From Chitinispirillum alkaliphilum (GTDB taxonomy: Bacteria > Fibrobacterota > Chitinivibrionia > Chitinivibrionales > Chitinispirillaceae), in contig LDWW01000007.1 in the NCBI GenBank assembly GCA_001045525.1, positions 62,001 through 126,000 of the forward strand: a DNA stretch of 64,000 nt. The letters are read 5' to 3'. The notes beneath the pieces were generated by a model that ran no database searches, had not been told where the DNA came from, and worked only from the letters and a program-made list of their open reading frames with translations. Positions 1-64,000 of the stretch are shown here, piece after piece. Positions within the stretch are counted from its first letter, which is position 1. Each line of letters opens with the position of its first letter. A program made the translations under genes and the position numbers.

Positions 1-303
1 CCTGGGTTTTCTCTATGTGGGAATGATGAGAATGGATAAGAGAAATTTTAACGGGTTAAACATTAACCTAAAATGGGGGAGAAGGCTTACAGTTTCAATC
101 AGGGGAGGGTAGAAATCGGGAGATCTCCCGAAATCAGCCAGGCAAACCTCCTCACGTTACATCGCCTTAGCAGGTGAGATAGGCGTAGACAAAATGAGAG
201 ACCCGGGGCGAAACCGACTAAGCTAAAGGGAGACCGGCATATCTTTTTTCAGCCGCCCAAAATATCTCTTTCAGGCAGATGACATCAAATTGATAAATGG
301 ATC
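1..303 (+). other. non-coding left edge with possible structured RNA, perhaps a group II intron remnant
   Basis: No convincing gene is seen here. Bases 90-235 are richer in G and C than the flanks and look structured. A perfect 16-base palindrome, TCGGGAGATCTCCCGA, lies near 117-132, and purine-rich stretches such as GGGGCGAAACCGACTAAGC lie near 206-224. The wording of 140-225 (GCAAACCT..., GTGAGAT..., GCGTAGACAAAA, GGCGAAACCGAC) recalls domain I of some bacterial group II introns. That is memory of a pattern and not an alignment. No reverse transcriptase frame and no domain V-like hairpin is present, so if it is an intron it is a fragment. The strand is a guess. Confidence 0.2.
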
Positions 304-1764
304 TCAGTAGTATTTCCCGGCACAATTTAGCAACTGAACCAAAAAAGACCAGAACCTTCCAACCGAAGGAATATGAACAGATTCATCAGGGGAGTGGGGG
401 AAACGAATCGTGGGTCCGAATGAGACAAGTTCCATTTTGGGATATTTGGATCCTATAATGCCACACTCTAGACCCGCATGCACTACAGAGACCTTCAGTT
501 CATCATCAAAGAGGGATTTATAGCACCGTTTCATCATATCAACCACTCTGGAACCGAAATCGGGTTGCCACCCGGGATATTCCCCATATAAATACACCTC
601 TGCACCGATTGCTTTAAAGAGAGTCTGGAGCCTCTGAGCAAGTCTGTCCCTTGAAGAATCATTTGAGCTTCTTAGAAGCAACACTGCTTCAATACACTTT
701 TCTTCCGTGTGAATCAGGGCTAAGTTAAGAGATGTTTCCACCAGATCAGGATTTTCCGAATTACGGCCTGTCACTCCGTTGGGGCACTCCAATAAGCTGC
801 GAAGCAATGAGTTCTGAGTCTGAACGGTTAGTGGGGACTGGTCTGTTTTTTCTGTTTCCGTCAGTTCAACAGAAATGTTTGGATCAACCAGTCCGAGCTC
901 ATTTTTGAATTTTTCCCCAGATCCAAGGCAGAATTGTTTGAATCTCTCCAGATCGTTTTTGGGCAACGCTACAGTGCAAAATGCCTCTCTTGGGATCGCA
1001 TTTGAAACAGTCCCCCCATATAAGTCGTATAGTGCTATATCGAAGTGCTCTGTACTTTCTGCAATTATTTCTGCTAATATCTTCAGCGCATTTCCCCGCC
1101 CAAGATGAATATCCAAACCGGAATGTCCACCTCTGAGACCCCTGAGCGCTATTTTGAGGGCCGTTTTTTCACCACTGAGCGGTTCTCTGCTAACCGGGAT
1201 AACAACTTTTGCTTCAACCCCTCCTGCACAGCCGATAAAAATCTCCCCTTCATGCTCAGAGTCAAGATTCATCAGAATTTTCCCTTTCAGGAAATCCTCT
1301 TTTAGGGAGAGGCTCCCCACCATCCCAGTTTCTTCATCTACGGTGAAAAACATCTCCAGGGGCCCATGCCGAAGAGAACTATCTTCCATTGCCGCAAGTG
1401 AAGCAGCGACTCCTATCCCATTATCTGCTCCCAAAGTTGTGCCCTGGGCCTTTAGCCATTCACCATCCACATACGTCTTAACAGGATCTTTTATAAAATC
1501 ATGCTCTGTGCGGGAGTTTTTCTGAGGTACCATATCGAGGTGTGATTGAAGAGTAATCACCGGCAGATTTTCCCTCCCTTTCGAGGCTGGTTTAGAAACC
1601 AGAATATTTCCCGCCTCATCAGTTTTGATCTGCAGGTTGTTACGCTCTGCAATAAGTTTCACGTATCGTGAAATTCCCTCAAGATGACCAGATGGGTGAG
1701 GTATGGAACAGATAGAAGAAAAATGTTTCCACAAAAGCCCTGGATTCAACTGCTCAGGTTTCAT
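304..1764 (-). CDS. pepD: aminoacyl-histidine dipeptidase (M20C family, PepD-like)
   Basis: A 486-residue cytosolic metallopeptidase of the PepD/Xaa-His dipeptidase family, which hydrolyses a broad range of dipeptides using two metal ions. Expected metal-site elements are visible: SHLDMV with H75 and the catalytic D77, GADNG with the bridging D114, DEE around residues 143-145, and NLDSE with D168. A C-terminal FPHSPDES motif holds the last histidine ligand. The length matches PepD (about 480-490). The ATG start follows a purine-rich GGAGAGACC stretch. The gene lies 33 bases behind aroB in the same direction and could be the last gene of that operon, although its role in peptide recycling is unrelated to the shikimate pathway. 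Confidence 0.9.
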   Translation of the reverse strand: MKPEQLNPGLLWKHFSSICSIPHPSGHLEGISRYVKLIAERNNLQIKTDEAGNILVSKPASKGRENLPVITLQSHLDMVPQKNSRTEHDFIKDPVKTYVDGEWLKAQGTTLGADNGIGVAASLAAMEDSSLRHGPLEMFFTVDEETGMVGSLSLKEDFLKGKILMNLDSEHEGEIFIGCAGGVEAKVVIPVSREPLSGEKTALKIALRGLRGGHSGLDIHLGRGNALKILAEIIAESTEHFDIALYDLYGGTVSNAIPREAFCTVALPKNDLERFKQFCLGSGEKFKNELGLVDPNISVELTETEKTDQSPLTVQTQNSLLRSLLECPNGVTGRNSENPDLVETSLNLALIHTEEKCIEAVLLLRSSNDSSRDRLAQRLQTLFKAIGAEVYLYGEYPGWQPDFGSRVVDMMKRCYKSLFDDELKVSVVHAGLECGIIGSKYPKMELVSFGPTIRFPHSPDESVHIPSVGRFWSFLVQLLNCAGKYY

Positions 1765-1797
1765 AGCGGTCTCTCCATAAATTTTTATTGGGGGAGA

Positions 1798-2901
1798 TCA
1801 GTACAGAAAAGGTGAACTGTTATTTATGAGAACAGATTGCAGTGTTTTCAAAACCTGCGCCTCTGTAACGTCTGATACAACGGCTGATCTGCCCGGTTCG
1901 AACGGCAACACGAAATTGATTTTTCCCTCTGTGACTTTTTTATCTGAAGACATTGCTCCGTACAGAGATTGCGGTTTGGGTTGTCCTGGAAGTCTGGGAA
2001 GAGGCAACCCAGAGAGAACCCCCCTGTACTCTTCAACAGCGGACTCAGACATGGTTTTTTTTCGCAACCCAAGATCACATGCACAAATCATGCCCCATAT
2101 CAGAGCCTCCCCATGTATAAGACCCTCAAAGCCATAGAACTGCTCAAAAGCATGAGCAAAGGTGTGACCGAAATTCAGCAATGCCCTGACTCCTGATTCC
2201 TTTTCATCCTCGCCCACAATTCTTGCCTTTGTCTCTATGCTCCTTTTTATTCCCTCGAAGAGTATATCCTTTTGAGCATTGATAAGCTCAGTTTTATTCT
2301 TTCTTACAAAGGAGAACAGATCCTCTCCTCCCAGAAAACCATACTTAAAAAGCTCTGCACACCCCCCAATATATTCACGTTTCGGCAGAGTGTCGAGAAA
2401 CGAGAGATCAACCCATACACTTTTAGGCTGATGAAACGCACCTATCAGGTTTTTTCCCCGTCTGTGATCAACTGCGGTTTTACCCCCCACACTTGAATCC
2501 ACCATGGCAAGAAGGGTAGTGGGAACCTGTACATAATCAATGCCCCTCATAAAACATGCAGCAGCAAAACCCGCTATATCCCCTACCACACCACCACCCA
2601 GGGCGATAACAAAGCATTTTCTGTCAAGCTGTTTTTCTATCAGCTTATCGAGAACACCACTCCATGTTTGAACTGTTTTGTACCGTTCTCCATCCGGAAT
2701 CTCATGGACAGAGAATTGAAGTTGTTCTCTGAGCCCGGAAATTTTTTCTGCATGAATCCGTGCAATAGTATCATTTGTCACCAGTACGGATTTTCTGCGG
2801 GGATATTTTTCCTTCAGATAGGAACACAGTTCTGAGCCTATATCAGACCCAAGGAAAATAGGGTAGGAGCGTTCCTCAAGACCAACCGATATTTTTTCCA
2901 T
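1798..2901 (-). CDS. aroB: 3-dehydroquinate synthase
   Basis: Converts DAHP to 3-dehydroquinate, the second step of the shikimate pathway, using NAD and a divalent metal. The NAD-binding ALGGGVVGD motif, the PTTLLAMVDSSVGGKTAVD segment and the metal-ligand histidines in NFGHTFAHAFEQ are all present. The protein is 367 residues, as is normal for the family. A GTG two codons further upstream is also open, but the ATG is preferred because AAAGGGTG lies immediately upstream of it and overlaps the GTG. The gene follows aroA by about 60 bases and precedes pepD by 33. With aroE and aroA upstream it forms a partial aromatic amino acid operon. Confidence 0.95.
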   Translation of the reverse strand: MEKISVGLEERSYPIFLGSDIGSELCSYLKEKYPRRKSVLVTNDTIARIHAEKISGLREQLQFSVHEIPDGERYKTVQTWSGVLDKLIEKQLDRKCFVIALGGGVVGDIAGFAAACFMRGIDYVQVPTTLLAMVDSSVGGKTAVDHRRGKNLIGAFHQPKSVWVDLSFLDTLPKREYIGGCAELFKYGFLGGEDLFSFVRKNKTELINAQKDILFEGIKRSIETKARIVGEDEKESGVRALLNFGHTFAHAFEQFYGFEGLIHGEALIWGMICACDLGLRKKTMSESAVEEYRGVLSGLPLPRLPGQPKPQSLYGAMSSDKKVTEGKINFVLPFEPGRSAVVSDVTEAQVLKTLQSVLINNSSPFLY

Positions 2902-2963
2902 TGTCACCCTTTTCGAATCTATACAATATCTTAAATGTCTAACTGCTGAGGCTGTACTCAGAT

Positions 2964-4238
2964 CTATTCCACAACAGATATATCGGCCCCTATAGCCTTG
3001 AAATCCTCTACGAAAGTAGGATAGGTAACAGCAGCTGCTTCTGCGTTATCTATAACAGTTTCCCCCTGAGCAACCATACCGGCAAGTGCAAGAGCCATAA
3101 CCACCCTGTGATCGTGATGCCCACTTACATGTGTCCCTCTCAAATCACTTTTTCTTATTACAAGTCCGTCGGGAAGTTCCCTTACTGTTGCACCCATTTT
3201 ACTCAATTCACTGTTCATAACTGCGATTCTGTCGGTTTCTTTTATACGTGCCTGAGCTACATTGCTCAGATAAGTTTCACCTTCTGAAAGACAGGCTGCT
3301 ATTGAGAGGGCCGGAAGGGAATCTGGTATGGTGTTGAGATCGATATGTGCTCCCTTAAGGCTACCACACCCCACCTTAACAGATGATTCTCCCTTGTTTA
3401 TCGATGCACCCATCTCACTGAGTATGTCAAACACTATCTTATCCCCCTGGGGGTCGGTGAAATCTGTACCGTTTAAAACTACCGATCCTTTGGTAACCGC
3501 TGCTGCAACTGCGGAAAATGTTGCAGAGGAGAAATCACACGGTATCTTGATATCAAACGGTTTGTACGCCTGCCCGCCAGCAATGTTATAGGAGGTTAGG
3601 TTCTGGGAGTATTCTATTTCTATATTCTGCTTCTCAAGCCACCACAGGGTCATCTCCACATATGGATGCTCATGAAGATTGTTGACGGTGATGTGTGTGT
3701 CTTCAGAAACAAGGGGGCATGCCAATAGCAGACTCGATACAAACTGTGAAGATATCCCATCCACAGAAACTTTCCCTCCCCTGATCGGACCCCTGACAGT
3801 AAAGGGCAAATCACTGTTACTGCCCTCACAATCGCAAGTGGCGCCAAGCGCACAAAGAGCTTCCAGAAGAGGCTTAACCGGCCTTGAACGCAGTGACTCA
3901 TCCCCATCAAACCTGCGCATCTTTGAACCAAGAGCCGCCACTGATGCAAACAGCGTCGTACCGGTACCGGAGTTTCCCATGTCAAAATGTTGACTCCCTC
4001 CGGAATAATCTCCCCCGATCCCTTCTACATACAGCGTATCACCCTGTAACTCCACCCTTGCCCCAAGACTGCGGGCTCCACAGATTGCAGAATTTCCATC
4101 CCCTTTAATCAAAGGATTCCTTATAACAGATCTCCCCTCCGCCAGTGCGCTTATAAGAATAGCCCTTATGGTGTGAGATTTGGATGGGGGTACGGTTATG
4201 GAACCGGAAAGTTTTGATGGGCGTACAATCCATTTCAT
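2964..4238 (-). CDS. aroA: 3-phosphoshikimate 1-carboxyvinyltransferase (EPSP synthase)
   Basis: Joins phosphoenolpyruvate to shikimate-3-phosphate, the sixth shikimate step. The 424-residue length fits the family. Recognisable parts are the N-terminal PPSKSHTIRA substrate motif, the GNSGTGTTLFASVAAL glycine-rich region near residue 90, RSRPVKPLLEAL, and the C-terminal KETDRIAVM and DHRVVMALALA motifs. The residues HTIRA and GNSGTGTT differ from the commoner SxSNRA and GNAGTAMR, so this is a divergent branch whose inhibitor sensitivity cannot be predicted. An AAGGAAAAA stretch precedes the ATG. The gene is 11 bases downstream of aroE and clearly co-oriented with it. Confidence 0.95.
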   Translation of the reverse strand: MKWIVRPSKLSGSITVPPSKSHTIRAILISALAEGRSVIRNPLIKGDGNSAICGARSLGARVELQGDTLYVEGIGGDYSGGSQHFDMGNSGTGTTLFASVAALGSKMRRFDGDESLRSRPVKPLLEALCALGATCDCEGSNSDLPFTVRGPIRGGKVSVDGISSQFVSSLLLACPLVSEDTHITVNNLHEHPYVEMTLWWLEKQNIEIEYSQNLTSYNIAGGQAYKPFDIKIPCDFSSATFSAVAAAVTKGSVVLNGTDFTDPQGDKIVFDILSEMGASINKGESSVKVGCGSLKGAHIDLNTIPDSLPALSIAACLSEGETYLSNVAQARIKETDRIAVMNSELSKMGATVRELPDGLVIRKSDLRGTHVSGHHDHRVVMALALAGMVAQGETVIDNAEAAAVTYPTFVEDFKAIGADISVVE

Positions 4239-4249
4239 TTGATTTTTCC

Positions 4250-5119
4250 TTACTTTTCTACCAGCTTAGTTAAAAGATCCATATCATACATATCCTCGGG
4301 TACAGTTTTTCCTGTCCACAGTTTGAAGCTCGCAAGAGCCTGAAAGAGTAACATTTTCAGACCATTGGCAACTCTGCACCCCTTAAGACGCGCCTCTTTA
4401 AGCAGAAGTGTTTCAGATGGGTTATAGATGCAATCGAAAACTGTCATTTCACTGTGCAGCAAACCTTTACTAACCGGAGAAAAGTTCTCGTTGGGTTTCA
4501 TTCCCACACTTGTGCAGTTAACCAGCAGCGTGCTTCTCTTCATTGACTTTTCAAACTCTGAACCGTTTAAACCGAGAGCCCCAACCTCCTTGCCCGTTCC
4601 TTCAGAAACTGATTGGGCAAGTGAAGCCGCTCTTTGAAGGGATCTTCCTGCAATACTTATTTCCCTGCAGTTTCCTTCTATTGCGAGTGCAAAGGCAAGT
4701 GTTCGGGCTGTTCCTCCGTTACCCAAAATAATCACACTGTCATCTTTAAGTTGATGACCGGTATGGGACAACGCCCGAAGAAAACCTTCCGGATCAGTTG
4801 TTGTACCGCAAAGCATTCCACCTCTTTTGTACAGAGTATTGACAGTTCCCATTCTGACAGAGAGCTCTGATAATTCATCGCAGTAATGAATAAGAGCCTG
4901 TTTGTGGGGAATGGTAACATTTGCACCTATAAAGGAATCGGATCGTATCATCTCAACAGCACAGCCAAGCTGTTGGGATTCAACTTTGACCGGTATATAT
5001 ACAAAAGGCAATCCGAGCTGGTGTATTGCATGGTTATGAATCTGAGGAGAGATAGAATGGGAAACCGGATTCCCAAGCAGGCAGATTGTCCTTGAAGCTC
5101 CTGTTATGAAACTCTCCAT
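4250..5119 (-). CDS. aroE: shikimate dehydrogenase (NADP+)
   Basis: Reduces 3-dehydroshikimate to shikimate with NADPH. The substrate domain shows GNPVSHSISPQIHN near the N terminus, the catalytic lysine in NVTIPHKQAL and the paired aspartate in TTTDPEGF. The nucleotide domain shows GNGGTARTLAFAL followed by AGRS. The length, about 289 residues, is normal. The start is set at the ATG that follows AGGTG by nine bases; an in-frame GTG three codons earlier would overlap the upstream gene. Only two bases separate this ATG from the stop of the GGDEF gene, so the two are probably translated from one message. Confidence 0.95.
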   Translation of the reverse strand: MESFITGASRTICLLGNPVSHSISPQIHNHAIHQLGLPFVYIPVKVESQQLGCAVEMIRSDSFIGANVTIPHKQALIHYCDELSELSVRMGTVNTLYKRGGMLCGTTTDPEGFLRALSHTGHQLKDDSVIILGNGGTARTLAFALAIEGNCREISIAGRSLQRAASLAQSVSEGTGKEVGALGLNGSEFEKSMKRSTLLVNCTSVGMKPNENFSPVSKGLLHSEMTVFDCIYNPSETLLLKEARLKGCRVANGLKMLLFQALASFKLWTGKTVPEDMYDMDLLTKLVEK

Positions 5120-5121
5120 AT

Positions 5122-6078
5122 TCAGCACACCTGATCCAGCAGAAAGGCCTTAACCCTGTTTCTGCCGCTGTTTTTTGCTCTGTAAAGAGCAGTATCCGCC
5201 TCTTCCATCATGTCCTGTGCAGTGGAGATATCCTCCCTGTAGGAAGTCACGCCCAGAGAGGCACAGAGTCTGCCGGTCGGCAAGGACTGTTCATTGACAA
5301 ATCTATAGTCACAAATTGCCTGGCGGATGTTTTCCGCCGTTTTCAGGGCCAGATTTAGGGGTTGGGAAGGGAGTAGAACTGCAAACTCTTCACCGCCATA
5401 TCTGCATACTGTATCATCTTTACTGCAAACAGCGTGAAGGATTCTTACGGCTTCAATAAGTGCAATATCCCCCTGTATATGACCATTCAGATCATTGAAA
5501 ACCTTGAAGTGGTCAAGATCAAGCATTATAAGTGAGAAAACTTTACCGGCCGAGACTGCAATATTGAACAGTCTGTCAAGTTCCTCTTCGAAATAGTGCC
5601 TGTTACATGCTTTTGTCAGATCATCCGTGAGCGCCCGGCTTGCCGTATCCATATACTCATGGACATTGACAATTTTAGGTGTGGTAAGCAGCTTTTTGAT
5701 ATTTGAATAATAATCGAGGGTTGCCACATGAATCCCCACGTTGCGCCCCAGTTTTTCACTGACCGTATACTTGTGTTTTAAGATCTCTTTCCAGTCACTT
5801 TTGGCCTCATCCTCAGGGAGTTGAATCTGAATGAGTGCAAGGATGAGATCTTTATAGTAAGTGCCTGGTTTTTTCCCAATTGAATCGAGTAAATATTCAT
5901 CATCCTGAATATGGTCGACAATGTCTCCGCTCACAATTTCTATAAACTTTTGGTCTGTAAGTTTTTTCAGATTGGAGATATTCTCAATGTTGGGATTTTT
6001 ATTTTGATCGTTCAAATCCCTGTTCTCAGATTCCTGATAATCGAGAGGCTCTTTGAGATCCAGATTTTCGTTATTCAT
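5122..6078 (-). CDS. diguanylate cyclase (GGDEF domain), soluble
   Basis: A 318-residue protein ending in a GGDEF domain that makes cyclic di-GMP from two GTP. The domain begins at DDLTKACNRHYFEEEL (about residue 160). It carries the metal-binding LDLDHFKVFND and the intact catalytic RYGGEEF (GGEEF at 238-242). The usual RxxD inhibitory site five residues ahead reads SKDD, so product inhibition through that site is unlikely. The first 150 residues are hydrophilic, without a membrane segment, and match no domain I recognise. The start is placed at an ATG preceded by AGAGTGG; an ATG 23 codons upstream has no ribosome site. It leads the aroE-aroA-aroB series. Confidence 0.88.
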   Translation of the reverse strand: MNNENLDLKEPLDYQESENRDLNDQNKNPNIENISNLKKLTDQKFIEIVSGDIVDHIQDDEYLLDSIGKKPGTYYKDLILALIQIQLPEDEAKSDWKEILKHKYTVSEKLGRNVGIHVATLDYYSNIKKLLTTPKIVNVHEYMDTASRALTDDLTKACNRHYFEEELDRLFNIAVSAGKVFSLIMLDLDHFKVFNDLNGHIQGDIALIEAVRILHAVCSKDDTVCRYGGEEFAVLLPSQPLNLALKTAENIRQAICDYRFVNEQSLPTGRLCASLGVTSYREDISTAQDMMEEADTALYRAKNSGRNRVKAFLLDQVC

Positions 6079-6281
6079 AACGTACCACTCTGTTAAAATT
6101 GAGCAGATTTTGATCAACCGCTGTTCAACAAAATAATTTCCGCACATGATTTCGTTACATTAAGTCGAATATTGCCTGGTTCCGGAGTTCAATCAGGCTG
6201 ATCAAAGGATCTGTACTGAGTGGTTTTACTACTGCGGGAGAGAGTGGCGTGAGAATGTGAGAACCTAAACGAAAGGAAGAG

Positions 6282-7787
6282 TCAGAACATGTTGTCGCTA
6301 TGCATCGATTCCAGATCCTCCTTCCAGGGTTCAAGTTCCTGAGCTCTGCTGGACTGCTTAAGTTTTCTTAATGCCTTGATCTCTATCTGACGCACCCGTT
6401 CATTTGTGAGTTTGAGTTTCTGGCCAATCTCATTTAACGTTTTTATCCGCCCGTCATCCAGGCCAAACCGCATTATGACCGTTTTTCTCTCTTTAGAATC
6501 CAGAGATTCAAGAACTTTGCTGATATGCTCTCTGAGACTATCAAGGGAAAGTCTGCTGAAAGGATCTTCGCAGCGGGTGTCCTCTACATACTCTCCGATA
6601 GTAGCTCCGTCATCCCCCCCGGTTTCCATATCCAGAGAAATTGGGTTCGGTGCACACTCCATCGCAATTCTAACTTTTTCAACAGGACATTTCAACCCCT
6701 CTGCAATCTCCTCATGAGTAGGTTGAGTTCCTTTCTGAAGATTCCATCTTCTGATAAAATGTTCCACCTTTGTCACCATATCAAAAGTATTTGCCGGAAG
6801 GTGAATAGTTTTGGATTTCTCATGAATTGCCCTGATCATTGCCTGACGCACCCACCAGATTGCATAAGTTGAGAACTTATACCCTTTTCTGTAATCAAAG
6901 TTGTCCACTGCAGTGATAAGGCCCTTGTTACCTTCCTGAATAAGATCGCTTATTTCAAGACCGCGGTGAGTATATCTCTTTGCAACACTCACTACAAGTC
7001 TCACATTGGCTTCAATTATAGCACACTTGGCCTGGTTACGCATCTCTTCCCAATAACTGATACTCTCCAGTGTATCACAATCACTTTTCTGAAAAAGGTT
7101 CTGTTTGAAACGTTCCAGAATATCTTTTATCTGTTTGCTGTTAAGTCTCAGCTGCTGACATCTGTCATTGTAGAGATCCTGAAGTTCCTGAAGTTTTCGG
7201 GCATCGATTTCATGAGCGGGGATATTTCCATGCCTTTCCTTAAAATCCAGCAACTCTCTGTTAGTTTTTTTCAACAGTTCCACATTTTTCAGAAATGATT
7301 CGCGCCTGGCTTCCACATCAGATTTACTTTTTATATTATCCTCTTCAATGCGCAGAACATCATTGCACTCAATGACCCCCTCCCTCAACTGATCCGCCAT
7401 TCTGAAAACCGATTCAATAATTGACTGATCCTTGAATGCCTCATCGAGAAGTCTTATTTGTGCAAAACGCATCAGTATAGCATGCTGAACTTCCTGCCCC
7501 CTGCCCATGAGCGGGACTCTTCCAAGATTATTGAGATAAATCCAGGTAGGATCAGTGTAATGAGATTTTTCCTGATTTCTCCTTAAACTTTTCGCTTTAA
7601 GGGAGGATGATCTATCAGCTGTTCTTTGAACAGAAACATTTTTTTCCAGTAGTTTTTTCTCCATAACACGCTCTTCGGCACAATCGGCAGAGATCTCTTT
7701 TATCTGATCAGTTGTAACAAACCCCTGAGCACGGGCTGTTTTAAGTAACTGATTGAATTTACTCGTAGTTGCTGGTTTTTCTTTCAT
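6282..7787 (-). CDS. RNA polymerase sigma factor, sigma-70 family, RpoD-like
   Basis: A 501-residue sigma factor. Residues 11-35 ([18 protein letters not shown]) resemble region 1.1 of principal sigma factors. Region 1.2 lies around 77-110 ([17 protein letters not shown]). A non-conserved helical insert follows to about 250. Region 2 is near 255-330, with [21 protein letters not shown] and the core/-10 recognition stretch [18 protein letters not shown]. Region 4 near 425-475 contains [18 protein letters not shown] and the helix-turn-helix [17 protein letters not shown]. The presence of region 1.1-like and non-conserved segments favours a housekeeping factor, but a second group 2 sigma cannot be excluded. 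AGGTG precedes the ATG. It appears to be transcribed alone. Confidence 0.9.
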
Positions 7788-8077
7788 TCTGCACCTAAAT
7801 AGTGGTTTTTCCTGATTTTACTATCTTTCGTATGTATTTTCAATACAAAAAATCGCCTTAAGTCCCAATCAATTCTAAACATCCAACAGAAGAATAAATA
7901 TAGCTCCGGACAAACTGAAATAACAGTCGGGGTAAAAAAAGAGCATTTTTCCTACCACAAAATACTCCTTTGTCAAACAATTGATTTTTCCCCTTCAATT
8001 GATCGTCTCCTCGAATTCCCAAATTCACATCAGATCTTCTGTCTCAGAATTTGTGCCCTGCGCTGTCACGCACACAC
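7788..8077. other. non-coding spacer upstream of the sigma factor gene
   Basis: About 290 bases without a plausible gene on either strand, between the sigma factor start and the terminator of the neighbouring beta-helix/OmpA gene. It is AT-rich and should hold the sigma gene promoter on the minus strand. I could not single out a convincing -35/-10 pair. Confidence 0.5.
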
Positions 8078-8110
8078 CAAAAAGGGCCGGATAACTATAC
8101 CCGGCCCAAA
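8078..8110 (-). terminator. rho-independent terminator of the beta-helix/OmpA gene
   Basis: Arms GGGCCGG (8084-8090) and CCGGCCC (8101-8107) enclose a ten-base loop. On the minus strand the hairpin is followed by TTTTTGG. It lies about 30 bases past the stop of the leftward gene. Confidence 0.85.
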
Positions 8111-8137
8111 AATTTTCTCCATACATTTTATTGAAAT

Positions 8138-9460
8138 TCAATCTATTGGATTCAGCTCTACACGTCTGTTCTGAGCTCTGCCATAGGAAGTGTCATTTGA
8201 CGCAACAGGACGGGTCATTCCATACCCGCGTGCCTGCAATCTCCGAATCGCAATTCCTCTGTCCACAAGATAATTTCTCACTGACTCAGCACGTCTGAGG
8301 GAAAGCGTAAGGTTATAGTCGGCATTACCCACATTGTCTGTGTGACCCCCGATTTCAATTCTGATTCCGGGATTTGCTCTGAGGCTCTCATATACAGCAT
8401 CAAGGACAGTATAGGATTCAGGCATGAGTTCATCACTCGCGGTTTTGAAATTTACTCCTCTTAAAATTATTGGCTTGGAAAGCTCTAAGAGAGACTCTTC
8501 AACCTCCTCAAATTCAATAATCTCAGGCTCCGGTTCAGGTTCTGGCTCCGGTAACTGCACAACCTGAACGATCGGTTCCGGTTCTGGCTCCGGTTCAGGT
8601 TCTGGTTCAGGCTGAGGCTCTGGTTGAGGAGGTGATTTTCTGATAATTTGGTACAGTCCGATATCAGACCCCTCTGTTCCTGCACCCCTGCACCGGGACA
8701 TACCAATAACTTGATAATCGTAGTTTGGATGAGCAGCAGAAGCAAACATTGGATCCGTTGAAATGTTGCTTCGCTCCAGATTGGCACCAGGGTTTACATC
8801 CTGGCGGTTCGCATACAGGTTATTGAATATTATTCTTGTCCTGCGTGAGTCGGAACCAACATACACTCCATACTGTTTGTTTGCCATAAGTATGTTGTTT
8901 CTTATCAGCACCTCTGTTCTGTTTGTGCAGAAAATCCCGGAGTATCCATTCTCCTTTATCACATTGTGCTGAATCGAAGTACGGGTTCCTCTGACAGCCT
9001 CCAGGAAAATTCCGGTCCATTCGTTTCTGTAGATAATATTGTTGTTGATTTCGGGAAGGGATATGAGTGCATGTATTCCAGAGCCCTTATTATCCACAAT
9101 CATGTTGTTTTCAATGATTGGCCTTGTGTTTTGCGCCAGAATACCTGTGGTACCGTTTCTGATGGTAAAATTGGTTATGACCGCATCGTTTGCCCCGATA
9201 ACAACCGGTCCTCTTCTTCTGCCATCTATGATGGTCTTCAACATGTCCTCTCCCTTCAGGACAACTCCTTCAGTGAGAGCTATATTTTCTCTGTACACAC
9301 CGTTTCTCACAAAAACGGTATCTCCTTCATTCACCATCCCAAGGGCATCATGAATCGTGGGATAATCCACCGGGACCACTACCATTCTTGCCTTTGCATT
9401 AAAACACACCACAGCCATAAGGAAAAAAAATATCGAAATTTTTACTGTTTTTCCGTTCAT
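8138..9460 (-). CDS. exported beta-helix protein with C-terminal OmpA peptidoglycan-binding domain
   Basis: A 440-residue protein with a signal peptide (residues 1-24, ending NAKA). Residues about 30-240 form a right-handed parallel beta-helix of the NosD/DUF1565 type, seen in repeats such as NNMIVDNKGSGIHA, NNIIYRNEWTGIFL and NNILMANKQYGVYV. A proline-glutamate linker spans about 267-313. The C-terminal OmpA domain, about 328-440, has GGHTDNVGNADYNLTLSLRR and the closing GRAQNRRVEL, which bind peptidoglycan. The protein would be periplasmic or outer-membrane associated, tethered to the wall with the beta-helix as a carbohydrate-binding or structural arm. No polysaccharide lyase active site could be assigned. 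It is monocistronic with its own terminator. Confidence 0.85.
   Translation of the reverse strand: MNGKTVKISIFFFLMAVVCFNAKARMVVVPVDYPTIHDALGMVNEGDTVFVRNGVYRENIALTEGVVLKGEDMLKTIIDGRRRGPVVIGANDAVITNFTIRNGTTGILAQNTRPIIENNMIVDNKGSGIHALISLPEINNNIIYRNEWTGIFLEAVRGTRTSIQHNVIKENGYSGIFCTNRTEVLIRNNILMANKQYGVYVGSDSRRTRIIFNNLYANRQDVNPGANLERSNISTDPMFASAAHPNYDYQVIGMSRCRGAGTEGSDIGLYQIIRKSPPQPEPQPEPEPEPEPEPEPIVQVVQLPEPEPEPEPEIIEFEEVEESLLELSKPIILRGVNFKTASDELMPESYTVLDAVYESLRANPGIRIEIGGHTDNVGNADYNLTLSLRRAESVRNYLVDRGIAIRRLQARGYGMTRPVASNDTSYGRAQNRRVELNPID
8521..8635 (-). repeat. degenerate short repeat coding for a Pro-Glu linker
   Basis: Tandem six-base units (CCGGAG/CCTGAA on the coding strand) encode (PE)n in two blocks split by the residues IVQVVQL. 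The length of such tracts often varies between strains by replication slippage. It is an in-frame part of the OmpA fusion gene. Confidence 0.85.
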
Positions 9461-10007
9461 GTGGTTTCCCTTATTAAAAATTCAATTGTTGTAGGATAAT
9501 CGTTTAAACAGAATACACTGTAATTCCAAATATATATCTATGCCTACGAAGAAAATCAATTCTTTAATTCAGCAAAAAAGAAGTTTATAAGTAATGATTT
9601 CGTTCGTAATCTTCAGATACATACATAATAAAGAAATATGATCCGTTTTGGCTTGTATTTTTTTGAAGAAATCATTCGTTACCTGATTTTTTGCAGATCA
9701 ACGGACAAATTCTTCCTTTCTCAACATCCTCAATCCCTGACATTCAACTCATAAGCTTCTGAATATTACCAGAGTGCTTACACTCCTCCCTCCATACCTG
9801 AACTCCTCACCTGTGCATCCTTTCCTTGGGAACTTTATATGAGAAAACCCCCCTGGTTATGCAATTTTTATCTCTGAAGAGATATTTTTCAGACCCGATT
9901 AAAATCTCTGCTAAGTCTAATCGTATTAAAAATCCCAAATCCCCAGTAGTATTTAGTATATTTCACCCTTACACTAACAAGTTAAATTGCTGATTTCAAC
10001 AGGCGAT
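9461..10007. other. long AT-rich spacer between divergent genes
   Basis: About 550 bases between the start of the beta-helix/OmpA gene and pyrK. No open frame of useful length with a ribosome site was found. A small ATCTCT/AGAGAT hairpin followed by ATTTTT lies near 9870-9890 on the plus strand, too weak to call. The spacer must contain the promoters for both neighbours; I see no clear pyrimidine-responsive attenuator. Confidence 0.4.
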
Positions 10008-10775
10008 ATGAAACAATTTTATTCCAGAATCATAAAAAATCAGGCCCTTACCAAAGATTTTTTTGAACTCCATTTTGAATGGGACACTTCTGCCAAAGAT
10101 CCCATACCGGGACAGTTTCTTACCATACGGATTTCAAACGAATCGGTTCCCCTGCTTAGACGCCCCTTTGCGTTAAGCGGTTTCGACAAGGAGAAAAACC
10201 GGGCCTCGATAATATATCAGAGACGTGGTATTGCCACTTCTATTCTGACTTCAAAGCAGCCCGATGATATGGTCGACATCATTGCACCTTTGGGCAACCC
10301 ATTTCCCGTTACTAACATTTCCGGCAAAACTGTTCTGGTAGCCGGGGGAGTAGGGTTAGGACCGATGGTTTTTCTCTGCCAGTTTCTAGAAAAGAACGGA
10401 GGCTCTCCGCTGTTTGTTTTCGGGGCCAGAACCTCTTCACTTTTACCAGACACGGCAGAGTTCTGTCAAACCGCTCCTGCAATCTGCACCGATGACGGTT
10501 CTCAGGGCTATAAGGGAAACTGCATAGAATATCTATCTTCAGAACAAAAGGACCTCTCGGGCTGTGCTTTTTTTGGATGCGGTCCGGAACCAATGCTTAA
10601 AGCTCTCCACCAGCTTGCTTTGAAAACAAACTCTGATTGCTTCGTTTCTGTTGAGCAGGTAATGGCTTGCGGGGTGGGAGCCTGTATGGGGTGTGTGGTT
10701 AAAACAAATCAGGGGTATCAAAGGGCCTGCAAAGAGGGTCCTGTATTTAAAAGTAAAGATATAATATGGGAATAA
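10008..10775 (+). CDS. pyrK: dihydroorotate dehydrogenase B, electron-transfer subunit
   Basis: The FAD and [2Fe-2S] subunit that passes electrons from dihydroorotate dehydrogenase to NAD. The flavin-binding RRPFALSG, the nucleotide-binding GGVGLGPMVFL and the cluster cysteines in CGVGACMGCVVK plus a later ACKEGPVF identify it. It has about 255 residues. The ATG chosen gives the usual short lead into FYSRIIKN; an in-frame TTG seven codons upstream is possible. The gene overlaps pyrD by ten bases, as expected for a heterotetrameric PyrDB/PyrK enzyme. Confidence 0.93.
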   Translation: MKQFYSRIIKNQALTKDFFELHFEWDTSAKDPIPGQFLTIRISNESVPLLRRPFALSGFDKEKNRASIIYQRRGIATSILTSKQPDDMVDIIAPLGNPFPVTNISGKTVLVAGGVGLGPMVFLCQFLEKNGGSPLFVFGARTSSLLPDTAEFCQTAPAICTDDGSQGYKGNCIEYLSSEQKDLSGCAFFGCGPEPMLKALHQLALKTNSDCFVSVEQVMACGVGACMGCVVKTNQGYQRACKEGPVFKSKDIIWE

Positions 10776-11683
10776 ACATCGATCTCAGCGTAAAAATCGG
10801 CAACTCCACTCTTCCTAATCCTATCGGCACAGCTTCCGGCACATTTGGCTACGGAAGTGAATATGAAGAGTTGATGGATCTTTCATGCATAGGGGCCATT
10901 TACACAAAAGCAGTTACCCTGAAGCCGCGTCCAGGAAACGACATACCAAGGATTATCGAAACGCCCTCGGGCATTATCAACTCTATCGGCCTTGCAAATG
11001 TAGGTATTGATAAGTTTATCTCTCAAAAAATTCCTTTCCTCAAAACTCTGCCCTGTGCCATAGTGGTCAATGTTGCGGGCTCTACAGAAGAGGAGTATCT
11101 CTCGGTTGTTCAGCAACTGGAAGAGGTTGAGAATATCTGGGGATATGAAATTAACGTCTCCTGTCCCAATGTAAAACATGGGGGCCTTGCATTTGGCACC
11201 GATCCCACTCAGATTGAACGCCTTACATCCGCTCTAAGGAAAAAAACAGTCAGACCACTTATCATAAAGCTTACCCCGAATGTAACTGATATCACCCTGG
11301 TGGCCCGCGCAGCTGAGGATGGGGGAGCAGATGCAATCTCATGTATTAACACCCTTGTGGGCATGGTGATAGATACACAAAAGAAAAAACCAGTTCTTCA
11401 GATGAAAACTGGGGGACTTTCCGGTCCGGCAATAAGACCTGTTGGTGTGGCAATGACCTATCGTGTGAGTAATGCTGTATCGATCCCTGTTATTGGGATG
11501 GGAGGAATAATGAATACAGATGATGCTATTCAGTATTTACTTGCAGGAGCCTCGGCTATACAGATCGGAAGCGCAAATTTCATCGATCCCCGGATTCCGC
11601 AAAATATCCTTGACGGTGTTAAAGATTATTGTAACCGTGAGGGAATAACCTCTATAGGTGAATTCAAGGGGCTCATGGAGTAG
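10766..11683 (+). CDS. pyrD: dihydroorotate dehydrogenase, class 1B catalytic subunit
   Basis: Oxidises dihydroorotate to orotate in pyrimidine synthesis, using FMN. Diagnostic parts are NPIGTASGTFGYG near residue 17, INSIGLANVG, INVSCPNVKHGG with the class 1 catalytic cysteine, KLTPNVTDI, and the FMN phosphate segment GMGGIMNTDDAIQYLLAGASAIQIGSA. The length, 305 residues, is typical. Pairing with pyrK places it in class 1B, which uses NAD as the electron acceptor. Its 3' end overlaps the convergent membrane-protein gene by 11 bases. Confidence 0.95.
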   Translation: MGINIDLSVKIGNSTLPNPIGTASGTFGYGSEYEELMDLSCIGAIYTKAVTLKPRPGNDIPRIIETPSGIINSIGLANVGIDKFISQKIPFLKTLPCAIVVNVAGSTEEEYLSVVQQLEEVENIWGYEINVSCPNVKHGGLAFGTDPTQIERLTSALRKKTVRPLIIKLTPNVTDITLVARAAEDGGADAISCINTLVGMVIDTQKKKPVLQMKTGGLSGPAIRPVGVAMTYRVSNAVSIPVIGMGGIMNTDDAIQYLLAGASAIQIGSANFIDPRIPQNILDGVKDYCNREGITSIGEFKGLME

Positions 11684-13322
11684 GGAACTCCCCGACATAT
11701 CTTTTACGTCTGAACAAATGTATACCTCTTTTTTCATCCTGCAACTTAAAGCCCAGGGATTCTATTCTGGGTATTGTCTGTGAAGAAAAACTTGTATCAC
11801 CAGTCATTAAGGATTTTCCCGCCGTACTGTCCACACAGATATACTCTATCTCCTGCAGTTTGCTGTTTTCACTGGTGATTGCGTTGGGAAACAAAAAACA
11901 GTACTGTCTGTGAGTCAGGTGAGGTGCAAATTTGGCTGAAACAGCGATCGTTACCTCATCGGGTATTTTTTTCAGTATATAATCAGCTGCCTTTGAATGT
12001 TCATCAGGAATATATTTCTCTGTTTCTCTCCAAAACCTATGGCCCAGAGGCGAAGGCCCATACATAAAAGTTGCAAGCATTGAAGCAATCAGCGCAAGCT
12101 GCAGAAGATTTCCTGTACTGATTCCTTTCTTAAGCTTTTCATTCCCTGTTTCCCTTTTCACTCCATACATAAAAGCTATAAAAAGAAAGGGAAGCCCTAT
12201 AGCTGGTCGGTGATTGTAAATATCCAAACCCGCAAGAAGATCTTTAAACAGTATAGGGAGAAAACCACACAAATACCCTACCGAACGAAACGGTATCATA
12301 AACAGAGGGAAAAGAAGGTAAAAACCATTTTCCATGTTTTGTCTTGTAATCATGGAGCCCAAAAAACTTAATGGATTTCGTAAAGCAAACATAATTATAC
12401 CTGCTACTCCACCTTCCCCTCCTATATCACCAAATATTTTCTCTATAAGAAACGATTCCTGACCCCGGTTAAAGATCGGTATTACATACCAATTTACACA
12501 AGAGAAATACAGCGAACCAACAATAAATGTGATTGCCCCCGTTTTTTTATCTCCGTGCATTAGAGCAAGTGAAACCCCCAATCCCGCAACCGCAAGCGAT
12601 ACATATTCTTTACACAACAAGGCTGCAATTATGAAAACAAAGTACCACATACTTTTCTTTTTTATATAACACAGATACGCCATCAATAAAAACGGTATGG
12701 AAAGGGAATCGCCATAAAAATCATACAGCGCGATAAACTGCAATGAAGGGAAAAGTGCAAAAACTGTGGCTACAGTACATGCCTGCAGCTTGTCTCCCAA
12801 CAACTCATCTGCAATTTTATAGATGAGCAGTATGGAGAGACTGAGAAGAATCAGTTTGCTAAGCAACAGAAGACGTGGATCGGGACTGATGGTATAGATC
12901 AGGGCAAATATCAGATAAACGGGCTCAACATGCCCTGAGAGTCTTGTTCTGTTCCCGAACGGATATGTTTGAGAAGTGACCTCCAGAAGTCTGCCTTGTG
13001 TTGTGTTCCATATAGCCTGATCCATATGGCCCAAATCAGACATATAACAATTGTAGGAGTGATATTTGCCAACAGACATCAGGAAAAAGATAACAAACCA
13101 GGAGAGTATCAGAACAGATAGAATATAGCGATGAAGCCTGGAATCTTTAATTCTCTTTAAAAACTGTCCCTTTTTTTTGACCTTACCCCTTATATAAAAA
13201 AACCAGGAATTTATTGTTAGTGCCATCATCACAAGCAGAGCGAAATAATATATATCGCCATCTGTTATTTTTCTAAGTAAATACAGGATTACACATCCTG
13301 CTAAAAAAATCATTTTCGGCAT
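11673..13322 (-). CDS. polytopic membrane protein, DUF2079 family
   Basis: A 549-residue protein with many hydrophobic segments (about ten or more). It contains the DUF2079 signature region around residues 85-130, with YHSYNCYMSDLGHMDQAIWNTTQGR and a later SGHVEPVYLIFALIY. These proteins resemble GT-C type membrane glycosyltransferases in layout, an acidic motif in the first extracytoplasmic loop followed by repeated helices; the activity of this family is not established. A soluble C-terminal part of about 120 residues follows. Its stop overlaps pyrD and it diverges from uvrC across 57 bases. An outward link to cell-surface glycan assembly is inference. Confidence 0.75.
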   Translation of the reverse strand: MPKMIFLAGCVILYLLRKITDGDIYYFALLVMMALTINSWFFYIRGKVKKKGQFLKRIKDSRLHRYILSVLILSWFVIFFLMSVGKYHSYNCYMSDLGHMDQAIWNTTQGRLLEVTSQTYPFGNRTRLSGHVEPVYLIFALIYTISPDPRLLLLSKLILLSLSILLIYKIADELLGDKLQACTVATVFALFPSLQFIALYDFYGDSLSIPFLLMAYLCYIKKKSMWYFVFIIAALLCKEYVSLAVAGLGVSLALMHGDKKTGAITFIVGSLYFSCVNWYVIPIFNRGQESFLIEKIFGDIGGEGGVAGIIMFALRNPLSFLGSMITRQNMENGFYLLFPLFMIPFRSVGYLCGFLPILFKDLLAGLDIYNHRPAIGLPFLFIAFMYGVKRETGNEKLKKGISTGNLLQLALIASMLATFMYGPSPLGHRFWRETEKYIPDEHSKAADYILKKIPDEVTIAVSAKFAPHLTHRQYCFLFPNAITSENSKLQEIEYICVDSTAGKSLMTGDTSFSSQTIPRIESLGFKLQDEKRGIHLFRRKRYVGEFPTP

Positions 13323-13379
13323 TTATATTTATTCCATGCGACTATAATTTATCACCACATAAACCCGTAATATTTTACT

Positions 13380-15197
13380 ATGAATCAGAAACAAGTTCAA
13401 TCTCTTCTCGAGCAGATAAACCGCTTTCCAACCGGGCCTGGTGTCTACATAATGAAAGATACCTTGGGTGAACCCCTTTATATCGGAAAGGCGGTGAATC
13501 TTAAAAGCAGGGTCAGGTCCTACTTCTTTGATTCCCATGAAGACAGGATACAGATTCCTGTAATGCTTAATAAACTGCACCATATCGATTGGATCGCAAC
13601 CAACAACGAAACAGAAGCGCTTATCCTTGAAGCGAATCTTATTCGAAAGCACAAGCCCCACTATAACGTCGATCTCAGAGATGACAAGCATTTCCCATAT
13701 CTGAAGGTAACTATCCAGGAACCCTTCCCGAGGCTTCTGATTGTAAGAAAAGTTATCAAGGACGGCTCAGTATATTTTGGTCCCTACACCGATGTCAGAT
13801 CAATGAGAAAAATTGCCGATTACGCAAAAAGAATTTTCAAACTGAGGGACTGCCATAAAGTGCTTCCTGGTAAAAAGCCTGTGAGACCATGTATCAACTA
13901 CTCTATGAAGAGGTGTTCCGGTCCATGTGGAGAAAAAATCTCACAGGAAGAGTACAGAGAAAATGTGTCTGATCTGATCCGGTTTTTAAAGGGTAAAAGA
14001 AACGACATAATAAACGAACTAAAGGCGAAAATGATCTCCGCCTCTGAGGAGTTACAGTTTGAAAGGGCTGCTCTGCTCAGGGATCAGATTAATTTGATCA
14101 AAGACGCCTCAAGGCTGCAACGGGTTGACCTTAAGCTTTCTGATATTGATTGTGACGTGTTCGGCTTTGCCCATGGGGTCAGAAACATTTGCCTTGCAGT
14201 CCTTCATTTCCGTGAAGGACTACTTATGGCCAAAAAGCATTATCTTTTCAAAAAAAGCAGCTGGGATTTCTCCCCCTCAAATCATGACCACATAATCATC
14301 CAGTTCTATATGAAGGAACAGCTGGACATACCACGAGAGGTGATATTACCGGAAGAGAGCGGCATAAACAGCTCTGTTATTGAAGAGTGGTGTGAAAAGC
14401 AATTCTCGAACAGGGTACACGTTACAGTTCCACAAAAGGGCACGAAACATCAGCTTGTACTCATGGCACAAAGAAATGCAGAACTTTATCTCAACCAAAA
14501 AATGCCGCCCGATGCTTATGAAGATCTGAAAGATTTGCAAAAAGCCCTCCACCTTCCAATTGTACCTGAAACTATCGAAGCATTCGATATCTCAAATCTT
14601 GGAGAATCTTTTACTGTTGCAGGGATGGTTCAGTTTAAGCATGGTATACCCAACAAATCAGCATACCGCAGATACAAGATCAAATCTGTCGAGGGACAGA
14701 ATGATTTCGCCATGATGATGGAGGTTGTGGGCAGACGACTGAGAAGACTTCAGGATGAGGGCAGACCTTTTCCCGATCTGGTCCTGATTGATGGTGGTAA
14801 GGGACAACTCAGTGCCAGCATACAGGCACTCGGTGAATTTGAAAACCCCCCCCTTATCGCATCACTGGCAAAAAAGGAGGAGATCCTTTTCTCTCCATGT
14901 ATCGACACCCCTGTTCAGCTTCCCCCGAATCATCCGGCGAGAAAACTTGTCCAGCGAATCAGGGATGAGGTACACCGTTATGCGATTACTTATCACAGAA
15001 AAATCAGGGGAAAACAGTTCAGCGCCTCCAGTCTCGAAACTATTCCCGGTATAGGGAAAAACAGAGCAGAAAAACTCCTCAGAAAGTTTGGCTCTGTAAA
15101 AAGAATAGCTTCCTCTGAGAGTGAAAGTATAGCACAGGCTGGTGGCTTTTCTGTAGAGCTGGCTGAAAAAATCAAAGAGGATCTTAACAAGACCTGA
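13380..15197 (+). CDS. uvrC: excinuclease ABC subunit C
   Basis: A nucleotide excision repair nuclease that cuts both sides of a lesion after UvrAB binding. Its 605 residues show the GIY-YIG nuclease at the N terminus (GVYIMKD at 21-27 and YIGKA at 34-38), a UvrB-binding UVR motif near residue 210 (ASEELQFERAALLRDQI), the RNase H-like C-terminal nuclease (FDISNLGESFTVAGMV, LVLIDGGKGQL) and a helix-hairpin-helix pair at the end (ETIPGIGKNRAEKLLRKFG). All expected domains are present. No strong ribosome site precedes the ATG. It converges with the EIIA gene across nine bases. Confidence 0.96.
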   Translation: MNQKQVQSLLEQINRFPTGPGVYIMKDTLGEPLYIGKAVNLKSRVRSYFFDSHEDRIQIPVMLNKLHHIDWIATNNETEALILEANLIRKHKPHYNVDLRDDKHFPYLKVTIQEPFPRLLIVRKVIKDGSVYFGPYTDVRSMRKIADYAKRIFKLRDCHKVLPGKKPVRPCINYSMKRCSGPCGEKISQEEYRENVSDLIRFLKGKRNDIINELKAKMISASEELQFERAALLRDQINLIKDASRLQRVDLKLSDIDCDVFGFAHGVRNICLAVLHFREGLLMAKKHYLFKKSSWDFSPSNHDHIIIQFYMKEQLDIPREVILPEESGINSSVIEEWCEKQFSNRVHVTVPQKGTKHQLVLMAQRNAELYLNQKMPPDAYEDLKDLQKALHLPIVPETIEAFDISNLGESFTVAGMVQFKHGIPNKSAYRRYKIKSVEGQNDFAMMMEVVGRRLRRLQDEGRPFPDLVLIDGGKGQLSASIQALGEFENPPLIASLAKKEEILFSPCIDTPVQLPPNHPARKLVQRIRDEVHRYAITYHRKIRGKQFSASSLETIPGIGKNRAEKLLRKFGSVKRIASSESESIAQAGGFSVELAEKIKEDLNKT

Positions 15198-15206
15198 TAT
15201 TACCCT

Positions 15207-15677
15207 CTAACCGATATATTTATTTTCCCCTTCGGTCAACACATCCAGAAACTCCTGAGCCTCATCTACCTGCAGAAGTTTTTCCCTGATCTCTTCCCAG
15301 GTCATAATCCTCGACAGTGAAGAGAGAATTTGAGTGTGTTCTGTTGATGTGTTTACAGGGGAGAACAACATAAAAAGCATATGTACCGGTTGATCATCGA
15401 TCGCGTTGAAATCTATCCCAGTCTTTGATCTGGCGGCAGCCATATAGCAGCGGTCTATTCCTGCTAATCTAACGTGGGGGATAGCTATACCATAACCTAT
15501 CCCAGTGGAGATTTCTGCTTCCCGCTCTAAAATTTTTTGAGTAAGAATTTCCGGATCATGGTTTAGGTTATACAGAGAAGCCATGAAATGGGTCATATCC
15601 CTAAGAACCTCATTTTTATCTGTTTTTTTGATATCAGTGAGTATTGCATTCTTAGGTAACAGATCCTGTAATTTCAA
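15207..15677 (-). CDS. PTS EIIA domain protein (PtsN/fructose-type)
   Basis: A 156-residue single EIIA domain of the fructose/nitrogen (PtsN) type. The phosphorylated histidine is H68 in GYGIAIPHVRL, and the core reads SRSKTGIDFNAIDDQPVHMLFMLFSP. Such free-standing EIIA proteins act as phosphorylation-controlled regulators rather than sugar carriers. The start is a TTG: AAAGGATG lies at good spacing ahead of it, and the nearest ATG in another frame hits a stop after three codons. It is last in a leftward series behind a small membrane protein and an EIIA-diadenylate cyclase fusion, which suggests a shared regulatory function. Confidence 0.88.
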   Translation of the reverse strand: MKLQDLLPKNAILTDIKKTDKNEVLRDMTHFMASLYNLNHDPEILTQKILEREAEISTGIGYGIAIPHVRLAGIDRCYMAAARSKTGIDFNAIDDQPVHMLFMLFSPVNTSTEHTQILSSLSRIMTWEEIREKLLQVDEAQEFLDVLTEGENKYIG

Positions 15678-15727
15678 ATTTTCATCCTTTATTCATGTTT
15701 GCGAATCTGTTATTGTGGATAGTCGCT

Positions 15728-15940
15728 CTATTTTTTTGACTCATTTCTCTGTATGGCAAGGAATATTCTCCCCAGTATATACAGGGCCAAACCAAATATC
15801 GCTACCCCAATTGCAATGTTTGGTACATAACCCCCCATAGGTCTGGTCTGCATAAGGGTAATAACACCAATAAGTGCTAACAGAAACCCGGACATCATAA
15901 CACCCAATGCTCTTTTTTTCAGAAAAGGAATAATTTGCAT
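15728..15940 (-). CDS. small two-helix membrane protein
   Basis: About 70 residues beginning MQIIPFLKKRALGVM, with two hydrophobic segments (about residues 13-29 and 39-60), a positively charged N terminus and a charged tail QRNESKK. The family is not recognised. The start is fixed by GGGGAG a few bases ahead of the ATG; the open frame extends 36 codons further upstream but without a ribosome site. It sits between two EIIA-domain genes transcribed the same way, with gaps of about 50 and 100 bases, so a partnership with the diadenylate cyclase as a membrane anchor is conceivable but unproven. Confidence 0.6.
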   Translation of the reverse strand: MQIIPFLKKRALGVMMSGFLLALIGVITLMQTRPMGGYVPNIAIGVAIFGLALYILGRIFLAIQRNESKK

Positions 15941-16044
15941 AATAATCTCCCCATTTAAACGTTGAAGATAATATGATTTCTGAACACTATATTTCCAAAT
16001 AGAAGAGATTTGAAATTTACACCAATGTTTAATTGCCCGGCTAA

Positions 16045-17361
16045 TCAAAAATGCATTATCTGCTTACCATCCTTAAACACACTGATTCTCCGGGTTGATT
16101 CAGAGAGTGCTATGCTCAATGCACTTGTACATGAACTGATATTTGCTGCTGCAGTATGGCGGGCACCTAATCCCTTGGGGACAAATTCAGAATCACTTTC
16201 TGCCTTTATAAATGCTCCGGAGGTAACTATCACACCATCACCCCTGATCACAAAAGCTCCGTCAATTTTGGAAAATTCCTTTATCGTAGCTTTCAAGCCG
16301 GGATCAAGCACATTACGGTTCTCTTCTTTATACCCCCCGAAAGGATTCACCACCATCTGTTGACAGGATTTCAGTACTTTTTCAGAATTTCCCAATACAA
16401 AAAGCGTGCCTACAGGTTTCCCTTCCCGACCCTCTGCTGCAAGTTCACTTGTGATCTGGAGCATTCGTGCAAAAACCTGCTGCTGCAAATCTATCGGTCT
16501 GGGCTTTTTTCCTATGGTGAAAAAGAACCTGTAATCCTTTAAATTGGTCAGTATTATGGTATCCAACAGATTCTCATCCGGGCTGCCCAGAATACTAAGT
16601 ACCTTCTGATTTCTCTTAAATATCCCCTGAGAAATGAGATATATTAAAACAAGCTCCACCTGATTTGATCTGTTAATGTTTTTGAAAGGAATTTCAATTA
16701 TTTCCTTTACACCCGTGATTTCTTCAGGTAATGAAGAGCGATCAAGGCACACCATGTATATTGGCACTTTTCTCTTCGGTTTAAAGGAAAGTGCTGTTAT
16801 CTCCGATACAGAATGATACACTACTGCAGAAACACCTACATCCTGTGCTAATTCGTATGCTTTTTTTAATATGCTTGATGACACCGGCTCTGTTGTCGCT
16901 GCTGACTTTCTTTTTCGGCCAGCCCCATCTCCTTTGAGAATAGATACTATCTTTTGTGGAGTTGAAGCATTAAGAATGCTGTTGAACCGATCCGGATCAC
17001 TCAGTCTCTTTGCAGTCCACGACAACGCTTCCAGATGATTATTCCCGTCACCAACTATCAATATACAGAGCTTTATTTTCGTATCATCCAGCGAGTCGTA
17101 TAATATCCCTTTTTTACTTAAAGCCACCGCTGCAACTGTTCCCGGAAAACCAGGTATTCTGGCATGGGGCAGAGCTATTGAATCAGATACTCTGGTTGAG
17201 ATAAGGCTTTCACGTTCCTGCACCAATGTCATAATTTCGGTATAATTTGTATGAGGAAATTCATCCGTGATAAGACGTATCAAATGCTTGAACACCTGAT
17301 CCTTTGAATTTGTATTCAGTATCGCAACCCGTTTTTTACTAAAAAGTTCTATATATGACAT
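16045..17361 (-). CDS. PTS EIIA - PK_C-like - diadenylate cyclase fusion protein
   Basis: A 438-residue three-part protein. Residues 1-145 are a fructose/nitrogen-type EIIA domain with phospho-acceptor H66 in SIALPHARIP. Residues about 160-250 form an alpha/beta segment (SSILKKAYELAQDVGVSAVVYHS) resembling the pyruvate kinase C-terminal-like domain that precedes the cyclase in archaeal DacZ. Residues about 320-438 are a DisA_N/DAC domain with D367-G368-A369 and R401-H402-T403, the two motifs that bind ATP and metal; the third motif residue is Thr where RHR is common. The predicted product is cyclic di-AMP. The ATG start follows AGAGG. EIIA phosphorylation may control the cyclase (inference). 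Confidence 0.85.
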   Translation of the reverse strand: MSYIELFSKKRVAILNTNSKDQVFKHLIRLITDEFPHTNYTEIMTLVQERESLISTRVSDSIALPHARIPGFPGTVAAVALSKKGILYDSLDDTKIKLCILIVGDGNNHLEALSWTAKRLSDPDRFNSILNASTPQKIVSILKGDGAGRKRKSAATTEPVSSSILKKAYELAQDVGVSAVVYHSVSEITALSFKPKRKVPIYMVCLDRSSLPEEITGVKEIIEIPFKNINRSNQVELVLIYLISQGIFKRNQKVLSILGSPDENLLDTIILTNLKDYRFFFTIGKKPRPIDLQQQVFARMLQITSELAAEGREGKPVGTLFVLGNSEKVLKSCQQMVVNPFGGYKEENRNVLDPGLKATIKEFSKIDGAFVIRGDGVIVTSGAFIKAESDSEFVPKGLGARHTAAANISSCTSALSIALSESTRRISVFKDGKQIMHF

Positions 17362-17546
17362 TTCAACCTCTGAAATCAACAAGTTATCAACATATCAAAG
17401 CATACCATTTTCCTCAGCTCAATACCATTTAAATATATGCTTTACAGCAATTCTGATGATACCAGGGACCCGGTGGGACACACTAAGTATTAAGAATGTT
17501 CCTATAAAATACTTCTATGCAGCAAAAAAATCATTTATCGGAAAAA

Positions 17547-17574
17547 TTGAACCCATAAAGAGCTCTCCTATAAT
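17547..17574 (+). promoter_or_regulatory. candidate sigma-70 promoter for ispG
   Basis: TTGAAC at 17547-17552 and TATAAT at 17569-17574, separated by 16 bases, about 110 bases upstream of the ispG start. The leader between holds AGGAGG at 17589-17594, far from the start codon. The remaining 17362-17683 spacer is AT-rich and shows no gene; one DnaA-box-like TTATCAACA at 17384 is probably chance. Confidence 0.5.
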
Positions 17575-17683
17575 GTCGTATTTCAATTAGGAGGATGCCC
17601 ATTTAATATTTTTATTCCGGATACGCTTTTATACAAAACCAAAATTTTTATAATCTAACTTTTAAACATTCTGGATATTCTCA

Positions 17684-18745
17684 ATGATTAACCGTAAAAA
17701 AACCAAACCAATAACGGTCAGAAACGTTACCATCGGTGGATTGAATCCTGTTGTAATACAATCGATGACAAATACCCGCGCTCATGATTTTCAGGCCTGT
17801 GTTGATCAGATTAAGAGATTACAGGAAGCCGGATGTAGTGTGGTCAGGCTTGCAGTTCCAGATATGGAAGCTGTTGAGGTGTTTAAAAGAATAAGAAAAG
17901 CGATTGATTTTCCACTTGTGGCCGATATTCATTTCGATCATCGCCTCGCAATCGAAGCGATAAAGGCGGGGGCAGACAAAATAAGAATAAATCCGGGAAA
18001 TATCGGATCAAAGGAGCGTGTTCTTCAGGTAATCAAAGAGGCAAAAAGTGCACATATTCCCATACGCATTGGTGTAAATTCAGGATCCCTCCAAAAGTCC
18101 CTGCTCAATAAATACGGCAAGGTCACCCCGGAAGCTCTTGTGGAAAGTGCTCTTGGATATATCGCATTCTTCGAGGAAAACGATTTCAGCAATATCATTG
18201 TTTCTATCAAAGCAAGTGATGTTGTTACAGCTGTACAGGCCTGTACCCTGCTGGCACAAAAATCAGATGTTGCCCAACATATAGGAATCACCGAGTCAGG
18301 GACAATTCGAAGCGGGACAATTCGCTCCAGTGTTGGTATAGGTCACCTTCTTGCCATGGGGATCGGAGATACCATCCGGGTTTCATTATCGGGAGATCCT
18401 GTTGAGGAGATTTATGTGGCAAAAGAGATCCTCAAATCCCTCGATCTTCACAAGGGATCGGTCGTAATAGCATGTCCCACCTGCGGGCGCACCAATATTG
18501 ACGTTTCGGATCTGGCTTCAAAAGTTGAGACTCTTGTTTACAAATTAAACTCACCTGTTAAGATAGCCGTAATGGGATGCGTTGTCAACGGCCCCGGTGA
18601 AGCCAGGGATGCTGATATCGGAATCGCCGGGGGTAGGGGAGAAGGTCTTATCTTTTCAAAAGGTCAACCAATAAAAAAAGTCCCTGAAGATCAGCTTTTA
18701 CCCGCTCTTGAGGAGCAGATAAAAATCTGGATAGAAAACAACTGA
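17684..18745 (+). CDS. ispG: 4-hydroxy-3-methylbut-2-en-1-yl diphosphate synthase
   Basis: An iron-sulfur enzyme of the MEP pathway for isoprenoids, converting MEcPP to HMBPP. Its 353 residues form a TIM barrel opening with IQSMTNT and VVRLAVPD and holding VADIHFDHRLA and KIRINPGNIG. The [4Fe-4S] ligands C264, C267, C299 and E306 sit in CPTCGRT and MGCVVNGPGEARDADIG. The length matches the short bacterial type. It converges with the amidohydrolase gene across four bases. Only a weak ribosome site precedes the ATG. Confidence 0.96.
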   Translation: MINRKKTKPITVRNVTIGGLNPVVIQSMTNTRAHDFQACVDQIKRLQEAGCSVVRLAVPDMEAVEVFKRIRKAIDFPLVADIHFDHRLAIEAIKAGADKIRINPGNIGSKERVLQVIKEAKSAHIPIRIGVNSGSLQKSLLNKYGKVTPEALVESALGYIAFFEENDFSNIIVSIKASDVVTAVQACTLLAQKSDVAQHIGITESGTIRSGTIRSSVGIGHLLAMGIGDTIRVSLSGDPVEEIYVAKEILKSLDLHKGSVVIACPTCGRTNIDVSDLASKVETLVYKLNSPVKIAVMGCVVNGPGEARDADIGIAGGRGEGLIFSKGQPIKKVPEDQLLPALEEQIKIWIENN

Positions 18746-18749
18746 TTGT

Positions 18750-19937
18750 TTATGCTAAATTGGTGATGGCAAATACCACATGAGCTGCAACACCACTTTT
18801 TATTGCCGATTCATCCGGAAGAAACCGTGAACTGTGAATTCCGGCGACATTTTTCTTGTTTCCGGAACCAACTCCCAGATGCACATACAAACCTGGAACA
18901 AGTTGTTGATATCTTGAGAAATCCTCTGCGTACATGCTGGGATACTCTAACTTTTTTATCTCGCGGTTGCCAAAATACCCGATAAACGCTTCCTGCGTTT
19001 TTCTGGCCAGCTCTTCATCATTGAAACAGGGTGGATATGATTTTTCGAATCTTATATCTACCCCGGCTCTGAAAGACTGCGCTGTTTTCTTTAGTTTTTC
19101 TTTTATGCGGGAAACAATGAATTTTTCCAGCTTGTCTGAGTGGTAACGAATAGTCCCCTGAAATTCAGCTGTATCGGGAATTATATTCCGTCTCACCCCA
19201 GAATGTAAACTTCCCACCGTTATAACTGCAGGCTGTACAACAGGGCATTCTCTGCTCACTATAGTCTGCAGCGACATAATCATTGAGGAAGCACAAACAA
19301 TGGGGTCCACACTATTCTCCGGTGATGCCCCATGGCCTCCCCTTCCTTTCACGACAACATCAAACAGTGTTACTCCTGCAAAATCGTACCCCTTTTTTAT
19401 ACCTATGATACCGGTTCGGAATGAAGGGTTCACATGGAGTCCAAACACTGCATCTGCATCTGCGGGGAAGACTTTCTTTTTTATGAGATTAAAAGCCCCG
19501 CCGGGTTCTTCCTCCTCTGAGGGTTGGAAAATACAAACCACTGTTCCGCTCCAGTACCTGCGAAGATTCCACAATACAGAAATTGCGCCTGTGAGGATTG
19601 CTGTATGCATATCATGACCACATGCATGCATTACACCCTCATTTTGGGATTTGAAATCTATGTCGTTCTCCTCTGTAATCGGAAGCGCGTCCATGTCCGC
19701 ACGCAGTACGATTTTTTTCCCTTTTCCATTCTTTAGTTCCACAGATACCGCGGTTTTGTCAAGATGATATTTGGGATCGAACCCCCTGTTTTTCAGAGTC
19801 GTGTATACAAGCGCAGCAGTGTCAGTTTCTTTTCCTGAAAGCTCGGGGTTTTTATGGATTTTTCTCCGTATATCTCTTGTATCTGGAAACCCTTTTTCTA
19901 TTTCTGAGTCTATTGTTTTTCTAATAACGGATTCCAT
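18750..19937 (-). CDS. M20 family amidohydrolase
   Basis: A 395-residue metallohydrolase of the M20D group (hippurate hydrolase / N-acyl amino acid amidohydrolase / IAA-amino acid hydrolase-like). The metal site is visible in HACGHDMHTAILTGA (Cys and His ligands) and PSEEEEPGGA with the catalytic glutamate; a dimerisation domain follows GRGGHGASPE. The substrate cannot be told from sequence: N-acyl amino acids or peptidoglycan-derived N-acetyl-diaminopimelate are both possible. AAAAGGA precedes the ATG. It probably forms its own unit, as the next leftward gene upstream, DUF58, ends 56 bases before it. Confidence 0.88.
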   Translation of the reverse strand: MESVIRKTIDSEIEKGFPDTRDIRRKIHKNPELSGKETDTAALVYTTLKNRGFDPKYHLDKTAVSVELKNGKGKKIVLRADMDALPITEENDIDFKSQNEGVMHACGHDMHTAILTGAISVLWNLRRYWSGTVVCIFQPSEEEEPGGAFNLIKKKVFPADADAVFGLHVNPSFRTGIIGIKKGYDFAGVTLFDVVVKGRGGHGASPENSVDPIVCASSMIMSLQTIVSRECPVVQPAVITVGSLHSGVRRNIIPDTAEFQGTIRYHSDKLEKFIVSRIKEKLKKTAQSFRAGVDIRFEKSYPPCFNDEELARKTQEAFIGYFGNREIKKLEYPSMYAEDFSRYQQLVPGLYVHLGVGSGNKKNVAGIHSSRFLPDESAIKSGVAAHVVFAITNLA

Positions 19938-19993
19938 TTTTTTTTCCTTTTAGGAGAATACACATCTTTAGTTTTCCCGGTAAGCCATATCTC

Positions 19994-20872
19994 TCATCTG
20001 TAAGATTTTTCTCTTTTTCTGAAAAAAGATATGATCGGCTCTACGTAGTCAGATTCTGTCGAAACTGGAATTTCATCCACACCCGTCGAACGCAGAAGTG
20101 AGGACAGTTTCTCTCTTCTTTGTTTGTTTTCCTTTTCGAATGTATCCCTTACGGATTTATCATTTGTATCGAGTAAAATTATCTCTCCGGTTTCCGCATC
20201 TTCGAGTTCAATCAATCCCACTGCCGGCAGTACCTCTTCACGCGGATCTTTAATATTTACAGCTATCAGGTCGTGACGAGTTGCCGCAACCCTGAGAGAT
20301 TTTTCAAAGGATGGAGAAATAAAGTCTGAAACAAGAAATATAACTGCCTTTCTTTTCTGGACCCGGTTGAGAAAAGTGATCGCTTCGCCAACATCAGTCC
20401 CCTTTTCCCTGGGTTTATAATAAAGCAGTTCTCTTATTACCCTAAGTACATGGTTTTTCCCCTTTTTGGGAGGAATATACCGCTCTACCTGAGATGAGAA
20501 AATAATTAGCCCCACTCTGTCGCTGTTTTTTATGGCAGAAAAGGCGAGCATAGCACAGAGCTCCACAGCCATTTCACCTTTGAACTTATCTCCGGAGCCA
20601 AAATTTCCTGAAGCAGATGCATCGACCAGCAACATAACAGTCAGTTCCCGTTCCTCGATATGTTTCTTTACATAGGGCTCACTGTAGCGGGCAGTTACAT
20701 TCCAGTCAATATTTCGGATATCATCTCCCTCGATGTAGGAGCGTACCTCAGAGAACTCCATCCCCCTGCCCTTGAATGCACTGTGATATCCCCCGGAAAG
20801 AATAGAATCCACCACACTTTTTGTCCTTATCTCTATTCTGCGGATTTTTCTGATAATTTCTTTAGGTATCAT
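19994..20872 (-). CDS. DUF58 protein with VWA-like fold
   Basis: A cytoplasmic protein of about 292 residues. The DUF58 hallmark GRGMEFSEVRSYIEGDDIRNIDW lies near residues 35-60, followed by a von Willebrand A-type metal motif LLVDASASG. DUF58 proteins usually accompany MoxR ATPases, thought to act together as chaperones assembling metal- or envelope-linked complexes; the exact client is unknown. The start is the ATG after GAGGGAAAAA, giving an 11-base overlap with the end of the TPR gene. It closes the moxR-TPR-DUF58 operon. A full BatA/BatB set is not present. Confidence 0.88.
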   Translation of the reverse strand: MIPKEIIRKIRRIEIRTKSVVDSILSGGYHSAFKGRGMEFSEVRSYIEGDDIRNIDWNVTARYSEPYVKKHIEERELTVMLLVDASASGNFGSGDKFKGEMAVELCAMLAFSAIKNSDRVGLIIFSSQVERYIPPKKGKNHVLRVIRELLYYKPREKGTDVGEAITFLNRVQKRKAVIFLVSDFISPSFEKSLRVAATRHDLIAVNIKDPREEVLPAVGLIELEDAETGEIILLDTNDKSVRDTFEKENKQRREKLSSLLRSTGVDEIPVSTESDYVEPIISFFRKREKSYR

Positions 20873-21818
20873 TTTTTCCCTCATACAGGTCAGAAATCAT
20901 ATGCTGAAGAACCTTCAGATGATCTTTTTTCTCCTTCAATGAGAGGCGGAGAAAAATCATAAATATTATGTTCAAAAATCCAACCACTCCGATAGCAATA
21001 ATGTAGTAAATATAGCGCATAGCTTGTTGTTCCAATTTCTCTTTATTCTCCAGATCCCTTAAGTATACACTGTATCTTTCTTTCAGTTTTTCCACGGTAA
21101 TTTTGTCCGGGTTTCCGGTTTCGGGGAGGTGTTCCTCATTCTGGAATTGTATCAGAATTTCCTCTAACCTCTGACCACTGTATCCCAGTGAACTAAGTAT
21201 GTTTAGCAATTCAGCTCTCATAAAACGAATCTGTTCCCTTGCGATTTTCAGAAAATTCTCTTCACTGAGGAAAGAAACTCCGTAGGGATACTGTTCGGCC
21301 AACTGGCGGTATTTACGAGTTGCCAAATAATATTCGTTGTTGGACTGGAAATGGAAAGCTATCTCAAAAAGCGCATCATCCGCTACATCACTTTCGGAAT
21401 ATCTTTCCAGAATAGTTCTCATTATTTTAAGCTTCTCCTCTGTCTGCCCAACCTGTCTGTAGCATTTACCCATCCACAGCAGGTAATGGGGCTGGGGATC
21501 CAGAGTGTTTGCATGTGAGAACTTTTCCAGCGCAGTATGATAATCCCCCGACATGAAAAATTTCAGACCGGTATTAAAATATGCCTCCGGAGGCTCTTTC
21601 TCTCTTCCCTGTATTAATTGTCGTTCCCTCTCCTTAGGTTTTTCAAGGGATGGCGGAGGCAACCTTTTTTTCTGCTGCACAGAAGCGGTATTTCGCGGAT
21701 CGTTTCTATCCACTTCAATGATTCCCCCCCTCTGTTTATCTATCAGCATAATCGTTTCAGTGGCATGGATTTGAAACACCAAAAGCAGAATTGAAGAAAA
21801 AATAATCATCTTTATCAT
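20862..21818 (-). CDS. exported TPR protein with C-terminal membrane anchor
   Basis: A 318-residue protein with a signal peptide (about residues 1-20), a charged linker rich in Pro, Lys and Glu, then tetratricopeptide repeats around 75-180 (AYFNTGLKFFMSGDYHTALEKFSHAN, ALFEIAFHFQSNNEYYLATRKYRQLAEQY). A helical region and one transmembrane helix near 275-297 (YYIIAIGVVGFLNIIFMIFL) follow, with a short cytoplasmic tail. It sits between moxR and a DUF58 gene, a position often held by Bat-type envelope proteins in Bacteroidota and spirochaetes. It probably displays the repeats in the periplasm and connects the ATPase module to the envelope (inference). Confidence 0.75.
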   Translation of the reverse strand: MIKMIIFSSILLLVFQIHATETIMLIDKQRGGIIEVDRNDPRNTASVQQKKRLPPPSLEKPKERERQLIQGREKEPPEAYFNTGLKFFMSGDYHTALEKFSHANTLDPQPHYLLWMGKCYRQVGQTEEKLKIMRTILERYSESDVADDALFEIAFHFQSNNEYYLATRKYRQLAEQYPYGVSFLSEENFLKIAREQIRFMRAELLNILSSLGYSGQRLEEILIQFQNEEHLPETGNPDKITVEKLKERYSVYLRDLENKEKLEQQAMRYIYYIIAIGVVGFLNIIFMIFLRLSLKEKKDHLKVLQHMISDLYEGKNDT

Positions 21819-21840
21819 TGCGGTCTCGCAGTGGAAAGTA

Positions 21841-22830
21841 TCAGGGGACCTCTATACTGTCAAAAACTTTTTGAACAATCTGTTCCGAAGTGATATTTTC
21901 CGCTTCAGCCTCGTAGGTGACTATTACTCTGTGACGCAGAACATCCATACCGATCGATTTTACATCTTCGGGAGTTACATACCCCCTCCCCCGGATGAAA
22001 GCATGAGCCCGGGCTGCACGGATTAAAAACAGTGTCGCCCTTGGAGATGCTCCAAATTCTATTAAATCCTTTATGTCAGCTAAGCCATTTGACTCGGGCT
22101 GACGTGTAGCAAACACTATATTGATTATATATTCTTCCACCCTGGGGTCAACATATATATCATTTACCAATTGACGTGCATCCATGATCTGTTTCACTGA
22201 TGCCACTTTTTTTACCTCTGGTATAACTCCACTGCCCATTTTTGAGAGAATCTGCTTTTCCTCTTCCTTCGTGGGATATGAAATTTTCAGTTTCAGCATA
22301 AACCTATCCACCTGAGCTTCAGGCAACATATAGGTCCCTTCCTGCTCTATGGGATTTTGAGTTGCCATAACAAGAAACGGCTCCTCCAGTGAATAGGTCT
22401 CTTCTCCGATTGTAACCTGCCGCTCCTGCATCGCTTCCAGAAGTGCACTTTGTACCTTAGCCGGCGCACGGTTTATCTCATCAGCCAGTATTATGTTTGA
22501 AAACAGAGGACCTTTTTTTGGCACGAACTCTCCGCTTTTTTGATTGTACACCAAAGTACCTATTATATCGGCTGGGAGAAGATCGGGGGTGAACTGGATC
22601 CTTTTAAATCCTGTATCTATTACGTTGGCCAAAGTTGAGATCGAGAGTGTTTTGGCCAATCCCGGTACTCCCTCAAGAAGAATATGACCGCGGGTCAAAA
22701 GTGCCACAAGTAATCTGTCCACCATCTTAGTCTGCCCGACTATCACTTTAGACATTTCTGTTTTCATAGTTGATACAAAACTGCTTTGCTCTTTAACTTT
22801 TTCGTTTAGCATGGAAATCTCTGCAGACAT
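21841..22830 (-). CDS. MoxR-family AAA+ ATPase
   Basis: A 329-residue AAA+ ATPase of the MoxR class. Walker A is GVPGLAKT (54-61), Walker B is ILADEINRAP, sensor 1 is MATQNPIEQEGTY, and the C-terminal lid contains GASPRATLFLIRAARAHAF. The ATG follows GGAGGAAAG. It heads the operon with the TPR and DUF58 genes, 22 bases ahead of the TPR gene. MoxR proteins act as chaperone-like ATPases on VWA-domain partners; DUF58 provides that fold here. Confidence 0.93.
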   Translation of the reverse strand: MSAEISMLNEKVKEQSSFVSTMKTEMSKVIVGQTKMVDRLLVALLTRGHILLEGVPGLAKTLSISTLANVIDTGFKRIQFTPDLLPADIIGTLVYNQKSGEFVPKKGPLFSNIILADEINRAPAKVQSALLEAMQERQVTIGEETYSLEEPFLVMATQNPIEQEGTYMLPEAQVDRFMLKLKISYPTKEEEKQILSKMGSGVIPEVKKVASVKQIMDARQLVNDIYVDPRVEEYIINIVFATRQPESNGLADIKDLIEFGASPRATLFLIRAARAHAFIRGRGYVTPEDVKSIGMDVLRHRVIVTYEAEAENITSEQIVQKVFDSIEVP

Positions 22831-22960
22831 TTAGACTTTCCTCCATAGATGGTTTTAAAGGTGTACTTTAAACTAAGTCGCACCGAGAGAAATGCATTAT
22901 ATTAACTTAACAGGGTTTTAAAAAATAGCATATTCCTCTAATTGGTTCAAAATTTGCACT

Positions 22961-23131
22961 ATGTTAAAAGTTCTTGAAGTTATTATAGTGGTTTTGGTGG
23001 TAAAGGGAGCTCTTTCTCTGTTTAGGAACAGTAAAAAGAAAAAATCCTTTCTCAAAAATACAACTACCAAAATTACCCGTTTCGATTGTCCCGAATCTGA
23101 TATCACAGATGGTGAATTCGAAGATGTTTAA
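22961..23131 (+). CDS. small membrane protein with acidic tail
   Basis: A 56-residue open frame. It has an N-terminal hydrophobic helix (residues 3-19, LKVLEVIIVVLVVKGAL), a basic stop-transfer cluster NSKKKKSF, and an acidic end FDCPESDITDGEFEDV. The layout of one helix, a lysine cluster and an acidic DxxDxEFEDV-like tail is that of a genuine small membrane protein; the domain is not recognised. No strong ribosome site is seen. It is divergent from moxR and about 90 bases ahead of manA, with which it may share a transcript. Confidence 0.55.
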   Translation: MLKVLEVIIVVLVVKGALSLFRNSKKKKSFLKNTTTKITRFDCPESDITDGEFEDV

Positions 23132-23224
23132 TTTAACTTTCTAAACAGTTCTCTCAAGTTTTCCACCCTTATCAGATCCCGGTACATATACTCTTATAAC
23201 CAGTTCACCCTAAACAATTATGAT

Positions 23225-24328
23225 ATGATGAAAAATAAAATATCTGAACCTCTCCTCTTTGAACCAGTTTTAAAAGAAAAAGTGTGGGGTGGAGATGCTT
23301 TAGGCAGAAAATTAAATAAACCTCTGCCACCGAAAAAAGCTATCGGTGAATCATGGGAAATTTGTGGTATAGACAATGAATGCTCTGTTATCAGGAGCGG
23401 CTCCTTTGCCGGAGCTTCCCTGAACAGTCTATACTCTCTGGATTCTAAATCACTTGTGGGCTCACTGTCAAACAACAGTTCTTTCCCACTGCTGGTAAAA
23501 TTTATAGATGCCAGAGATAATCTTTCTGTTCAGGTACACCCCGGTGATGTACAGTCACGCCAAAAAAACTGGAGTATAAGAGGGAAAACAGAGTGCTGGT
23601 ATGTGGTAGAAGCCCAAGAGAACACAAAAATTATCGCCGGTTTCAACCGAAACGTTTCAAAAGAAGAGGTTATCCAAGCAATAGAAAACCAATCTCTTCA
23701 TGAGTTGCTCAACTTTCTGCCCGTAAAAAACGGTGATGTTTTGTTTATACCTGCAGGTACTGTTCATGCCATTATGAATGGAACATTTGTTTATGAGGTG
23801 CAGGAAAGTTCAGACACTACCCTGAGACTTTACGATTGGGGCAGAACCGATTCTGAAGGAAAAAGCAGAAAACTGCACATAAAAGAAGCCCTGGATGTCA
23901 TTACCACAAAATATCAGCATAATCTGATTATCAACCCTGTTACTCTGGAAATCGAGGATGGAGTAAAGCATCTCTACAGAGCGGTTTGCAGATATTTTGC
24001 CCTTGAACAATTTGTCTTCTCAAAAGACACCTCCATTTCTCTTGAACCAAAGCAGTCTTTCAGAATAATCTCCTCAATTGAGCAGGATGCAGAATTAATT
24101 TACGATGATGGGAGTATTACAATTAAAAAGGGACAAACTGTGCTCCTGCCTGCAAGTCTCAAACATGTAAAACTTGAAGCACCCAAAAATGCTAACCTCT
24201 TACTTTCATCCGTTCCTGATATAAAAAAAGAAATTACAGATCCTCTAATAAACTATGGTATAAGTTCAGAATCTATTGCACTTTTGGGTGGAGACAAGGA
24301 CCATAATGATCTGCTTCAATACTTGTAA
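23225..24328 (+). CDS. manA: mannose-6-phosphate isomerase, class I
   Basis: A zinc enzyme interconverting mannose-6-phosphate and fructose-6-phosphate, supplying GDP-mannose for glycans. Its 367 residues form two cupin-like halves. Metal-binding elements are SVQVHPGD, TECWYVVEA and PAGTVHAI, and the N terminus LLFEPVLKEKVWGGDALG is characteristic. The length suits the compact bacterial type. Two adjacent ATG codons make the exact start ambiguous by one residue. Confidence 0.9.
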   Translation: MMKNKISEPLLFEPVLKEKVWGGDALGRKLNKPLPPKKAIGESWEICGIDNECSVIRSGSFAGASLNSLYSLDSKSLVGSLSNNSSFPLLVKFIDARDNLSVQVHPGDVQSRQKNWSIRGKTECWYVVEAQENTKIIAGFNRNVSKEEVIQAIENQSLHELLNFLPVKNGDVLFIPAGTVHAIMNGTFVYEVQESSDTTLRLYDWGRTDSEGKSRKLHIKEALDVITTKYQHNLIINPVTLEIEDGVKHLYRAVCRYFALEQFVFSKDTSISLEPKQSFRIISSIEQDAELIYDDGSITIKKGQTVLLPASLKHVKLEAPKNANLLLSSVPDIKKEITDPLINYGISSESIALLGGDKDHNDLLQYL

Positions 24329-24645
24329 AAAAACCTAACAAGAAAAATTCGCATTTATCCCTTTTCACACTGCTACCCAGATCCCAGATACTATTCGTGT
24401 GGATAATACATTGATAACTCTGTTTTAACCCAAATATCTGTTATCCCCTTTTGTTCATCACATACCAAACTTTGAATTGTATTATTCTCTGAAAAAACGT
24501 ATTTTGTTTTTATCTTCAGAGATTCATCGACTCTTTAATCCACCTTGATAAAAATCCGTACTACATTCTGATTAACAATATTTTTCAGTTTATAAATATG
24601 TCGGTGAAGAGACGGTATGGTGTGTATTTTGTTTGAGGAGCTTAT
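24329..24645. other. AT-rich spacer between manA and the radical SAM gene
   Basis: About 317 bases with no plausible gene. One perfect reverse-strand DnaA-box 9-mer (TGTGGATAA) is at 24398-24406. GAGGAG lies directly ahead of the downstream start codon. No terminator hairpin was recognised behind manA. Confidence 0.4.
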
Positions 24646-26466
24646 ATGATTTCTACATCGTCCCTGATCAGCGCTTCTAAAGAAGAACTGATCGATGCAT
24701 TATGGCGCAGCGATTCAAAAATATTCGATCTTTTGAGTCAGGCTGACACTCTTGAAAAAGCAAGATCTTCGCTTTTTAGCTATTTATGCAACCTTGAGCA
24801 ACGCTATTTCCACAGCTCATCACCAAAAAACAGAATAGCCCGCCATATCATCGAAAGGAACAATGCAAAGGAGTGCATCAGAGTTTTCAAAAATATCATT
24901 TTCACTGAAAATGAACACATCACCTCCTTTTCTGCATTAAATGCTCTATTTCTGTTGGCCAAAAATGATAAAGAAACCATTGGCCTCATTAAAAAAGGAT
25001 TCCTCTGTGAATTTATTTTTCTTTTCAGAGGAATAAATGCAAAATCTCAGATTCTTTCCTCCTCTTCAGAACTTAAAGTAACAGTTATCGAGAACAAAGA
25101 TGCACTTTCCCGATCTAATATTCTTGACCAGTATTCATCGCTGATGAATGAAAAACTCAAATCCTATAAGACCGGTACTGATAAAAACATTCTAAAAGCT
25201 TCCCTCGTACTGAAAAAGAAGATTCTTAACCATTTTAACGCAACTGAAGAAGACTGGAATAACTACACATGGCATATTTCAAACATTATCCGTGATTATG
25301 AAACAATTCAAAACCTTGTCTCTCTCAATGATAAGGAAATGTCCGGTTTGAAATATGCACAAGAAAACAATATTCCCATACACATAACTCCCTACTATCT
25401 GAGTTTGTTTTCTGAAACAAAACGTCAAAATTATGACAGAACATTACGCGCTCAGGTTATACCCTCTTCAACCTACTGCAAAAAAGTAATAGAAAATCTG
25501 TCTTTAGGTCTTGATCATGATTTCATGGGAGAAAAGTCCACAAGCCCTATTCAGCATATCACACGAAGGTACGCAAAGATAGTTATTCTGAAACCTTTTG
25601 ATTCCTGCCCTCAGATCTGTGTTTATTGCCAAAGGAACTGGGAAATTACTGAGATCGAAAATGCTAATTTTACAAAAGCAAGTGTTGATAATGCTATTGA
25701 TTGGATTAAAAATAACAAATATATCTCTGAAGTGCTGGTCACAGGGGGAGATCCTCTTACACTCACTAATGAGGATCTCGATGATATATTGGGCAAGATT
25801 GCTCAAATTAAACATGTTAAAAGAATAAGAATAGGAACCAGAATGCTGGTTACTATACCTATGAGATTCACACCGGAATTTATATCAGTTTTAAAAAAGT
25901 ATCACGAATGGGGAAAACGTGAAATTTCCATCATGACTCATGTTGAAGACGCCCTGGAAATTACTGCAGATACTCTGGCAGCAATAAAACTTATTAAAAA
26001 TGCAGGTATGAACATTTATAATCAGCAAGTCTATACCTACTATAACAGCCGCCGGTATGAATCTTGTTTTCTCAGAAAAGAACTTAAAATCTCCGGTATC
26101 GATCCCTACTACCTGTTTAATACAAAGGGAAAAGAGGAAACTGTAGATTTCAGAGTTCCGATTGCACGCATTGAACAGGAGAAAAAAGAGGAAGCAAGAC
26201 TTCTTCCCGGGTTGGAGAGAACCGATGAGTCTGTGTTCAATGTACCAAAGCTTGGAAAATCTCACCTTAGAGCAATGCAGGATCATGAACCAATTATGAT
26301 ACTTCCCGATGGGAAAAGAATATACCGATTCTACCCCTGGGAGTCGAAACTTATCCTTGCTGATGATTATCTCTACACTGATGTCTCGATTTTTGAATAC
26401 TTAGAAAAATTAAAGTGTGATGGAGAAAATGTGGATGAGTATCAATCAATATGGTACTATTTCTGA
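24646..26466 (+). CDS. KamA-family radical SAM protein with N-terminal extension
   Basis: A 606-residue protein whose residues from about 205 onward match lysine 2,3-aminomutase-like enzymes: an entry segment WNNYTWHISNIIRD, then the radical SAM cluster cysteines C321, C325 and C328 in CPQICVYCQRNW, then VTGGDPLTL. A lysine in FNVPKLGKSH stands where PLP is bound in true aminomutases (PGGGGK), but the glycine-rich motif is altered. The first 200 residues are an extra helical region not found in canonical KamA. The substrate is unknown, and lysine aminomutase activity should not be assumed. GAGGAG sets the ATG. A strong terminator follows. Confidence 0.82.
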   Translation: MISTSSLISASKEELIDALWRSDSKIFDLLSQADTLEKARSSLFSYLCNLEQRYFHSSSPKNRIARHIIERNNAKECIRVFKNIIFTENEHITSFSALNALFLLAKNDKETIGLIKKGFLCEFIFLFRGINAKSQILSSSSELKVTVIENKDALSRSNILDQYSSLMNEKLKSYKTGTDKNILKASLVLKKKILNHFNATEEDWNNYTWHISNIIRDYETIQNLVSLNDKEMSGLKYAQENNIPIHITPYYLSLFSETKRQNYDRTLRAQVIPSSTYCKKVIENLSLGLDHDFMGEKSTSPIQHITRRYAKIVILKPFDSCPQICVYCQRNWEITEIENANFTKASVDNAIDWIKNNKYISEVLVTGGDPLTLTNEDLDDILGKIAQIKHVKRIRIGTRMLVTIPMRFTPEFISVLKKYHEWGKREISIMTHVEDALEITADTLAAIKLIKNAGMNIYNQQVYTYYNSRRYESCFLRKELKISGIDPYYLFNTKGKEETVDFRVPIARIEQEKKEEARLLPGLERTDESVFNVPKLGKSHLRAMQDHEPIMILPDGKRIYRFYPWESKLILADDYLYTDVSIFEYLEKLKCDGENVDEYQSIWYYF

Positions 26467-26473
26467 TATCCCC

Positions 26474-26501
26474 ATCCCCGCCCGAAGGCGGGGATTTTTT
26501 T
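26474..26501 (+). terminator. rho-independent terminator of the KamA-like gene
   Basis: Perfect nine-base arms ATCCCCGCC and GGCGGGGAT around a CGAA loop (26474-26495), followed by a run of T, a few bases past the stop codon. Confidence 0.95.
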
Positions 26502-26602
26502 ATCTCTAATTATCTTTTTTAACTGCTTACCTTATTTTATAAGCATTACAGTTTTCACTATTCAGATAAACAGGGTTTTTGGTAGGGCTGTTTTCTTCAT
26601 AC

Positions 26603-26640
26603 ACTAAAAAGGGGAGGTCTAAGAATTAGACCTCCCCTTT
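26603..26640 (-). terminator. rho-independent terminator of glgP
   Basis: Fifteen-base perfect arms (26608-26622 and 26626-26640) with a three-base loop. On the minus strand the hairpin is followed by TTTTTAG, just past the glgP stop. On the plus strand it is followed by GTTTTTTA, so it may work in both directions. Confidence 0.93.
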
Positions 26641-26663
26641 GTTTTTTATACAGAGTATTATTT

Positions 26664-29189
26664 TTACTTTTTCAATGGAACATCCACAGCTTCCACATCC
26701 CAAATTTCCTCTGCATATTCGGATATCGATCTGTCAGAAGAGAACTTTCCTATATTTGCAACATTGAGAATCGACTTTTTGATCCAGTTTTTCTTATCTT
26801 TGCTATATAGTTTAGCTACTTCTTCCTGACATTTTACATAATCATCAAATTCAGCCAAAACCAGATACTGATCACCATTGTTCATCAGAGCATCATAGAT
26901 GGGTTTGAAAAGGTCTGGGTTTTCAGGTGAGAAAAACCCGCTGTCTATGAGATCCATCACCTGTTTTAGAAGAGGGCTCTTGTTGTAGTAATCCCTTGGA
27001 TTATATCCATCTCTTTTCAGCTGTTCAACCTCATTGGCTCTGAGACCGAAAATAAACATATTCTCTTCACCTATCTCTTCAGCCATTTCAACGTTTGCTC
27101 CATCCATTGTACCAATGGTAAGCGCACCGTTAAGAGCAAATTTCATATTACCTGTTCCACTTGCTTCTGTACCGGCTGTTGATATCTGTTCAGAAAGATC
27201 AGCTGCAGGAATTACATACTCTGCCAAGGTAACTCTGTAGTTTGAAAGAAAATGTACTTCAAGAAGTCCTTTGGTATCCGGATCATGATTAATTACAGCT
27301 GCAACATCATTGATAAATTTTATCAGTAGTTTTGCAAAATGATATCCGGGAGCAGCTTTTCCTGCAAACAGGAATGTACGGGGAACGAAATCAGCTTTAT
27401 CACCCGCTTTAATTTTTTCATACAAAGCAATACAGTGCAGAATATTGAGCAACTGCCTTTTATACTCATGTATTCTTTTTACCTGTACATCAAACATCAT
27501 TTCGGGATCGAGTTTTATTCCTTCCCACTTACTTAGTTTTTCTACAAATTTCTCCTTACATGCTCTTTTTGCCTTATCCCAGTCTTTCTGGAATTTTGCA
27601 TCCTCTGCAAACGGAATCAGTTTTTTGAGCTCAGTAAGATCGGTAATCCATTTGTCTCCGATTTTTGAAGTTATAAGATCACGAAGATGAGGATTTGACT
27701 TGTATAGCCATCTGCGCTGGGTTATTCCATTTGTCTTGTTATTGAATTTTGCAGGCCAGAGATCGTAGAAATCTCGAACCAGCCCATTTTCAAGCAGTTC
27801 GGTATGAAGCGCAGAAACACCGTTCACCGAATGGCTTCCCACAATTGCCAGATAAGCCATGCGCACCTGCTGATCATCACCCTCTTCGATTATGGACATT
27901 CTGCGAAGTCTGTCAGTGTCGCCGGGAAATTTATATGATACCTGGCGCAGGAATCTGTGGTTTATTTCAAATATTATATCCATAAGTCTTGGAAGAAGAT
28001 ATTTCATCAAACCAACAGACCATTTCTCAAGAGCTTCCGGCATCAGAGTGTGGTTGGTATATGCGAATGTTTTCACCACAATATCCCATGCCTCATCCCA
28101 ACTCAGGTTGTGCTCATCTAAAAACAAACGCATCAGTTCTGCAATTGAAATTGCAGGATGTGTATCATTTAACTGAATCGCTACTTTTTTGTGGAAATTC
28201 TTAAAATCCTTATTCGACAGGAGATAACGACGAATTATATCCTGAAGTGATGCGGAGCTGAAAAAATACTGCTGTTTAAGACGCAGTTCTCTTCCGGAAA
28301 CGTTGTTGTCGTTGGGATAAAGAACTTTGGAAATGTTTTCACTCTTAAGCTTATCCTCACATGCTCCTATATAATCCCCATCATTGAAATACTGAAGATT
28401 AAATTCTTCGGCAGCTCGTGCTGACCAGAGCCTGAGAGTGTTTATGTTATTAACTCCATACCCAGGAATCGGAATATCGTAAGGTAATGCTATCACATCT
28501 TCTGTTTCAATCCAGTTGATATGCATTTTGCCCTTTTGATCCTGATACTGTTGTGTCTTACCAAAAAATTTAATTTTTACTTTATACTCCGGTCTTTCAA
28601 TTTCCCAGGGATTTCTTAACTGGAGCCACTGTTCCGGTAATTCATGTTGATAACCATCGATAAGTTTTTGATTGAAAATACCGAAATCGTAACGGATACC
28701 ATATCCCACAGCCGGCAGTTTTAAAGCAGCCATTGAATCGAGGTAACAGGCTGCCAGACGTCCCAGCCCACCATTACCCAGACCAGCGTCATGTTCCTGG
28801 TCATAAATTTCCTCTATATCCAGACCCAGCTGTCTCATTGCTTCACTGCATGAGTCCTCAAGCTGAAGATTCATAATATTGTCTGCAAGGAGACGCCCCA
28901 TCAGAAATTCCATCGACAGATAGTATACATATTTCACATTATCTGTATGATATTTCTGAGTGCTTTTAATCCATCTTTCAATTATTCTTTCACGGACAGC
29001 ATAAGAAAATCCAAGATACTCATCATGCGCTGTAAGTGAATTTTTGTCCTTACCAATGTTATATTCAAGGTTGTTCAGAATTCCCTGTCTTATACTTTCG
29101 GAATCCATTCCTTTGAAGCTGATATTCCAGCTTTGAATATTTTTTTTATCCTCTTTTTTTGATCCTGCTTTTTCCAATGTCTTATCCAT
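26664..29189 (-). CDS. glgP: glycogen/starch phosphorylase
   Basis: Releases glucose-1-phosphate from alpha-1,4-glucans using pyridoxal phosphate. It has about 841 residues, the normal size. The N-terminal half shows YYLSMEFLMGRLL and GLGNGGLGRLAACYLDS. The C-terminal half shows KRIHEYKRQLLN, the STAGTEASGTGNMKFALNG stretch whose lysine binds PLP, and TIGTMDGANVEM. The start is taken at the ATG preceded by AAAGGA; an in-frame ATG nine codons upstream lacks a ribosome site. No allosteric-site prediction is made. The enzyme implies that this organism stores glycogen. Confidence 0.96.
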   Translation of the reverse strand: MDKTLEKAGSKKEDKKNIQSWNISFKGMDSESIRQGILNNLEYNIGKDKNSLTAHDEYLGFSYAVRERIIERWIKSTQKYHTDNVKYVYYLSMEFLMGRLLADNIMNLQLEDSCSEAMRQLGLDIEEIYDQEHDAGLGNGGLGRLAACYLDSMAALKLPAVGYGIRYDFGIFNQKLIDGYQHELPEQWLQLRNPWEIERPEYKVKIKFFGKTQQYQDQKGKMHINWIETEDVIALPYDIPIPGYGVNNINTLRLWSARAAEEFNLQYFNDGDYIGACEDKLKSENISKVLYPNDNNVSGRELRLKQQYFFSSASLQDIIRRYLLSNKDFKNFHKKVAIQLNDTHPAISIAELMRLFLDEHNLSWDEAWDIVVKTFAYTNHTLMPEALEKWSVGLMKYLLPRLMDIIFEINHRFLRQVSYKFPGDTDRLRRMSIIEEGDDQQVRMAYLAIVGSHSVNGVSALHTELLENGLVRDFYDLWPAKFNNKTNGITQRRWLYKSNPHLRDLITSKIGDKWITDLTELKKLIPFAEDAKFQKDWDKAKRACKEKFVEKLSKWEGIKLDPEMMFDVQVKRIHEYKRQLLNILHCIALYEKIKAGDKADFVPRTFLFAGKAAPGYHFAKLLIKFINDVAAVINHDPDTKGLLEVHFLSNYRVTLAEYVIPAADLSEQISTAGTEASGTGNMKFALNGALTIGTMDGANVEMAEEIGEENMFIFGLRANEVEQLKRDGYNPRDYYNKSPLLKQVMDLIDSGFFSPENPDLFKPIYDALMNNGDQYLVLAEFDDYVKCQEEVAKLYSKDKKNWIKKSILNVANIGKFSSDRSISEYAEEIWDVEAVDVPLKK

Positions 29190-29593
29190 GCATATCCTTT
29201 CTATACGGGAATTCACCCACCTATTACGTTAGAAATCGAGAGTTATTATAGTACTGATTACAAAAATTTTTTTTCATTTTTTTGATCTTAAATGAATTTT
29301 TTCTCTCTCTTTTTTGGCCAGGTATTCGTTTTATTCAATTTTCGGGGAAAAAGTAAATATAATGCATTGCTTGAGCAGATATTTAATTTTGCGCAACTGT
29401 TGTTCCAATCAGAGAATACTTTCATTTCAGAAACATATCCACAATTCACACATTTTCCACATTTAAACGTTAATAACTCTTAACATGCTACATTTATCTG
29501 ACTTTCTCGATTCTTGATAATGTGTGCAATTTTTCCCCCTCTTAACCTAAATCCTGAACAAAATCATTCTTTCCCAAAACAACCAAGACAAGT
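29190..29593. other. AT-rich spacer between divergent glgP and EEP-family gene
   Basis: About 400 bases, strongly AT-rich with long T runs near 29265-29320. A 63-codon open frame at 29292 (Phe-rich, no ribosome site) is not believed. A near-match to a DnaA box (ATATCCACA) lies at 29435-29443. Promoters of both neighbours should be here but none stands out. Confidence 0.4.
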
Positions 29594-30457
29594 ATGTTGC
29601 AAAAATTTAAATCAGCCACAACCTATGATGAAATTCAGGTTAGAGAAAATCCCATAAAACTCAAAATCATGAGTTTCAATGTGCGGTATGGCACCGCAAA
29701 GGATGGGAAAAACAGCTGGTCCCATAGAAGAGATCTTGTTTTTGATCTTTTAAAAAACTCTTCATGTGACATCTTCGGCTTACAGGAAGCTCTCCATTTC
29801 CAGATTGAGGAGATCATGGAGCAACTCAACCATTTTGGATATATAGGAAAAGGAAGAGATGATGGGAAAAAATCAGGAGAACACAATGTTATCTTTTATA
29901 ATCCCAGAAAATACAAAATCCTGAAATCCGGTACCTTTTGGTTTTCTGATACTCCCTCTGTTGCCGGAAGCAAACATTGGGGAAACAAACTTCCAAGGAT
30001 CTGTACCTGGGCTCATTTTTGGGACAGGGAAACCTCAAGGGATTTTTACGTCTATAATGTTCATCTTGATCACAGAAATGGCTCATGCAGAAAAAAAAGC
30101 ATAGAACTGCTGTGTAAAAAAGCCTCTCAACATGAACATAAAAATACCCCATATATCGTTATGGGTGATTTCAATGTAGGCGAAAAAAACGAAATTATAC
30201 ATTTTCTAAAAGGGAAAAATAAAATCAACAACTCTGAAAACCCTCTTATCCTTGAGGATACTTTCAGAAAACTTCACCCAAATGCTACAGGCGGTACTTT
30301 TCATATGTTTTGGGGAAACAAAAGGGGTCCGAAACTCGACTACATTTTTGCTACACAAAAATGCTCCGTTTTGGAATCTAATATTATCAGAACAAATGTA
30401 AATGGTAAATTTCCCTCTGACCATTTCCCAATATATTCCCACCTACTTTTACAGTAG
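29594..30457 (+). CDS. endonuclease/exonuclease/phosphatase family protein
   Basis: A 287-residue metal-dependent hydrolase with every EEP landmark: SFNVRYG (Asn), LQEALHFQ (catalytic Glu), NVHLDHRN, MGDFNVGE (Asp, Asn) and the final LDYIFA plus SDHFPI (Asp-His pair). It has no signal peptide, so it is probably cytoplasmic. The opening MSFNVRYGTA and the conserved WGNKLPRICTWAHF resemble the group annotated as metal-dependent hydrolases related to sugar/inositol phosphate phosphatases rather than ExoIII DNA-repair enzymes. The substrate is not determined. Confidence 0.85.
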   Translation: MLQKFKSATTYDEIQVRENPIKLKIMSFNVRYGTAKDGKNSWSHRRDLVFDLLKNSSCDIFGLQEALHFQIEEIMEQLNHFGYIGKGRDDGKKSGEHNVIFYNPRKYKILKSGTFWFSDTPSVAGSKHWGNKLPRICTWAHFWDRETSRDFYVYNVHLDHRNGSCRKKSIELLCKKASQHEHKNTPYIVMGDFNVGEKNEIIHFLKGKNKINNSENPLILEDTFRKLHPNATGGTFHMFWGNKRGPKLDYIFATQKCSVLESNIIRTNVNGKFPSDHFPIYSHLLLQ

Positions 30458-30484
30458 ATCAAAAACCGCGATAAATTTTGCCAC

Positions 30485-31654
30485 TTAGTCTCTCACCTCT
30501 ATCCACTCCGTAAAAGACTTGTTGTTTGACCTGTCGGTCGCAACGAGTCTTGCGTACACTACCTCTTCTTCCCTGTAGTTTCCGTCGGAATCTCTCCTAT
30601 CCCAATAAATAACAGACGGTACTATAGATCCGCCTGAATATATTCTCAAAACTTCTGCATTAACGGAAGGGTACTTTGAAATCACCAGTATCCAGTCCCT
30701 TATCCCGGTACCTCTCTTATCATCCTCTCCAGAGAGGGAAAAATAATACCCGATTCGCTCGTGGTTGTTATAAGTTAATTTTACTTTTGGGGCAATATTG
30801 TCCACCTCTTCAGTTGGATTGAAGTAAACCGAGGAAAATGTTTCTCCATTTCCCGTATAAACATTATTCTTATATCCGCCCTGAATTCCGAACACCGAAA
30901 CTCCCCGCCGCAGGTTCATACCAAGAGAAAATCCAAAATTAGTTTCATATTTTCTGTCTGCATTCTGAAAAAATTCAAATCCGCAAGAAAAAACCAGGGA
31001 AGGATACCTTTCCAGGTTGTACCTGACTCTCCAGGCCCCTCCCGGGTATGGCCTTTCAAACTTATTCTCAAAAAAATTTGTGAAAAGAGACAGCTCATAA
31101 GAGACACTGTTTCTGAAGTGGTTTACCGGACCGCTTACAATGAAATTAAGTGAGGGTAATTTCACACTGCCGCTGTCTGTAAATTTTATATCTTTTAGCA
31201 CTACAGACACGCTAAAATCATCTTTTCTATGTCCCGCCGCAACGTCCAGTGAAAGGGAAGAGAGTGATTTTGCATCATATTCAAGATTGAAGGATGAGCC
31301 GACAGAAAAGTTATCAACCCTGTGGTTAAAACCTGTTGATAACTTGTGGATATCTTTTCCTTTTCTGTATCCGTACACAAAGGATATCCCGTTGTTTTCA
31401 AAAGGATAAACCACTCCAGCCTGAACTTCCCAGTTTTCTTCCGATTCGAACCTATACAAAATTCCAGTTGGAATTCCTCTTTGATCAGATAATCGGGAGG
31501 GATTACTTAAAAGTATAAACGGGATTCCGAAATAACAGTAATCACCTTTAAGTGGTTGAGAATTTGCTGCCATTACAAAACTCAAAACGGCAGTATATAG
31601 CATAAGAATTGCAGCATCTCTGTTTATCAACATATTTAACATAGTTATCAACAA
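30485..31654 (-). CDS. predicted outer-membrane beta-barrel protein with C-terminal Ig-like domain
   Basis: A hypothetical protein of up to 389 residues. A hydrophobic signal segment lies around residues 15-31 (AILMLYTAVLSFVMAANS). Residues about 35-270 alternate polar and aromatic residues in strand-like stretches (ENWEVQAGVVYPFENNGISFVYGYRKG) typical of outer-membrane barrels. Residues about 285-389 look like a beta-sandwich (KVKLTYNNHERIGYYFSLSGEDDKRGTGI, EEVVYARLVATDRSNNKSFTEWIEV) of the kind found in surface proteins. No named family is recognised. Several in-frame starts are possible and none has a good ribosome site; the listed one is the longest. The upstream spacer carries the DnaA-box cluster. 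Confidence 0.6.
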   Translation of the reverse strand: MLITMLNMLINRDAAILMLYTAVLSFVMAANSQPLKGDYCYFGIPFILLSNPSRLSDQRGIPTGILYRFESEENWEVQAGVVYPFENNGISFVYGYRKGKDIHKLSTGFNHRVDNFSVGSSFNLEYDAKSLSSLSLDVAAGHRKDDFSVSVVLKDIKFTDSGSVKLPSLNFIVSGPVNHFRNSVSYELSLFTNFFENKFERPYPGGAWRVRYNLERYPSLVFSCGFEFFQNADRKYETNFGFSLGMNLRRGVSVFGIQGGYKNNVYTGNGETFSSVYFNPTEEVDNIAPKVKLTYNNHERIGYYFSLSGEDDKRGTGIRDWILVISKYPSVNAEVLRIYSGGSIVPSVIYWDRRDSDGNYREEEVVYARLVATDRSNNKSFTEWIEVRD

Positions 31655-31693
31655 TTTTTCTTTTTAAGGATTAGTTATCAACACTTATCCACA
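31624..31693. promoter_or_regulatory. cluster of four DnaA-box 9-mers
   Basis: Three TTATCAACA copies (31624-31632, 31645-31653, 31675-31683) and one consensus TTATCCACA (31685-31693), all in the same orientation within 70 bases. An AT-rich stretch follows up to the start of the next gene. Two more related sites lie just inside the neighbouring gene: TGTTGATAA at 31334 and TGTGGATAT at 31345. The cluster is about 2.3 kb from dnaA. It could be part of the origin or a DnaA titration/regulatory site. Confidence 0.7.
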
Positions 31694-31849
31694 TCTTTTT
31701 ATATATTATACACCTATCGGTTACAATAAACAGCTAATTTTAACTTGTATGCTCTATTATCAATATTTATAAACAGATTAAACGGAACTTATCATTTTTT
31801 TTTCCCACACATAAATAAATATAAACCTTTAAAGTCGGGATAAATACCA

Positions 31850-32539
31850 ATGCCTGTCACAAAACAATTGTTAGATCATTTTAGAGTAGTAATCATGGAG
31901 TTGAAATCTCATGCACCTTTCACGTTCATCGGAGCTCTTAGTTCATTGCTGCTGATGATTATAGTGGTTGTAAGAAGTATTCCAGCGGAAACTTTTAAGC
32001 CTATGTTCACGGGTTTGCACTCTCTTCATGTTATTCTAAGCGCAATGGTTACCACAGCCCTCTATTACAAGTACAAGAAAAATATTTTTCACACACTACT
32101 GGTAGGAATTTTCGGATCAATTGGTATAACCACCCTTAGTGATATAATTTTCCCTCACCATGGGGCAAACTTCATAATGTGGATAACTGGTGCAGCTTCG
32201 CACCATCACCATCACATTCACATAGAAGTGATAGACCACTGGTATATAATTATCCCTTCTGCTGTGGTGGGATTGATTATTGGAATTAAATTACCTTACA
32301 CAAAAATTCCCCATGCTGGTCATGTTCTTCTCAGCACCTGGGCGTCACTGTTCTACATACTGGGCCACACATCAATTGGTTTTGAGTGGCTTCCGAGACT
32401 TCCACTGGTAATTGTGCTGCTCTTTATCGCAGTGTGGATACCTTGTTGTATCAGTGACATAGTTTTCCCGATGCTATTTATCAGAAAAAAGAGCCATGAA
32501 TCCCATCCACACAAAGAGGATGTAAAAACACTGAACTAA
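31850..32539 (+). CDS. histidine-rich polytopic membrane protein
   Basis: A 229-residue protein with about six transmembrane segments. A loop near residues 115-127 reads ASHHHHHIHIEVIDHW, a natural run of five histidines followed by IHIE. Further histidines flank the helices (LHSLHVIL, FPHHGANF, IPHAGHV, LGHTSI). Metal binding or transport is suggested by the histidine pattern, but I recognise no transporter family. It lies between the two DnaA-box clusters, diverging from the barrel gene and converging with dnaN. A terminator follows. Confidence 0.7.
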   Translation: MPVTKQLLDHFRVVIMELKSHAPFTFIGALSSLLLMIIVVVRSIPAETFKPMFTGLHSLHVILSAMVTTALYYKYKKNIFHTLLVGIFGSIGITTLSDIIFPHHGANFIMWITGAASHHHHHIHIEVIDHWYIIIPSAVVGLIIGIKLPYTKIPHAGHVLLSTWASLFYILGHTSIGFEWLPRLPLVIVLLFIAVWIPCCISDIVFPMLFIRKKSHESHPHKEDVKTLN

Positions 32540-32564
32540 TTTTAAACCAGCGGTTTGGATTTTC

Positions 32565-32595
32565 AGGGAGGAGAAAATATCTCCTCCCTTTTTTT
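32565..32595 (+). terminator. rho-independent terminator between converging genes
   Basis: Ten-base arms AGGGAGGAGA (32565-32574) and TCTCCTCCCT (32580-32589) with loop AAATA and a T run at 32589-32595. It serves the rightward membrane-protein gene and overlaps the end of dnaN on the other strand. Confidence 0.92.
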
Positions 32596-33739
32596 ATGCT
32601 GCTACTTCTTCCATTATTCTCAGAGGCATTATCAAAAACAGATCTTCACTTTTCCTATCTTCCGGCTTCTCATAAACCGGGAATACAAGACATGCACTTA
32701 TCTGGGTATTCATTTCCATTTTCACTTCAGGAGTTTTAATAATATCCAGAATTTCCGTGAGGTACTGTCCATTAAATCCAATCACATGCTCGTCATCATC
32801 ATACTCCACAGAAATTGAATCTCTGGCTTCTCCTCCAATATCTCTGTTCAGTGCAATTATTTCGAGATTTCCCGGTTTGAATGAAAATTTAATTAAATGG
32901 GTTTTGTTGTTTGAAAGAACGGATACTCTTTTCACAGCATTCAGCAGAGAAACTCTGTCTATGACAATTTCCTTGGGATTATTTTTTGGAATTACTTTTG
33001 TGTAATCGGGGTAGGGGCCATCGATCATTTTAGAACACATTTCAAACTCTTCAGTTTTGAAAGTTATGTATTTATCCCCCAGCATAACAGTGATCATCTT
33101 TTCTTCGTTCTTAGGGTCTACAATTCTTGAGAGCGTACCAAGGCTTTTTGGGGAAATAATCCCGGAAATATTATTGATGATCGGAATAGACATATCTACA
33201 AAAGAACTTCCAAGACGATGTCCATCAGTTGATATCATTCCGGTTCTGTCGGGAGTGATTTCCCAAAGAACTCCGCAAAGACACGCCCTCGATTCATCTT
33301 TTGCTACGGCGAAAGAACTTTTTGTTATTAATTCACATATTCTGGATGAGGAAAGTTTGAACACATTTTCAGTGTTGTTTTCCGGAAATCCTGGGAAGTC
33401 CTGAGAATCAGCTCCAGCAATTTTACACGAAAACCCTTTTTCGCTCTCAATAATCAGAACAGTTTCATCAATTTCAAGATTCACGATTCCTTCAGGAAGT
33501 TCTCTTACTATTTCAAATATTTTTCTTGCATTTACGGTTATATCAAAAGGTGATTCACCCTCAACCGGGGTGGAAACTTTCATAGAGTGATCAAGGTCAG
33601 TAGCAGATATTTCAAGTTGAGAATCAATATAGGTCATTTTAAAATTTGATAGAATTTGAAGAGAGCTTTTTGTTGGTATTAAGGGAAAAGCCTTTTGCAT
33701 AAGATCCTGGAGTTCTTTTTTTTGAATCATGACTGACAT
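32594..33739 (-). CDS. dnaN: DNA polymerase III beta subunit (sliding clamp)
   Basis: The ring-shaped processivity clamp for replication. Its 381 residues form three similar clamp domains. Typical segments are SLQILSNFKMTYIDSQLEISATDLDHSMKV, NARKIFEIVRELPEG, STDGHRLG, and a C-terminal PVYEKPEDRKSEDLFLIMPLRI (family end PMR/PLR). The start is the ATG preceded by AGGTGG; a GTG three codons earlier is also open. It follows dnaA on the same strand after about 260 bases that carry DnaA boxes. The usual recF and gyrB neighbours are absent. Confidence 0.96.
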   Translation of the reverse strand: MSVMIQKKELQDLMQKAFPLIPTKSSLQILSNFKMTYIDSQLEISATDLDHSMKVSTPVEGESPFDITVNARKIFEIVRELPEGIVNLEIDETVLIIESEKGFSCKIAGADSQDFPGFPENNTENVFKLSSSRICELITKSSFAVAKDESRACLCGVLWEITPDRTGMISTDGHRLGSSFVDMSIPIINNISGIISPKSLGTLSRIVDPKNEEKMITVMLGDKYITFKTEEFEMCSKMIDGPYPDYTKVIPKNNPKEIVIDRVSLLNAVKRVSVLSNNKTHLIKFSFKPGNLEIIALNRDIGGEARDSISVEYDDDEHVIGFNGQYLTEILDIIKTPEVKMEMNTQISACLVFPVYEKPEDRKSEDLFLIMPLRIMEEVAA

Positions 33740-34003
33740 ATTGACCACCTGAAGAGTTTGAATGTTGTGTTTTTTATTTTGTCTTATAAAATAATTACTA
33801 TTATTAATAATTTATATAAAATAACAATAGAATAAGGTGTGTGGATAAGTATTAACAACATATTAAAGCATTGATATTAAGAGATTTAATATGTTGATAA
33901 AAATGTTATAATCATGTATGGTTTTCCTCACAACTTGTTTATATGCTAAAAATCGTTACTTATCACTACTTATCCACATTTAATGAACAGAATAAGATGT
34001 TAA
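33740..34003. promoter_or_regulatory. oriC: probable replication origin (dnaA-dnaN spacer)
   Basis: This spacer carries TGTGGATAA at 33840-33848 (reverse box), TGTTGATAA at 33892-33900 and the consensus TTATCCACA at 33970-33978. Next to them, 33770-33838 is almost entirely A and T (GTCTTATAAAATAATTACT...), suited to strand opening. The position between dnaA and dnaN matches many bacterial origins. A bipartite origin together with the 31.62-31.69 kb cluster is possible. The promoter of dnaN must also lie here. Confidence 0.7.
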
Positions 34004-35380
34004 TCATTTCAGACTGTTTATTACATAGTTAACATCCCTTGCAACACCCTCATCCTTCTTAATAAGCTGCTCTATCTGTGAAATTGCATAGATGACGGTA
34101 CTGTGGTCTCTTCCTCCGAAATTGAGACCTATAGTTTTAAGAGAATTGTTTGTTATTGTTTTTGAAATAAACATAGCCACCTGTCGGGCAAATGCAACTT
34201 CCTTATGACGGTTTTTCTCCCTTATGTTGTTAACGGGGATTTTGTAGTAATCAGCTACAGCTTCGATAATGTCGTTTATAGAGACTCGCTTTTGTTCTGT
34301 TTTAACAGAATCTTTAAGTACAGTTTTAACCAGATCGAAAGTAACATCACTGTGAGTGATGCTTGCATAGGCAAGAAGTCTGATAACAACACCCTCAAGT
34401 TCTCTTATATTTGAAAAAATATGCTCAGCAATATAGTAGAGAATATCCAGGGATATATCAAGATTTCCCTCTTCTGCTCTTTTCTTTAAAATAGCTACCC
34501 TGGTTTCAAGATCGGGGGGTTGAATATCTACGGAAAGTCCCCATTGAAATCTCGATATAAGTCTGTCCTGAAGTCCCTGCAAAGAACCCGGAGGAAGATC
34601 GGATGTGAGAACTATCTGTTTGCCATTTTGATACAGGGTGTTGAAAATATAGAAGAACTCTTCCTGGGTACTCTCTTTTCCTGCGAAAAACTGAATATCA
34701 TCCATTAACAACAAATCACTTGAACGGAATTTTGTAGTGAAGGGTTTAGTGTTGTTGTTTTTAATAGCATCGATAAAATTAAGATAAAATTCTTCGGAAG
34801 ATATATAAGTTATCTTAAGATCAGGGGAATTGGCGAGAATGTAATTGCCTATGGATTGCAAAAGGTGTGTTTTACCTAACCCCACACCTCCATAGATCAA
34901 AAGAGGGTTGAATTTCGTTTTCCCCGGGGCTTCTGCAACGGCAAGAGCAGCGCTTCTTGCAAACTGGTTGTTTGGACCAATTACAAAAGAATCCAGGGTG
35001 AAACGTTTGTTCAGTTTAGGATAGTTGGTGACATTGTAATTAGAGTTGGTTTTTTTTTCCTGCGGTTCAGTTGCCTTATGTTTCTCCTCCTCATCAGCGG
35101 TATCCTCACATTCATCATCAAGACTGAAGTTTTTGTTTTCAGAGAGGGAAAATTCTATTTCACAGATATTGCTGTCGAATTGTTTTGCCGTAGCGATGAG
35201 TGTTTTTTTGTAATGCTGATCAACGAAATCTGCAATAAACTGATTAGGGGCCGCCAGTTTCATCACAGAAGGATCATCACTATCAACTAATGACAATGGT
35301 CTGAACCAGGTTTCAAAACTGTGTGCGTTTATGGAATGAGATATATGGGAAAGAACAGAATTCCAAACATTTGAGTGCAT
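34004..35380 (-). CDS. dnaA: chromosomal replication initiator protein
   Basis: The AAA+ protein that binds DnaA boxes and opens the origin. It has 458 residues: domain I at the N terminus (NSVLSHISHSINAHSFETWFRPLSL), an acidic linker (DDECEDTADEEEKHKATEP), domain III with Walker A GGVGLGKTHLLQ and Walker B LLMDDIQFFAGK, and domain IV with the DNA-binding signature VAFARQVAMFISK and GGRDHSTVIYA. All regions are intact. The ribosome site is weak. It is divergent from rpmH across about 180 bases, the classical arrangement beside bacterial origins. Confidence 0.98.
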   Translation of the reverse strand: MHSNVWNSVLSHISHSINAHSFETWFRPLSLVDSDDPSVMKLAAPNQFIADFVDQHYKKTLIATAKQFDSNICEIEFSLSENKNFSLDDECEDTADEEEKHKATEPQEKKTNSNYNVTNYPKLNKRFTLDSFVIGPNNQFARSAALAVAEAPGKTKFNPLLIYGGVGLGKTHLLQSIGNYILANSPDLKITYISSEEFYLNFIDAIKNNNTKPFTTKFRSSDLLLMDDIQFFAGKESTQEEFFYIFNTLYQNGKQIVLTSDLPPGSLQGLQDRLISRFQWGLSVDIQPPDLETRVAILKKRAEEGNLDISLDILYYIAEHIFSNIRELEGVVIRLLAYASITHSDVTFDLVKTVLKDSVKTEQKRVSINDIIEAVADYYKIPVNNIREKNRHKEVAFARQVAMFISKTITNNSLKTIGLNFGGRDHSTVIYAISQIEQLIKKDEGVARDVNYVINSLK

Positions 35381-35562
35381 AGATAACCGGATTTCAATGG
35401 GATAAGTGGGTGAAAAAGGGACAAAACTATATATATAGAAATCTAAATATACTCAGTTGATAATAAAAAGGAAAAAATGAAATATAACATAATTACAAAA
35501 TGATTTGACATAAATATAGTTTATAAATCATTTTTACTGTTTTCTTAAACAGGAGCAATATA

Positions 35563-35709
35563 ATGAAAAGAACATTTCAGCCATCTAAAAGAAAAAGAGC
35601 TAACAAACATGGTTTCAGAGCCAGAATGGCTACTGCAAATGGAAGAAAAGTGTTGAAAAGCAGAAGATCAAAAGGTAGAAAAAGACTTACAGTTTCAGAC
35701 TCCATGTAA
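35563..35709 (+). CDS. rpmH: 50S ribosomal protein L34
   Basis: A 48-residue basic protein beginning [20 protein letters not shown], the invariant L34 signature, and continuing [25 protein letters not shown] lies seven bases ahead of the ATG. It is first in the rpmH-rnpA-yidD-yidC-mnmE-mnmG-rsmG series. A TTGACA occurs at 35505 but no well-spaced -10 partner was found. Confidence 0.98.
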
Positions 35710-35710
35710 T

Positions 35711-36124
35711 TTGCTAAAAAGGGAAATTATCTTCTTAATTGATATTTCCCACTTTTGGTGCCAGGGGAGGTGCCTCAGTCTGGAGACACAAAGCTACAAT
35801 TTATTTCTGAGATTAAAAAAAAAATCAGACATATCAAATCTGTTTAAAACCGGGTATAGATACAAATGTCCCGGTTTTATTATTATCTATAAAAAAAACA
35901 GTTTGGATTATGACAGATTTGGTGTCGTTGTATCCAGAAGATTAGGAAACGCAGTTAAACGAAATAAAAACAAGAGAATTTTCAGAGAAATATTTCGTAC
36001 TCATAAAACAGATATACCTCCCTTTTTTGATATCCTCATAAAGCCAAATATAGATTCATTGTCAGTAAAAAGAGAAAGTTTAATAAGTTGTTTTAAAGAA
36101 TGGCAGAAAAAAGTAAAAAGCTAA
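35711..36124 (+). CDS. rnpA: ribonuclease P protein component
   Basis: The protein partner of RNase P RNA in tRNA 5' maturation. The family core starts at LRLKKKSDISNLFKTGYRYKCPGFIIIY. The RNA-binding RNR-like motif reads SRRLGNAVKRNKNKRIFREIFR. The true start is unsettled. The frame is open from a TTG one base after the rpmH stop (137 residues), yet the homologous part begins about 32 residues later and no ATG lies near. GGGGAGG at 35764-35770 is nine bases ahead of an in-frame CTG at 35780, which would give about 114 residues, the usual size. The extra leader CQGRCLSLETQ is not known from RnpA. Confidence 0.9.
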   Translation: MLKREIIFLIDISHFWCQGRCLSLETQSYNLFLRLKKKSDISNLFKTGYRYKCPGFIIIYKKNSLDYDRFGVVVSRRLGNAVKRNKNKRIFREIFRTHKTDIPPFFDILIKPNIDSLSVKRESLISCFKEWQKKVKS

Positions 36125-36366
36125 TAGCAGATTGTGTCTACTTTCTGATACAATTGATGAAAAATATTTTTTTAATGGGGAAAAATTCCTGTCGTTTTTC
36201 TCCCTCTTGTTCGAAATATGCTCAGGAAGCAATAAAAGAAGTACCGTTTTACATAGCTATACCCAAAATTATATGGAGAGTATTAAGGTGTAACCCTTTC
36301 ACAAAAGGGGGGTACGATCCGGTGATAAAAGAAAATTACACAATGAAAGGTGCAGGAAGTGAATAA
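36100..36366 (+). CDS. yidD: membrane protein insertion efficiency factor
   Basis: An 88-residue YidD (DUF37) protein assisting YidC-dependent insertion. Signature cysteines and serines appear in NSCRFSPSCSKYAQEAI, followed by WRVLRCNPFTKGGYDPV. It overlaps the end of rnpA by 25 bases and the start of yidC by a few bases, so translation is probably coupled. Confidence 0.95.
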   Translation: MAEKSKKLIADCVYFLIQLMKNIFLMGKNSCRFSPSCSKYAQEAIKEVPFYIAIPKIIWRVLRCNPFTKGGYDPVIKENYTMKGAGSE

Positions 36367-38140
36367 AAATACATTGCTGGCATTTGTTCTGATAATGTTA
36401 ACAGTACTGTTTTTCAATTCTGAAATATGGAATAGGTTCTATCACGAAAGAATTATGAACCAGCCGTATGTTGTTGAAAACACAGAAGAAAAAGAGAACG
36501 CCCAACAAAGTGTAAAGGGCGAAAGAGAAGTATCAGAAAATGCTGTTAAAACAGAAAAAGTAACTGAAGAAAGTAAGGCTCAAACTGAACCAGAAGAAGT
36601 ACAGTTTGAAAAAGATACCATTGTTGTTGAAACCGACAGATTTATTGCTACTATCAGCAGTGAGGGTGGAAGGATAATTTCTCTGTTGATGAAAGAATAT
36701 ACTCAGGACGGGGAGATGATTGAAATAGTTCCTGAAGATGGTGTTGGCGGAGCTCAGCTCTCCATTAACAACAAAAGCTATAATGAAACCATTTTCAATA
36801 TAGTAGATGAGCAGGAAAGTTATGTGTTTGTTGGTGAGGATCCATATGTACTGGTCATGGAAACAACACAGGATGGTGAAGCTATAAGAAAAATATTTAC
36901 CTTCAGTAACGAATCGTACAAAATAGGGTATGATGTAGAAGGGGATAATTTAAGTGGGAGCAAAGTAGGTATTGGATGGTTGGGTGGAATTAATGAACCC
37001 GAAGCATCAAATGGTGGAATTGGTGCGCCTGCTGAACAGAGACGGGTTCATTACTACAACGGAAACACTGTTCAACACATGAGAATGAGCAGAGAGGGAA
37101 CCGAGGAATCATCTGGTCGTTACAAATGGATTGGAACCACCTCTAAATACTTTTTCATAAACTTAATATCTGACAGTGTTCGTGATATGGATGTAACGAT
37201 CAATGCATTCGAAACAGAAAGAAGAGATGCAAACAATAATAAAATTGAAGAGATAAACTATTCTCTGAAATTAAACACTTTTGCAGAATCCAACAGATTA
37301 AGCAATTTTATATATGCAGGGCCTACCGATTATCGGGAACTGAGAAGTCATGAATCAAATTATGAAAAGGTTCTGTTTCCTGTCTTAGGATGGACTCGCC
37401 ACATTTTATGGGCGGATTCATGGTTCCCACCATTAGCGGAATTTGTTCTTAGAGTTTTACTTTTTCTGCAGGGTATTGTGAAAGACTACGGTATTGCAAT
37501 ATTGATACTCACACTTCTCATGAGATTGGCAACCTATCCATTAACTCATAGCAGTACAAAGTCCATGAACAGAATGAGGGAGGTGCAACCCAAAATAAAT
37601 GCACTGAGACAGAAATACAAAAGCAATCCGCAGAAAATGAACACAGAACTTATGGCTTTGTATAAAGCAGAAGGTATAAACCCTCTAAACCCCGGGTGCC
37701 TTCCAATGTTTCTTCAGATGCCGATATTTATATCTCTGTTTGTAGTGTTAAGGAAAGCGATTGAACTGAGAGGGGCGGGCACTGTATTATTTCCATGGAT
37801 TAGTGATTTATCTCAACCTGAAACATTAATAAGCTTACCATTCTCTTTACCAGTTTATGGGGCAAGCATAGCTCTGTTACCAATCCTTATGGGAGTATTA
37901 ACCTATTTTCAGAATAAAATGACCATAAAAGATCCAAATCAAAAAATGATGATCTACATAATGCCAATATTTATGCTTGTTTTATTCAATAACTTTCCTG
38001 CAGGGCTGGTGCTTTACTGGACGACTTCAAGCGGCTTACAGTTGCTTCAGCAGTTTATTACAAGAAGCAAAGGTAAATATGTTGCTAGTAGTGTGCCTGT
38101 AAAAACAAATAAAGACAAGCGCAAAACCGTTAAAAGATAA
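36359..38140 (+). CDS. yidC: membrane protein insertase YidC
   Basis: Inserts and folds inner-membrane proteins, alone or with SecYEG. About 593 residues in the Gram-negative layout: an N-terminal helix (LLAFVLIMLTVLFF), an acidic linker, a periplasmic beta-supersandwich domain about 80-330, and the conserved five-helix core from about 350, with YGIAILILTLLMRLATYPLTHSSTKSM, the cytoplasmic hairpin MREVQPKINALRQKYKSNPQKMN, and LFNNFPAGLVLYWTTS. The GTG giving VNKNTLLAF is favoured as start, with AAAGGTG upstream; a GTG three codons earlier is possible. It overlaps yidD slightly. Confidence 0.96.
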   Translation: MNKNTLLAFVLIMLTVLFFNSEIWNRFYHERIMNQPYVVENTEEKENAQQSVKGEREVSENAVKTEKVTEESKAQTEPEEVQFEKDTIVVETDRFIATISSEGGRIISLLMKEYTQDGEMIEIVPEDGVGGAQLSINNKSYNETIFNIVDEQESYVFVGEDPYVLVMETTQDGEAIRKIFTFSNESYKIGYDVEGDNLSGSKVGIGWLGGINEPEASNGGIGAPAEQRRVHYYNGNTVQHMRMSREGTEESSGRYKWIGTTSKYFFINLISDSVRDMDVTINAFETERRDANNNKIEEINYSLKLNTFAESNRLSNFIYAGPTDYRELRSHESNYEKVLFPVLGWTRHILWADSWFPPLAEFVLRVLLFLQGIVKDYGIAILILTLLMRLATYPLTHSSTKSMNRMREVQPKINALRQKYKSNPQKMNTELMALYKAEGINPLNPGCLPMFLQMPIFISLFVVLRKAIELRGAGTVLFPWISDLSQPETLISLPFSLPVYGASIALLPILMGVLTYFQNKMTIKDPNQKMMIYIMPIFMLVLFNNFPAGLVLYWTTSSGLQLLQQFITRSKGKYVASSVPVKTNKDKRKTVKR

Positions 38141-38154
38141 TTTAAACTATGATG

Positions 38155-38195
38155 AACCGTCCGTGAACTTTGTGTTTTCGGGCGGTTATTTTTAT
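38155..38195 (+). terminator. hairpin with T-rich tail just ahead of mnmE
   Basis: AACCGTCCG (38155-38163) can pair with CGGGCGGTT (38179-38187) with one G-U pair, followed by ATTTTTAT. It lies between yidC and the mnmE start, so it is either a partial terminator reducing read-through or an attenuator. Confidence 0.5.
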
Positions 38196-39560
38196 ATGGA
38201 ACCAAAAGAAAATACAATCGTTGCATCAGCAACCCCTCCTGGAAAAGGGGCTTTGGCTGTTATTAGGCTTTCCGGAAGCAGAGCTAATACTATTGTAGCA
38301 GAAATTATTAAAGAGAAGGAAAAATTCAAACGAACAGAAGAGAGAAAAATAGCTCTGTATACAGTAATAGATAAAAATGGTGGGATAATAGATGAAGTAA
38401 TAGCAGTAAAATACATATCACCTGTATCTTTTACCGGAGAAGATATGGTAGAGATAACCTGCCACGGGAGCTCCCTTATTACAAAAACGATAATTGAACA
38501 AACATATAGATATGGAGCTCAAGCAGCTTCCCCGGGTGAATTTACAAGAAGAGCTTTTGATAACAAAAAAATAGATTTAATGAAAGCAGAAGCGATACAG
38601 GCTTTAATTGACTCAACTACTTCATTGCAATACGAAACAGCCAAAAGAGCTTACACAGGGAAAAGTAGAGAAAAAATTGAAGAGTATAAGAGTGAGATAA
38701 TAGAAATACTCAGTCAGATAGAGGCTGTGATAGAGTTTGGAGAAGAAGATGATATACACGATTCAAATACAGAAATTACATCGATACTGGATAATCTTAA
38801 AAGAAGACTGGCTGAAGAATACTCAAGGGCAACCAGAATAAAGCAATTTGAAAACGGACTATCAGTTTTGCTCGCAGGGCCGGTTAATGCAGGGAAATCC
38901 AGTCTTTTTAACAAAATACTCGGATATGAGAGATCAATCGTTCATAATTCTGCTGGAACAACAAGAGATAGTGTATCAGAGAGTGTTAATATAAATGGGC
39001 AGAAAATACGAATCACAGACAGTGCCGGTTTAAGGGAAACTGAAAACGAAATAGAAAACATGGGCATTGAGATAACCAGGAAAGAAATAAAAGAAGCCCA
39101 TCTAGTAATATGGGTAACATCTGCAGAAGAGCCTTTTGAAAATCAAGAATTAAATATGATAGAAAACCTGGGAAAAAATTGTGTTTCAGTAATAAATAAA
39201 ATTGAGAACGGGGATAAATATAAAAAGAGAGATCAATTGGAAAAGATGGGTGTTGAATATATAACTCTCAGTGTAAAAGAAAATATAAACACAGATGGGA
39301 TGATAAAAAAGATACAACACTCCATAAATGAGATAATTAATAACGTTCAATTACCAGATATTATTTCAAACGAGCGACATCAAAAGATAGTAGAAAGAAT
39401 AATAGAGAATTTATCTCTGGCCAAAGAGAATATATGCAGGGAAGAGATTGCAGCATTCTATGTAAGAAAAAACCTTGAAACCATAGAAGAGATCTGTGGT
39501 TATACGACATCAGAGGAAGTGTTAAACAATATTTTTTCCAATTTTTGTATAGGGAAGTAA
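38196..39560 (+). CDS. mnmE: tRNA uridine-5-carboxymethylaminomethyl modification GTPase
   Basis: Works with MnmG to modify the wobble uridine of several tRNAs. It has about 454 residues: an N-terminal tetrahydrofolate-binding domain (IVASATPPGKGALAVIRLSGS, VEITCHGS, PGEFTRRAFDNKKIDLMKAEA), a G domain inserted in a helical domain (GPVNAGKSSLFN, DSAGLRET, INKIEN), and the C-terminal catalytic CIGK. The ATG at MEPKENTIVA is preferred over an ATG 11 codons upstream that lies within the preceding hairpin. The gene ends right at a parS-type site. Confidence 0.95.
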   Translation: MEPKENTIVASATPPGKGALAVIRLSGSRANTIVAEIIKEKEKFKRTEERKIALYTVIDKNGGIIDEVIAVKYISPVSFTGEDMVEITCHGSSLITKTIIEQTYRYGAQAASPGEFTRRAFDNKKIDLMKAEAIQALIDSTTSLQYETAKRAYTGKSREKIEEYKSEIIEILSQIEAVIEFGEEDDIHDSNTEITSILDNLKRRLAEEYSRATRIKQFENGLSVLLAGPVNAGKSSLFNKILGYERSIVHNSAGTTRDSVSESVNINGQKIRITDSAGLRETENEIENMGIEITRKEIKEAHLVIWVTSAEEPFENQELNMIENLGKNCVSVINKIENGDKYKKRDQLEKMGVEYITLSVKENINTDGMIKKIQHSINEIINNVQLPDIISNERHQKIVERIIENLSLAKENICREEIAAFYVRKNLETIEEICGYTTSEEVLNNIFSNFCIGK

Positions 39561-39576
39561 TGTTTCACGTGAAACA
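39561..39576. promoter_or_regulatory. parS: parS centromere site 1
   Basis: The sequence TGTTTCACGTGAAACA is a perfect palindrome and equals the conserved bacterial parS consensus bound by ParB. It fills the gap between mnmE and mnmG, directly ahead of the mnmG start. Confidence 0.93.
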
Positions 39577-39579
39577 ATT

Positions 39580-41469
39580 ATGGCTATGAAAACAGATATT
39601 TTAGTAGTGGGTGGGGGACATGCAGGGATAGAGGCTGCTCATATTGCTGCCCGGAAAGGGTTGGAGGTTGTCTTGGTTACAAGTCACCTTGACCTTATAG
39701 GGCAGATGTCTTGTAATCCAGCCATTGGTGGTATAGCAAAAGGGAATATAGTAAGAGAAATTGACGCACTCGGTGGTCTGATGGGGAAGATTATCGATGA
39801 ATCTGGGATTCATTTTAGGATGCTGAACCAGAGTAAGGGTGCAGCTGTTTGGGGAAACAGGGCTCAGGCGGATAAAAACACCTATCGGAAAATAGCCAGG
39901 GAGGAATTGGAAAAATGTGATAATATATCCCTCTTTCAGGGGATGGTTGTAGAAATTATCTGTAAAAATGGTAAAGTAGAAGCTGTCAGAACAGATACAA
40001 ACCAAATTATTACCACTAAAGCGATTGTACTTGCAACTGGAACTTTTCTTAATGGTGTTGTTCATATTGGTTTAAATTCCTATCAGGCTGGACGAACTGG
40101 GGAACCACCTTCTTTAGGGTTAACCGAATCACTTGGTGGTTATGGGATTGAGACAGGGAGATTAAAAACCGGGACTTCTCCCCGAATAGATGGAAGAAGT
40201 GTGGATTTCTCAAAACTCGATCTTCAGGAAGGGGATAAAAACCCATGGCCCTTTTCATTTTTTACCAAAAGAACTCTTTTGAACAAGGTTTTTTGTTTTC
40301 AGGGCAAAACAAACAATGATACCCATAGTATAATAAACGAGAATCTGGATAAATCACCTCTGTACAGGGGCAAAATAACCAGTGTTGGTCCAAGATACTG
40401 CCCTTCGATAGAAGATAAAGTGATGAGGTTTGGAGATAGGAATGGGCATACATTATTTTTAGAACCAGAAAGTCTTGAGAATAAAGAGTTTTATCTCAAT
40501 GGTCTTTCCACTTCTATGCCTTTCGATATTCAGGAAAGAATGGTCAGAAGTATCAAAGGTTTAGAAAAGGCCAAAATTATTCGACCAGGTTATGGTATCG
40601 AATACGATTATTTTCAGCCTCTTCAACTTAAACCAACTCTCGAATCAAAAATAGTGGGCAACCTCTATTTTGCAGGTCAGATAAATGGAACATCCGGCTA
40701 TGAAGAAGCCGCCTGTCAGGGTTTGATAGCAGGAATGAACGCTGCCCTTAGTATTTTGCAGGAAGGGGAAATGATTCTTGGACGAGAAACTTCCTACACA
40801 GGTGTTTTGATAGATGATCTGATAATGAGAGGGACAGAAGAGCCATACCGAATGTTTACTTCAAGAGCTGAATACCGGCTTCTTCTCAGGCAGGATAATT
40901 GTGATGAACGACTCATGCCTATTTCTTTTGAAAAAGGATTTATAGACAAAGATACGTATGAAGAGAGATTGAGGCACTGGGATAGGAAAAAAGAAACTAT
41001 TGAGTGGCTGGGCAGTGTAAAAATTAATCCTGCAGATTGTTATGAAACAACCGGTCGGGAGTTAAAAAATAGGGTAAAAGCGATTGATCTTCTTAGAAGG
41101 CCGGAGTTTTCATTAAAAGAAGTCCTGGAATGTGTTGAAAAACAGGAAGAAAGATCTGCAGAGAATAGGGAATTAACAGAGATTTTAATAGCAAACCGTT
41201 ATTTGTTCCTTGGTGTGGAATCAGATATAAAATACAAAGGGTTTGTTCAAAAACAGCTAAATGAAGTAGAGAAAATAAGAAGGTTGGAAAAAACGGTGAT
41301 ACCGGAGGATATTGATTATAAAGATATACCCGGGTTGCTGATAGAATCGAGAACTAAAATGGATAAGGTTAGACCACGTTCATTGGGTCAGGCCTCAAGA
41401 ATTCCGGGTGTAACACCAGCGGATATATCTATTTTGGCTTTGTATTTATCTAAAGAAAAAATAAAATAG
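39580..41469 (+). CDS. mnmG: tRNA uridine-5-carboxymethylaminomethyl modification enzyme MnmG
   Basis: The FAD-dependent partner of MnmE. Its 629 residues open with the dinucleotide motif VVGGGHAGIEAAHIAAR, followed by SCNPAIGGIAKGNIVREIDALGG and the GTFLNGVVHIG and TGTSPRIDG segments. A helical C-terminal tRNA-binding domain ends with RPRSLGQASRIPGVTPADISIL. The length is as expected. The start codon follows a parS palindrome by three bases and no ribosome site is visible, so ParB binding could overlap its translation signal. Confidence 0.96.
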   Translation: MAMKTDILVVGGGHAGIEAAHIAARKGLEVVLVTSHLDLIGQMSCNPAIGGIAKGNIVREIDALGGLMGKIIDESGIHFRMLNQSKGAAVWGNRAQADKNTYRKIAREELEKCDNISLFQGMVVEIICKNGKVEAVRTDTNQIITTKAIVLATGTFLNGVVHIGLNSYQAGRTGEPPSLGLTESLGGYGIETGRLKTGTSPRIDGRSVDFSKLDLQEGDKNPWPFSFFTKRTLLNKVFCFQGKTNNDTHSIINENLDKSPLYRGKITSVGPRYCPSIEDKVMRFGDRNGHTLFLEPESLENKEFYLNGLSTSMPFDIQERMVRSIKGLEKAKIIRPGYGIEYDYFQPLQLKPTLESKIVGNLYFAGQINGTSGYEEAACQGLIAGMNAALSILQEGEMILGRETSYTGVLIDDLIMRGTEEPYRMFTSRAEYRLLLRQDNCDERLMPISFEKGFIDKDTYEERLRHWDRKKETIEWLGSVKINPADCYETTGRELKNRVKAIDLLRRPEFSLKEVLECVEKQEERSAENRELTEILIANRYLFLGVESDIKYKGFVQKQLNEVEKIRRLEKTVIPEDIDYKDIPGLLIESRTKMDKVRPRSLGQASRIPGVTPADISILALYLSKEKIK

Positions 41470-41471
41470 AT

Positions 41472-41487
41472 CGTTTCACGTGAAACA
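41472..41487. promoter_or_regulatory. parS: parS centromere site 2
   Basis: CGTTTCACGTGAAACA contains the same 14-base palindrome GTTTCACGTGAAAC as site 1 (41473-41486), in the short gap between mnmG and rsmG, about 1.9 kb from site 1. Confidence 0.92.
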
Positions 41488-41501
41488 ATAGGATTGTGTC
41501 T

Positions 41502-42203
41502 ATGGATGCTGTATTAAAACCGTTTCTTGAGCGGGCTAAAAAAGCCTATGAATTGAAAGAGTTGGAACGTTTGGGGCTGACTCCGGAACTTGAGCAGAGA
41601 GAGCAGATATTGGAATATATTTGTTTGCTCTTAAAATGGAATGACGATGCAGGATTGGTTTCCAAAAATGATGAAGAATCATTATTTTTGAGACATTTCT
41701 GTGATTCGCTTCAGCCGTTGCTTCTTTTTGGTTTTAAAAAGAATGCACTTGTTTTGGATATAGGTTCAGGTGGAGGATTTCCCTCAATTCCTATCAGGAT
41801 TTTCAGACCAGATCTCTCTTTTGTGCTTGCTGAGTCAAACAGAAAGAAGGCTTCCTTTCTAAATGAAGTGAAAAAGAGTCTCGAACTGGATAATCTGGAA
41901 GTGTTCAATGGTAAAGTGGAAAGGTATAACACTGAAGAGAAAAAATTTGATTATGTGATAAGCAGAGGATTCGGATCACTTCAAAAATTCTCTCAGCTGG
42001 CAAAACCAATGGTTAAACCAGACGGACATATGTATACTTTCAAAACAAAAAAATTCACTTCTGAATTGGATTTTATCACAAACAACAAAGAAACAGATGG
42101 AATTAAGATAAGAGAAATTGCAGAATATGATCTTGGCAATATTATCCTTGGTTTGAATCTGGTATCTCTGGAAATCTGTGATGTTGTGGAAAACCCGGCG
42201 TGA
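41502..42203 (+). CDS. rsmG: 16S rRNA (guanine527-N7)-methyltransferase
   Basis: Methylates G527 of 16S rRNA. It has about 233 residues, with a Rossmann methyltransferase fold: the SAM motif LVLDIGSGGGFPSIPIRI, the aspartate/glutamate-like LAESNRKKASFLNEV, and the conserved DYVISRGFGSL (family VxARAxxxL). The ATG is chosen because AGGA lies nine bases before it; a GTG two codons upstream is possible. It is the last of the rpmH-rsmG run. A spacer with a DnaA-box-like site follows before parA. Confidence 0.93.
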   Translation: MDAVLKPFLERAKKAYELKELERLGLTPELEQREQILEYICLLLKWNDDAGLVSKNDEESLFLRHFCDSLQPLLLFGFKKNALVLDIGSGGGFPSIPIRIFRPDLSFVLAESNRKKASFLNEVKKSLELDNLEVFNGKVERYNTEEKKFDYVISRGFGSLQKFSQLAKPMVKPDGHMYTFKTKKFTSELDFITNNKETDGIKIREIAEYDLGNIILGLNLVSLEICDVVENPA

Positions 42204-42307
42204 AAAGAAATATCACCACAATGATAAATGTTTGAAACAACAGTAAGACATTGAATTTTAATAGATTCACAACCTTTTTCAAGATATTAACATAGGTTGA
42301 TGAGGGT

Positions 42308-42316
42308 TGTGGATAA
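42308..42316 (-). promoter_or_regulatory. DnaA box upstream of parA
   Basis: TGTGGATAA, the reverse of the consensus TTATCCACA, 34 bases ahead of the parA start. It may let DnaA influence parAB transcription; single boxes also arise by chance. Confidence 0.5.
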
Positions 42317-42349
42317 CCTGTGAACAAATTGTAGTACAAAGGGGTTTCT

Positions 42350-43132
42350 GTGGGAAAGATCATCGCAGTTTGTAACCAAAAAGGTGGTGTGGGAAAAACC
42401 ACCACTTCCATTAATCTGGCAGCATGTCTTTCTGCTGCAGAGCGTAAAACCCTGATCATCGATATGGATCCACAGTCTAATGCTTCAACAGGATTGGGAA
42501 TTGAGAAAAACGAATTAGACTATTCCATGTATGATGTAATTACAAACAGGGAACATAATGGAAAAACTATCGGTATAGCAGATGTAAGGGTAAGTTGCCC
42601 TTATATGGATTATCTCGATATTGCACCCGCAAGTCCAGATCTGGCGGGTGCAGAAGTAGAACTCGTTAACTCGATGGCTCGGGAAAAGAGACTTTTATCT
42701 GCTATAAATGCGGTAAAAGAGGAGTACAGTTATGTGATTATCGATTCACCACCATCTTTAGGCATGTTAACAGTGAATGTTCTGACAGCGGCAGATTCTG
42801 TACTGATTCCTATACAGTGTGAATACTATGCATTGGAGGGGTTGGCAGAACTGCTTAATACTGTGCATTTGGTTCAGAAAAATCTCAACTCGAAACTTGT
42901 AATCGAGGGAGCTCTGCTTACCATGTATGACGGAAGATTAAACCTGTCTCGTCAGGTAGCAGAAGATGTACGCAGCTGCTTTTCGGGGAGGGTGTTTGAA
43001 GTGGTAATAAGCAGAAATGTGAAGCTTAGTGAAGCTCCATCATTTGCAAAACCAATAATTTTGTATGATATCATGTCCGCCGGTGCAGAAAACTACCTCA
43101 ACTTAGCTAAGGAAATTATGCAAAATGAATAA
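42350..43132 (+). CDS. parA: chromosome partitioning ATPase ParA (Soj)
   Basis: A 260-residue deviant-Walker ATPase that moves ParB-parS complexes over the nucleoid. The deviant Walker A is KGGVGKTTTSINLAA, then DMDPQSNASTGLG and the Walker B region YVIIDSPPSLGMLTVNVL. The start codon is GTG with AAAGGGG six bases upstream. The stop overlaps parB by eight bases. No N-terminal helix-turn-helix is present, as expected for chromosomal Soj-type proteins. Confidence 0.96.
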   Translation: MGKIIAVCNQKGGVGKTTTSINLAACLSAAERKTLIIDMDPQSNASTGLGIEKNELDYSMYDVITNREHNGKTIGIADVRVSCPYMDYLDIAPASPDLAGAEVELVNSMAREKRLLSAINAVKEEYSYVIIDSPPSLGMLTVNVLTAADSVLIPIQCEYYALEGLAELLNTVHLVQKNLNSKLVIEGALLTMYDGRLNLSRQVAEDVRSCFSGRVFEVVISRNVKLSEAPSFAKPIILYDIMSAGAENYLNLAKEIMQNE

Positions 43133-43985
43133 ACGCAAGGCTTTAGGCAGGGGACTATCAAATCTTATCCCAACTCAATCAGAAGAGAGCAGTGGTGAAA
43201 ATGAACTCCTTCAGGTAGATATAAGTGCTGTAGTACCAAATCCTTATCAACCTAGGATAGATTTTGATGATGAGGAGATTGAAAACTTAGCCATAAGTAT
43301 CGAAAATCAGGGTCTGCTTCAACCGGTAGTTCTGAGAAAATCGGGTGATAAGTATGAAATTATTTCTGGTGAAAGAAGATTCAGGGCATTTAAGCATCTG
43401 AAAAGGGAAAAATTACCCTGCATAATAAAGACAGATGTAACTGACAGAGAAATGCTTGAATTGGCTCTCGTTGAAAATATTCAGCGGGAAGAATTGAATG
43501 AAATTGAAAAAGCGATTAGTTATCAAAAGCTTATACTTGATTGCAATTATACTCATGAACAGCTTTCAAAGCAGATCGGGAAAAGCCGAACAGCCATTAC
43601 AAACAGCTTAAGACTCCTCAATCTTCCGGATATAATCCAGTCCATGGTACGGAAAAATGAGCTAAGCATGGGTCATGCAAGAGCTCTCCTTTCGATAGAA
43701 ACCTCCGATCTTCAGCTTCAACTGGCAGAAAAAGCGATACAGGAGCAGTTATCTGTAAGGGATGTTGAAAAAGCGATACAGAAACATAAAGAGGGGAAGA
43801 AAATCAAGCCTGCCGAAACAGAGCCTATGGATCCGGATCTTGCTAATTTGCTGGAAAAACTTCAGTACAAATTCGGAACATCCGTTAAACTTAAAAAGGG
43901 ATCTTCAGAGGATAAAGGAAAAGTGGAAATCGAATACTACAGCAAAGAAGATATGCTGAGAATATTTGATTTACTTAAAAATTAG
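43125..43985 (+). CDS. parB: chromosome partitioning protein ParB (Spo0J)
   Basis: A 286-residue centromere-binding CTPase. An N-terminal ALGRGLSNLIP segment likely contacts ParA. The CTP-binding domain shows ISGERRFRAFKHL and ELALVENIQREELNEIEKA. The helix-turn-helix is YTHEQLSKQIGKSRTAITNSLRLLNL, and a C-terminal dimerisation part follows. The two perfect parS-type palindromes upstream are its expected targets. Its 3' end lies five bases before the M23 peptidase gene, placing parAB in one unit with envelope-shape genes. Confidence 0.96.
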   Translation: MNKRKALGRGLSNLIPTQSEESSGENELLQVDISAVVPNPYQPRIDFDDEEIENLAISIENQGLLQPVVLRKSGDKYEIISGERRFRAFKHLKREKLPCIIKTDVTDREMLELALVENIQREELNEIEKAISYQKLILDCNYTHEQLSKQIGKSRTAITNSLRLLNLPDIIQSMVRKNELSMGHARALLSIETSDLQLQLAEKAIQEQLSVRDVEKAIQKHKEGKKIKPAETEPMDPDLANLLEKLQYKFGTSVKLKKGSSEDKGKVEIEYYSKEDMLRIFDLLKN

Positions 43986-43990
43986 CAGAG

Positions 43991-44812
43991 ATGAAAAAGA
44001 GAACAACAAAATATACAGTAATGTTTATCCCAAACGGGAACAGACAAACCTTTTCTCTTACCATTCACAGGTACTTGCTATATTCTCTTTTGACTTTTCT
44101 ATTTCTTTTTATGACTGGGCTTTTTATTCTGATAGTTAAAACCGGAGATGTAGCCATAAAGCTTCAACAGGTAGATAGGTTGAAACGGGAAAATCTCCAG
44201 CTCTCAGAAGATAACAAGAAACTTCAGATATCAAACAGACAGATTGCAAAAATCGAGACTATGACTGCTTATCTTCAGAGATTGTCCGTTTCGGAAGAAT
44301 TAGAAAAACTGAACCTGCTTTCCAACGGTCAGCAAGAGTTGGAAAAAAGAGGGAGCAAAATAACCCGAAGTGAAATGTTTCAGGATTTCAGACCACAAAC
44401 GATCAATGCTGAGCGGTATGCCAATGCTATACCAAATATTCTTCCGGTAGATGGATGGATAACGCGGGGATTCATAGATGAAGGGGAGGAAGGTAACGGA
44501 CATACTGGGATTGATTTTGCTGCTGCCAAAGGAGCAGAAATCAGGGCAACTGCTCCTGGTATTGTGAGTAAAATAGAGAATGACAGGTATTTTGGGCTTA
44601 TGATAACAGTACGACATGACTATGGTTTTGAAACCCGCTATGGCCACTGCTCTCAGATACTGGTGTCTTTGAGGGATAGAGTTAACAGAGGGCAAACGAT
44701 TGCCTATGTAGGGAATACCGGAAGATCTACTGCACCGCATCTTCATTATGAGGTGCTCAAGAATGGAAAATACGTAGACCCATCCAGTTACATTATAGGG
44801 CAAAATGAATAA
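43991..44812 (+). CDS. M23 metallopeptidase, membrane-anchored
   Basis: A 273-residue predicted peptidoglycan endopeptidase. One transmembrane helix (about residues 28-50, LLYSLLTFLFLFMTGLFILIV) is followed by a coiled coil (DRLKRENLQLSEDNKKLQISN) and a periplasmic LytM domain. Zinc-site motifs are intact: GHTGIDFAAAKG (His and Asp) and HLHYEV (catalytic and ligand histidines). An active LytM site suggests cross-link cutting. It overlaps the bactofilin open frame closely and follows parB by five bases. Similar M23-bactofilin pairs control cell shape in other bacteria. Confidence 0.9.
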   Translation: MKKRTTKYTVMFIPNGNRQTFSLTIHRYLLYSLLTFLFLFMTGLFILIVKTGDVAIKLQQVDRLKRENLQLSEDNKKLQISNRQIAKIETMTAYLQRLSVSEELEKLNLLSNGQQELEKRGSKITRSEMFQDFRPQTINAERYANAIPNILPVDGWITRGFIDEGEEGNGHTGIDFAAAKGAEIRATAPGIVSKIENDRYFGLMITVRHDYGFETRYGHCSQILVSLRDRVNRGQTIAYVGNTGRSTAPHLHYEVLKNGKYVDPSSYIIGQNE

Positions 44813-44825
44813 AAGGAGTAGAAGA

Positions 44826-45194
44826 ATGGATAAGGGAAATAAGGGGCTTCTTACAATGATAGGCGAGGGAGCTGTGTGTGAAGGAACACTCATTGTACCC
44901 CATAGTATCCGTATTGAGGGAAAGTTTAAGGGACACCTGGAATCTTCGGAGATAATAACCGTCGGAAGCACTGGCGAGGTTGAAGCGGATATAAAAGCAA
45001 AGAGTGCAATAATAGGCGGAAAAGTGGTTGGAAACATGACTATACTGGAGAGAGTTGAACTTGAGGTAAATGCGACCATGATTGGAGATTTGCATACAAA
45101 AGATCTCGTGATTAATGATGGAGCGGTTTTTCATGGAAATTGTTCAATGGAAAAAGCAGAAAAGGGAAAAGCAGAGAAGGGAAAGCCTGCGTAA
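44826..45194 (+). CDS. bactofilin
   Basis: About 122 residues with the bactofilin (DUF583) domain, a right-handed beta-helix that polymerises into cytoskeletal filaments at the inner membrane: TMIGEGAVCEGTLIVPHSIRIEGKFKGHLESSEIITVGSTGEVEADIKAKSAIIGGKVVGNM. A lysine/glutamate-rich tail repeats EKGKAEKGKPA. The start is an ATG preceded by AAGGAG; an earlier in-frame ATG seven codons upstream overlaps the M23 gene. As last gene of the parA-parB-M23 unit it probably localises the peptidase. A T-rich terminator follows. Confidence 0.92.
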   Translation: MDKGNKGLLTMIGEGAVCEGTLIVPHSIRIEGKFKGHLESSEIITVGSTGEVEADIKAKSAIIGGKVVGNMTILERVELEVNATMIGDLHTKDLVINDGAVFHGNCSMEKAEKGKAEKGKPA

Positions 45195-45227
45195 ATAAAA
45201 AATTATTGGAAATGATCGATAATGATA

Positions 45228-45264
45228 AGGGAAGTAGCTTTTAAAGTTAGCTTTCCTTTTTTTT
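45228..45264 (+). terminator. terminator of the parAB-M23-bactofilin unit
   Basis: GGAAGTAGCT (45230-45239) pairs with AGCTTTCC (45249-45256) with a small bulge, followed by eight or more T. Confidence 0.7.
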
Positions 45265-45432
45265 GTACTTTTCGGGAGTTAATGAAAACAGAAGTTGAAT
45301 GCAGAATCAAAAACGAAAAGATCGCGCAGAGAAGGTTAAAGGAGAAGAGCAGAAAATAAGCGTTTTAACAAAATATAATAAAAGTGGAAACCGATTTGCT
45401 CCTATAGATAGTTAAAGCATCTGGGGGGCGCT

Positions 45433-46872
45433 ATGAAATATATAAAAAAGAAATTAAAACAGGAATTCTATATACTCAATGATCTAATAGTACTTGGCAG
45501 TGTATTTCTTCTATCTGCATACTCACAATCAATTTTCACTCTTGAGTGTGTTAGTCAGTTGTTTATGATTCGGATTCCGGTTAGAACCTTACTTTTTGGA
45601 GTTATTTTATTTGCAGGATGGCATTTTGCTTTCAGAATAACAGGAGCCTATAACTTTTACGGGTTCAAAAACGGATTTTCGGAAGTAAAAGCTATAGTGA
45701 AAGGAAGTTTATTAGCTTTAGTTTTATTAATTATTAATGTTAATATATTCCAGATATCAATTGGGAATACAACTGTGTATTACAAATTCGGGATTTTCGG
45801 CTTATTGAGTATAACACTTTCCCGTTACATTTTCAGGATATCTATTTTGAGAATGAAATCTAAACATCAAAAAAGCAGAAATCTTCTGATAGCTGGAACA
45901 GGAAAACGAGCTCAGCGACACGCTTCCTTTATAGAACAAAATCCTGAGAGTGTGTACAACTTTTTGGGGTTCGTTGATAATGAACCGTGCGAAACCAGAG
46001 TGAGACCGGATCTGGAAAAAAAAATAGTTTGCAGCCTTAATAGTTTTTCTGCTTACCTGAGAGAAAATGTAATTGATGAAATATTTATATGTCTACCAAT
46101 CAAAACGTATTACAATGAAATCTCAGACTTGATAAGTTCTGCTGAAGAGCAGGGGGTGATAGTCAAACTATGCACAGAGTTTTTTGATGTTAGACTGTCA
46201 AGCACTCGTATAGATTACTTTAATACTGAACCGGTAATGACACTGTACACAGGATTTTTCGATCACCCCGATCTGATTGTAAAAAAGATGATAGACTTCT
46301 TGGGTGCCTTGGTTCTGCTTATTATAACATCCCCGATTTTTCTGATCAGTATGCTTCTGATATGGGCTACATCTGGAAAACCAATCTTCTTTCTTCAGGA
46401 TAGGTTAGGTGAGAATAAAAGAATTTTCAAGGTTGTTAAGTTTAGAACTATGGTATGTAATGCAGAAGAAAAAATAAGAGAAATAGAAATGCTAAATGAA
46501 AGAAAAGGGGAAGCCGCGTTTAAAATAAAAAATGATCCAAGGGTTACATCTTTAGGAAAAGTGTTAAGGAAATTAAGTATCGATGAGTTGCCTCAGTTAA
46601 TTAATGTACTAAAAGGAGAAATGTCTCTTGTGGGTCCCCGACCATTACCTATAAGAGATTATAAAGGATTTAGCAGCGATTGGCACAGAAGAAGATTTTC
46701 GGTAAAACCTGGCATAACCTGCATATGGCAGGTATCGGGAAGAGACAATATACCTTTTGAAAAGTGGATGGAAATGGATATGGAGTACATTGATAAATGG
46801 TCTCTTTGGCTTGATGTAAAACTTCTCTTTAAAACTATTCCGGTAGCGTTGTTTGGGTCCGGAGCAAGCTGA
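45433..46872 (+). CDS. polyprenyl-phosphate sugar-1-phosphate transferase (polyisoprenyl glycosylphosphotransferase)
   Basis: A 479-residue initiating glycosyltransferase for surface polysaccharide. Four or five N-terminal membrane segments lie within residues about 15-140. A Rossmann-like middle domain (NLLIAGTGKRAQRHASF) lies near 155-260. One further helix leads into the catalytic bacterial sugar transferase domain (KVVKFRTMVCNAEEK, SIDELPQLINVLKGEMSLVGPRPL, RRRFSVKPGITCIWQVSGR). It transfers a sugar phosphate from UDP-sugar to undecaprenyl phosphate; the sugar (glucose, galactose or a bacillosamine-type) is not determinable here. GGGGGG precedes the ATG. It faces the leftward export cluster. 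Confidence 0.93.
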   Translation: MKYIKKKLKQEFYILNDLIVLGSVFLLSAYSQSIFTLECVSQLFMIRIPVRTLLFGVILFAGWHFAFRITGAYNFYGFKNGFSEVKAIVKGSLLALVLLIINVNIFQISIGNTTVYYKFGIFGLLSITLSRYIFRISILRMKSKHQKSRNLLIAGTGKRAQRHASFIEQNPESVYNFLGFVDNEPCETRVRPDLEKKIVCSLNSFSAYLRENVIDEIFICLPIKTYYNEISDLISSAEEQGVIVKLCTEFFDVRLSSTRIDYFNTEPVMTLYTGFFDHPDLIVKKMIDFLGALVLLIITSPIFLISMLLIWATSGKPIFFLQDRLGENKRIFKVVKFRTMVCNAEEKIREIEMLNERKGEAAFKIKNDPRVTSLGKVLRKLSIDELPQLINVLKGEMSLVGPRPLPIRDYKGFSSDWHRRRFSVKPGITCIWQVSGRDNIPFEKWMEMDMEYIDKWSLWLDVKLLFKTIPVALFGSGAS

Positions 46873-46963
46873 TAAATACTTATAAGAATCAGGAAGATGT
46901 CTGGATGTGATCTAATTGATTGGAGCTTAATAGTTTGTTAACTTAAATGTATCAGCCTTGTTC

Positions 46964-47005
46964 TGATTAGTAGCTCTTTTAGGTTCCTAAAAGAGCTACT
47001 AATCA
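46964..47005. repeat. perfect 20-bp inverted repeat between convergent genes
   Basis: Arms 46964-46983 and 46986-47005 are exact inverse complements around a TT centre, the stem starting TGATTAGTAG. No T run follows on either side. It lies in the short gap where the transferase gene and the GH5 gene converge and may terminate both transcripts or be a mobile-element end. Confidence 0.85.
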
Positions 47006-47024
47006 TATACGGTAGGTGGATTTC

Positions 47025-48797
47025 CTATTTTACATTCATAAACCTTTCCACGTGTGATCCCTCTTCAGTTTGGAATCTTATAAATATTGGGCCGGGATTA
47101 ATATGTTGAGGAAATTGTATACTGTTTTGTCCGGCTGTAGTATGAATAGTCTTGGAAGCTATCATTCTCCCATTTGCATTAAAAAGTGCTACTGTAGCAT
47201 TTTGCGCCTTACTACTCACAAAATCAAGATGTAATCCCTGAGGTAATTTATCTATTTTACTGCCGAACATAGACGGTGTTTTCTTAGGACGTGATTGAAT
47301 ATTTGTTCTATCATCAGAAAGTTCAATAATTCTTATATTATCAAAATGAATGGTTGTAGGATCTGTGCCTAAGTTAAAAACAAGGCGAGCATTGGAATGA
47401 CTTTGAGTCACAGTGAATTCAAATGCATATGTTCTCATTTTTTCAGAGAGAATCAAACCATCTGATGATCCAAACGTTGTCCAGGGTTCTCCTGAAGCGC
47501 TGACATCGGCATGTATGGATACCGGCACCTTTGAACGTGCATCGAACATTACGATATATTCGGTATTCTGTTGAAGCTGTATTCCGTTCTGAATCAGTTG
47601 AACTTGCCAGGATTCCTGAGGTTTACGTTCGATATTAATGGTGAGTTCACCATTGATTACTTCTGAAGATGCTTGTCCGGATTGGTCCCAGGTACCAAAA
47701 GTCCAGTCTTGCAGGTCTGAATCAAATCCACCATTAGTAATTAGATTATTACCTTTAGGAGCAAAATCATCGATATACAAAATAGAAGTATCTGATGAGA
47801 TAAGGGCGTTGACAATAGTATCTACCCACTTCTCCTGATAAGGATCATAGGCTCCGAAATATGCACAGAATTCCCAATAATGCCAACTGAAATCATATCT
47901 TTCAAATAGTCTGGAAACAAAACTTGAGTATAAGTACCTTGAAGTTGAATCAGCTTCCCCATAAGCTCCAAATTCACCTATGTTCACAGGTATATTGTGT
48001 TTTTGTGCAAAAGAACGTATTCTCTCCATATGATTTATTATGTCATTTTTCTGGATGAATGTCCCATCCCATGTGGTACCTTTATATTGCTCCATTCCGG
48101 TTAGCCAGAAAGCATTTTGATGAGTAAACTCAAAAGGACTATAATAGTGCACTGTAAGGATCAAATTCGGATCGTTAGGAATTTCAAGATGCCTGAGGCC
48201 TTCTATTCCACCCCACTCTGCAGTACCAATCAAAACTGTTCTTGTAGGATTGTTACTCCGAATAATTTGAAGCACTTCTGCAAATAATGTATTCCACCTA
48301 TCAGGGGTAAGATCTCCATAAGGTTCATTGAGGACCTCAAAATACAAACTATCGGAATACTCACTGTAATGCTCTGATATCTGCTGCCAAATAGCAATAA
48401 AGCGGTCTCTGTGAAAACCAGTCGCGTCTCTGAAAAGTTCTTCATAATGATGAACATTTATTATGATGCTTAATCCTGAATTCAGAGCTTTTTCAATAAC
48501 GTGATCTATCCGTGCAAAGAAATCATCACTGATTGTATATGGTTCTGTTAACTGGGTTCTTTGAGGGGCAGACCATCTGATGGGAACCCGTACACTTTGA
48601 AATCCCTTTTGTGCAATGGAATCAAAATAATGATCCTTGAAGGAAACATCCCACTCTCCTTCACTTGGGGCATCAAACATATTTCCCATATTTATACCAC
48701 GACCAAGTTTTTGATTCTGAACAAAGGGATCTGCTGATACTCGAAGAGTTGAGACAGAAAAGATGAAAAAGGCTGATGCAATAAGTTTGATTAGCAT
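47025..48797 (-). CDS. secreted GH5 glycoside hydrolase with carbohydrate-binding module and T9SS-like sorting tail
   Basis: A 590-residue exported enzyme. A signal peptide (residues 1-22) is followed by a GH5 TIM barrel (about 25-335) with acid/base E158 in VLNEPYG and nucleophile E275 in IGEFGAYG, plus the conserved NVHHYEE. Residues about 345-490 (NLITNGGFDSDLQDWTFGTWD) resemble a CBM4/9-type beta-sandwich. The last 60 residues (VALFNANGRMIASKTIHT...GPIFIRFQ) resemble type IX secretion sorting domains. The substrate is probably a beta-1,4-glucan or related glucan, not fixed by sequence. AGAGG precedes the ATG. Confidence 0.9.
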   Translation of the reverse strand: MLIKLIASAFFIFSVSTLRVSADPFVQNQKLGRGINMGNMFDAPSEGEWDVSFKDHYFDSIAQKGFQSVRVPIRWSAPQRTQLTEPYTISDDFFARIDHVIEKALNSGLSIIINVHHYEELFRDATGFHRDRFIAIWQQISEHYSEYSDSLYFEVLNEPYGDLTPDRWNTLFAEVLQIIRSNNPTRTVLIGTAEWGGIEGLRHLEIPNDPNLILTVHYYSPFEFTHQNAFWLTGMEQYKGTTWDGTFIQKNDIINHMERIRSFAQKHNIPVNIGEFGAYGEADSTSRYLYSSFVSRLFERYDFSWHYWEFCAYFGAYDPYQEKWVDTIVNALISSDTSILYIDDFAPKGNNLITNGGFDSDLQDWTFGTWDQSGQASSEVINGELTINIERKPQESWQVQLIQNGIQLQQNTEYIVMFDARSKVPVSIHADVSASGEPWTTFGSSDGLILSEKMRTYAFEFTVTQSHSNARLVFNLGTDPTTIHFDNIRIIELSDDRTNIQSRPKKTPSMFGSKIDKLPQGLHLDFVSSKAQNATVALFNANGRMIASKTIHTTAGQNSIQFPQHINPGPIFIRFQTEEGSHVERFMNVK

Positions 48798-49191
48798 AGA
48801 TGTTTACCTCTGTTGTTTAAACAAGCTGTTTTTCCTAACGAAATATACCACCGTGATATCTTAGTTACAAAAATTCATAAGCGTCATGTTAATTATACAA
48901 TCTTTGTATTTGAGATTTTCCACTGAGAAGGTGTGAATCGAAGCTTTTGGCATAATACTATTCCTTAGTTGCTCAAACTGGCTGGATGGAAAATCAGAAA
49001 ATATCAGGTTTTTAGGCATTAAGGGGTGCATTAATGATTTGTTTAGAGGTTAGACAAAAGGAAGGAATTATCGGGAAAGGTGTGATCCGTGCCCGATATA
49101 GGAATGTAATGCAATTATTATACAAACGCTAATTTGGTTTAGGAAAAAGAGGAAACAAACACAAATGTTAGTTCATAACTAAATAATGAAT
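48798..49191. other. spacer with a possible 32-codon frame
   Basis: About 390 bases upstream of the GH5 gene and behind the Wzc-like kinase. One short plus-strand frame at 49034-49132 begins ATGATTTGTTTAGAG and has GGGGTG eight bases ahead; it codes a basic 32-residue peptide ending VMQLLYKR. It could be a chance frame or a gene remnant. No promoter is singled out. Confidence 0.3.
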
Positions 49192-51054
49192 TTACTTGTT
49201 TACAGAAGCGTATTTGTAATACGCATTGAGACTATGTTGAGTATTATTAATAACAACTCCCAATAGCGGCAGATTTTTATCCTGCATAATCTCGTTAACA
49301 GCCTTTAGATCTTTTCTGTTATTATTCAAGTAATCGCTTACAAGAATAATTCCATCCATACATCTTGTGATATCCAATGATTCAGCAACAGTAGTAATGG
49401 GGGCACTGTCGAATATAATAACATCGTGAGCAGAGGTAACTTTATTGAAAAAATCAATTAATCTGGGACTGCATATGAGTTCAGTTGGGTTGCTGTGAAT
49501 TTTTCCGCTGGTATAAAGCGTTAGCCCTTTCTGAAAAGGAGGAGTCCAGAAGGTCTGGTTGAAGGAGGCATTTCCAGCAAGATAATCGCTGATACCTAAA
49601 GCATTATTTTTGCACTCGAATAGTTTATTTAAAGCGGGTCTGCGCAGATCAAGATCTACTAACGCAGTATTCTTACCCATATTTGAGAGTGTAATTGCAA
49701 GATTGGCAGCAATGGTAGTTTTGCCCTCACTTGAAGAGGCACTGGTGATCATAATGGCTGAAGATTTTCTGTTGAATGCATGAGTAAATTTAAGGTTGGT
49801 ATATATCAATCTTAAACAATCAGCGGGTAAAGAAGTCGGGTTATCTTTCATAAACAGAGGATTGTTTTTGTCAAATTGAGGAACAGTACCTAGAGACTTA
49901 GTTTGTAGAATTTCCTTGATCTCTTCAATATTGTTTGGGCGGTCATGAAGATAATCGAATAAAAAAGACAAACCGATTCCAAAGAATATTGCGGCCATGC
50001 CAGCCAAAGCAAGACCAGATTTTTTTCTTGGCCACACCGGATTCTCCTCAGGCCGAGCAGGCTCAATAAGTTTTATGCTTGCGACTTGTGCTGCTTCGAG
50101 AATTTTGTATTCTTCGTAAGTAACAAGTAGATTTGTATATATTTCATTCATAATTCGTTCCTCACGCATTAGTCTTGCAAGCTGAATCTCCAGGGGAGGC
50201 AGATCTTTCATGCTTCTGTACTGAGAGTTGATTTGTGTAATAACTTCACGTAATCTTGCATTGACATTAGTAGAAGAAGTCAAGATATGTTCTCTGGCTG
50301 CAGCAAGGGAAGAATAGTGTGGTGCGGCCTGTGAGCCAGTCATATTCAGTCTTTGGTCTATATCGTATTTTTGTGCTTGTAGACCTTTGAGTTCTGATTC
50401 CAATCTAATACGTTCGGCCTCAAGATTCGCCAGAGCGTTTACCCGTACGCTCGTTTCCATATCCAATGAAATTGTTTTTGTTTGCGTTTTGAATTCCATC
50501 ACCATTTGCTCCGCCTGATTTACCTTTTGCTTTTGGAGAGCCAGTTGGTTTTCGAGAAAATTTTTCACCCCTGTAATTTTTTTCCTGTTCATATCCTGAT
50601 TTTGTTCTATAAAAACTTCTACCAGAGTATTTAAAACATCCGCAGCCTTGTATCTGTCTTTGTGTCTTTTTGTGATGCTAATAATATTGGTTCCTCTTAT
50701 GTGCTGGAAGTCAAACATGTTTCTAATATGTTGTAAACTGACAGGATTGCCAAAATTATCTACTATATTACATCTGCGTTTTACTTCTTCCAGAATGGGA
50801 CGGGTTTTAAGAATTTCAATTTGAGTCATAATAGGATCAGACTGGCCCATGGAACGCATCATAATATCATCAATTGTAAAAGATCCGATTCCTCGTTGAT
50901 TTACCTCGTCAACCAGTAAAATCTTACATTCAGATTCATATACAGGATCTGTCGTAAAAAGATAAGCTGAAACAGACCCGAAAACCAAGACAAAAGATAA
51001 CATTAAAACTAATTTCCTTCTGACAATTACACCCCAATAATCAGATATTTCCAT
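49192..51054 (-). CDS. polysaccharide chain-length regulator/tyrosine autokinase (Wzc-like)
   Basis: A 620-residue inner-membrane protein. The Wzz domain has helix 1 near residues 15-30, a long periplasmic coiled-coil region, and the GNVR-type segment PARPEENPVWPRKKSGLALAGMAAIFFGIGLSFLF around 340-370. The cytoplasmic BY-kinase domain shows Walker A SASSSEGKTTIAANLA, Walker A' TALVDLDLRRP and Walker B VIIFDSAP. The C terminus is short, with YYKY near the end, instead of a long tyrosine cluster. It controls polymerisation and export together with the SLBB proteins encoded upstream. Confidence 0.92.
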   Translation of the reverse strand: MEISDYWGVIVRRKLVLMLSFVLVFGSVSAYLFTTDPVYESECKILLVDEVNQRGIGSFTIDDIMMRSMGQSDPIMTQIEILKTRPILEEVKRRCNIVDNFGNPVSLQHIRNMFDFQHIRGTNIISITKRHKDRYKAADVLNTLVEVFIEQNQDMNRKKITGVKNFLENQLALQKQKVNQAEQMVMEFKTQTKTISLDMETSVRVNALANLEAERIRLESELKGLQAQKYDIDQRLNMTGSQAAPHYSSLAAAREHILTSSTNVNARLREVITQINSQYRSMKDLPPLEIQLARLMREERIMNEIYTNLLVTYEEYKILEAAQVASIKLIEPARPEENPVWPRKKSGLALAGMAAIFFGIGLSFLFDYLHDRPNNIEEIKEILQTKSLGTVPQFDKNNPLFMKDNPTSLPADCLRLIYTNLKFTHAFNRKSSAIMITSASSSEGKTTIAANLAITLSNMGKNTALVDLDLRRPALNKLFECKNNALGISDYLAGNASFNQTFWTPPFQKGLTLYTSGKIHSNPTELICSPRLIDFFNKVTSAHDVIIFDSAPITTVAESLDITRCMDGIILVSDYLNNNRKDLKAVNEIMQDKNLPLLGVVINNTQHSLNAYYKYASVNK

Positions 51055-51103
51055 TTTACATACCTTGTATTATAGGTTATAAAAACAAATTAACGTTAGA
51101 ATT

Positions 51104-52354
51104 CTATCTTCCGGTCAGACTAATTATTATACTGATGCTTGAAATCATTGTAGCTACTGCACCAATAACAGGAGTCCACCTCCTTATCCATTTATCTTCC
51201 TGTGCCTGCGGAACCATAATGATGTCCCCGGCAGAAATAGCAAGTGGATAGTTTATAGAAAATGCCTGGTCGGTATAAGGCGTTACTAACTTTACATTTC
51301 TCTTGTCTGCAGATCTGGAAAACCCACCTGCAAGTTCTATATAGTCACCCAGACTTTTTTCTTCGTCATAAGGGAAAGCTCCGGGATTTTTCACATAGCC
51401 ACTTACATATACACTGTTAATAAAAACAGGGACTACTATTTCATCACCATCTTCAAGTGGTGTATCTCTTTTATAAGCAGGGATAATGGTGTGGTCTCCA
51501 GATATGGAGAGATAATTCAACCCTGCAGAGACTTCGGGACGAATATGGTTTTGACCAGAGAGAAAAGAACCAGCAGCAGGATTATTAAACAGGGTACTCC
51601 TCCGTATGATATAAGCTCTGTTGATATCACCGTTTGGTGAAGCACCACCCGCTTTGGAGAGCATATGCTCAAGAGTTGTACTACCATGCTCTATAAGGTA
51701 AACACCCGGAATTGCGACTTCGCCACGGATCCTAACAGTCGCATGCCGGGGTATATTTTTCTTGGGAAGAACTGAAATAAAATCATCATGTTTTAATTCA
51801 AATCTGGAGAGCTCATGAAATGAATATCTTCTGCTGTTCTCACCTTTTCTCGTAATAACTATGTTTGCAGAATCCGCCTTGGAGGTAAAAGTATAAAGAG
51901 AGAGCAGATGGGCAGCAGTTTCACTTCTGCGAATAGGAACTTTGCCCATAATAGTTCCCCGGAGTTCTCCATGTATATGAACAAAATCAACTGCATATCT
52001 AAGATGAATTGTCATTCCCGGAGTGATAAACGGATTTTGGGAATAATCTCCTTCACTTGCGAATTTAAGTAAGTCGATAGTCTGTGTACTGTCATTGCAA
52101 TTGATAGTAACTGAACGGCTGTCGATTATGTGAAGGTTTGGGGTATTATCTGGTGAAGCCATCCTTACAATATCAAACACCCTTAATGCAGGAGGAACAT
52201 AATATGTGCCCGCATTCACCCCAGCACCCTGAATAGAAACTGGGATAAGCTCAACTTCACTGCTTCTTGCTGGTATTTGGAAAGAGAACTGAGCATTACC
52301 ATTCTCCAGAAGAGCCAAAAAGATGAAAACAGCTAAATAAACAGTATACTTCAT
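51104..52354 (-). CDS. exported SLBB-domain polysaccharide protein
   Basis: A 416-residue periplasmic protein with an N-terminal signal peptide (about 1-21). Three or so SLBB-type beta-grasp units are recognisable by VHIHGELRGTIMGKVPI, VRIRGEVAIPGVYLIEHGSTTLEHMLSKAGG and VYVSGYVKNPGAFPYDEEKSLGDYIELAGG. A C-terminal membrane helix (VIGAVATMISSISIIISL) anchors it. The classic poly_export domain is not seen, so it is probably a partner of the larger Wza-like protein rather than the outer-membrane pore. AAAGGATC precedes the ATG. Confidence 0.85.
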   Translation of the reverse strand: MKYTVYLAVFIFLALLENGNAQFSFQIPARSSEVELIPVSIQGAGVNAGTYYVPPALRVFDIVRMASPDNTPNLHIIDSRSVTINCNDSTQTIDLLKFASEGDYSQNPFITPGMTIHLRYAVDFVHIHGELRGTIMGKVPIRRSETAAHLLSLYTFTSKADSANIVITRKGENSRRYSFHELSRFELKHDDFISVLPKKNIPRHATVRIRGEVAIPGVYLIEHGSTTLEHMLSKAGGASPNGDINRAYIIRRSTLFNNPAAGSFLSGQNHIRPEVSAGLNYLSISGDHTIIPAYKRDTPLEDGDEIVVPVFINSVYVSGYVKNPGAFPYDEEKSLGDYIELAGGFSRSADKRNVKLVTPYTDQAFSINYPLAISAGDIIMVPQAQEDKWIRRWTPVIGAVATMISSISIIISLTGR

Positions 52355-52553
52355 TTTTAAAGATCCTTTAAGTGAAGGGGTTCAGCATGTCAGGGTAAAC
52401 CAGCAAATCGGAGACAATGTATAATGTCAAAACATAAAGCAATCGAGTTGCCAAAAATTAGAGTTATAAGAATTTATAAACAGAGGGAAAAAAATTATAG
52501 AAAAAGAAAATGACAAATTTTTAGAAATGGGAATCTTAAAAAAAATCAGAAAA

Positions 52554-55004
52554 CTATCTGGCACTGTTTATAGTAACAATCAATGCTACCAATGCGGATA
52601 GAAAGCCTGTGATCTTAAAAGCTGCATCTGCAGTTTCAACAAACATACGGTGTGGGTTGGTAAAGCTGATCTTTGTTGGCACTACCACAGCGTCTCCAGG
52701 CTCAAGCCTGACAGACCTGATTCTGGTCATACTGCTGTTTACAATGCTTCCATTCGCACGTATTATGTAGGTGTTTCTCTTATCTGCATTATTGTTATAT
52801 CCTCCGGCAGTCTGGATATAATGGGAAGCATAAGGGTTAGAGGTATCGAATTTAAATGTGGCAGGATTAATAACTTCACCCAGAACCGATATGGTATTCA
52901 TATTCTTTGGAATAAAAAGCTCATCCCCATCTTCCAGCGGAAAATCGTAATAATTTCTTCTCTGGGTTAAATCAATAAGAACTCTTCCCAAATTCTCATC
53001 GGAAGAGAATTTGTCTTGGGTTTCAAGCTGTTGTTTAAGAATAGCGGAAGGGTCTGAGCTTGTTCTTACCGCCATTTCTGCACCCATTCTCAAAATCTCC
53101 TCTTCCATACTACTTCTGTAATCTTCCATTCTCCGTTTACGAAATTCTTTTACAGACTGACGAGTGAAAACAGCTGCAGCCAGGTGGGCTTCTTCCCGAA
53201 AACCACCCGCTCTCTCTATGAGTTCACCCAGCGTTTCATCATCAAAAATTATATAGGTACCCGGATAAACAAACTGCCCACTGAGAGTAACAGATTGCAC
53301 ACTGTTCCAGTTTCTTCTCTGCCGCACAAAAACCCTGTCTCCGGATTGAAGCAGGTAATTGTGTCCATTTGTGTTATTCATAACATCAGAGACAGAAAAA
53401 TCCAGCTTGCTGGTAATAACATTCTCCTCACTGAATTCCCTTCGATATAATTCACCCCTGCGGGTACTTGCTGACTCGTTTAAGCCTCCCGCCAAAAGTA
53501 TAAGATCCCGGATCGTCATGTTTTCAAAAAGATTATACTCCCCGGGAGTTATTACAGCTCCTTCAATTTTTACTCTTCGGGGTGGAACAAAATGGGTCTC
53601 ATGATAAATCACAACTTCATCATGTTCTTGGAGGCGGAGATTATCCCCGCTGTTTTTGTTGCGGAAGATGGAATCGAGATTAAAGGATATTATTTCTCTG
53701 TTTTGAGAAGAGTGAGTTTTTCTGAGAATCACTCCATATTCAAGATAGGACTGAGGGAGGAGGGATTCTCTGTTAGGTAAGAGATCGCTGATTTTCATCC
53801 CATCACGGAACTGGTATAAGCCGGGTCTGAGTACATTACCGTTTAACCGTACTGAGTTTCTGTTTTGAACCACTATGGGGAAAATTTTAACAATATCTCC
53901 ATCTTTTACCAGAAAGTCGGGCATGGAGGTGGAGGATGAATCTAAATCCAGAATAGTCTGAAAACTGTTTTCAAAAAATCTTTCAATTTGAATACGGTTT
54001 GTATAAGCTGCAGGAGTGATTCCGCCTGCAAGCTCCAGAACTTCCGATAAAGGTGTGGGACCCAAAAGTTCATACAAGGCACTTCTTCTGACATTACCCG
54101 CTACAGCAGCCATCTGTTTTACCATTGGTACAAAAATGACATCCCCGGGCTGGAGTCTGAGATTGGAATTATCCTCTCCCGAGAGTAAAAAGTCGTAGAA
54201 ATCGATTCGGGAAACAAGCCTTCCGTTTCGACGCAGCTCAATATTTCGCAAAGAGCCATGTTCGGTGATTCCTCCGGCGGTGAATATGGCATTAAGTATA
54301 CTGGTTAAGGAGTTTACATTATAAGACCCGGGAGATTTAACTTCCCCTACTATGAAAATCCCAATCGGGCGAAGTTCGCCCATTGACACATTTACATTAA
54401 CCCCATCAATTTGACCAATCTTCTCAGATATGTTGTTCTTTACGGTCTCAAAGCTCATACCTGCCGCTCGAACTGGACCAAAACGGGGAATTATAATCGA
54501 GCCCTCACGGTTGACCCTTACCCTGTATTCCTCATTTACTCTGCCCCACATATGAATAAGGATCTCATCCCCGGTACGAAGGGGGTAATCGAGGGGAACA
54601 GAACTGTAATCGCTTGTATTTATATGAGATAAACGGGAAGAGGAAAAAATATCGTATCCATAAACTGGTATGTTTGCAAGCAGCGTTTCAGGCTCAACAA
54701 GCTCGTTGCGTAGCATTTTCTGGTACACTGATGATCGTGGAAAACGGGAAAGATCATCAGTACCGTCCTCTTCTCTGACATATTTGGAATCGACGAGTTG
54801 GGTTTCTGCACCTGTGTTATTGCCAGAGTGGTTGATTATCTGATTTGGGAGAAAGTTCTGAAGACTGGAGGGAGAAGCGGTTTGATTTTGAGAGAGGCTT
54901 TGTTCGTCCTGTAGCTGTTTCAAAAGAGCAGGGGAGAGGTTCTGCTGAGCTGCTGAAACTCTTAGTAGAATGAGAACAGCAAAGCAGAACAATCCTCTGT
55001 TCAT
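52554..55004 (-). CDS. Wza-like polysaccharide export protein with multiple SLBB domains
   Basis: An 816-residue protein with a signal peptide (1-19). A poly_export domain near residues 130-210 (YPLRTGDEILIHMWGRVNEEYRV, SIIIPRFGPVRAAGMSF) is followed by at least five SLBB units, seen as IFIVGEVKSPGSYNV, VRLNGNVLRPGLYQF, VKIEGAVITPGEYNLF, VTLSGQFVYPGTYII and ISVLGEVINPATFKF. It ends in a C-terminal hydrophobic helix. It is much larger than E. coli Wza (about 380), like export proteins of Bacteroidota and related phyla. It is probably the outer-membrane channel for the polysaccharide. It starts five bases after the nucleotide-sugar dehydrogenase stop. Confidence 0.9.
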   Translation of the reverse strand: MNRGLFCFAVLILLRVSAAQQNLSPALLKQLQDEQSLSQNQTASPSSLQNFLPNQIINHSGNNTGAETQLVDSKYVREEDGTDDLSRFPRSSVYQKMLRNELVEPETLLANIPVYGYDIFSSSRLSHINTSDYSSVPLDYPLRTGDEILIHMWGRVNEEYRVRVNREGSIIIPRFGPVRAAGMSFETVKNNISEKIGQIDGVNVNVSMGELRPIGIFIVGEVKSPGSYNVNSLTSILNAIFTAGGITEHGSLRNIELRRNGRLVSRIDFYDFLLSGEDNSNLRLQPGDVIFVPMVKQMAAVAGNVRRSALYELLGPTPLSEVLELAGGITPAAYTNRIQIERFFENSFQTILDLDSSSTSMPDFLVKDGDIVKIFPIVVQNRNSVRLNGNVLRPGLYQFRDGMKISDLLPNRESLLPQSYLEYGVILRKTHSSQNREIISFNLDSIFRNKNSGDNLRLQEHDEVVIYHETHFVPPRRVKIEGAVITPGEYNLFENMTIRDLILLAGGLNESASTRRGELYRREFSEENVITSKLDFSVSDVMNNTNGHNYLLQSGDRVFVRQRRNWNSVQSVTLSGQFVYPGTYIIFDDETLGELIERAGGFREEAHLAAAVFTRQSVKEFRKRRMEDYRSSMEEEILRMGAEMAVRTSSDPSAILKQQLETQDKFSSDENLGRVLIDLTQRRNYYDFPLEDGDELFIPKNMNTISVLGEVINPATFKFDTSNPYASHYIQTAGGYNNNADKRNTYIIRANGSIVNSSMTRIRSVRLEPGDAVVVPTKISFTNPHRMFVETADAAFKITGFLSALVALIVTINSAR

Positions 55005-55009
55005 TTTTT

Positions 55010-56248
55010 TTAGTCCATCGCTTGTTTAATGTCGTAGAAAATTCCGTTTTCTGTGAGAAACTGATTTAGTTCATGACGGTTTTGTATGAAAATATCGTGC
55101 TTTACAGCCAGTAAAACGGCTTCATACTTTGAGTGTTCAGGTGAGGAGATTAAATCCAATCCATACTCCTGCTTTACATCTTCGGGTGGAGCAACAGGAT
55201 CCCACACATCTGTTTGAATGCCGAAGTCGTTGAGTTCGTTGATTATATCGATAACTCTTGAATTGCGTATGTCCGGTACGTTCTCTTTGAAGGTTATACC
55301 AAGTATAAGAACCTTTCCGTTCATGACATTCAACTTGTGGTGAATCATCTTTTTAATCAATTCTCTGGCAAAGTAGCGTCCCATTGCATCGTTAATTCTT
55401 CTGCCTGCCATAATGATCTGAGGATGATGCCCGATTTCCTCTGCTTTGTAGGCAAGATAGTAGGGATCCACACCGATGCAGTGTCCACCCACAAGCCCTG
55501 GTTCGAAGGGGAGAAAATTCCACTTTGTTCCGGCCGCTTCAAGAACATCTTTGGTAGAGATTTCCATTTTATCGAAAATTATTCTAAGCTCATTCATCAG
55601 AGCGATATTGATATCTCTCTGAGTGTTTTCAATCACTTTAGCCGCTTCTGCAACTTTAATGGATTTTGCTTTATGCACCCCTGCCCTGATAACAGCGCTA
55701 TACACCTGACTTACTTTTTCTAATGTTTCTTCCGTATCGCCGGAGACCACTTTTTTTATGGTTGCCACTGTGTTTACCTTGTCTCCGGGATTGATTCTTT
55801 CAGGTGAATATCCAACGAAAAAATCTTCTTTCCATCTCATGCCGGAATTTTTTTCCAGTATAGGAATACACTCATCTTCTGTGACACCTGGATATACAGT
55901 AGACTCATATACAACTATAGAACCCTTTTGCAGATTCGATCCCACAGTTTCTGATGATCCGTAGAGAGGAGTAAGATCGGGTTTGTTATGATTGTCGATA
56001 GGGGTTGGAACTGCGACAATAATAAACTGACAATCTTTGATTACCGCAGGATCGGCAGAGAAATGAATTTTTCTCTCCTTAAGCTCCTGAGATGATGTTT
56101 CTCCGTTAGGATCGACTCCGCTTATAAGAGCATTGACTCTTTTTTGGTTTATATCGAATCCTGAAACATTGAAAAACTTCGCCAGCTCTACTGCAAGTGG
56201 CAACCCAACATAACCCAACCCAACAACACAGATATTCGGTTTATACAT
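55010..56248 (-). CDS. UDP-sugar 6-dehydrogenase (TviB/WecC type)
   Basis: A 412-residue NAD-dependent four-electron oxidoreductase. The N-terminal dinucleotide motif is VGLGYVGLPLAVELAK. The middle domain has YSPERINPGDK. The catalytic cysteine C257 is in GGHCIGVDPYYLAYKA, and GHHPQIIMAGRRINDAMG follows. The pattern is closer to UDP-GlcNAc/UDP-ManNAc dehydrogenases (TviB, WecC) than to UDP-glucose dehydrogenase, so the product is probably a UDP-N-acetylhexosaminuronic acid. AGAGGAG precedes the ATG. It lies directly ahead of the Wza-like gene. Confidence 0.9.
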   Translation of the reverse strand: MYKPNICVVGLGYVGLPLAVELAKFFNVSGFDINQKRVNALISGVDPNGETSSQELKERKIHFSADPAVIKDCQFIIVAVPTPIDNHNKPDLTPLYGSSETVGSNLQKGSIVVYESTVYPGVTEDECIPILEKNSGMRWKEDFFVGYSPERINPGDKVNTVATIKKVVSGDTEETLEKVSQVYSAVIRAGVHKAKSIKVAEAAKVIENTQRDINIALMNELRIIFDKMEISTKDVLEAAGTKWNFLPFEPGLVGGHCIGVDPYYLAYKAEEIGHHPQIIMAGRRINDAMGRYFARELIKKMIHHKLNVMNGKVLILGITFKENVPDIRNSRVIDIINELNDFGIQTDVWDPVAPPEDVKQEYGLDLISSPEHSKYEAVLLAVKHDIFIQNRHELNQFLTENGIFYDIKQAMD

Positions 56249-56421
56249 TAAAATGCTCCTCTAAGGTGACTTTTATTTTTTCTGATGATCACCTCCACTA
56301 TTCCCCCTTTTTCTGTAAGCAATAGTTCTGCCATAAAGAAGAGCGGCTCCAGATTCTCAGCAGTAGAGACAAGAGCTCAGAAGAGTGAAAATCAGAAATA
56401 TTTATCAATTTAAAAGTTAAA

Positions 56422-57381
56422 TTATCGGACAGCTTTATCAAAATAGAAATTTTTGTACCAGGAAACAAAGTTCTCAACACCCTTATCGATGTTGGTCTTA
56501 GGTTCATACCCCAGCTTTCTGATCTTTTGAATATCGGCTAACGTAGCAGGGACGTCTCCTGGCTGCATCGGAAGAAAATTAAGTCGGGCTTTTTTACCGG
56601 TGCTCTTTTCAATCTCTTTTATGAAGTCAAGCAGTTCCTCGGCCCTGTCATTGCCTATGTTATATACTTCACAAGGCTTGGGATTATCAACTACCCTCAT
56701 TATACCTTCAACGATGTCATCGATATAGGTAAAATTTCTGACCATTTTACCATTGTTGAAAACATCAATAGGTTTTTCTTCAAGAATAGCTTTTGTGAAA
56801 AGAAAAAGGGCCATATCCGGTCTGCCCCAGGGTCCGTATACGGTAAAGAACCTCAAACCAGAGCAGTTCAGCCCATAGAGATGACTGTAACAGCTTGCTA
56901 CCAGTTCATTGGAACGTTTTGTTGCTGCGTAAAGAGAAATCGGGGATTCTACAGCATCCGTTTCGGAAAAAGGAAGCTTGGTATTGGATCCGTATACAGA
57001 CGAGGATGAAGCGTAGACAAAATTTTTGACTTTATTGTGGCGGGCAAGTTCGATCATGCTTAGGAAGCCCTCATTGTTTGATTTCTGGTAGGCAAAGGGA
57101 TGGCTGATCGAATATCTGACTCCGGCCTGAGCTGCAAGATGACACACAAGTTTGGGGTTATGTTTTCTGAATATCTCACTGAGCCCTTCATAGTCACAGA
57201 TATCGTGTCTGTAAAATACAAATGATTCATACTGACTTAACATCTCAAGACGCTTCTCTTTAAGAGAGGGATCGTAGTAGGAATTGACATTGTCTACTCC
57301 TATAACAGTTTCTCCCTTTTTCAGATAGTTAAGGCTTAGGTGAAACCCGATAAAACCTGCAACTCCAGTAATAAGAATCAT
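56422..57381 (-). CDS. NAD-dependent nucleotide-sugar epimerase
   Basis: A 319-residue extended SDR protein: NAD motif GVAGFIGFHLS near the N terminus, SSSVYG at 126-131 and catalytic Y151-AATK. VDNVNSYYDPSLKEKRLEML and the FTVYGPWGRPDMALFLF segment are characteristic of UDP-glucuronate 4-epimerases. Given the adjacent hexosaminuronate-type dehydrogenase, a UDP-GlcNAcA/GalNAcA epimerase (TviC-like role) is also possible. The gene overlaps the FtsE-like gene by four bases, hence coupled translation. Confidence 0.88.
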   Translation of the reverse strand: MILITGVAGFIGFHLSLNYLKKGETVIGVDNVNSYYDPSLKEKRLEMLSQYESFVFYRHDICDYEGLSEIFRKHNPKLVCHLAAQAGVRYSISHPFAYQKSNNEGFLSMIELARHNKVKNFVYASSSSVYGSNTKLPFSETDAVESPISLYAATKRSNELVASCYSHLYGLNCSGLRFFTVYGPWGRPDMALFLFTKAILEEKPIDVFNNGKMVRNFTYIDDIVEGIMRVVDNPKPCEVYNIGNDRAEELLDFIKEIEKSTGKKARLNFLPMQPGDVPATLADIQKIRKLGYEPKTNIDKGVENFVSWYKNFYFDKAVR

Positions 57382-58076
57382 AAATGTGCTCCGGTAAATT
57401 TAGGTTTAACAGTGCTGTCGGCACCTTTTATCAGTTTGCCTCTTGAAAGCTCTATGAGCCTGTAGTGGTAGGGCTCAATGAGTTTCATGTCATGTGTGGA
57501 CATTATTACTGTAGTGCCCCAGGAGTTGATGGTCTGGAGGAGTTGAAAAATCTCCTGAGACACCTGCTGATCGATATTTCCTGTTGGCTCATCGGCGATA
57601 AGCAGCCACGGATCATTGACAATAGCTCTTGCAATGGTTACACGCTGCTGTTCACCTCCGGAGAGTTGGCAGGGGTAGTTGGAACATTTGTGGCTCAGGC
57701 CAGTTTGAGCAAGTACCTGGAAAACTTTTCTTTTTACCTCTTTTTCCGGTTTTCCCGTTACTCTGAGAGCAAAGGCAACATTGTGGTAGATGTTTCTGTC
57801 GTGAAGAAGTCTGAAATCCTGAAACACTATACCCATCTTGCGCCTGAGAAAGGGAAGATCTTTGTGCCTGATGCTGTTTGAATCGTACCCGCAGGCAAAG
57901 ACCTGTCCCGAAGTTGGAAACTCTTCCATATAGATATGTTTGAACAAGGTAGTTTTACCGGCTCCACTTGCACCCGTAAGGAAAACAAATTCACCTTTAT
58001 CTATGGTAAAAGAGACATCATGAAGAGCCTGGTATCTTCCCTCGTATTCTTTGGTTACATGAGAAAACTCTATCAT
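57378..58076 (-). CDS. FtsE-like ABC transporter ATPase
   Basis: A 232-residue ATP-binding protein: Walker A GASGAGKT (35-42), Q-loop [12 protein letters not shown], signature LSGGEQQRV, Walker [13 protein letters not shown], and H-loop STHDM. The VFQDFRLL stretch and the length fit FtsE, the ATPase of the FtsEX divisome/cell-wall hydrolase regulator. No ftsX-like membrane gene is next to it; its neighbours are a methyltransferase and a sugar epimerase, both overlapping by four bases. Its permease must be elsewhere, or it has taken a new partner. Confidence 0.85.
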
Positions 58077-58816
58077 TGGGCATCAGACTTTCTAAGCAGA
58101 AAGTGAACTCTTTCGGAGCGGGAGTTATATCTTTTAAACGAATATTGATCATAAATCCCAACTACCTGAAAAAGATTACGCGGGATCATCTTTTCAATCC
58201 CCTCAACAGAAAAAATTTTTTGTCTGTGAGATTCTTTATACTTATGAAAAAGCTCAGGCTGAGATTCTGACCTTTTGAAAATAGTAAAGTCATTATGCTG
58301 AATGGAATTTATTTCATTGAAATAGCTGTGGCGAATAAGGGAAAAGTCATCGTACTCCTCGAAATCGGTAAACTCCCTGAAATATCTTCTGGAATTGATC
58401 TGTGTTGTAATATCGAAGAGAAAAAAGCCCCCGTGCGAGAGTATTGAGCTTACCTGATTGAAAAGCCTGGTGTAATCAGGTTTTGCATGCAGATAGTTGA
58501 TTCCATCGTAGAGGAAAATAACAAGGTCAAATTTGTTTTTGAGAGCGAGATTTCTGGAGTCGCAGCAGCAAAGCGGCAGGGATCTTTTGTGATTTGCCAC
58601 CCTGCACATGTTGAAAGAGAGGTCGGATCCGGTGTAGTTGAATCCTTTTTTTCTTAGCTTGTGGCCCAAAGTTCCGGTACCGGCACCAATTTCGAAAATA
58701 CGGCAATTTTTTAAACTGTATTTCTTAATGACACGTTCAATCAGCTCAAGCCATTCGTTGTAATTGACATGACTCATCAAACGGTCATATACAGGTGCCA
58801 GCGCCTCATATTGCAT
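58073..58816 (-). CDS. class I SAM-dependent methyltransferase
   Basis: About 247 residues. Motif I reads RIFEIGAGTGTLG near residue 45, then YTGSDLSFNM, and LVIFLYDGINYL as the post-motif strand. The opening MQYEALAPVYDRLMSHVNYNEW is typical of small-molecule methyltransferases in this fold. The substrate is unknown; with ftsE and sugar-nucleotide genes around, a glycan or lipid-linked substrate is conceivable. The ATG follows AAGGA and lies just after the SurA-like stop; a longer frame overlapping that gene is disfavoured. Confidence 0.8.
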   Translation of the reverse strand: MQYEALAPVYDRLMSHVNYNEWLELIERVIKKYSLKNCRIFEIGAGTGTLGHKLRKKGFNYTGSDLSFNMCRVANHKRSLPLCCCDSRNLALKNKFDLVIFLYDGINYLHAKPDYTRLFNQVSSILSHGGFFLFDITTQINSRRYFREFTDFEEYDDFSLIRHSYFNEINSIQHNDFTIFKRSESQPELFHKYKESHRQKIFSVEGIEKMIPRNLFQVVGIYDQYSFKRYNSRSERVHFLLRKSDAQ

Positions 58817-58821
58817 ATGGA

Positions 58822-60114
58822 TCAGATCCTTATATCGATAAAAGTATCCTGTCGCCAGCTCTCCACTTTCTCTATTAGTTTTTTTCTGGCTTTGTACTCT
58901 CTGCATTGCTCAGCAATAACAGAGTAGTCGTCTTCAAGAGACAATTTTCTGGAATCTGCTGTGTCTTCAACACGATAAATGGAAATGGTGTTTTGCTCAA
59001 CAACCGGCTCTGTTATCTGTCCCTTTTCAAGGTCACGCACTGCAGATCTAACCGAAGAAGGCAGATCTGAGAGGGTGGACCATCCCATATTGCCGCCTCT
59101 GTCTCTTGTAATTCTGTCGGTACTGTACTCTCTTACTGCCTGAGAAAACTCTTCGGATGACTGAGCTGATTGCCTGATAGAATCGAGTTTGGATGTAATT
59201 TTCCCCACCTCTTCTTCATCGGGTGCAACTTTCAGAAAAATCTGTCTTACCCTCACACCACGATCTCTTTTTTCAAGGACTTCAATTATGTGGTATCCAA
59301 GTCTGGTCCTGAATGGTTGACTGATTTGCCCAACCGGAAGATTAAATGCCCTGTCCTCAAAAGCCCTTTCCGAAATAGTACCCTTTGAGATGAGACCCAG
59401 TTCGCCTCCGGCTGATGCTTCAGGTCCTTCTGAGTATTCCCGTGCCAGTGCGTCGAAATCCCCACCATTGATCAGCTGTTGGCGAATATCATGAATTTTG
59501 GTGAAAACAGCTTCCTCAAGCTCATCACTTGGTTTTACTGAAAGGGAGAGTTTTGACAGCTGAATGCTTTGTCCAAACTGAGGAAGTTTGTCCTGGTATT
59601 TTTCGTAAAATCTCTCAACATCGCGTCTGGTTACATTCAGAGAGTGATACACAAACTGCTGCATTCTTTGCTGAATCAATTGTTCTCTGATGGCTTCTCT
59701 CATTTCGGCACGAAACTGGGGCAATGTAGTACCCTGCTGGTTTTTGAGTTCTCTTTCCAGTTGGCTGAGAGTGATATTGTTTTGCTGCAGAATCGTGGAT
59801 ATATGGTTGTTAAGTGCACCTTCAACTTCTTCGTCGCTGATGGCAAGGGTTGAGTCCCTTTTTGCATTGACCAAAAGAACCTTGTTGTTGATAAGGTCCT
59901 CGAGAACTTCAGAGCGAAACTGTTCCATGTCAAAATCGGGAGTTTCATGGAGGCGCATCTGCTCCATGCGCATCATTGTGAAGGCTTCAAGCTCCGAAAT
60001 AAGAATGACTTCATCACCAACTACAGCAGCGATTCCATCCAGAAGCTGTGGATTGGCCATGGATGAACCGGCAAAAATCATGGTGGCAGCAAGTATTGAC
60101 GACAAAAGTTTCAT
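58822..60114 (-). CDS. SurA-like periplasmic chaperone/peptidyl-prolyl isomerase
   Basis: A 430-residue exported protein with a signal peptide (1-20, ending SSMA). The N-terminal chaperone part contains LLDGIAAVVGDEVILISELEAF and a SurA_N helix bundle. The first parvulin domain is near 195-290 (ALAREYSEGPEASAGGELGLISKG...GYHIIEVLEK) and a second, less typical one is near 295-390 (FSQAVREYSTDRITRDRGGNMGW). It helps outer-membrane proteins fold. It follows a second PpiC-type lipoprotein gene by about 60 bases and precedes the methyltransferase by five. Confidence 0.9.
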   Translation of the reverse strand: MKLLSSILAATMIFAGSSMANPQLLDGIAAVVGDEVILISELEAFTMMRMEQMRLHETPDFDMEQFRSEVLEDLINNKVLLVNAKRDSTLAISDEEVEGALNNHISTILQQNNITLSQLERELKNQQGTTLPQFRAEMREAIREQLIQQRMQQFVYHSLNVTRRDVERFYEKYQDKLPQFGQSIQLSKLSLSVKPSDELEEAVFTKIHDIRQQLINGGDFDALAREYSEGPEASAGGELGLISKGTISERAFEDRAFNLPVGQISQPFRTRLGYHIIEVLEKRDRGVRVRQIFLKVAPDEEEVGKITSKLDSIRQSAQSSEEFSQAVREYSTDRITRDRGGNMGWSTLSDLPSSVRSAVRDLEKGQITEPVVEQNTISIYRVEDTADSRKLSLEDDYSVIAEQCREYKARKKLIEKVESWRQDTFIDIRI

Positions 60115-60175
60115 ATGTTCTCCCTAAGAGGTTATCGGCTACGTAAGAAAAAGGCCTGTATGGTCAAGTTCTGAA

Positions 60176-61042
60176 TTATTCCTGAATTTTTTTGTTTGTA
60201 CCTGGAATAAGGTCAAAGTTAAATTCCACATTGGTTTTGAGACGCAGCTCTGAGAGCATACGTTCCGCTTCCTGTTTCTGTTTCTTATTAGACAGGTAAT
60301 CAATAATATTGTCCTTTACCTCTTCAAATGTGGAGATTTCATCTTTTTCATAGTGACCCACAAGGTTCAGGATATGAAAACCTGATTCAGTCTGAATCGG
60401 TCTTGAAATGGAATTATCTGACATGTTCCTGAGAGCACGGCTGATAATCGGGGGTAGATTATCCAGAGGCAGAAACAGAGTGTCAAGATGTTTGTACGCA
60501 AGCTCATCTGAGTTTGCTTCGGCTATTTCTACAAAATTTTCGCTGTTCATGGTGCGTCTGACTTCGTGAGCCGTGGCAAGGTCGTAAGTGACTATTTCCA
60601 GGAATTTAACCATATCCTGCTCTCTTATAAAACGTTCCCTGTTGTTTTCGTAGTACTCGAGAATAGTACTCTCATTGAGTAAATTATTTTGTGCCCTGAT
60701 TGTGCTGCGGCTTATCATCTCTGCTGATAAGAGGTTCTTCTTCATTCGTTCGAGGCGCTCTTTAATTTCCTCTTCCCTGTGAATTCTTTTTTTAAGCGCC
60801 TCCTGATATAGAAGCTCTGTATCCATCCACTGGCGGATGTAGCTTATATTCTGCTCACGTGTAATCTGGTCACTTAGTTCAGGAGGCATACTCGCTTTCA
60901 GATCATCCAGGGTTAGAACTGCATTTCCCACTCTGGCTATAACGGGACTTTCGGGCTCATTGCTGCAACTATTAAGAAACAGAATCGAGAAAACTGTGCC
61001 TGAAATGACGGATAAATTTTTAAAAAGTGATCGTCTGATCAT
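60176..61042 (-). CDS. PpiC-type parvulin-family lipoprotein
   Basis: A 288-residue lipoprotein: lipobox LNSCS near residues 24-28, then PVIARVGNAVLTLDDLKASMP, a SurA_N-like helical region (YIRQWMDTELLYQEALKKRI), and a parvulin-like domain with SGFHILNLVGHY near the end. The isomerase core is shorter and lacks some typical residues, so catalysis is uncertain and it may be a pure chaperone. It lies between mfd and the SurA-like gene on the same strand. Confidence 0.85.
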   Translation of the reverse strand: MIRRSLFKNLSVISGTVFSILFLNSCSNEPESPVIARVGNAVLTLDDLKASMPPELSDQITREQNISYIRQWMDTELLYQEALKKRIHREEEIKERLERMKKNLLSAEMISRSTIRAQNNLLNESTILEYYENNRERFIREQDMVKFLEIVTYDLATAHEVRRTMNSENFVEIAEANSDELAYKHLDTLFLPLDNLPPIISRALRNMSDNSISRPIQTESGFHILNLVGHYEKDEISTFEEVKDNIIDYLSNKKQKQEAERMLSELRLKTNVEFNFDLIPGTNKKIQE

Positions 61043-61162
61043 TTATGGTTCCTTCCACTGAGAAAAATAGCGCGATCAAAAAGCAAGTTACTTATAAAAC
61101 CTTACAGGTTTTTAAAAATATATGATGTAACGGGTTGGAATCTATTTCTGACACCCCACTCC

Positions 61163-64000
61163 CTATGATTCACTTTTTTCGGTTTGCAGAGTCTGGTTTG
61201 CACTTGCCTGCATGATAGTAAGCACTTCCTCTGCCTTTTCTGTCATTGATTCTGCTCTGAGAGGCGCTCTGAGCTGTATGGGCGTTTCGTAAATAAGCTG
61301 AAATTCATAAGATGGATTGTTCTGAAAAATTTTGCCGATAATATCCCTTGACTTCTCCTCAGAACCCTCGATAAATATAACAACTTCACCCTGCTTGTTA
61401 ATCGCAACCCTTGAACACCCACTCTTTTGTGCACTAACCTTTATGTTCATCAAAAGAATTAATGATTTGACACTTTCCGGAAGCGGCCCGAAACGATCTG
61501 AAAGCGTCTTCTCCATCTCCGAAATCTCCTGGGTTGTTTTAGCTGAGGAGATTTCCTGGTATACAGCAATACGTCCCGGTCCGTCAGAAATGTATTCTGT
61601 AGGAATATAAGCTTCAAGGGGAATCTCAAGACGGGTTTCAGGAACCGAATCGGCCGGTTTTTCACCCTTGATCTGTTCAACCGCTTCCTGCAGAAGTCTG
61701 CAGTAGAGCTCAAATCCCACAGCCGCGATAAAACCATGCTGGCGGTTGCCAAGAAGATTTCCCGCTCCTCTGATTTCAAGATCCCTCATGGCTATCTGAA
61801 AACCGCTTCCAAGCTCTGTATACTGTTCCAGAGCCTTGAGCCTCTTAAGGGAATCTTCCCTTATCTGCTTAAAAGATGGGGTAAGAAGATACGCATAGGC
61901 TTGTTCTGATGACCGGCCTACACGGCCTCTAAGCTGATAGAGCTGAGATAGCCCAAGAGTATCTGCTCTGTTCACTATGATTGTGTTGACATTGGCGATA
62001 TCGAGTCCGTTTTCAATAATGACGGTGGAGAGAAGTATGTCGAACCTTCCGGCAATAAACTCCTTCATTATCATCTCAAGCTCACTCTCGTTCATCTGAC
62101 CATGGGCACTGATCACTTTTGCCTTTGGAGCCAGCTGCTCAAGTTTGTCCTGAATCTGGGGAAGATTTCCTATTCTGTTATTTACAAAATATACCTGACC
62201 GCCCCGCTCAAGCTCATTCTCTACAGCGCCCTTCACCAAATCATCATGGTACTCTGAAACTTTGGTTTCGATAGGAAGCCTGTTTCTGGGAGGGGTGTTT
62301 ATAATAGAAAGATCCCGTGCCCCTACAAGGGATAAATGAAGGGTTCGCGGAATAGGCGTAGCCGTAAGTGAGAGCACATCAACTTTATAGCGAAAATGTT
62401 TCAGTTTCTCCTTATGCTTCACACCGAAGCGCTGCTCCTCATCAACGATCAATAAACCAAGATTGCCAAACTCTACATCTGAAGAGAGAACCCGATGCGT
62501 TCCGATCACAATATCTACTTCACCGAGTTTTAACTTATGCAGGGTCTGTTGCTGCTCCTTGCGTTTCTGAAATCTGCTCAGGCCTGCGATTTTCACTGGA
62601 AAAGAGGACATCCTGTCCCTGAATGTATTTAGATGCTGGGCGGCAAGTATAGTGGTGGGAGCGAGAATCGCCACCTGATACCCGCTCATCACAGCCTTGA
62701 ATGCTGCGCGCATGGCTACTTCTGTTTTACCAAAGCCCACATCACCGCACACAAGCCTGTCCATGGGTTTGGCAGACTCCATGTCCTCCTTCACCTCTTT
62801 GATTGCACGCATCTGATCCGGTGTCTCATCGTAGATAAAGGAATCCTCAAACTCTTTTTGCCACAGATTATCAGGGCTGAACCGTATGCCTTCCAGATAC
62901 TCCCTTTTGGCGTAGAGCTCAATAAGCTCATGTGCCATCTGTACCAGGCTTTCCCGGGTGCGTTTCTTGAGCTTCTCCCAGGATGCGGTACCAAGCTTCG
63001 AAAGTGAAGGGGAGTCACTGTCTTTTCCGATATATTTCTGAACCTTGTGGAAATCCTCAACCGGCACATAAACTTTCCCGTTGTCTGCGTAGAGGATAAC
63101 CATACAGTCTGAGATGGTATCGGCGGCCTTAATTCTCTCTATCCCCACGAATTTTCCTATACCATGGTCCTCATGAACCACGATGTCCTTAGGGCTTAGA
63201 GCATCAAAACCGGTTATTGGAGTGGCATTTTTCTGTTTTTTCTTTTTCAGGGGTCTGTGTGTATGGTCAAAAATCTGATTTTCTGTGTAAACCAGAGTTT
63301 TGAGCTCTGGGTTTATAAACCCACGCTGGAGATATCCTATATAGATATCTATAAATGATCCACTCTCGCCCAGCAGCTCCCGAAGCCTCTCTCCATGACC
63401 GAGATTGGAGCTTAGAATCGTACACCTGTATCCCTCTTTGTAGTATCCCTCTATACTTTCGATGATTGGATCAAGCTGCCTTTTAAGCTGTGGCTGTTCC
63501 TTGAAAGAGAAGGTGAACTGTGAGGTGTCTTTGGGGAAATCAAGAGTTTCGATATATATGCAATTATAGAATTCAAACTGCTCCTCTATAACCTGATCAT
63601 TAAAGAGAAGCTTGTCCACGGGTGATACGAAAGGTCTGAACAGCTCAGGCACTCGCTCCATGTGACGATCGTAATTCTGCCTGCCCTCATCGAGACGCCT
63701 GTTGAGCGGTACCAGATCATCCCATACTATTGTGGCGTTTCCCGGAAGATAATCGAGCACAGAAACACTTTTGGCCTCAAACCAGTGAAAGTACCACTCT
63801 ATTCCTTCAAAATCCTGAAGGCTTTGCCACTGATGATCCAGCTTTTTAAGGGCGGAGGTGTCCAGTTCGTTGTTTTTTGCGTAGTCATACATTTTCTCTA
63901 TAGCGGAGCTGATCTGCTCCTCAGAGAAACAAAACTCCCTCATGGGAAGAATCTCTATGTTTTTTTTACTCTTGCGGCTTTTCTGGGAAAAAACATCAAA
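61163..64000 (-). CDS. mfd: transcription-repair coupling factor (5' end beyond window)
   Basis: Removes stalled RNA polymerase and recruits UvrA. The visible 945 residues include the end of the UvrB-like region, the RNA polymerase-interacting domain opening DIVVHEDHGIGKFVGIE, and the translocase with Walker A GDVGFGKTEVAMRAAF, the DEEQRFG box and SLTATPIPRTLHLSL. The second helicase half has ENGLDIANVNTIIVNRAD and LYQLRGRVGRS. The frame stays open to the right edge and reads FDVFSQKSRKSKKNIEILP before MREF. This matches the family's conserved IEILPxREF segment, so the gene continues past 64000 and the internal ATG is not the start. Confidence 0.95.
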   Translation of the reverse strand, partial: FDVFSQKSRKSKKNIEILPMREFCFSEEQISSAIEKMYDYAKNNELDTSALKKLDHQWQSLQDFEGIEWYFHWFEAKSVSVLDYLPGNATIVWDDLVPLNRRLDEGRQNYDRHMERVPELFRPFVSPVDKLLFNDQVIEEQFEFYNCIYIETLDFPKDTSQFTFSFKEQPQLKRQLDPIIESIEGYYKEGYRCTILSSNLGHGERLRELLGESGSFIDIYIGYLQRGFINPELKTLVYTENQIFDHTHRPLKKKKQKNATPITGFDALSPKDIVVHEDHGIGKFVGIERIKAADTISDCMVILYADNGKVYVPVEDFHKVQKYIGKDSDSPSLSKLGTASWEKLKKRTRESLVQMAHELIELYAKREYLEGIRFSPDNLWQKEFEDSFIYDETPDQMRAIKEVKEDMESAKPMDRLVCGDVGFGKTEVAMRAAFKAVMSGYQVAILAPTTILAAQHLNTFRDRMSSFPVKIAGLSRFQKRKEQQQTLHKLKLGEVDIVIGTHRVLSSDVEFGNLGLLIVDEEQRFGVKHKEKLKHFRYKVDVLSLTATPIPRTLHLSLVGARDLSIINTPPRNRLPIETKVSEYHDDLVKGAVENELERGGQVYFVNNRIGNLPQIQDKLEQLAPKAKVISAHGQMNESELEMIMKEFIAGRFDILLSTVIIENGLDIANVNTIIVNRADTLGLSQLYQLRGRVGRSSEQAYAYLLTPSFKQIREDSLKRLKALEQYTELGSGFQIAMRDLEIRGAGNLLGNRQHGFIAAVGFELYCRLLQEAVEQIKGEKPADSVPETRLEIPLEAYIPTEYISDGPGRIAVYQEISSAKTTQEISEMEKTLSDRFGPLPESVKSLILLMNIKVSAQKSGCSRVAINKQGEVVIFIEGSEEKSRDIIGKIFQNNPSYEFQLIYETPIQLRAPLRAESMTEKAEEVLTIMQASANQTLQTEKSES

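Follow-up and report, generated by a model that had tools for sequence, protein, structure and literature searches.

EIIA-diadenylate cyclase fusion proteins in Chitinispirillum alkaliphilum and its relatives: a possible point of contact between the phosphotransferase system and cyclic di-AMP

Does the phosphorylation state of the phosphotransferase system (PTS) set the output of cyclic di-AMP (c-di-AMP) in some bacteria? Both systems control potassium in well-studied bacteria, and to our knowledge no input setting the activity of a DacZ-type diadenylate cyclase has been established. The question is raised by a gene of the haloalkaliphilic chitin degrader Chitinispirillum alkaliphilum ACht6-1 (PMC4814513). 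It lies within the 64,000-nucleotide stretch of DNA analysed here (the window) and was originally predicted to encode a diadenylate cyclase (DAC) whose output depends on PTS phosphorylation of a fused EIIA domain. If PTS phosphorylation did set the cyclase rate, the phosphoenolpyruvate (PEP)-driven PTS would be joined with c-di-AMP, and thus two central regulatory systems with each other. Here, the candidate input can be recognised as a phosphorylation switch, and genes for the kinase chain upstream of it are present in the genome, which belongs to a cultured isolate.

Domain architecture and active-site residues

The predicted reading frame is real and lies on the minus strand, with its ATG start codon at 17361 and its stop codon ending at 16045 (Table 1); an in-frame TTG at 17382 is a possible alternative start. 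Protein alignment revealed whole-length orthologues with 81, 61, 59, 53, and 39% identity, and a chance fusion of open reading frames was ruled out by the occurrence of such orthologues in two phyla. Likewise, the proposed succession of an EIIA domain, a PK_C-like segment, and a DAC domain was borne out by Pfam, NCBIfam, and an AlphaFold2 model.

Table 1. Features of the window (positions on the forward strand) and PTS-related genes elsewhere in the genome (locus handle and position)
Feature	Position	Strand	Remarks
EIIA-PK_C-DAC gene, putative diadenylate cyclase (group A)	16045..17361	minus	438 aa, ATG start
PtsN-like EIIA domain	16933..17346	minus	residues 6-143, PF00359 (PTS_EIIA_2) E=1.3e-20
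PK_C-fold / DacZ-type middle domain	16522..16884	minus	about residues 160-280
DAC (diadenylate cyclase) domain	16063..16440	minus	residues 308-433, PF02457 E=9.5e-20
Codon of R50, predicted EIIA active-site arginine	17212..17214	minus	invariant in two family alignments
Codon of H66 (CAT), predicted phosphorylation site	17164..17166	minus	aligns with PtsN histidine
Codon of H109, predicted second active-site histidine	17035..17037	minus	invariant in first six relatives
DGA motif	16255..16263	minus	residues 367-369, invariant in first six relatives
RHT motif (RHR in DisA/CdaA)	16153..16161	minus	residues 401-403, R401 and H402 invariant
70-aa membrane protein	15728..15940	minus	downstream of cyclase gene, same direction
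Stand-alone EIIA	15207..15677	minus	156 aa, TTG start, PF00359 E=2.5e-32
Enzyme I-type genes	L067:6029-8059, L067:8646-10418, L068:8812-10608, L069:7267-8904
Further enzyme I-type genes	L070:7654-9348, L065:4955-7210, L071:6016-7710, L016:2329-3099
Na/H-exchanger proteins with C-terminal EIIA	L072:7072-9276, L005:1453-3363

The two outer domains exceed their Pfam cut-offs of 27 bits each, with 74.3 bits for PF00359 and 70.8 bits for PF02457, and each of the 20 family members scanned has matches to both. Searching the PDB with a profile of the EIIA part retrieved the PtsN structures 3urr (2.3e-15), 4gqx, 2a0j, and 1a6j (7.6e-14), all in the range of 2e-15 to 8e-14; the threshold of the PtsN equivalog model TIGR01419 was missed (50.7 bits against a cut-off of 138.7). 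The DAC domain matched structures of CdaA/DacA.

The middle domain is more divergent. Residues 163-263 matched DacZ_T (PF21756) and PK_C (PF02887) at E=3e-4 to 5e-4, under the curated cut-offs, and DacZ_P (PF21755) only at E=0.014; DacZ_P matched this domain in 16 of the 20 family members scanned (best E=1e-22). For the back half of the protein (residues 213-436), the best NCBIfam match was DacZ (NF041371, E=9.4e-34); its score of 117 bits lies well below the 430 bits that this haloarchaeal equivalog model requires. AlphaFold2 modelled residues 155-438 at low confidence (mean pLDDT 60, middle domain mostly 60-85), and this model could be aligned with the C-terminal domain of pyruvate kinase over 120 residues (Z=13.0, 2.9 Å); we relied on it for PK_C alone, as its DAC part is too uncertain. 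Together, the DacZ match and this alignment support a predicted PK_C fold of the middle domain. A model of the whole protein with six sequences as input (mean pLDDT 52, pTM 0.40) is too poor for reading any domain interface; in a structure search it still retrieved pyruvate kinases, DacA/CdaA, and DisA.

The active-site residues named in the original prediction are present in both outer domains. In the profile alignment, H66 corresponds to the active-site histidine in the “IPH” motif of PtsN and H109 to its second histidine (“HL”). R50, H66, and H109 are invariant across the first six relatives, as are the DGA motif and R401-H402 of the DAC domain. The third residue of the RHR-equivalent motif is Thr in the window protein and varies across the family (Thr, Ala, or others). 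A change of RHR to AAA abolished the activity of DacA from M. tuberculosis (PMC3328451). With RHT in place of RHR, cyclase activity cannot be taken for granted, and the DAC domain might be inactive or make another product, leaving the protein as a nucleotide-binding regulator. We regard this as quite improbable, given that the family shows little or no variation at DGA, R-H, SEST, and the positions around them and that DAC is the most conserved domain, with a mean identity of 78% within the window-type group (group A, see below) compared with 52% for EIIA. Moreover, a search for DAC domains found only two EIIA-DAC proteins in this genome, yet a PgpH-type 7TM-HD phosphodiesterase is encoded there.

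As predicted, genes for a 70-residue membrane protein and a second EIIA follow downstream on the same strand. The membrane protein matches no Pfam family above the cut-off; it is seen in the genus, and the order of cyclase and membrane protein genes is the same in the other Chitinispirillum genome. The stand-alone EIIA has retained its active-site histidine (IPHVR, EHTQ) and adjoins the cyclase gene in two further genomes (G005 and G004), hence in three in all; among group A, this neighbour is kept in the genus of the window and in G004 only. Rfam detected no known RNA or riboswitch in the window, and the counts of promoter and terminator scans were near the shuffled expectation.

PTS and c-di-AMP genes in the genome

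HPr and complete enzyme I (EI) genes, which the predicted control by the PTS presupposes, are both present. A single HPr with an intact site (GIHARPA) is encoded on contig C11. In addition, EI-type N-domains occur eight times in the genome; seven of these belong to full-length proteins, which are mutually 26-35% identical. The active-site motif GGxTSH occurs in three EIs (on contigs C3, C15, and C6), one of which carries a GAF domain as in EI-Ntr. Neither PTS_EIIC (PF02378) nor PTS_IIB (PF02302) was found in the genome; both models match in control genomes. An EIIA for sugar transport was therefore rejected, and the PTS looks regulatory and transporter-less from its gene content, “permease-less” here being based on PF02378 and PF02302 only. 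The eight EI-type genes thus stand beside one HPr and no detected EIIC or EIIB. Another genome of the same family (G002) contains nine HPr-type matches.

Five EIIA matches were found in the genome: the window gene, its EIIA neighbour, the second EIIA-DAC protein, and two Na/H-exchanger proteins, one of which shows a weak EIIA match together with a Usp domain. These exchangers resemble a fused version of the control of an antiporter by PtsN. Judged from its genes, the EIIA outputs of this PTS thus look to be two cation antiporters and two diadenylate cyclases.

With one HPr shared by several EIIAs, and a stand-alone EIIA gene accompanying that of the cyclase in three genomes, the EIIA domain of the cyclase could also be read as a phosphate sink or competitor, or as a relay among PTS proteins such as the neighbouring EIIA and those of the antiporters; c-di-AMP would then be set only by the PK_C domain and ATP. 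This reading leaves unexplained why a covalent fusion to the cyclase has been kept across two phyla, and direct transfer from EIIA to EIIA is not an established step, so that we consider it highly improbable.

Distribution and two groups of paralogs

The survey by phylum, which covered Fibrobacterota and Spirochaetota, found the EIIA-DAC architecture in both. A profile built from six proteins detected EIIA-PK_C-DAC in 34 of the 40 genomes of the order; in other genomes of the phylum, the same profile gave EIIA-only matches among the matches listed. Most of these other genomes have one DAC, located in a protein of about 280 aa according to the DAC search, and the fusion appears from this distribution to have replaced that protein in the order. 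Among 393 evenly drawn genomes of Spirochaetota, 16 showed a strong match, 13 with EIIA and three with PK_C-DAC only; the latter indicate that EIIA is not needed for the core. The statement that known bacterial cyclases have other partners and that archaeal DacZ consists of PK_C-DAC only was too narrow: EIIA-PK_C-DAC is widespread in the order and occurs in spirochaetes, and DacZ-type proteins had already been reported in bacteria by Braun et al. (PMC6741144). In one spirochaete EIIA-DAC of 614 aa (L085:1510-3351), EIIA is separated from the cyclase part by a long insertion rich in Pro, Ser, and Ala.

The genome of C. alkaliphilum harbors a second, divergent EIIA-DAC paralog (group B), split over the ends of contigs C30 and C15. 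The border of C30 cuts off the fourth EIIA match, and near the first base of C15 a second DAC match begins; joined, the two pieces (L004/L007) are in frame and gapless relative to the window protein. The sister genome G005 speaks for their contiguity: there, the homologous gene is whole and flanked by the same two neighbours. Where the window protein has LPHAR, this paralog has LPQAR.

In a tree built from the PK_C-DAC part, with the EIIA columns excluded, group B (33 rows, nearly order-wide) is well supported (97/98), and the six rows of the window type form group A (100/100). Group A and the spirochaete rows join weakly (76/96), and several spirochaete branches are long. The triad R50/H66/H109 is kept in every group A row and in most spirochaete rows. 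H66 is retained by every one of the 13 group A and core spirochaete rows and by 10 of the 33 rows of group B, a contrast with a Fisher p of 2e-5 in a test that ignores relatedness; by parsimony, six changes at this position are needed on the tree. In group B, 20 rows have Gln in its place, two have Lys, and one has Tyr; H109 is mostly Gln in this group. The EIIA domain of group B nevertheless appears to be under purifying selection and not in decay despite the mostly lost histidine: mean identity in the group is 50% for EIIA and 55% for PK_C, and dN/dS of EIIA is about 0.04-0.13 in pairs without H66, a rough value as dS is near saturation in several pairs.

As the EIIA fold persists in most of group B although the histidine is gone, EIIA has at least one role that is independent of phosphorylation, and phosphorylation cannot be its universal role in EIIA-DAC proteins. 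It is conceivable, if rather unlikely, that this holds for the whole family and that EIIA is a structural or docking module for partners such as antiporters or a PTS protein, any phosphorylation being without influence on catalysis. The constrained EIIA of group B and the repeated exchange of H66 for other residues agree with such a role, and the histidine of group A would then reflect partner binding or history. Against it stands the full triad, kept in group A and most spirochaetes although about two thirds of the EIIA positions differ, which is hard to account for without phosphotransfer.

The group B gene also shows a conserved neighbourhood across the order. A gene for a PlsB-like acyltransferase lies upstream in 30 loci and pgi lies close by on the downstream side in 20, with many of the loci truncated (L004/L007, L056, L054, and L053 are among those with this synteny). 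This arrangement hints that c-di-AMP may be connected with both phospholipid synthesis and the sugar phosphates of glycolysis.

Proposed mechanism and comparison with known systems

A possible control of c-di-AMP output by PTS phosphorylation agrees with the data, because R50/H66/H109 are kept in group A and most spirochaetes and HPr and EI are encoded in the genome. Our favoured reading, which we hold to be somewhat the more probable one, is a soluble DacZ-type cyclase whose output would be set by PTS phosphorylation at H66, with a possible metabolite input through PK_C. In detail, phosphate would pass from PEP via EI and HPr to H66 in a transporter-less regulatory PTS. Phosphorylation of H66 would then change the contacts of EIIA with the PK_C/DAC core and thereby shift the cyclase rate, with either sign, and c-di-AMP would be removed by PgpH. 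The PK_C-fold domain may bind a small metabolite as a second input; in pyruvate kinase this fold binds fructose-1,6-bisphosphate, as noted by Braun et al. (PMC6741144). The pgi neighbourhood of group B is consistent with a sugar-phosphate signal and is no proof of it. Group B, mostly with Gln66, may act as the phosphorylation-insensitive partner.

The same PTS appears to feed the EIIA domains on cation/H+ antiporters. In E. coli, unphosphorylated PtsN inhibits the K+/H+ antiporter YcgO (PMC11808508), and potassium is under c-di-AMP control in many bacteria (PMC7900238). Taken together with EIIA domains fused to both antiporters and cyclases, these findings make a cation or osmotic role likely, and the physiology would probably be a coupling of PEP or energy status to K+/Na+ homeostasis, partly through c-di-AMP. 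The architecture, the intact residues, EI/HPr, PgpH, the lack of EIIC and EIIB matches, and the split into two paralogs come from the sequence analysis; catalytic activity, phosphorylation of H66, its effect on activity, and the cation link are what we infer. A more far-reaching version, to which we give somewhat less than even odds, is a direct bridge from the PTS phosphorelay to c-di-AMP, in which a permease-less PTS would govern cation balance through EIIA-antiporters and EIIA-DACs and in which an H66-gated and an H66Q-insensitive cyclase would form a pair. Paralogs with and without the phosphorylatable histidine in one genome offer a natural test of PTS control over c-di-AMP.

On the side of the EIIA domain, the closest solved relatives are PtsN (EIIA-Ntr) proteins, regulatory EIIAs which share the active-site residues; PtsN is free-standing, whereas the EIIA of the window protein is fused to a cyclase. 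The genome resembles PTS-Ntr systems in its GAF-bearing EI, its single HPr, and the lack of detected EIIC and EIIB; however, PTS-Ntr is known in Proteobacteria, far from the phylum studied here.

With respect to the cyclase, DacZ/CdaZ of archaea and some bacteria (PMC6741144; NF041371) likewise has a PK_C-fold domain N-terminal to a C-terminal DAC, to which the window protein adds an N-terminal PtsN-like EIIA. The proteins covered by DacZ_P share the middle domain with most of the family, so that a description of this domain already exists, possibly based on proteins such as those of group B; in comparison, group A forms a divergent branch. As Pfam already holds DacZ_P, we guess that the EIIA-DacZ_P-DAC architecture is probably catalogued in “All DACs in a row” (Galperin 2023). 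Literature text searches, whose scope left out most subscription papers, yielded no paper describing an EIIA-diadenylate cyclase fusion and none in which PTS and c-di-AMP are joined in one polypeptide. Apparently, the papers searched likewise describe neither the division of the paralogs by histidine loss nor the context of a PTS without transporters.

CdaA, DisA, CdaS, and CdaM have a DAC catalytic domain homologous to that of the window protein, which differs from CdaA and DisA in having neither the transmembrane part CdaA_N nor the DNA-binding part of DisA. Membership in CdaA was rejected, with no CdaA_N match at E<=1 and an N-terminus assigned to EIIA by Pfam. Some members of the order encode a single-chain CdaA_N-DAC-YbbR protein of about 490 aa (L096:1542-3029 in G019 and L097:1809-3275 in G014, the former being the one tested with Pfam), which corresponds to CdaA fused to a CdaR-like YbbR domain.
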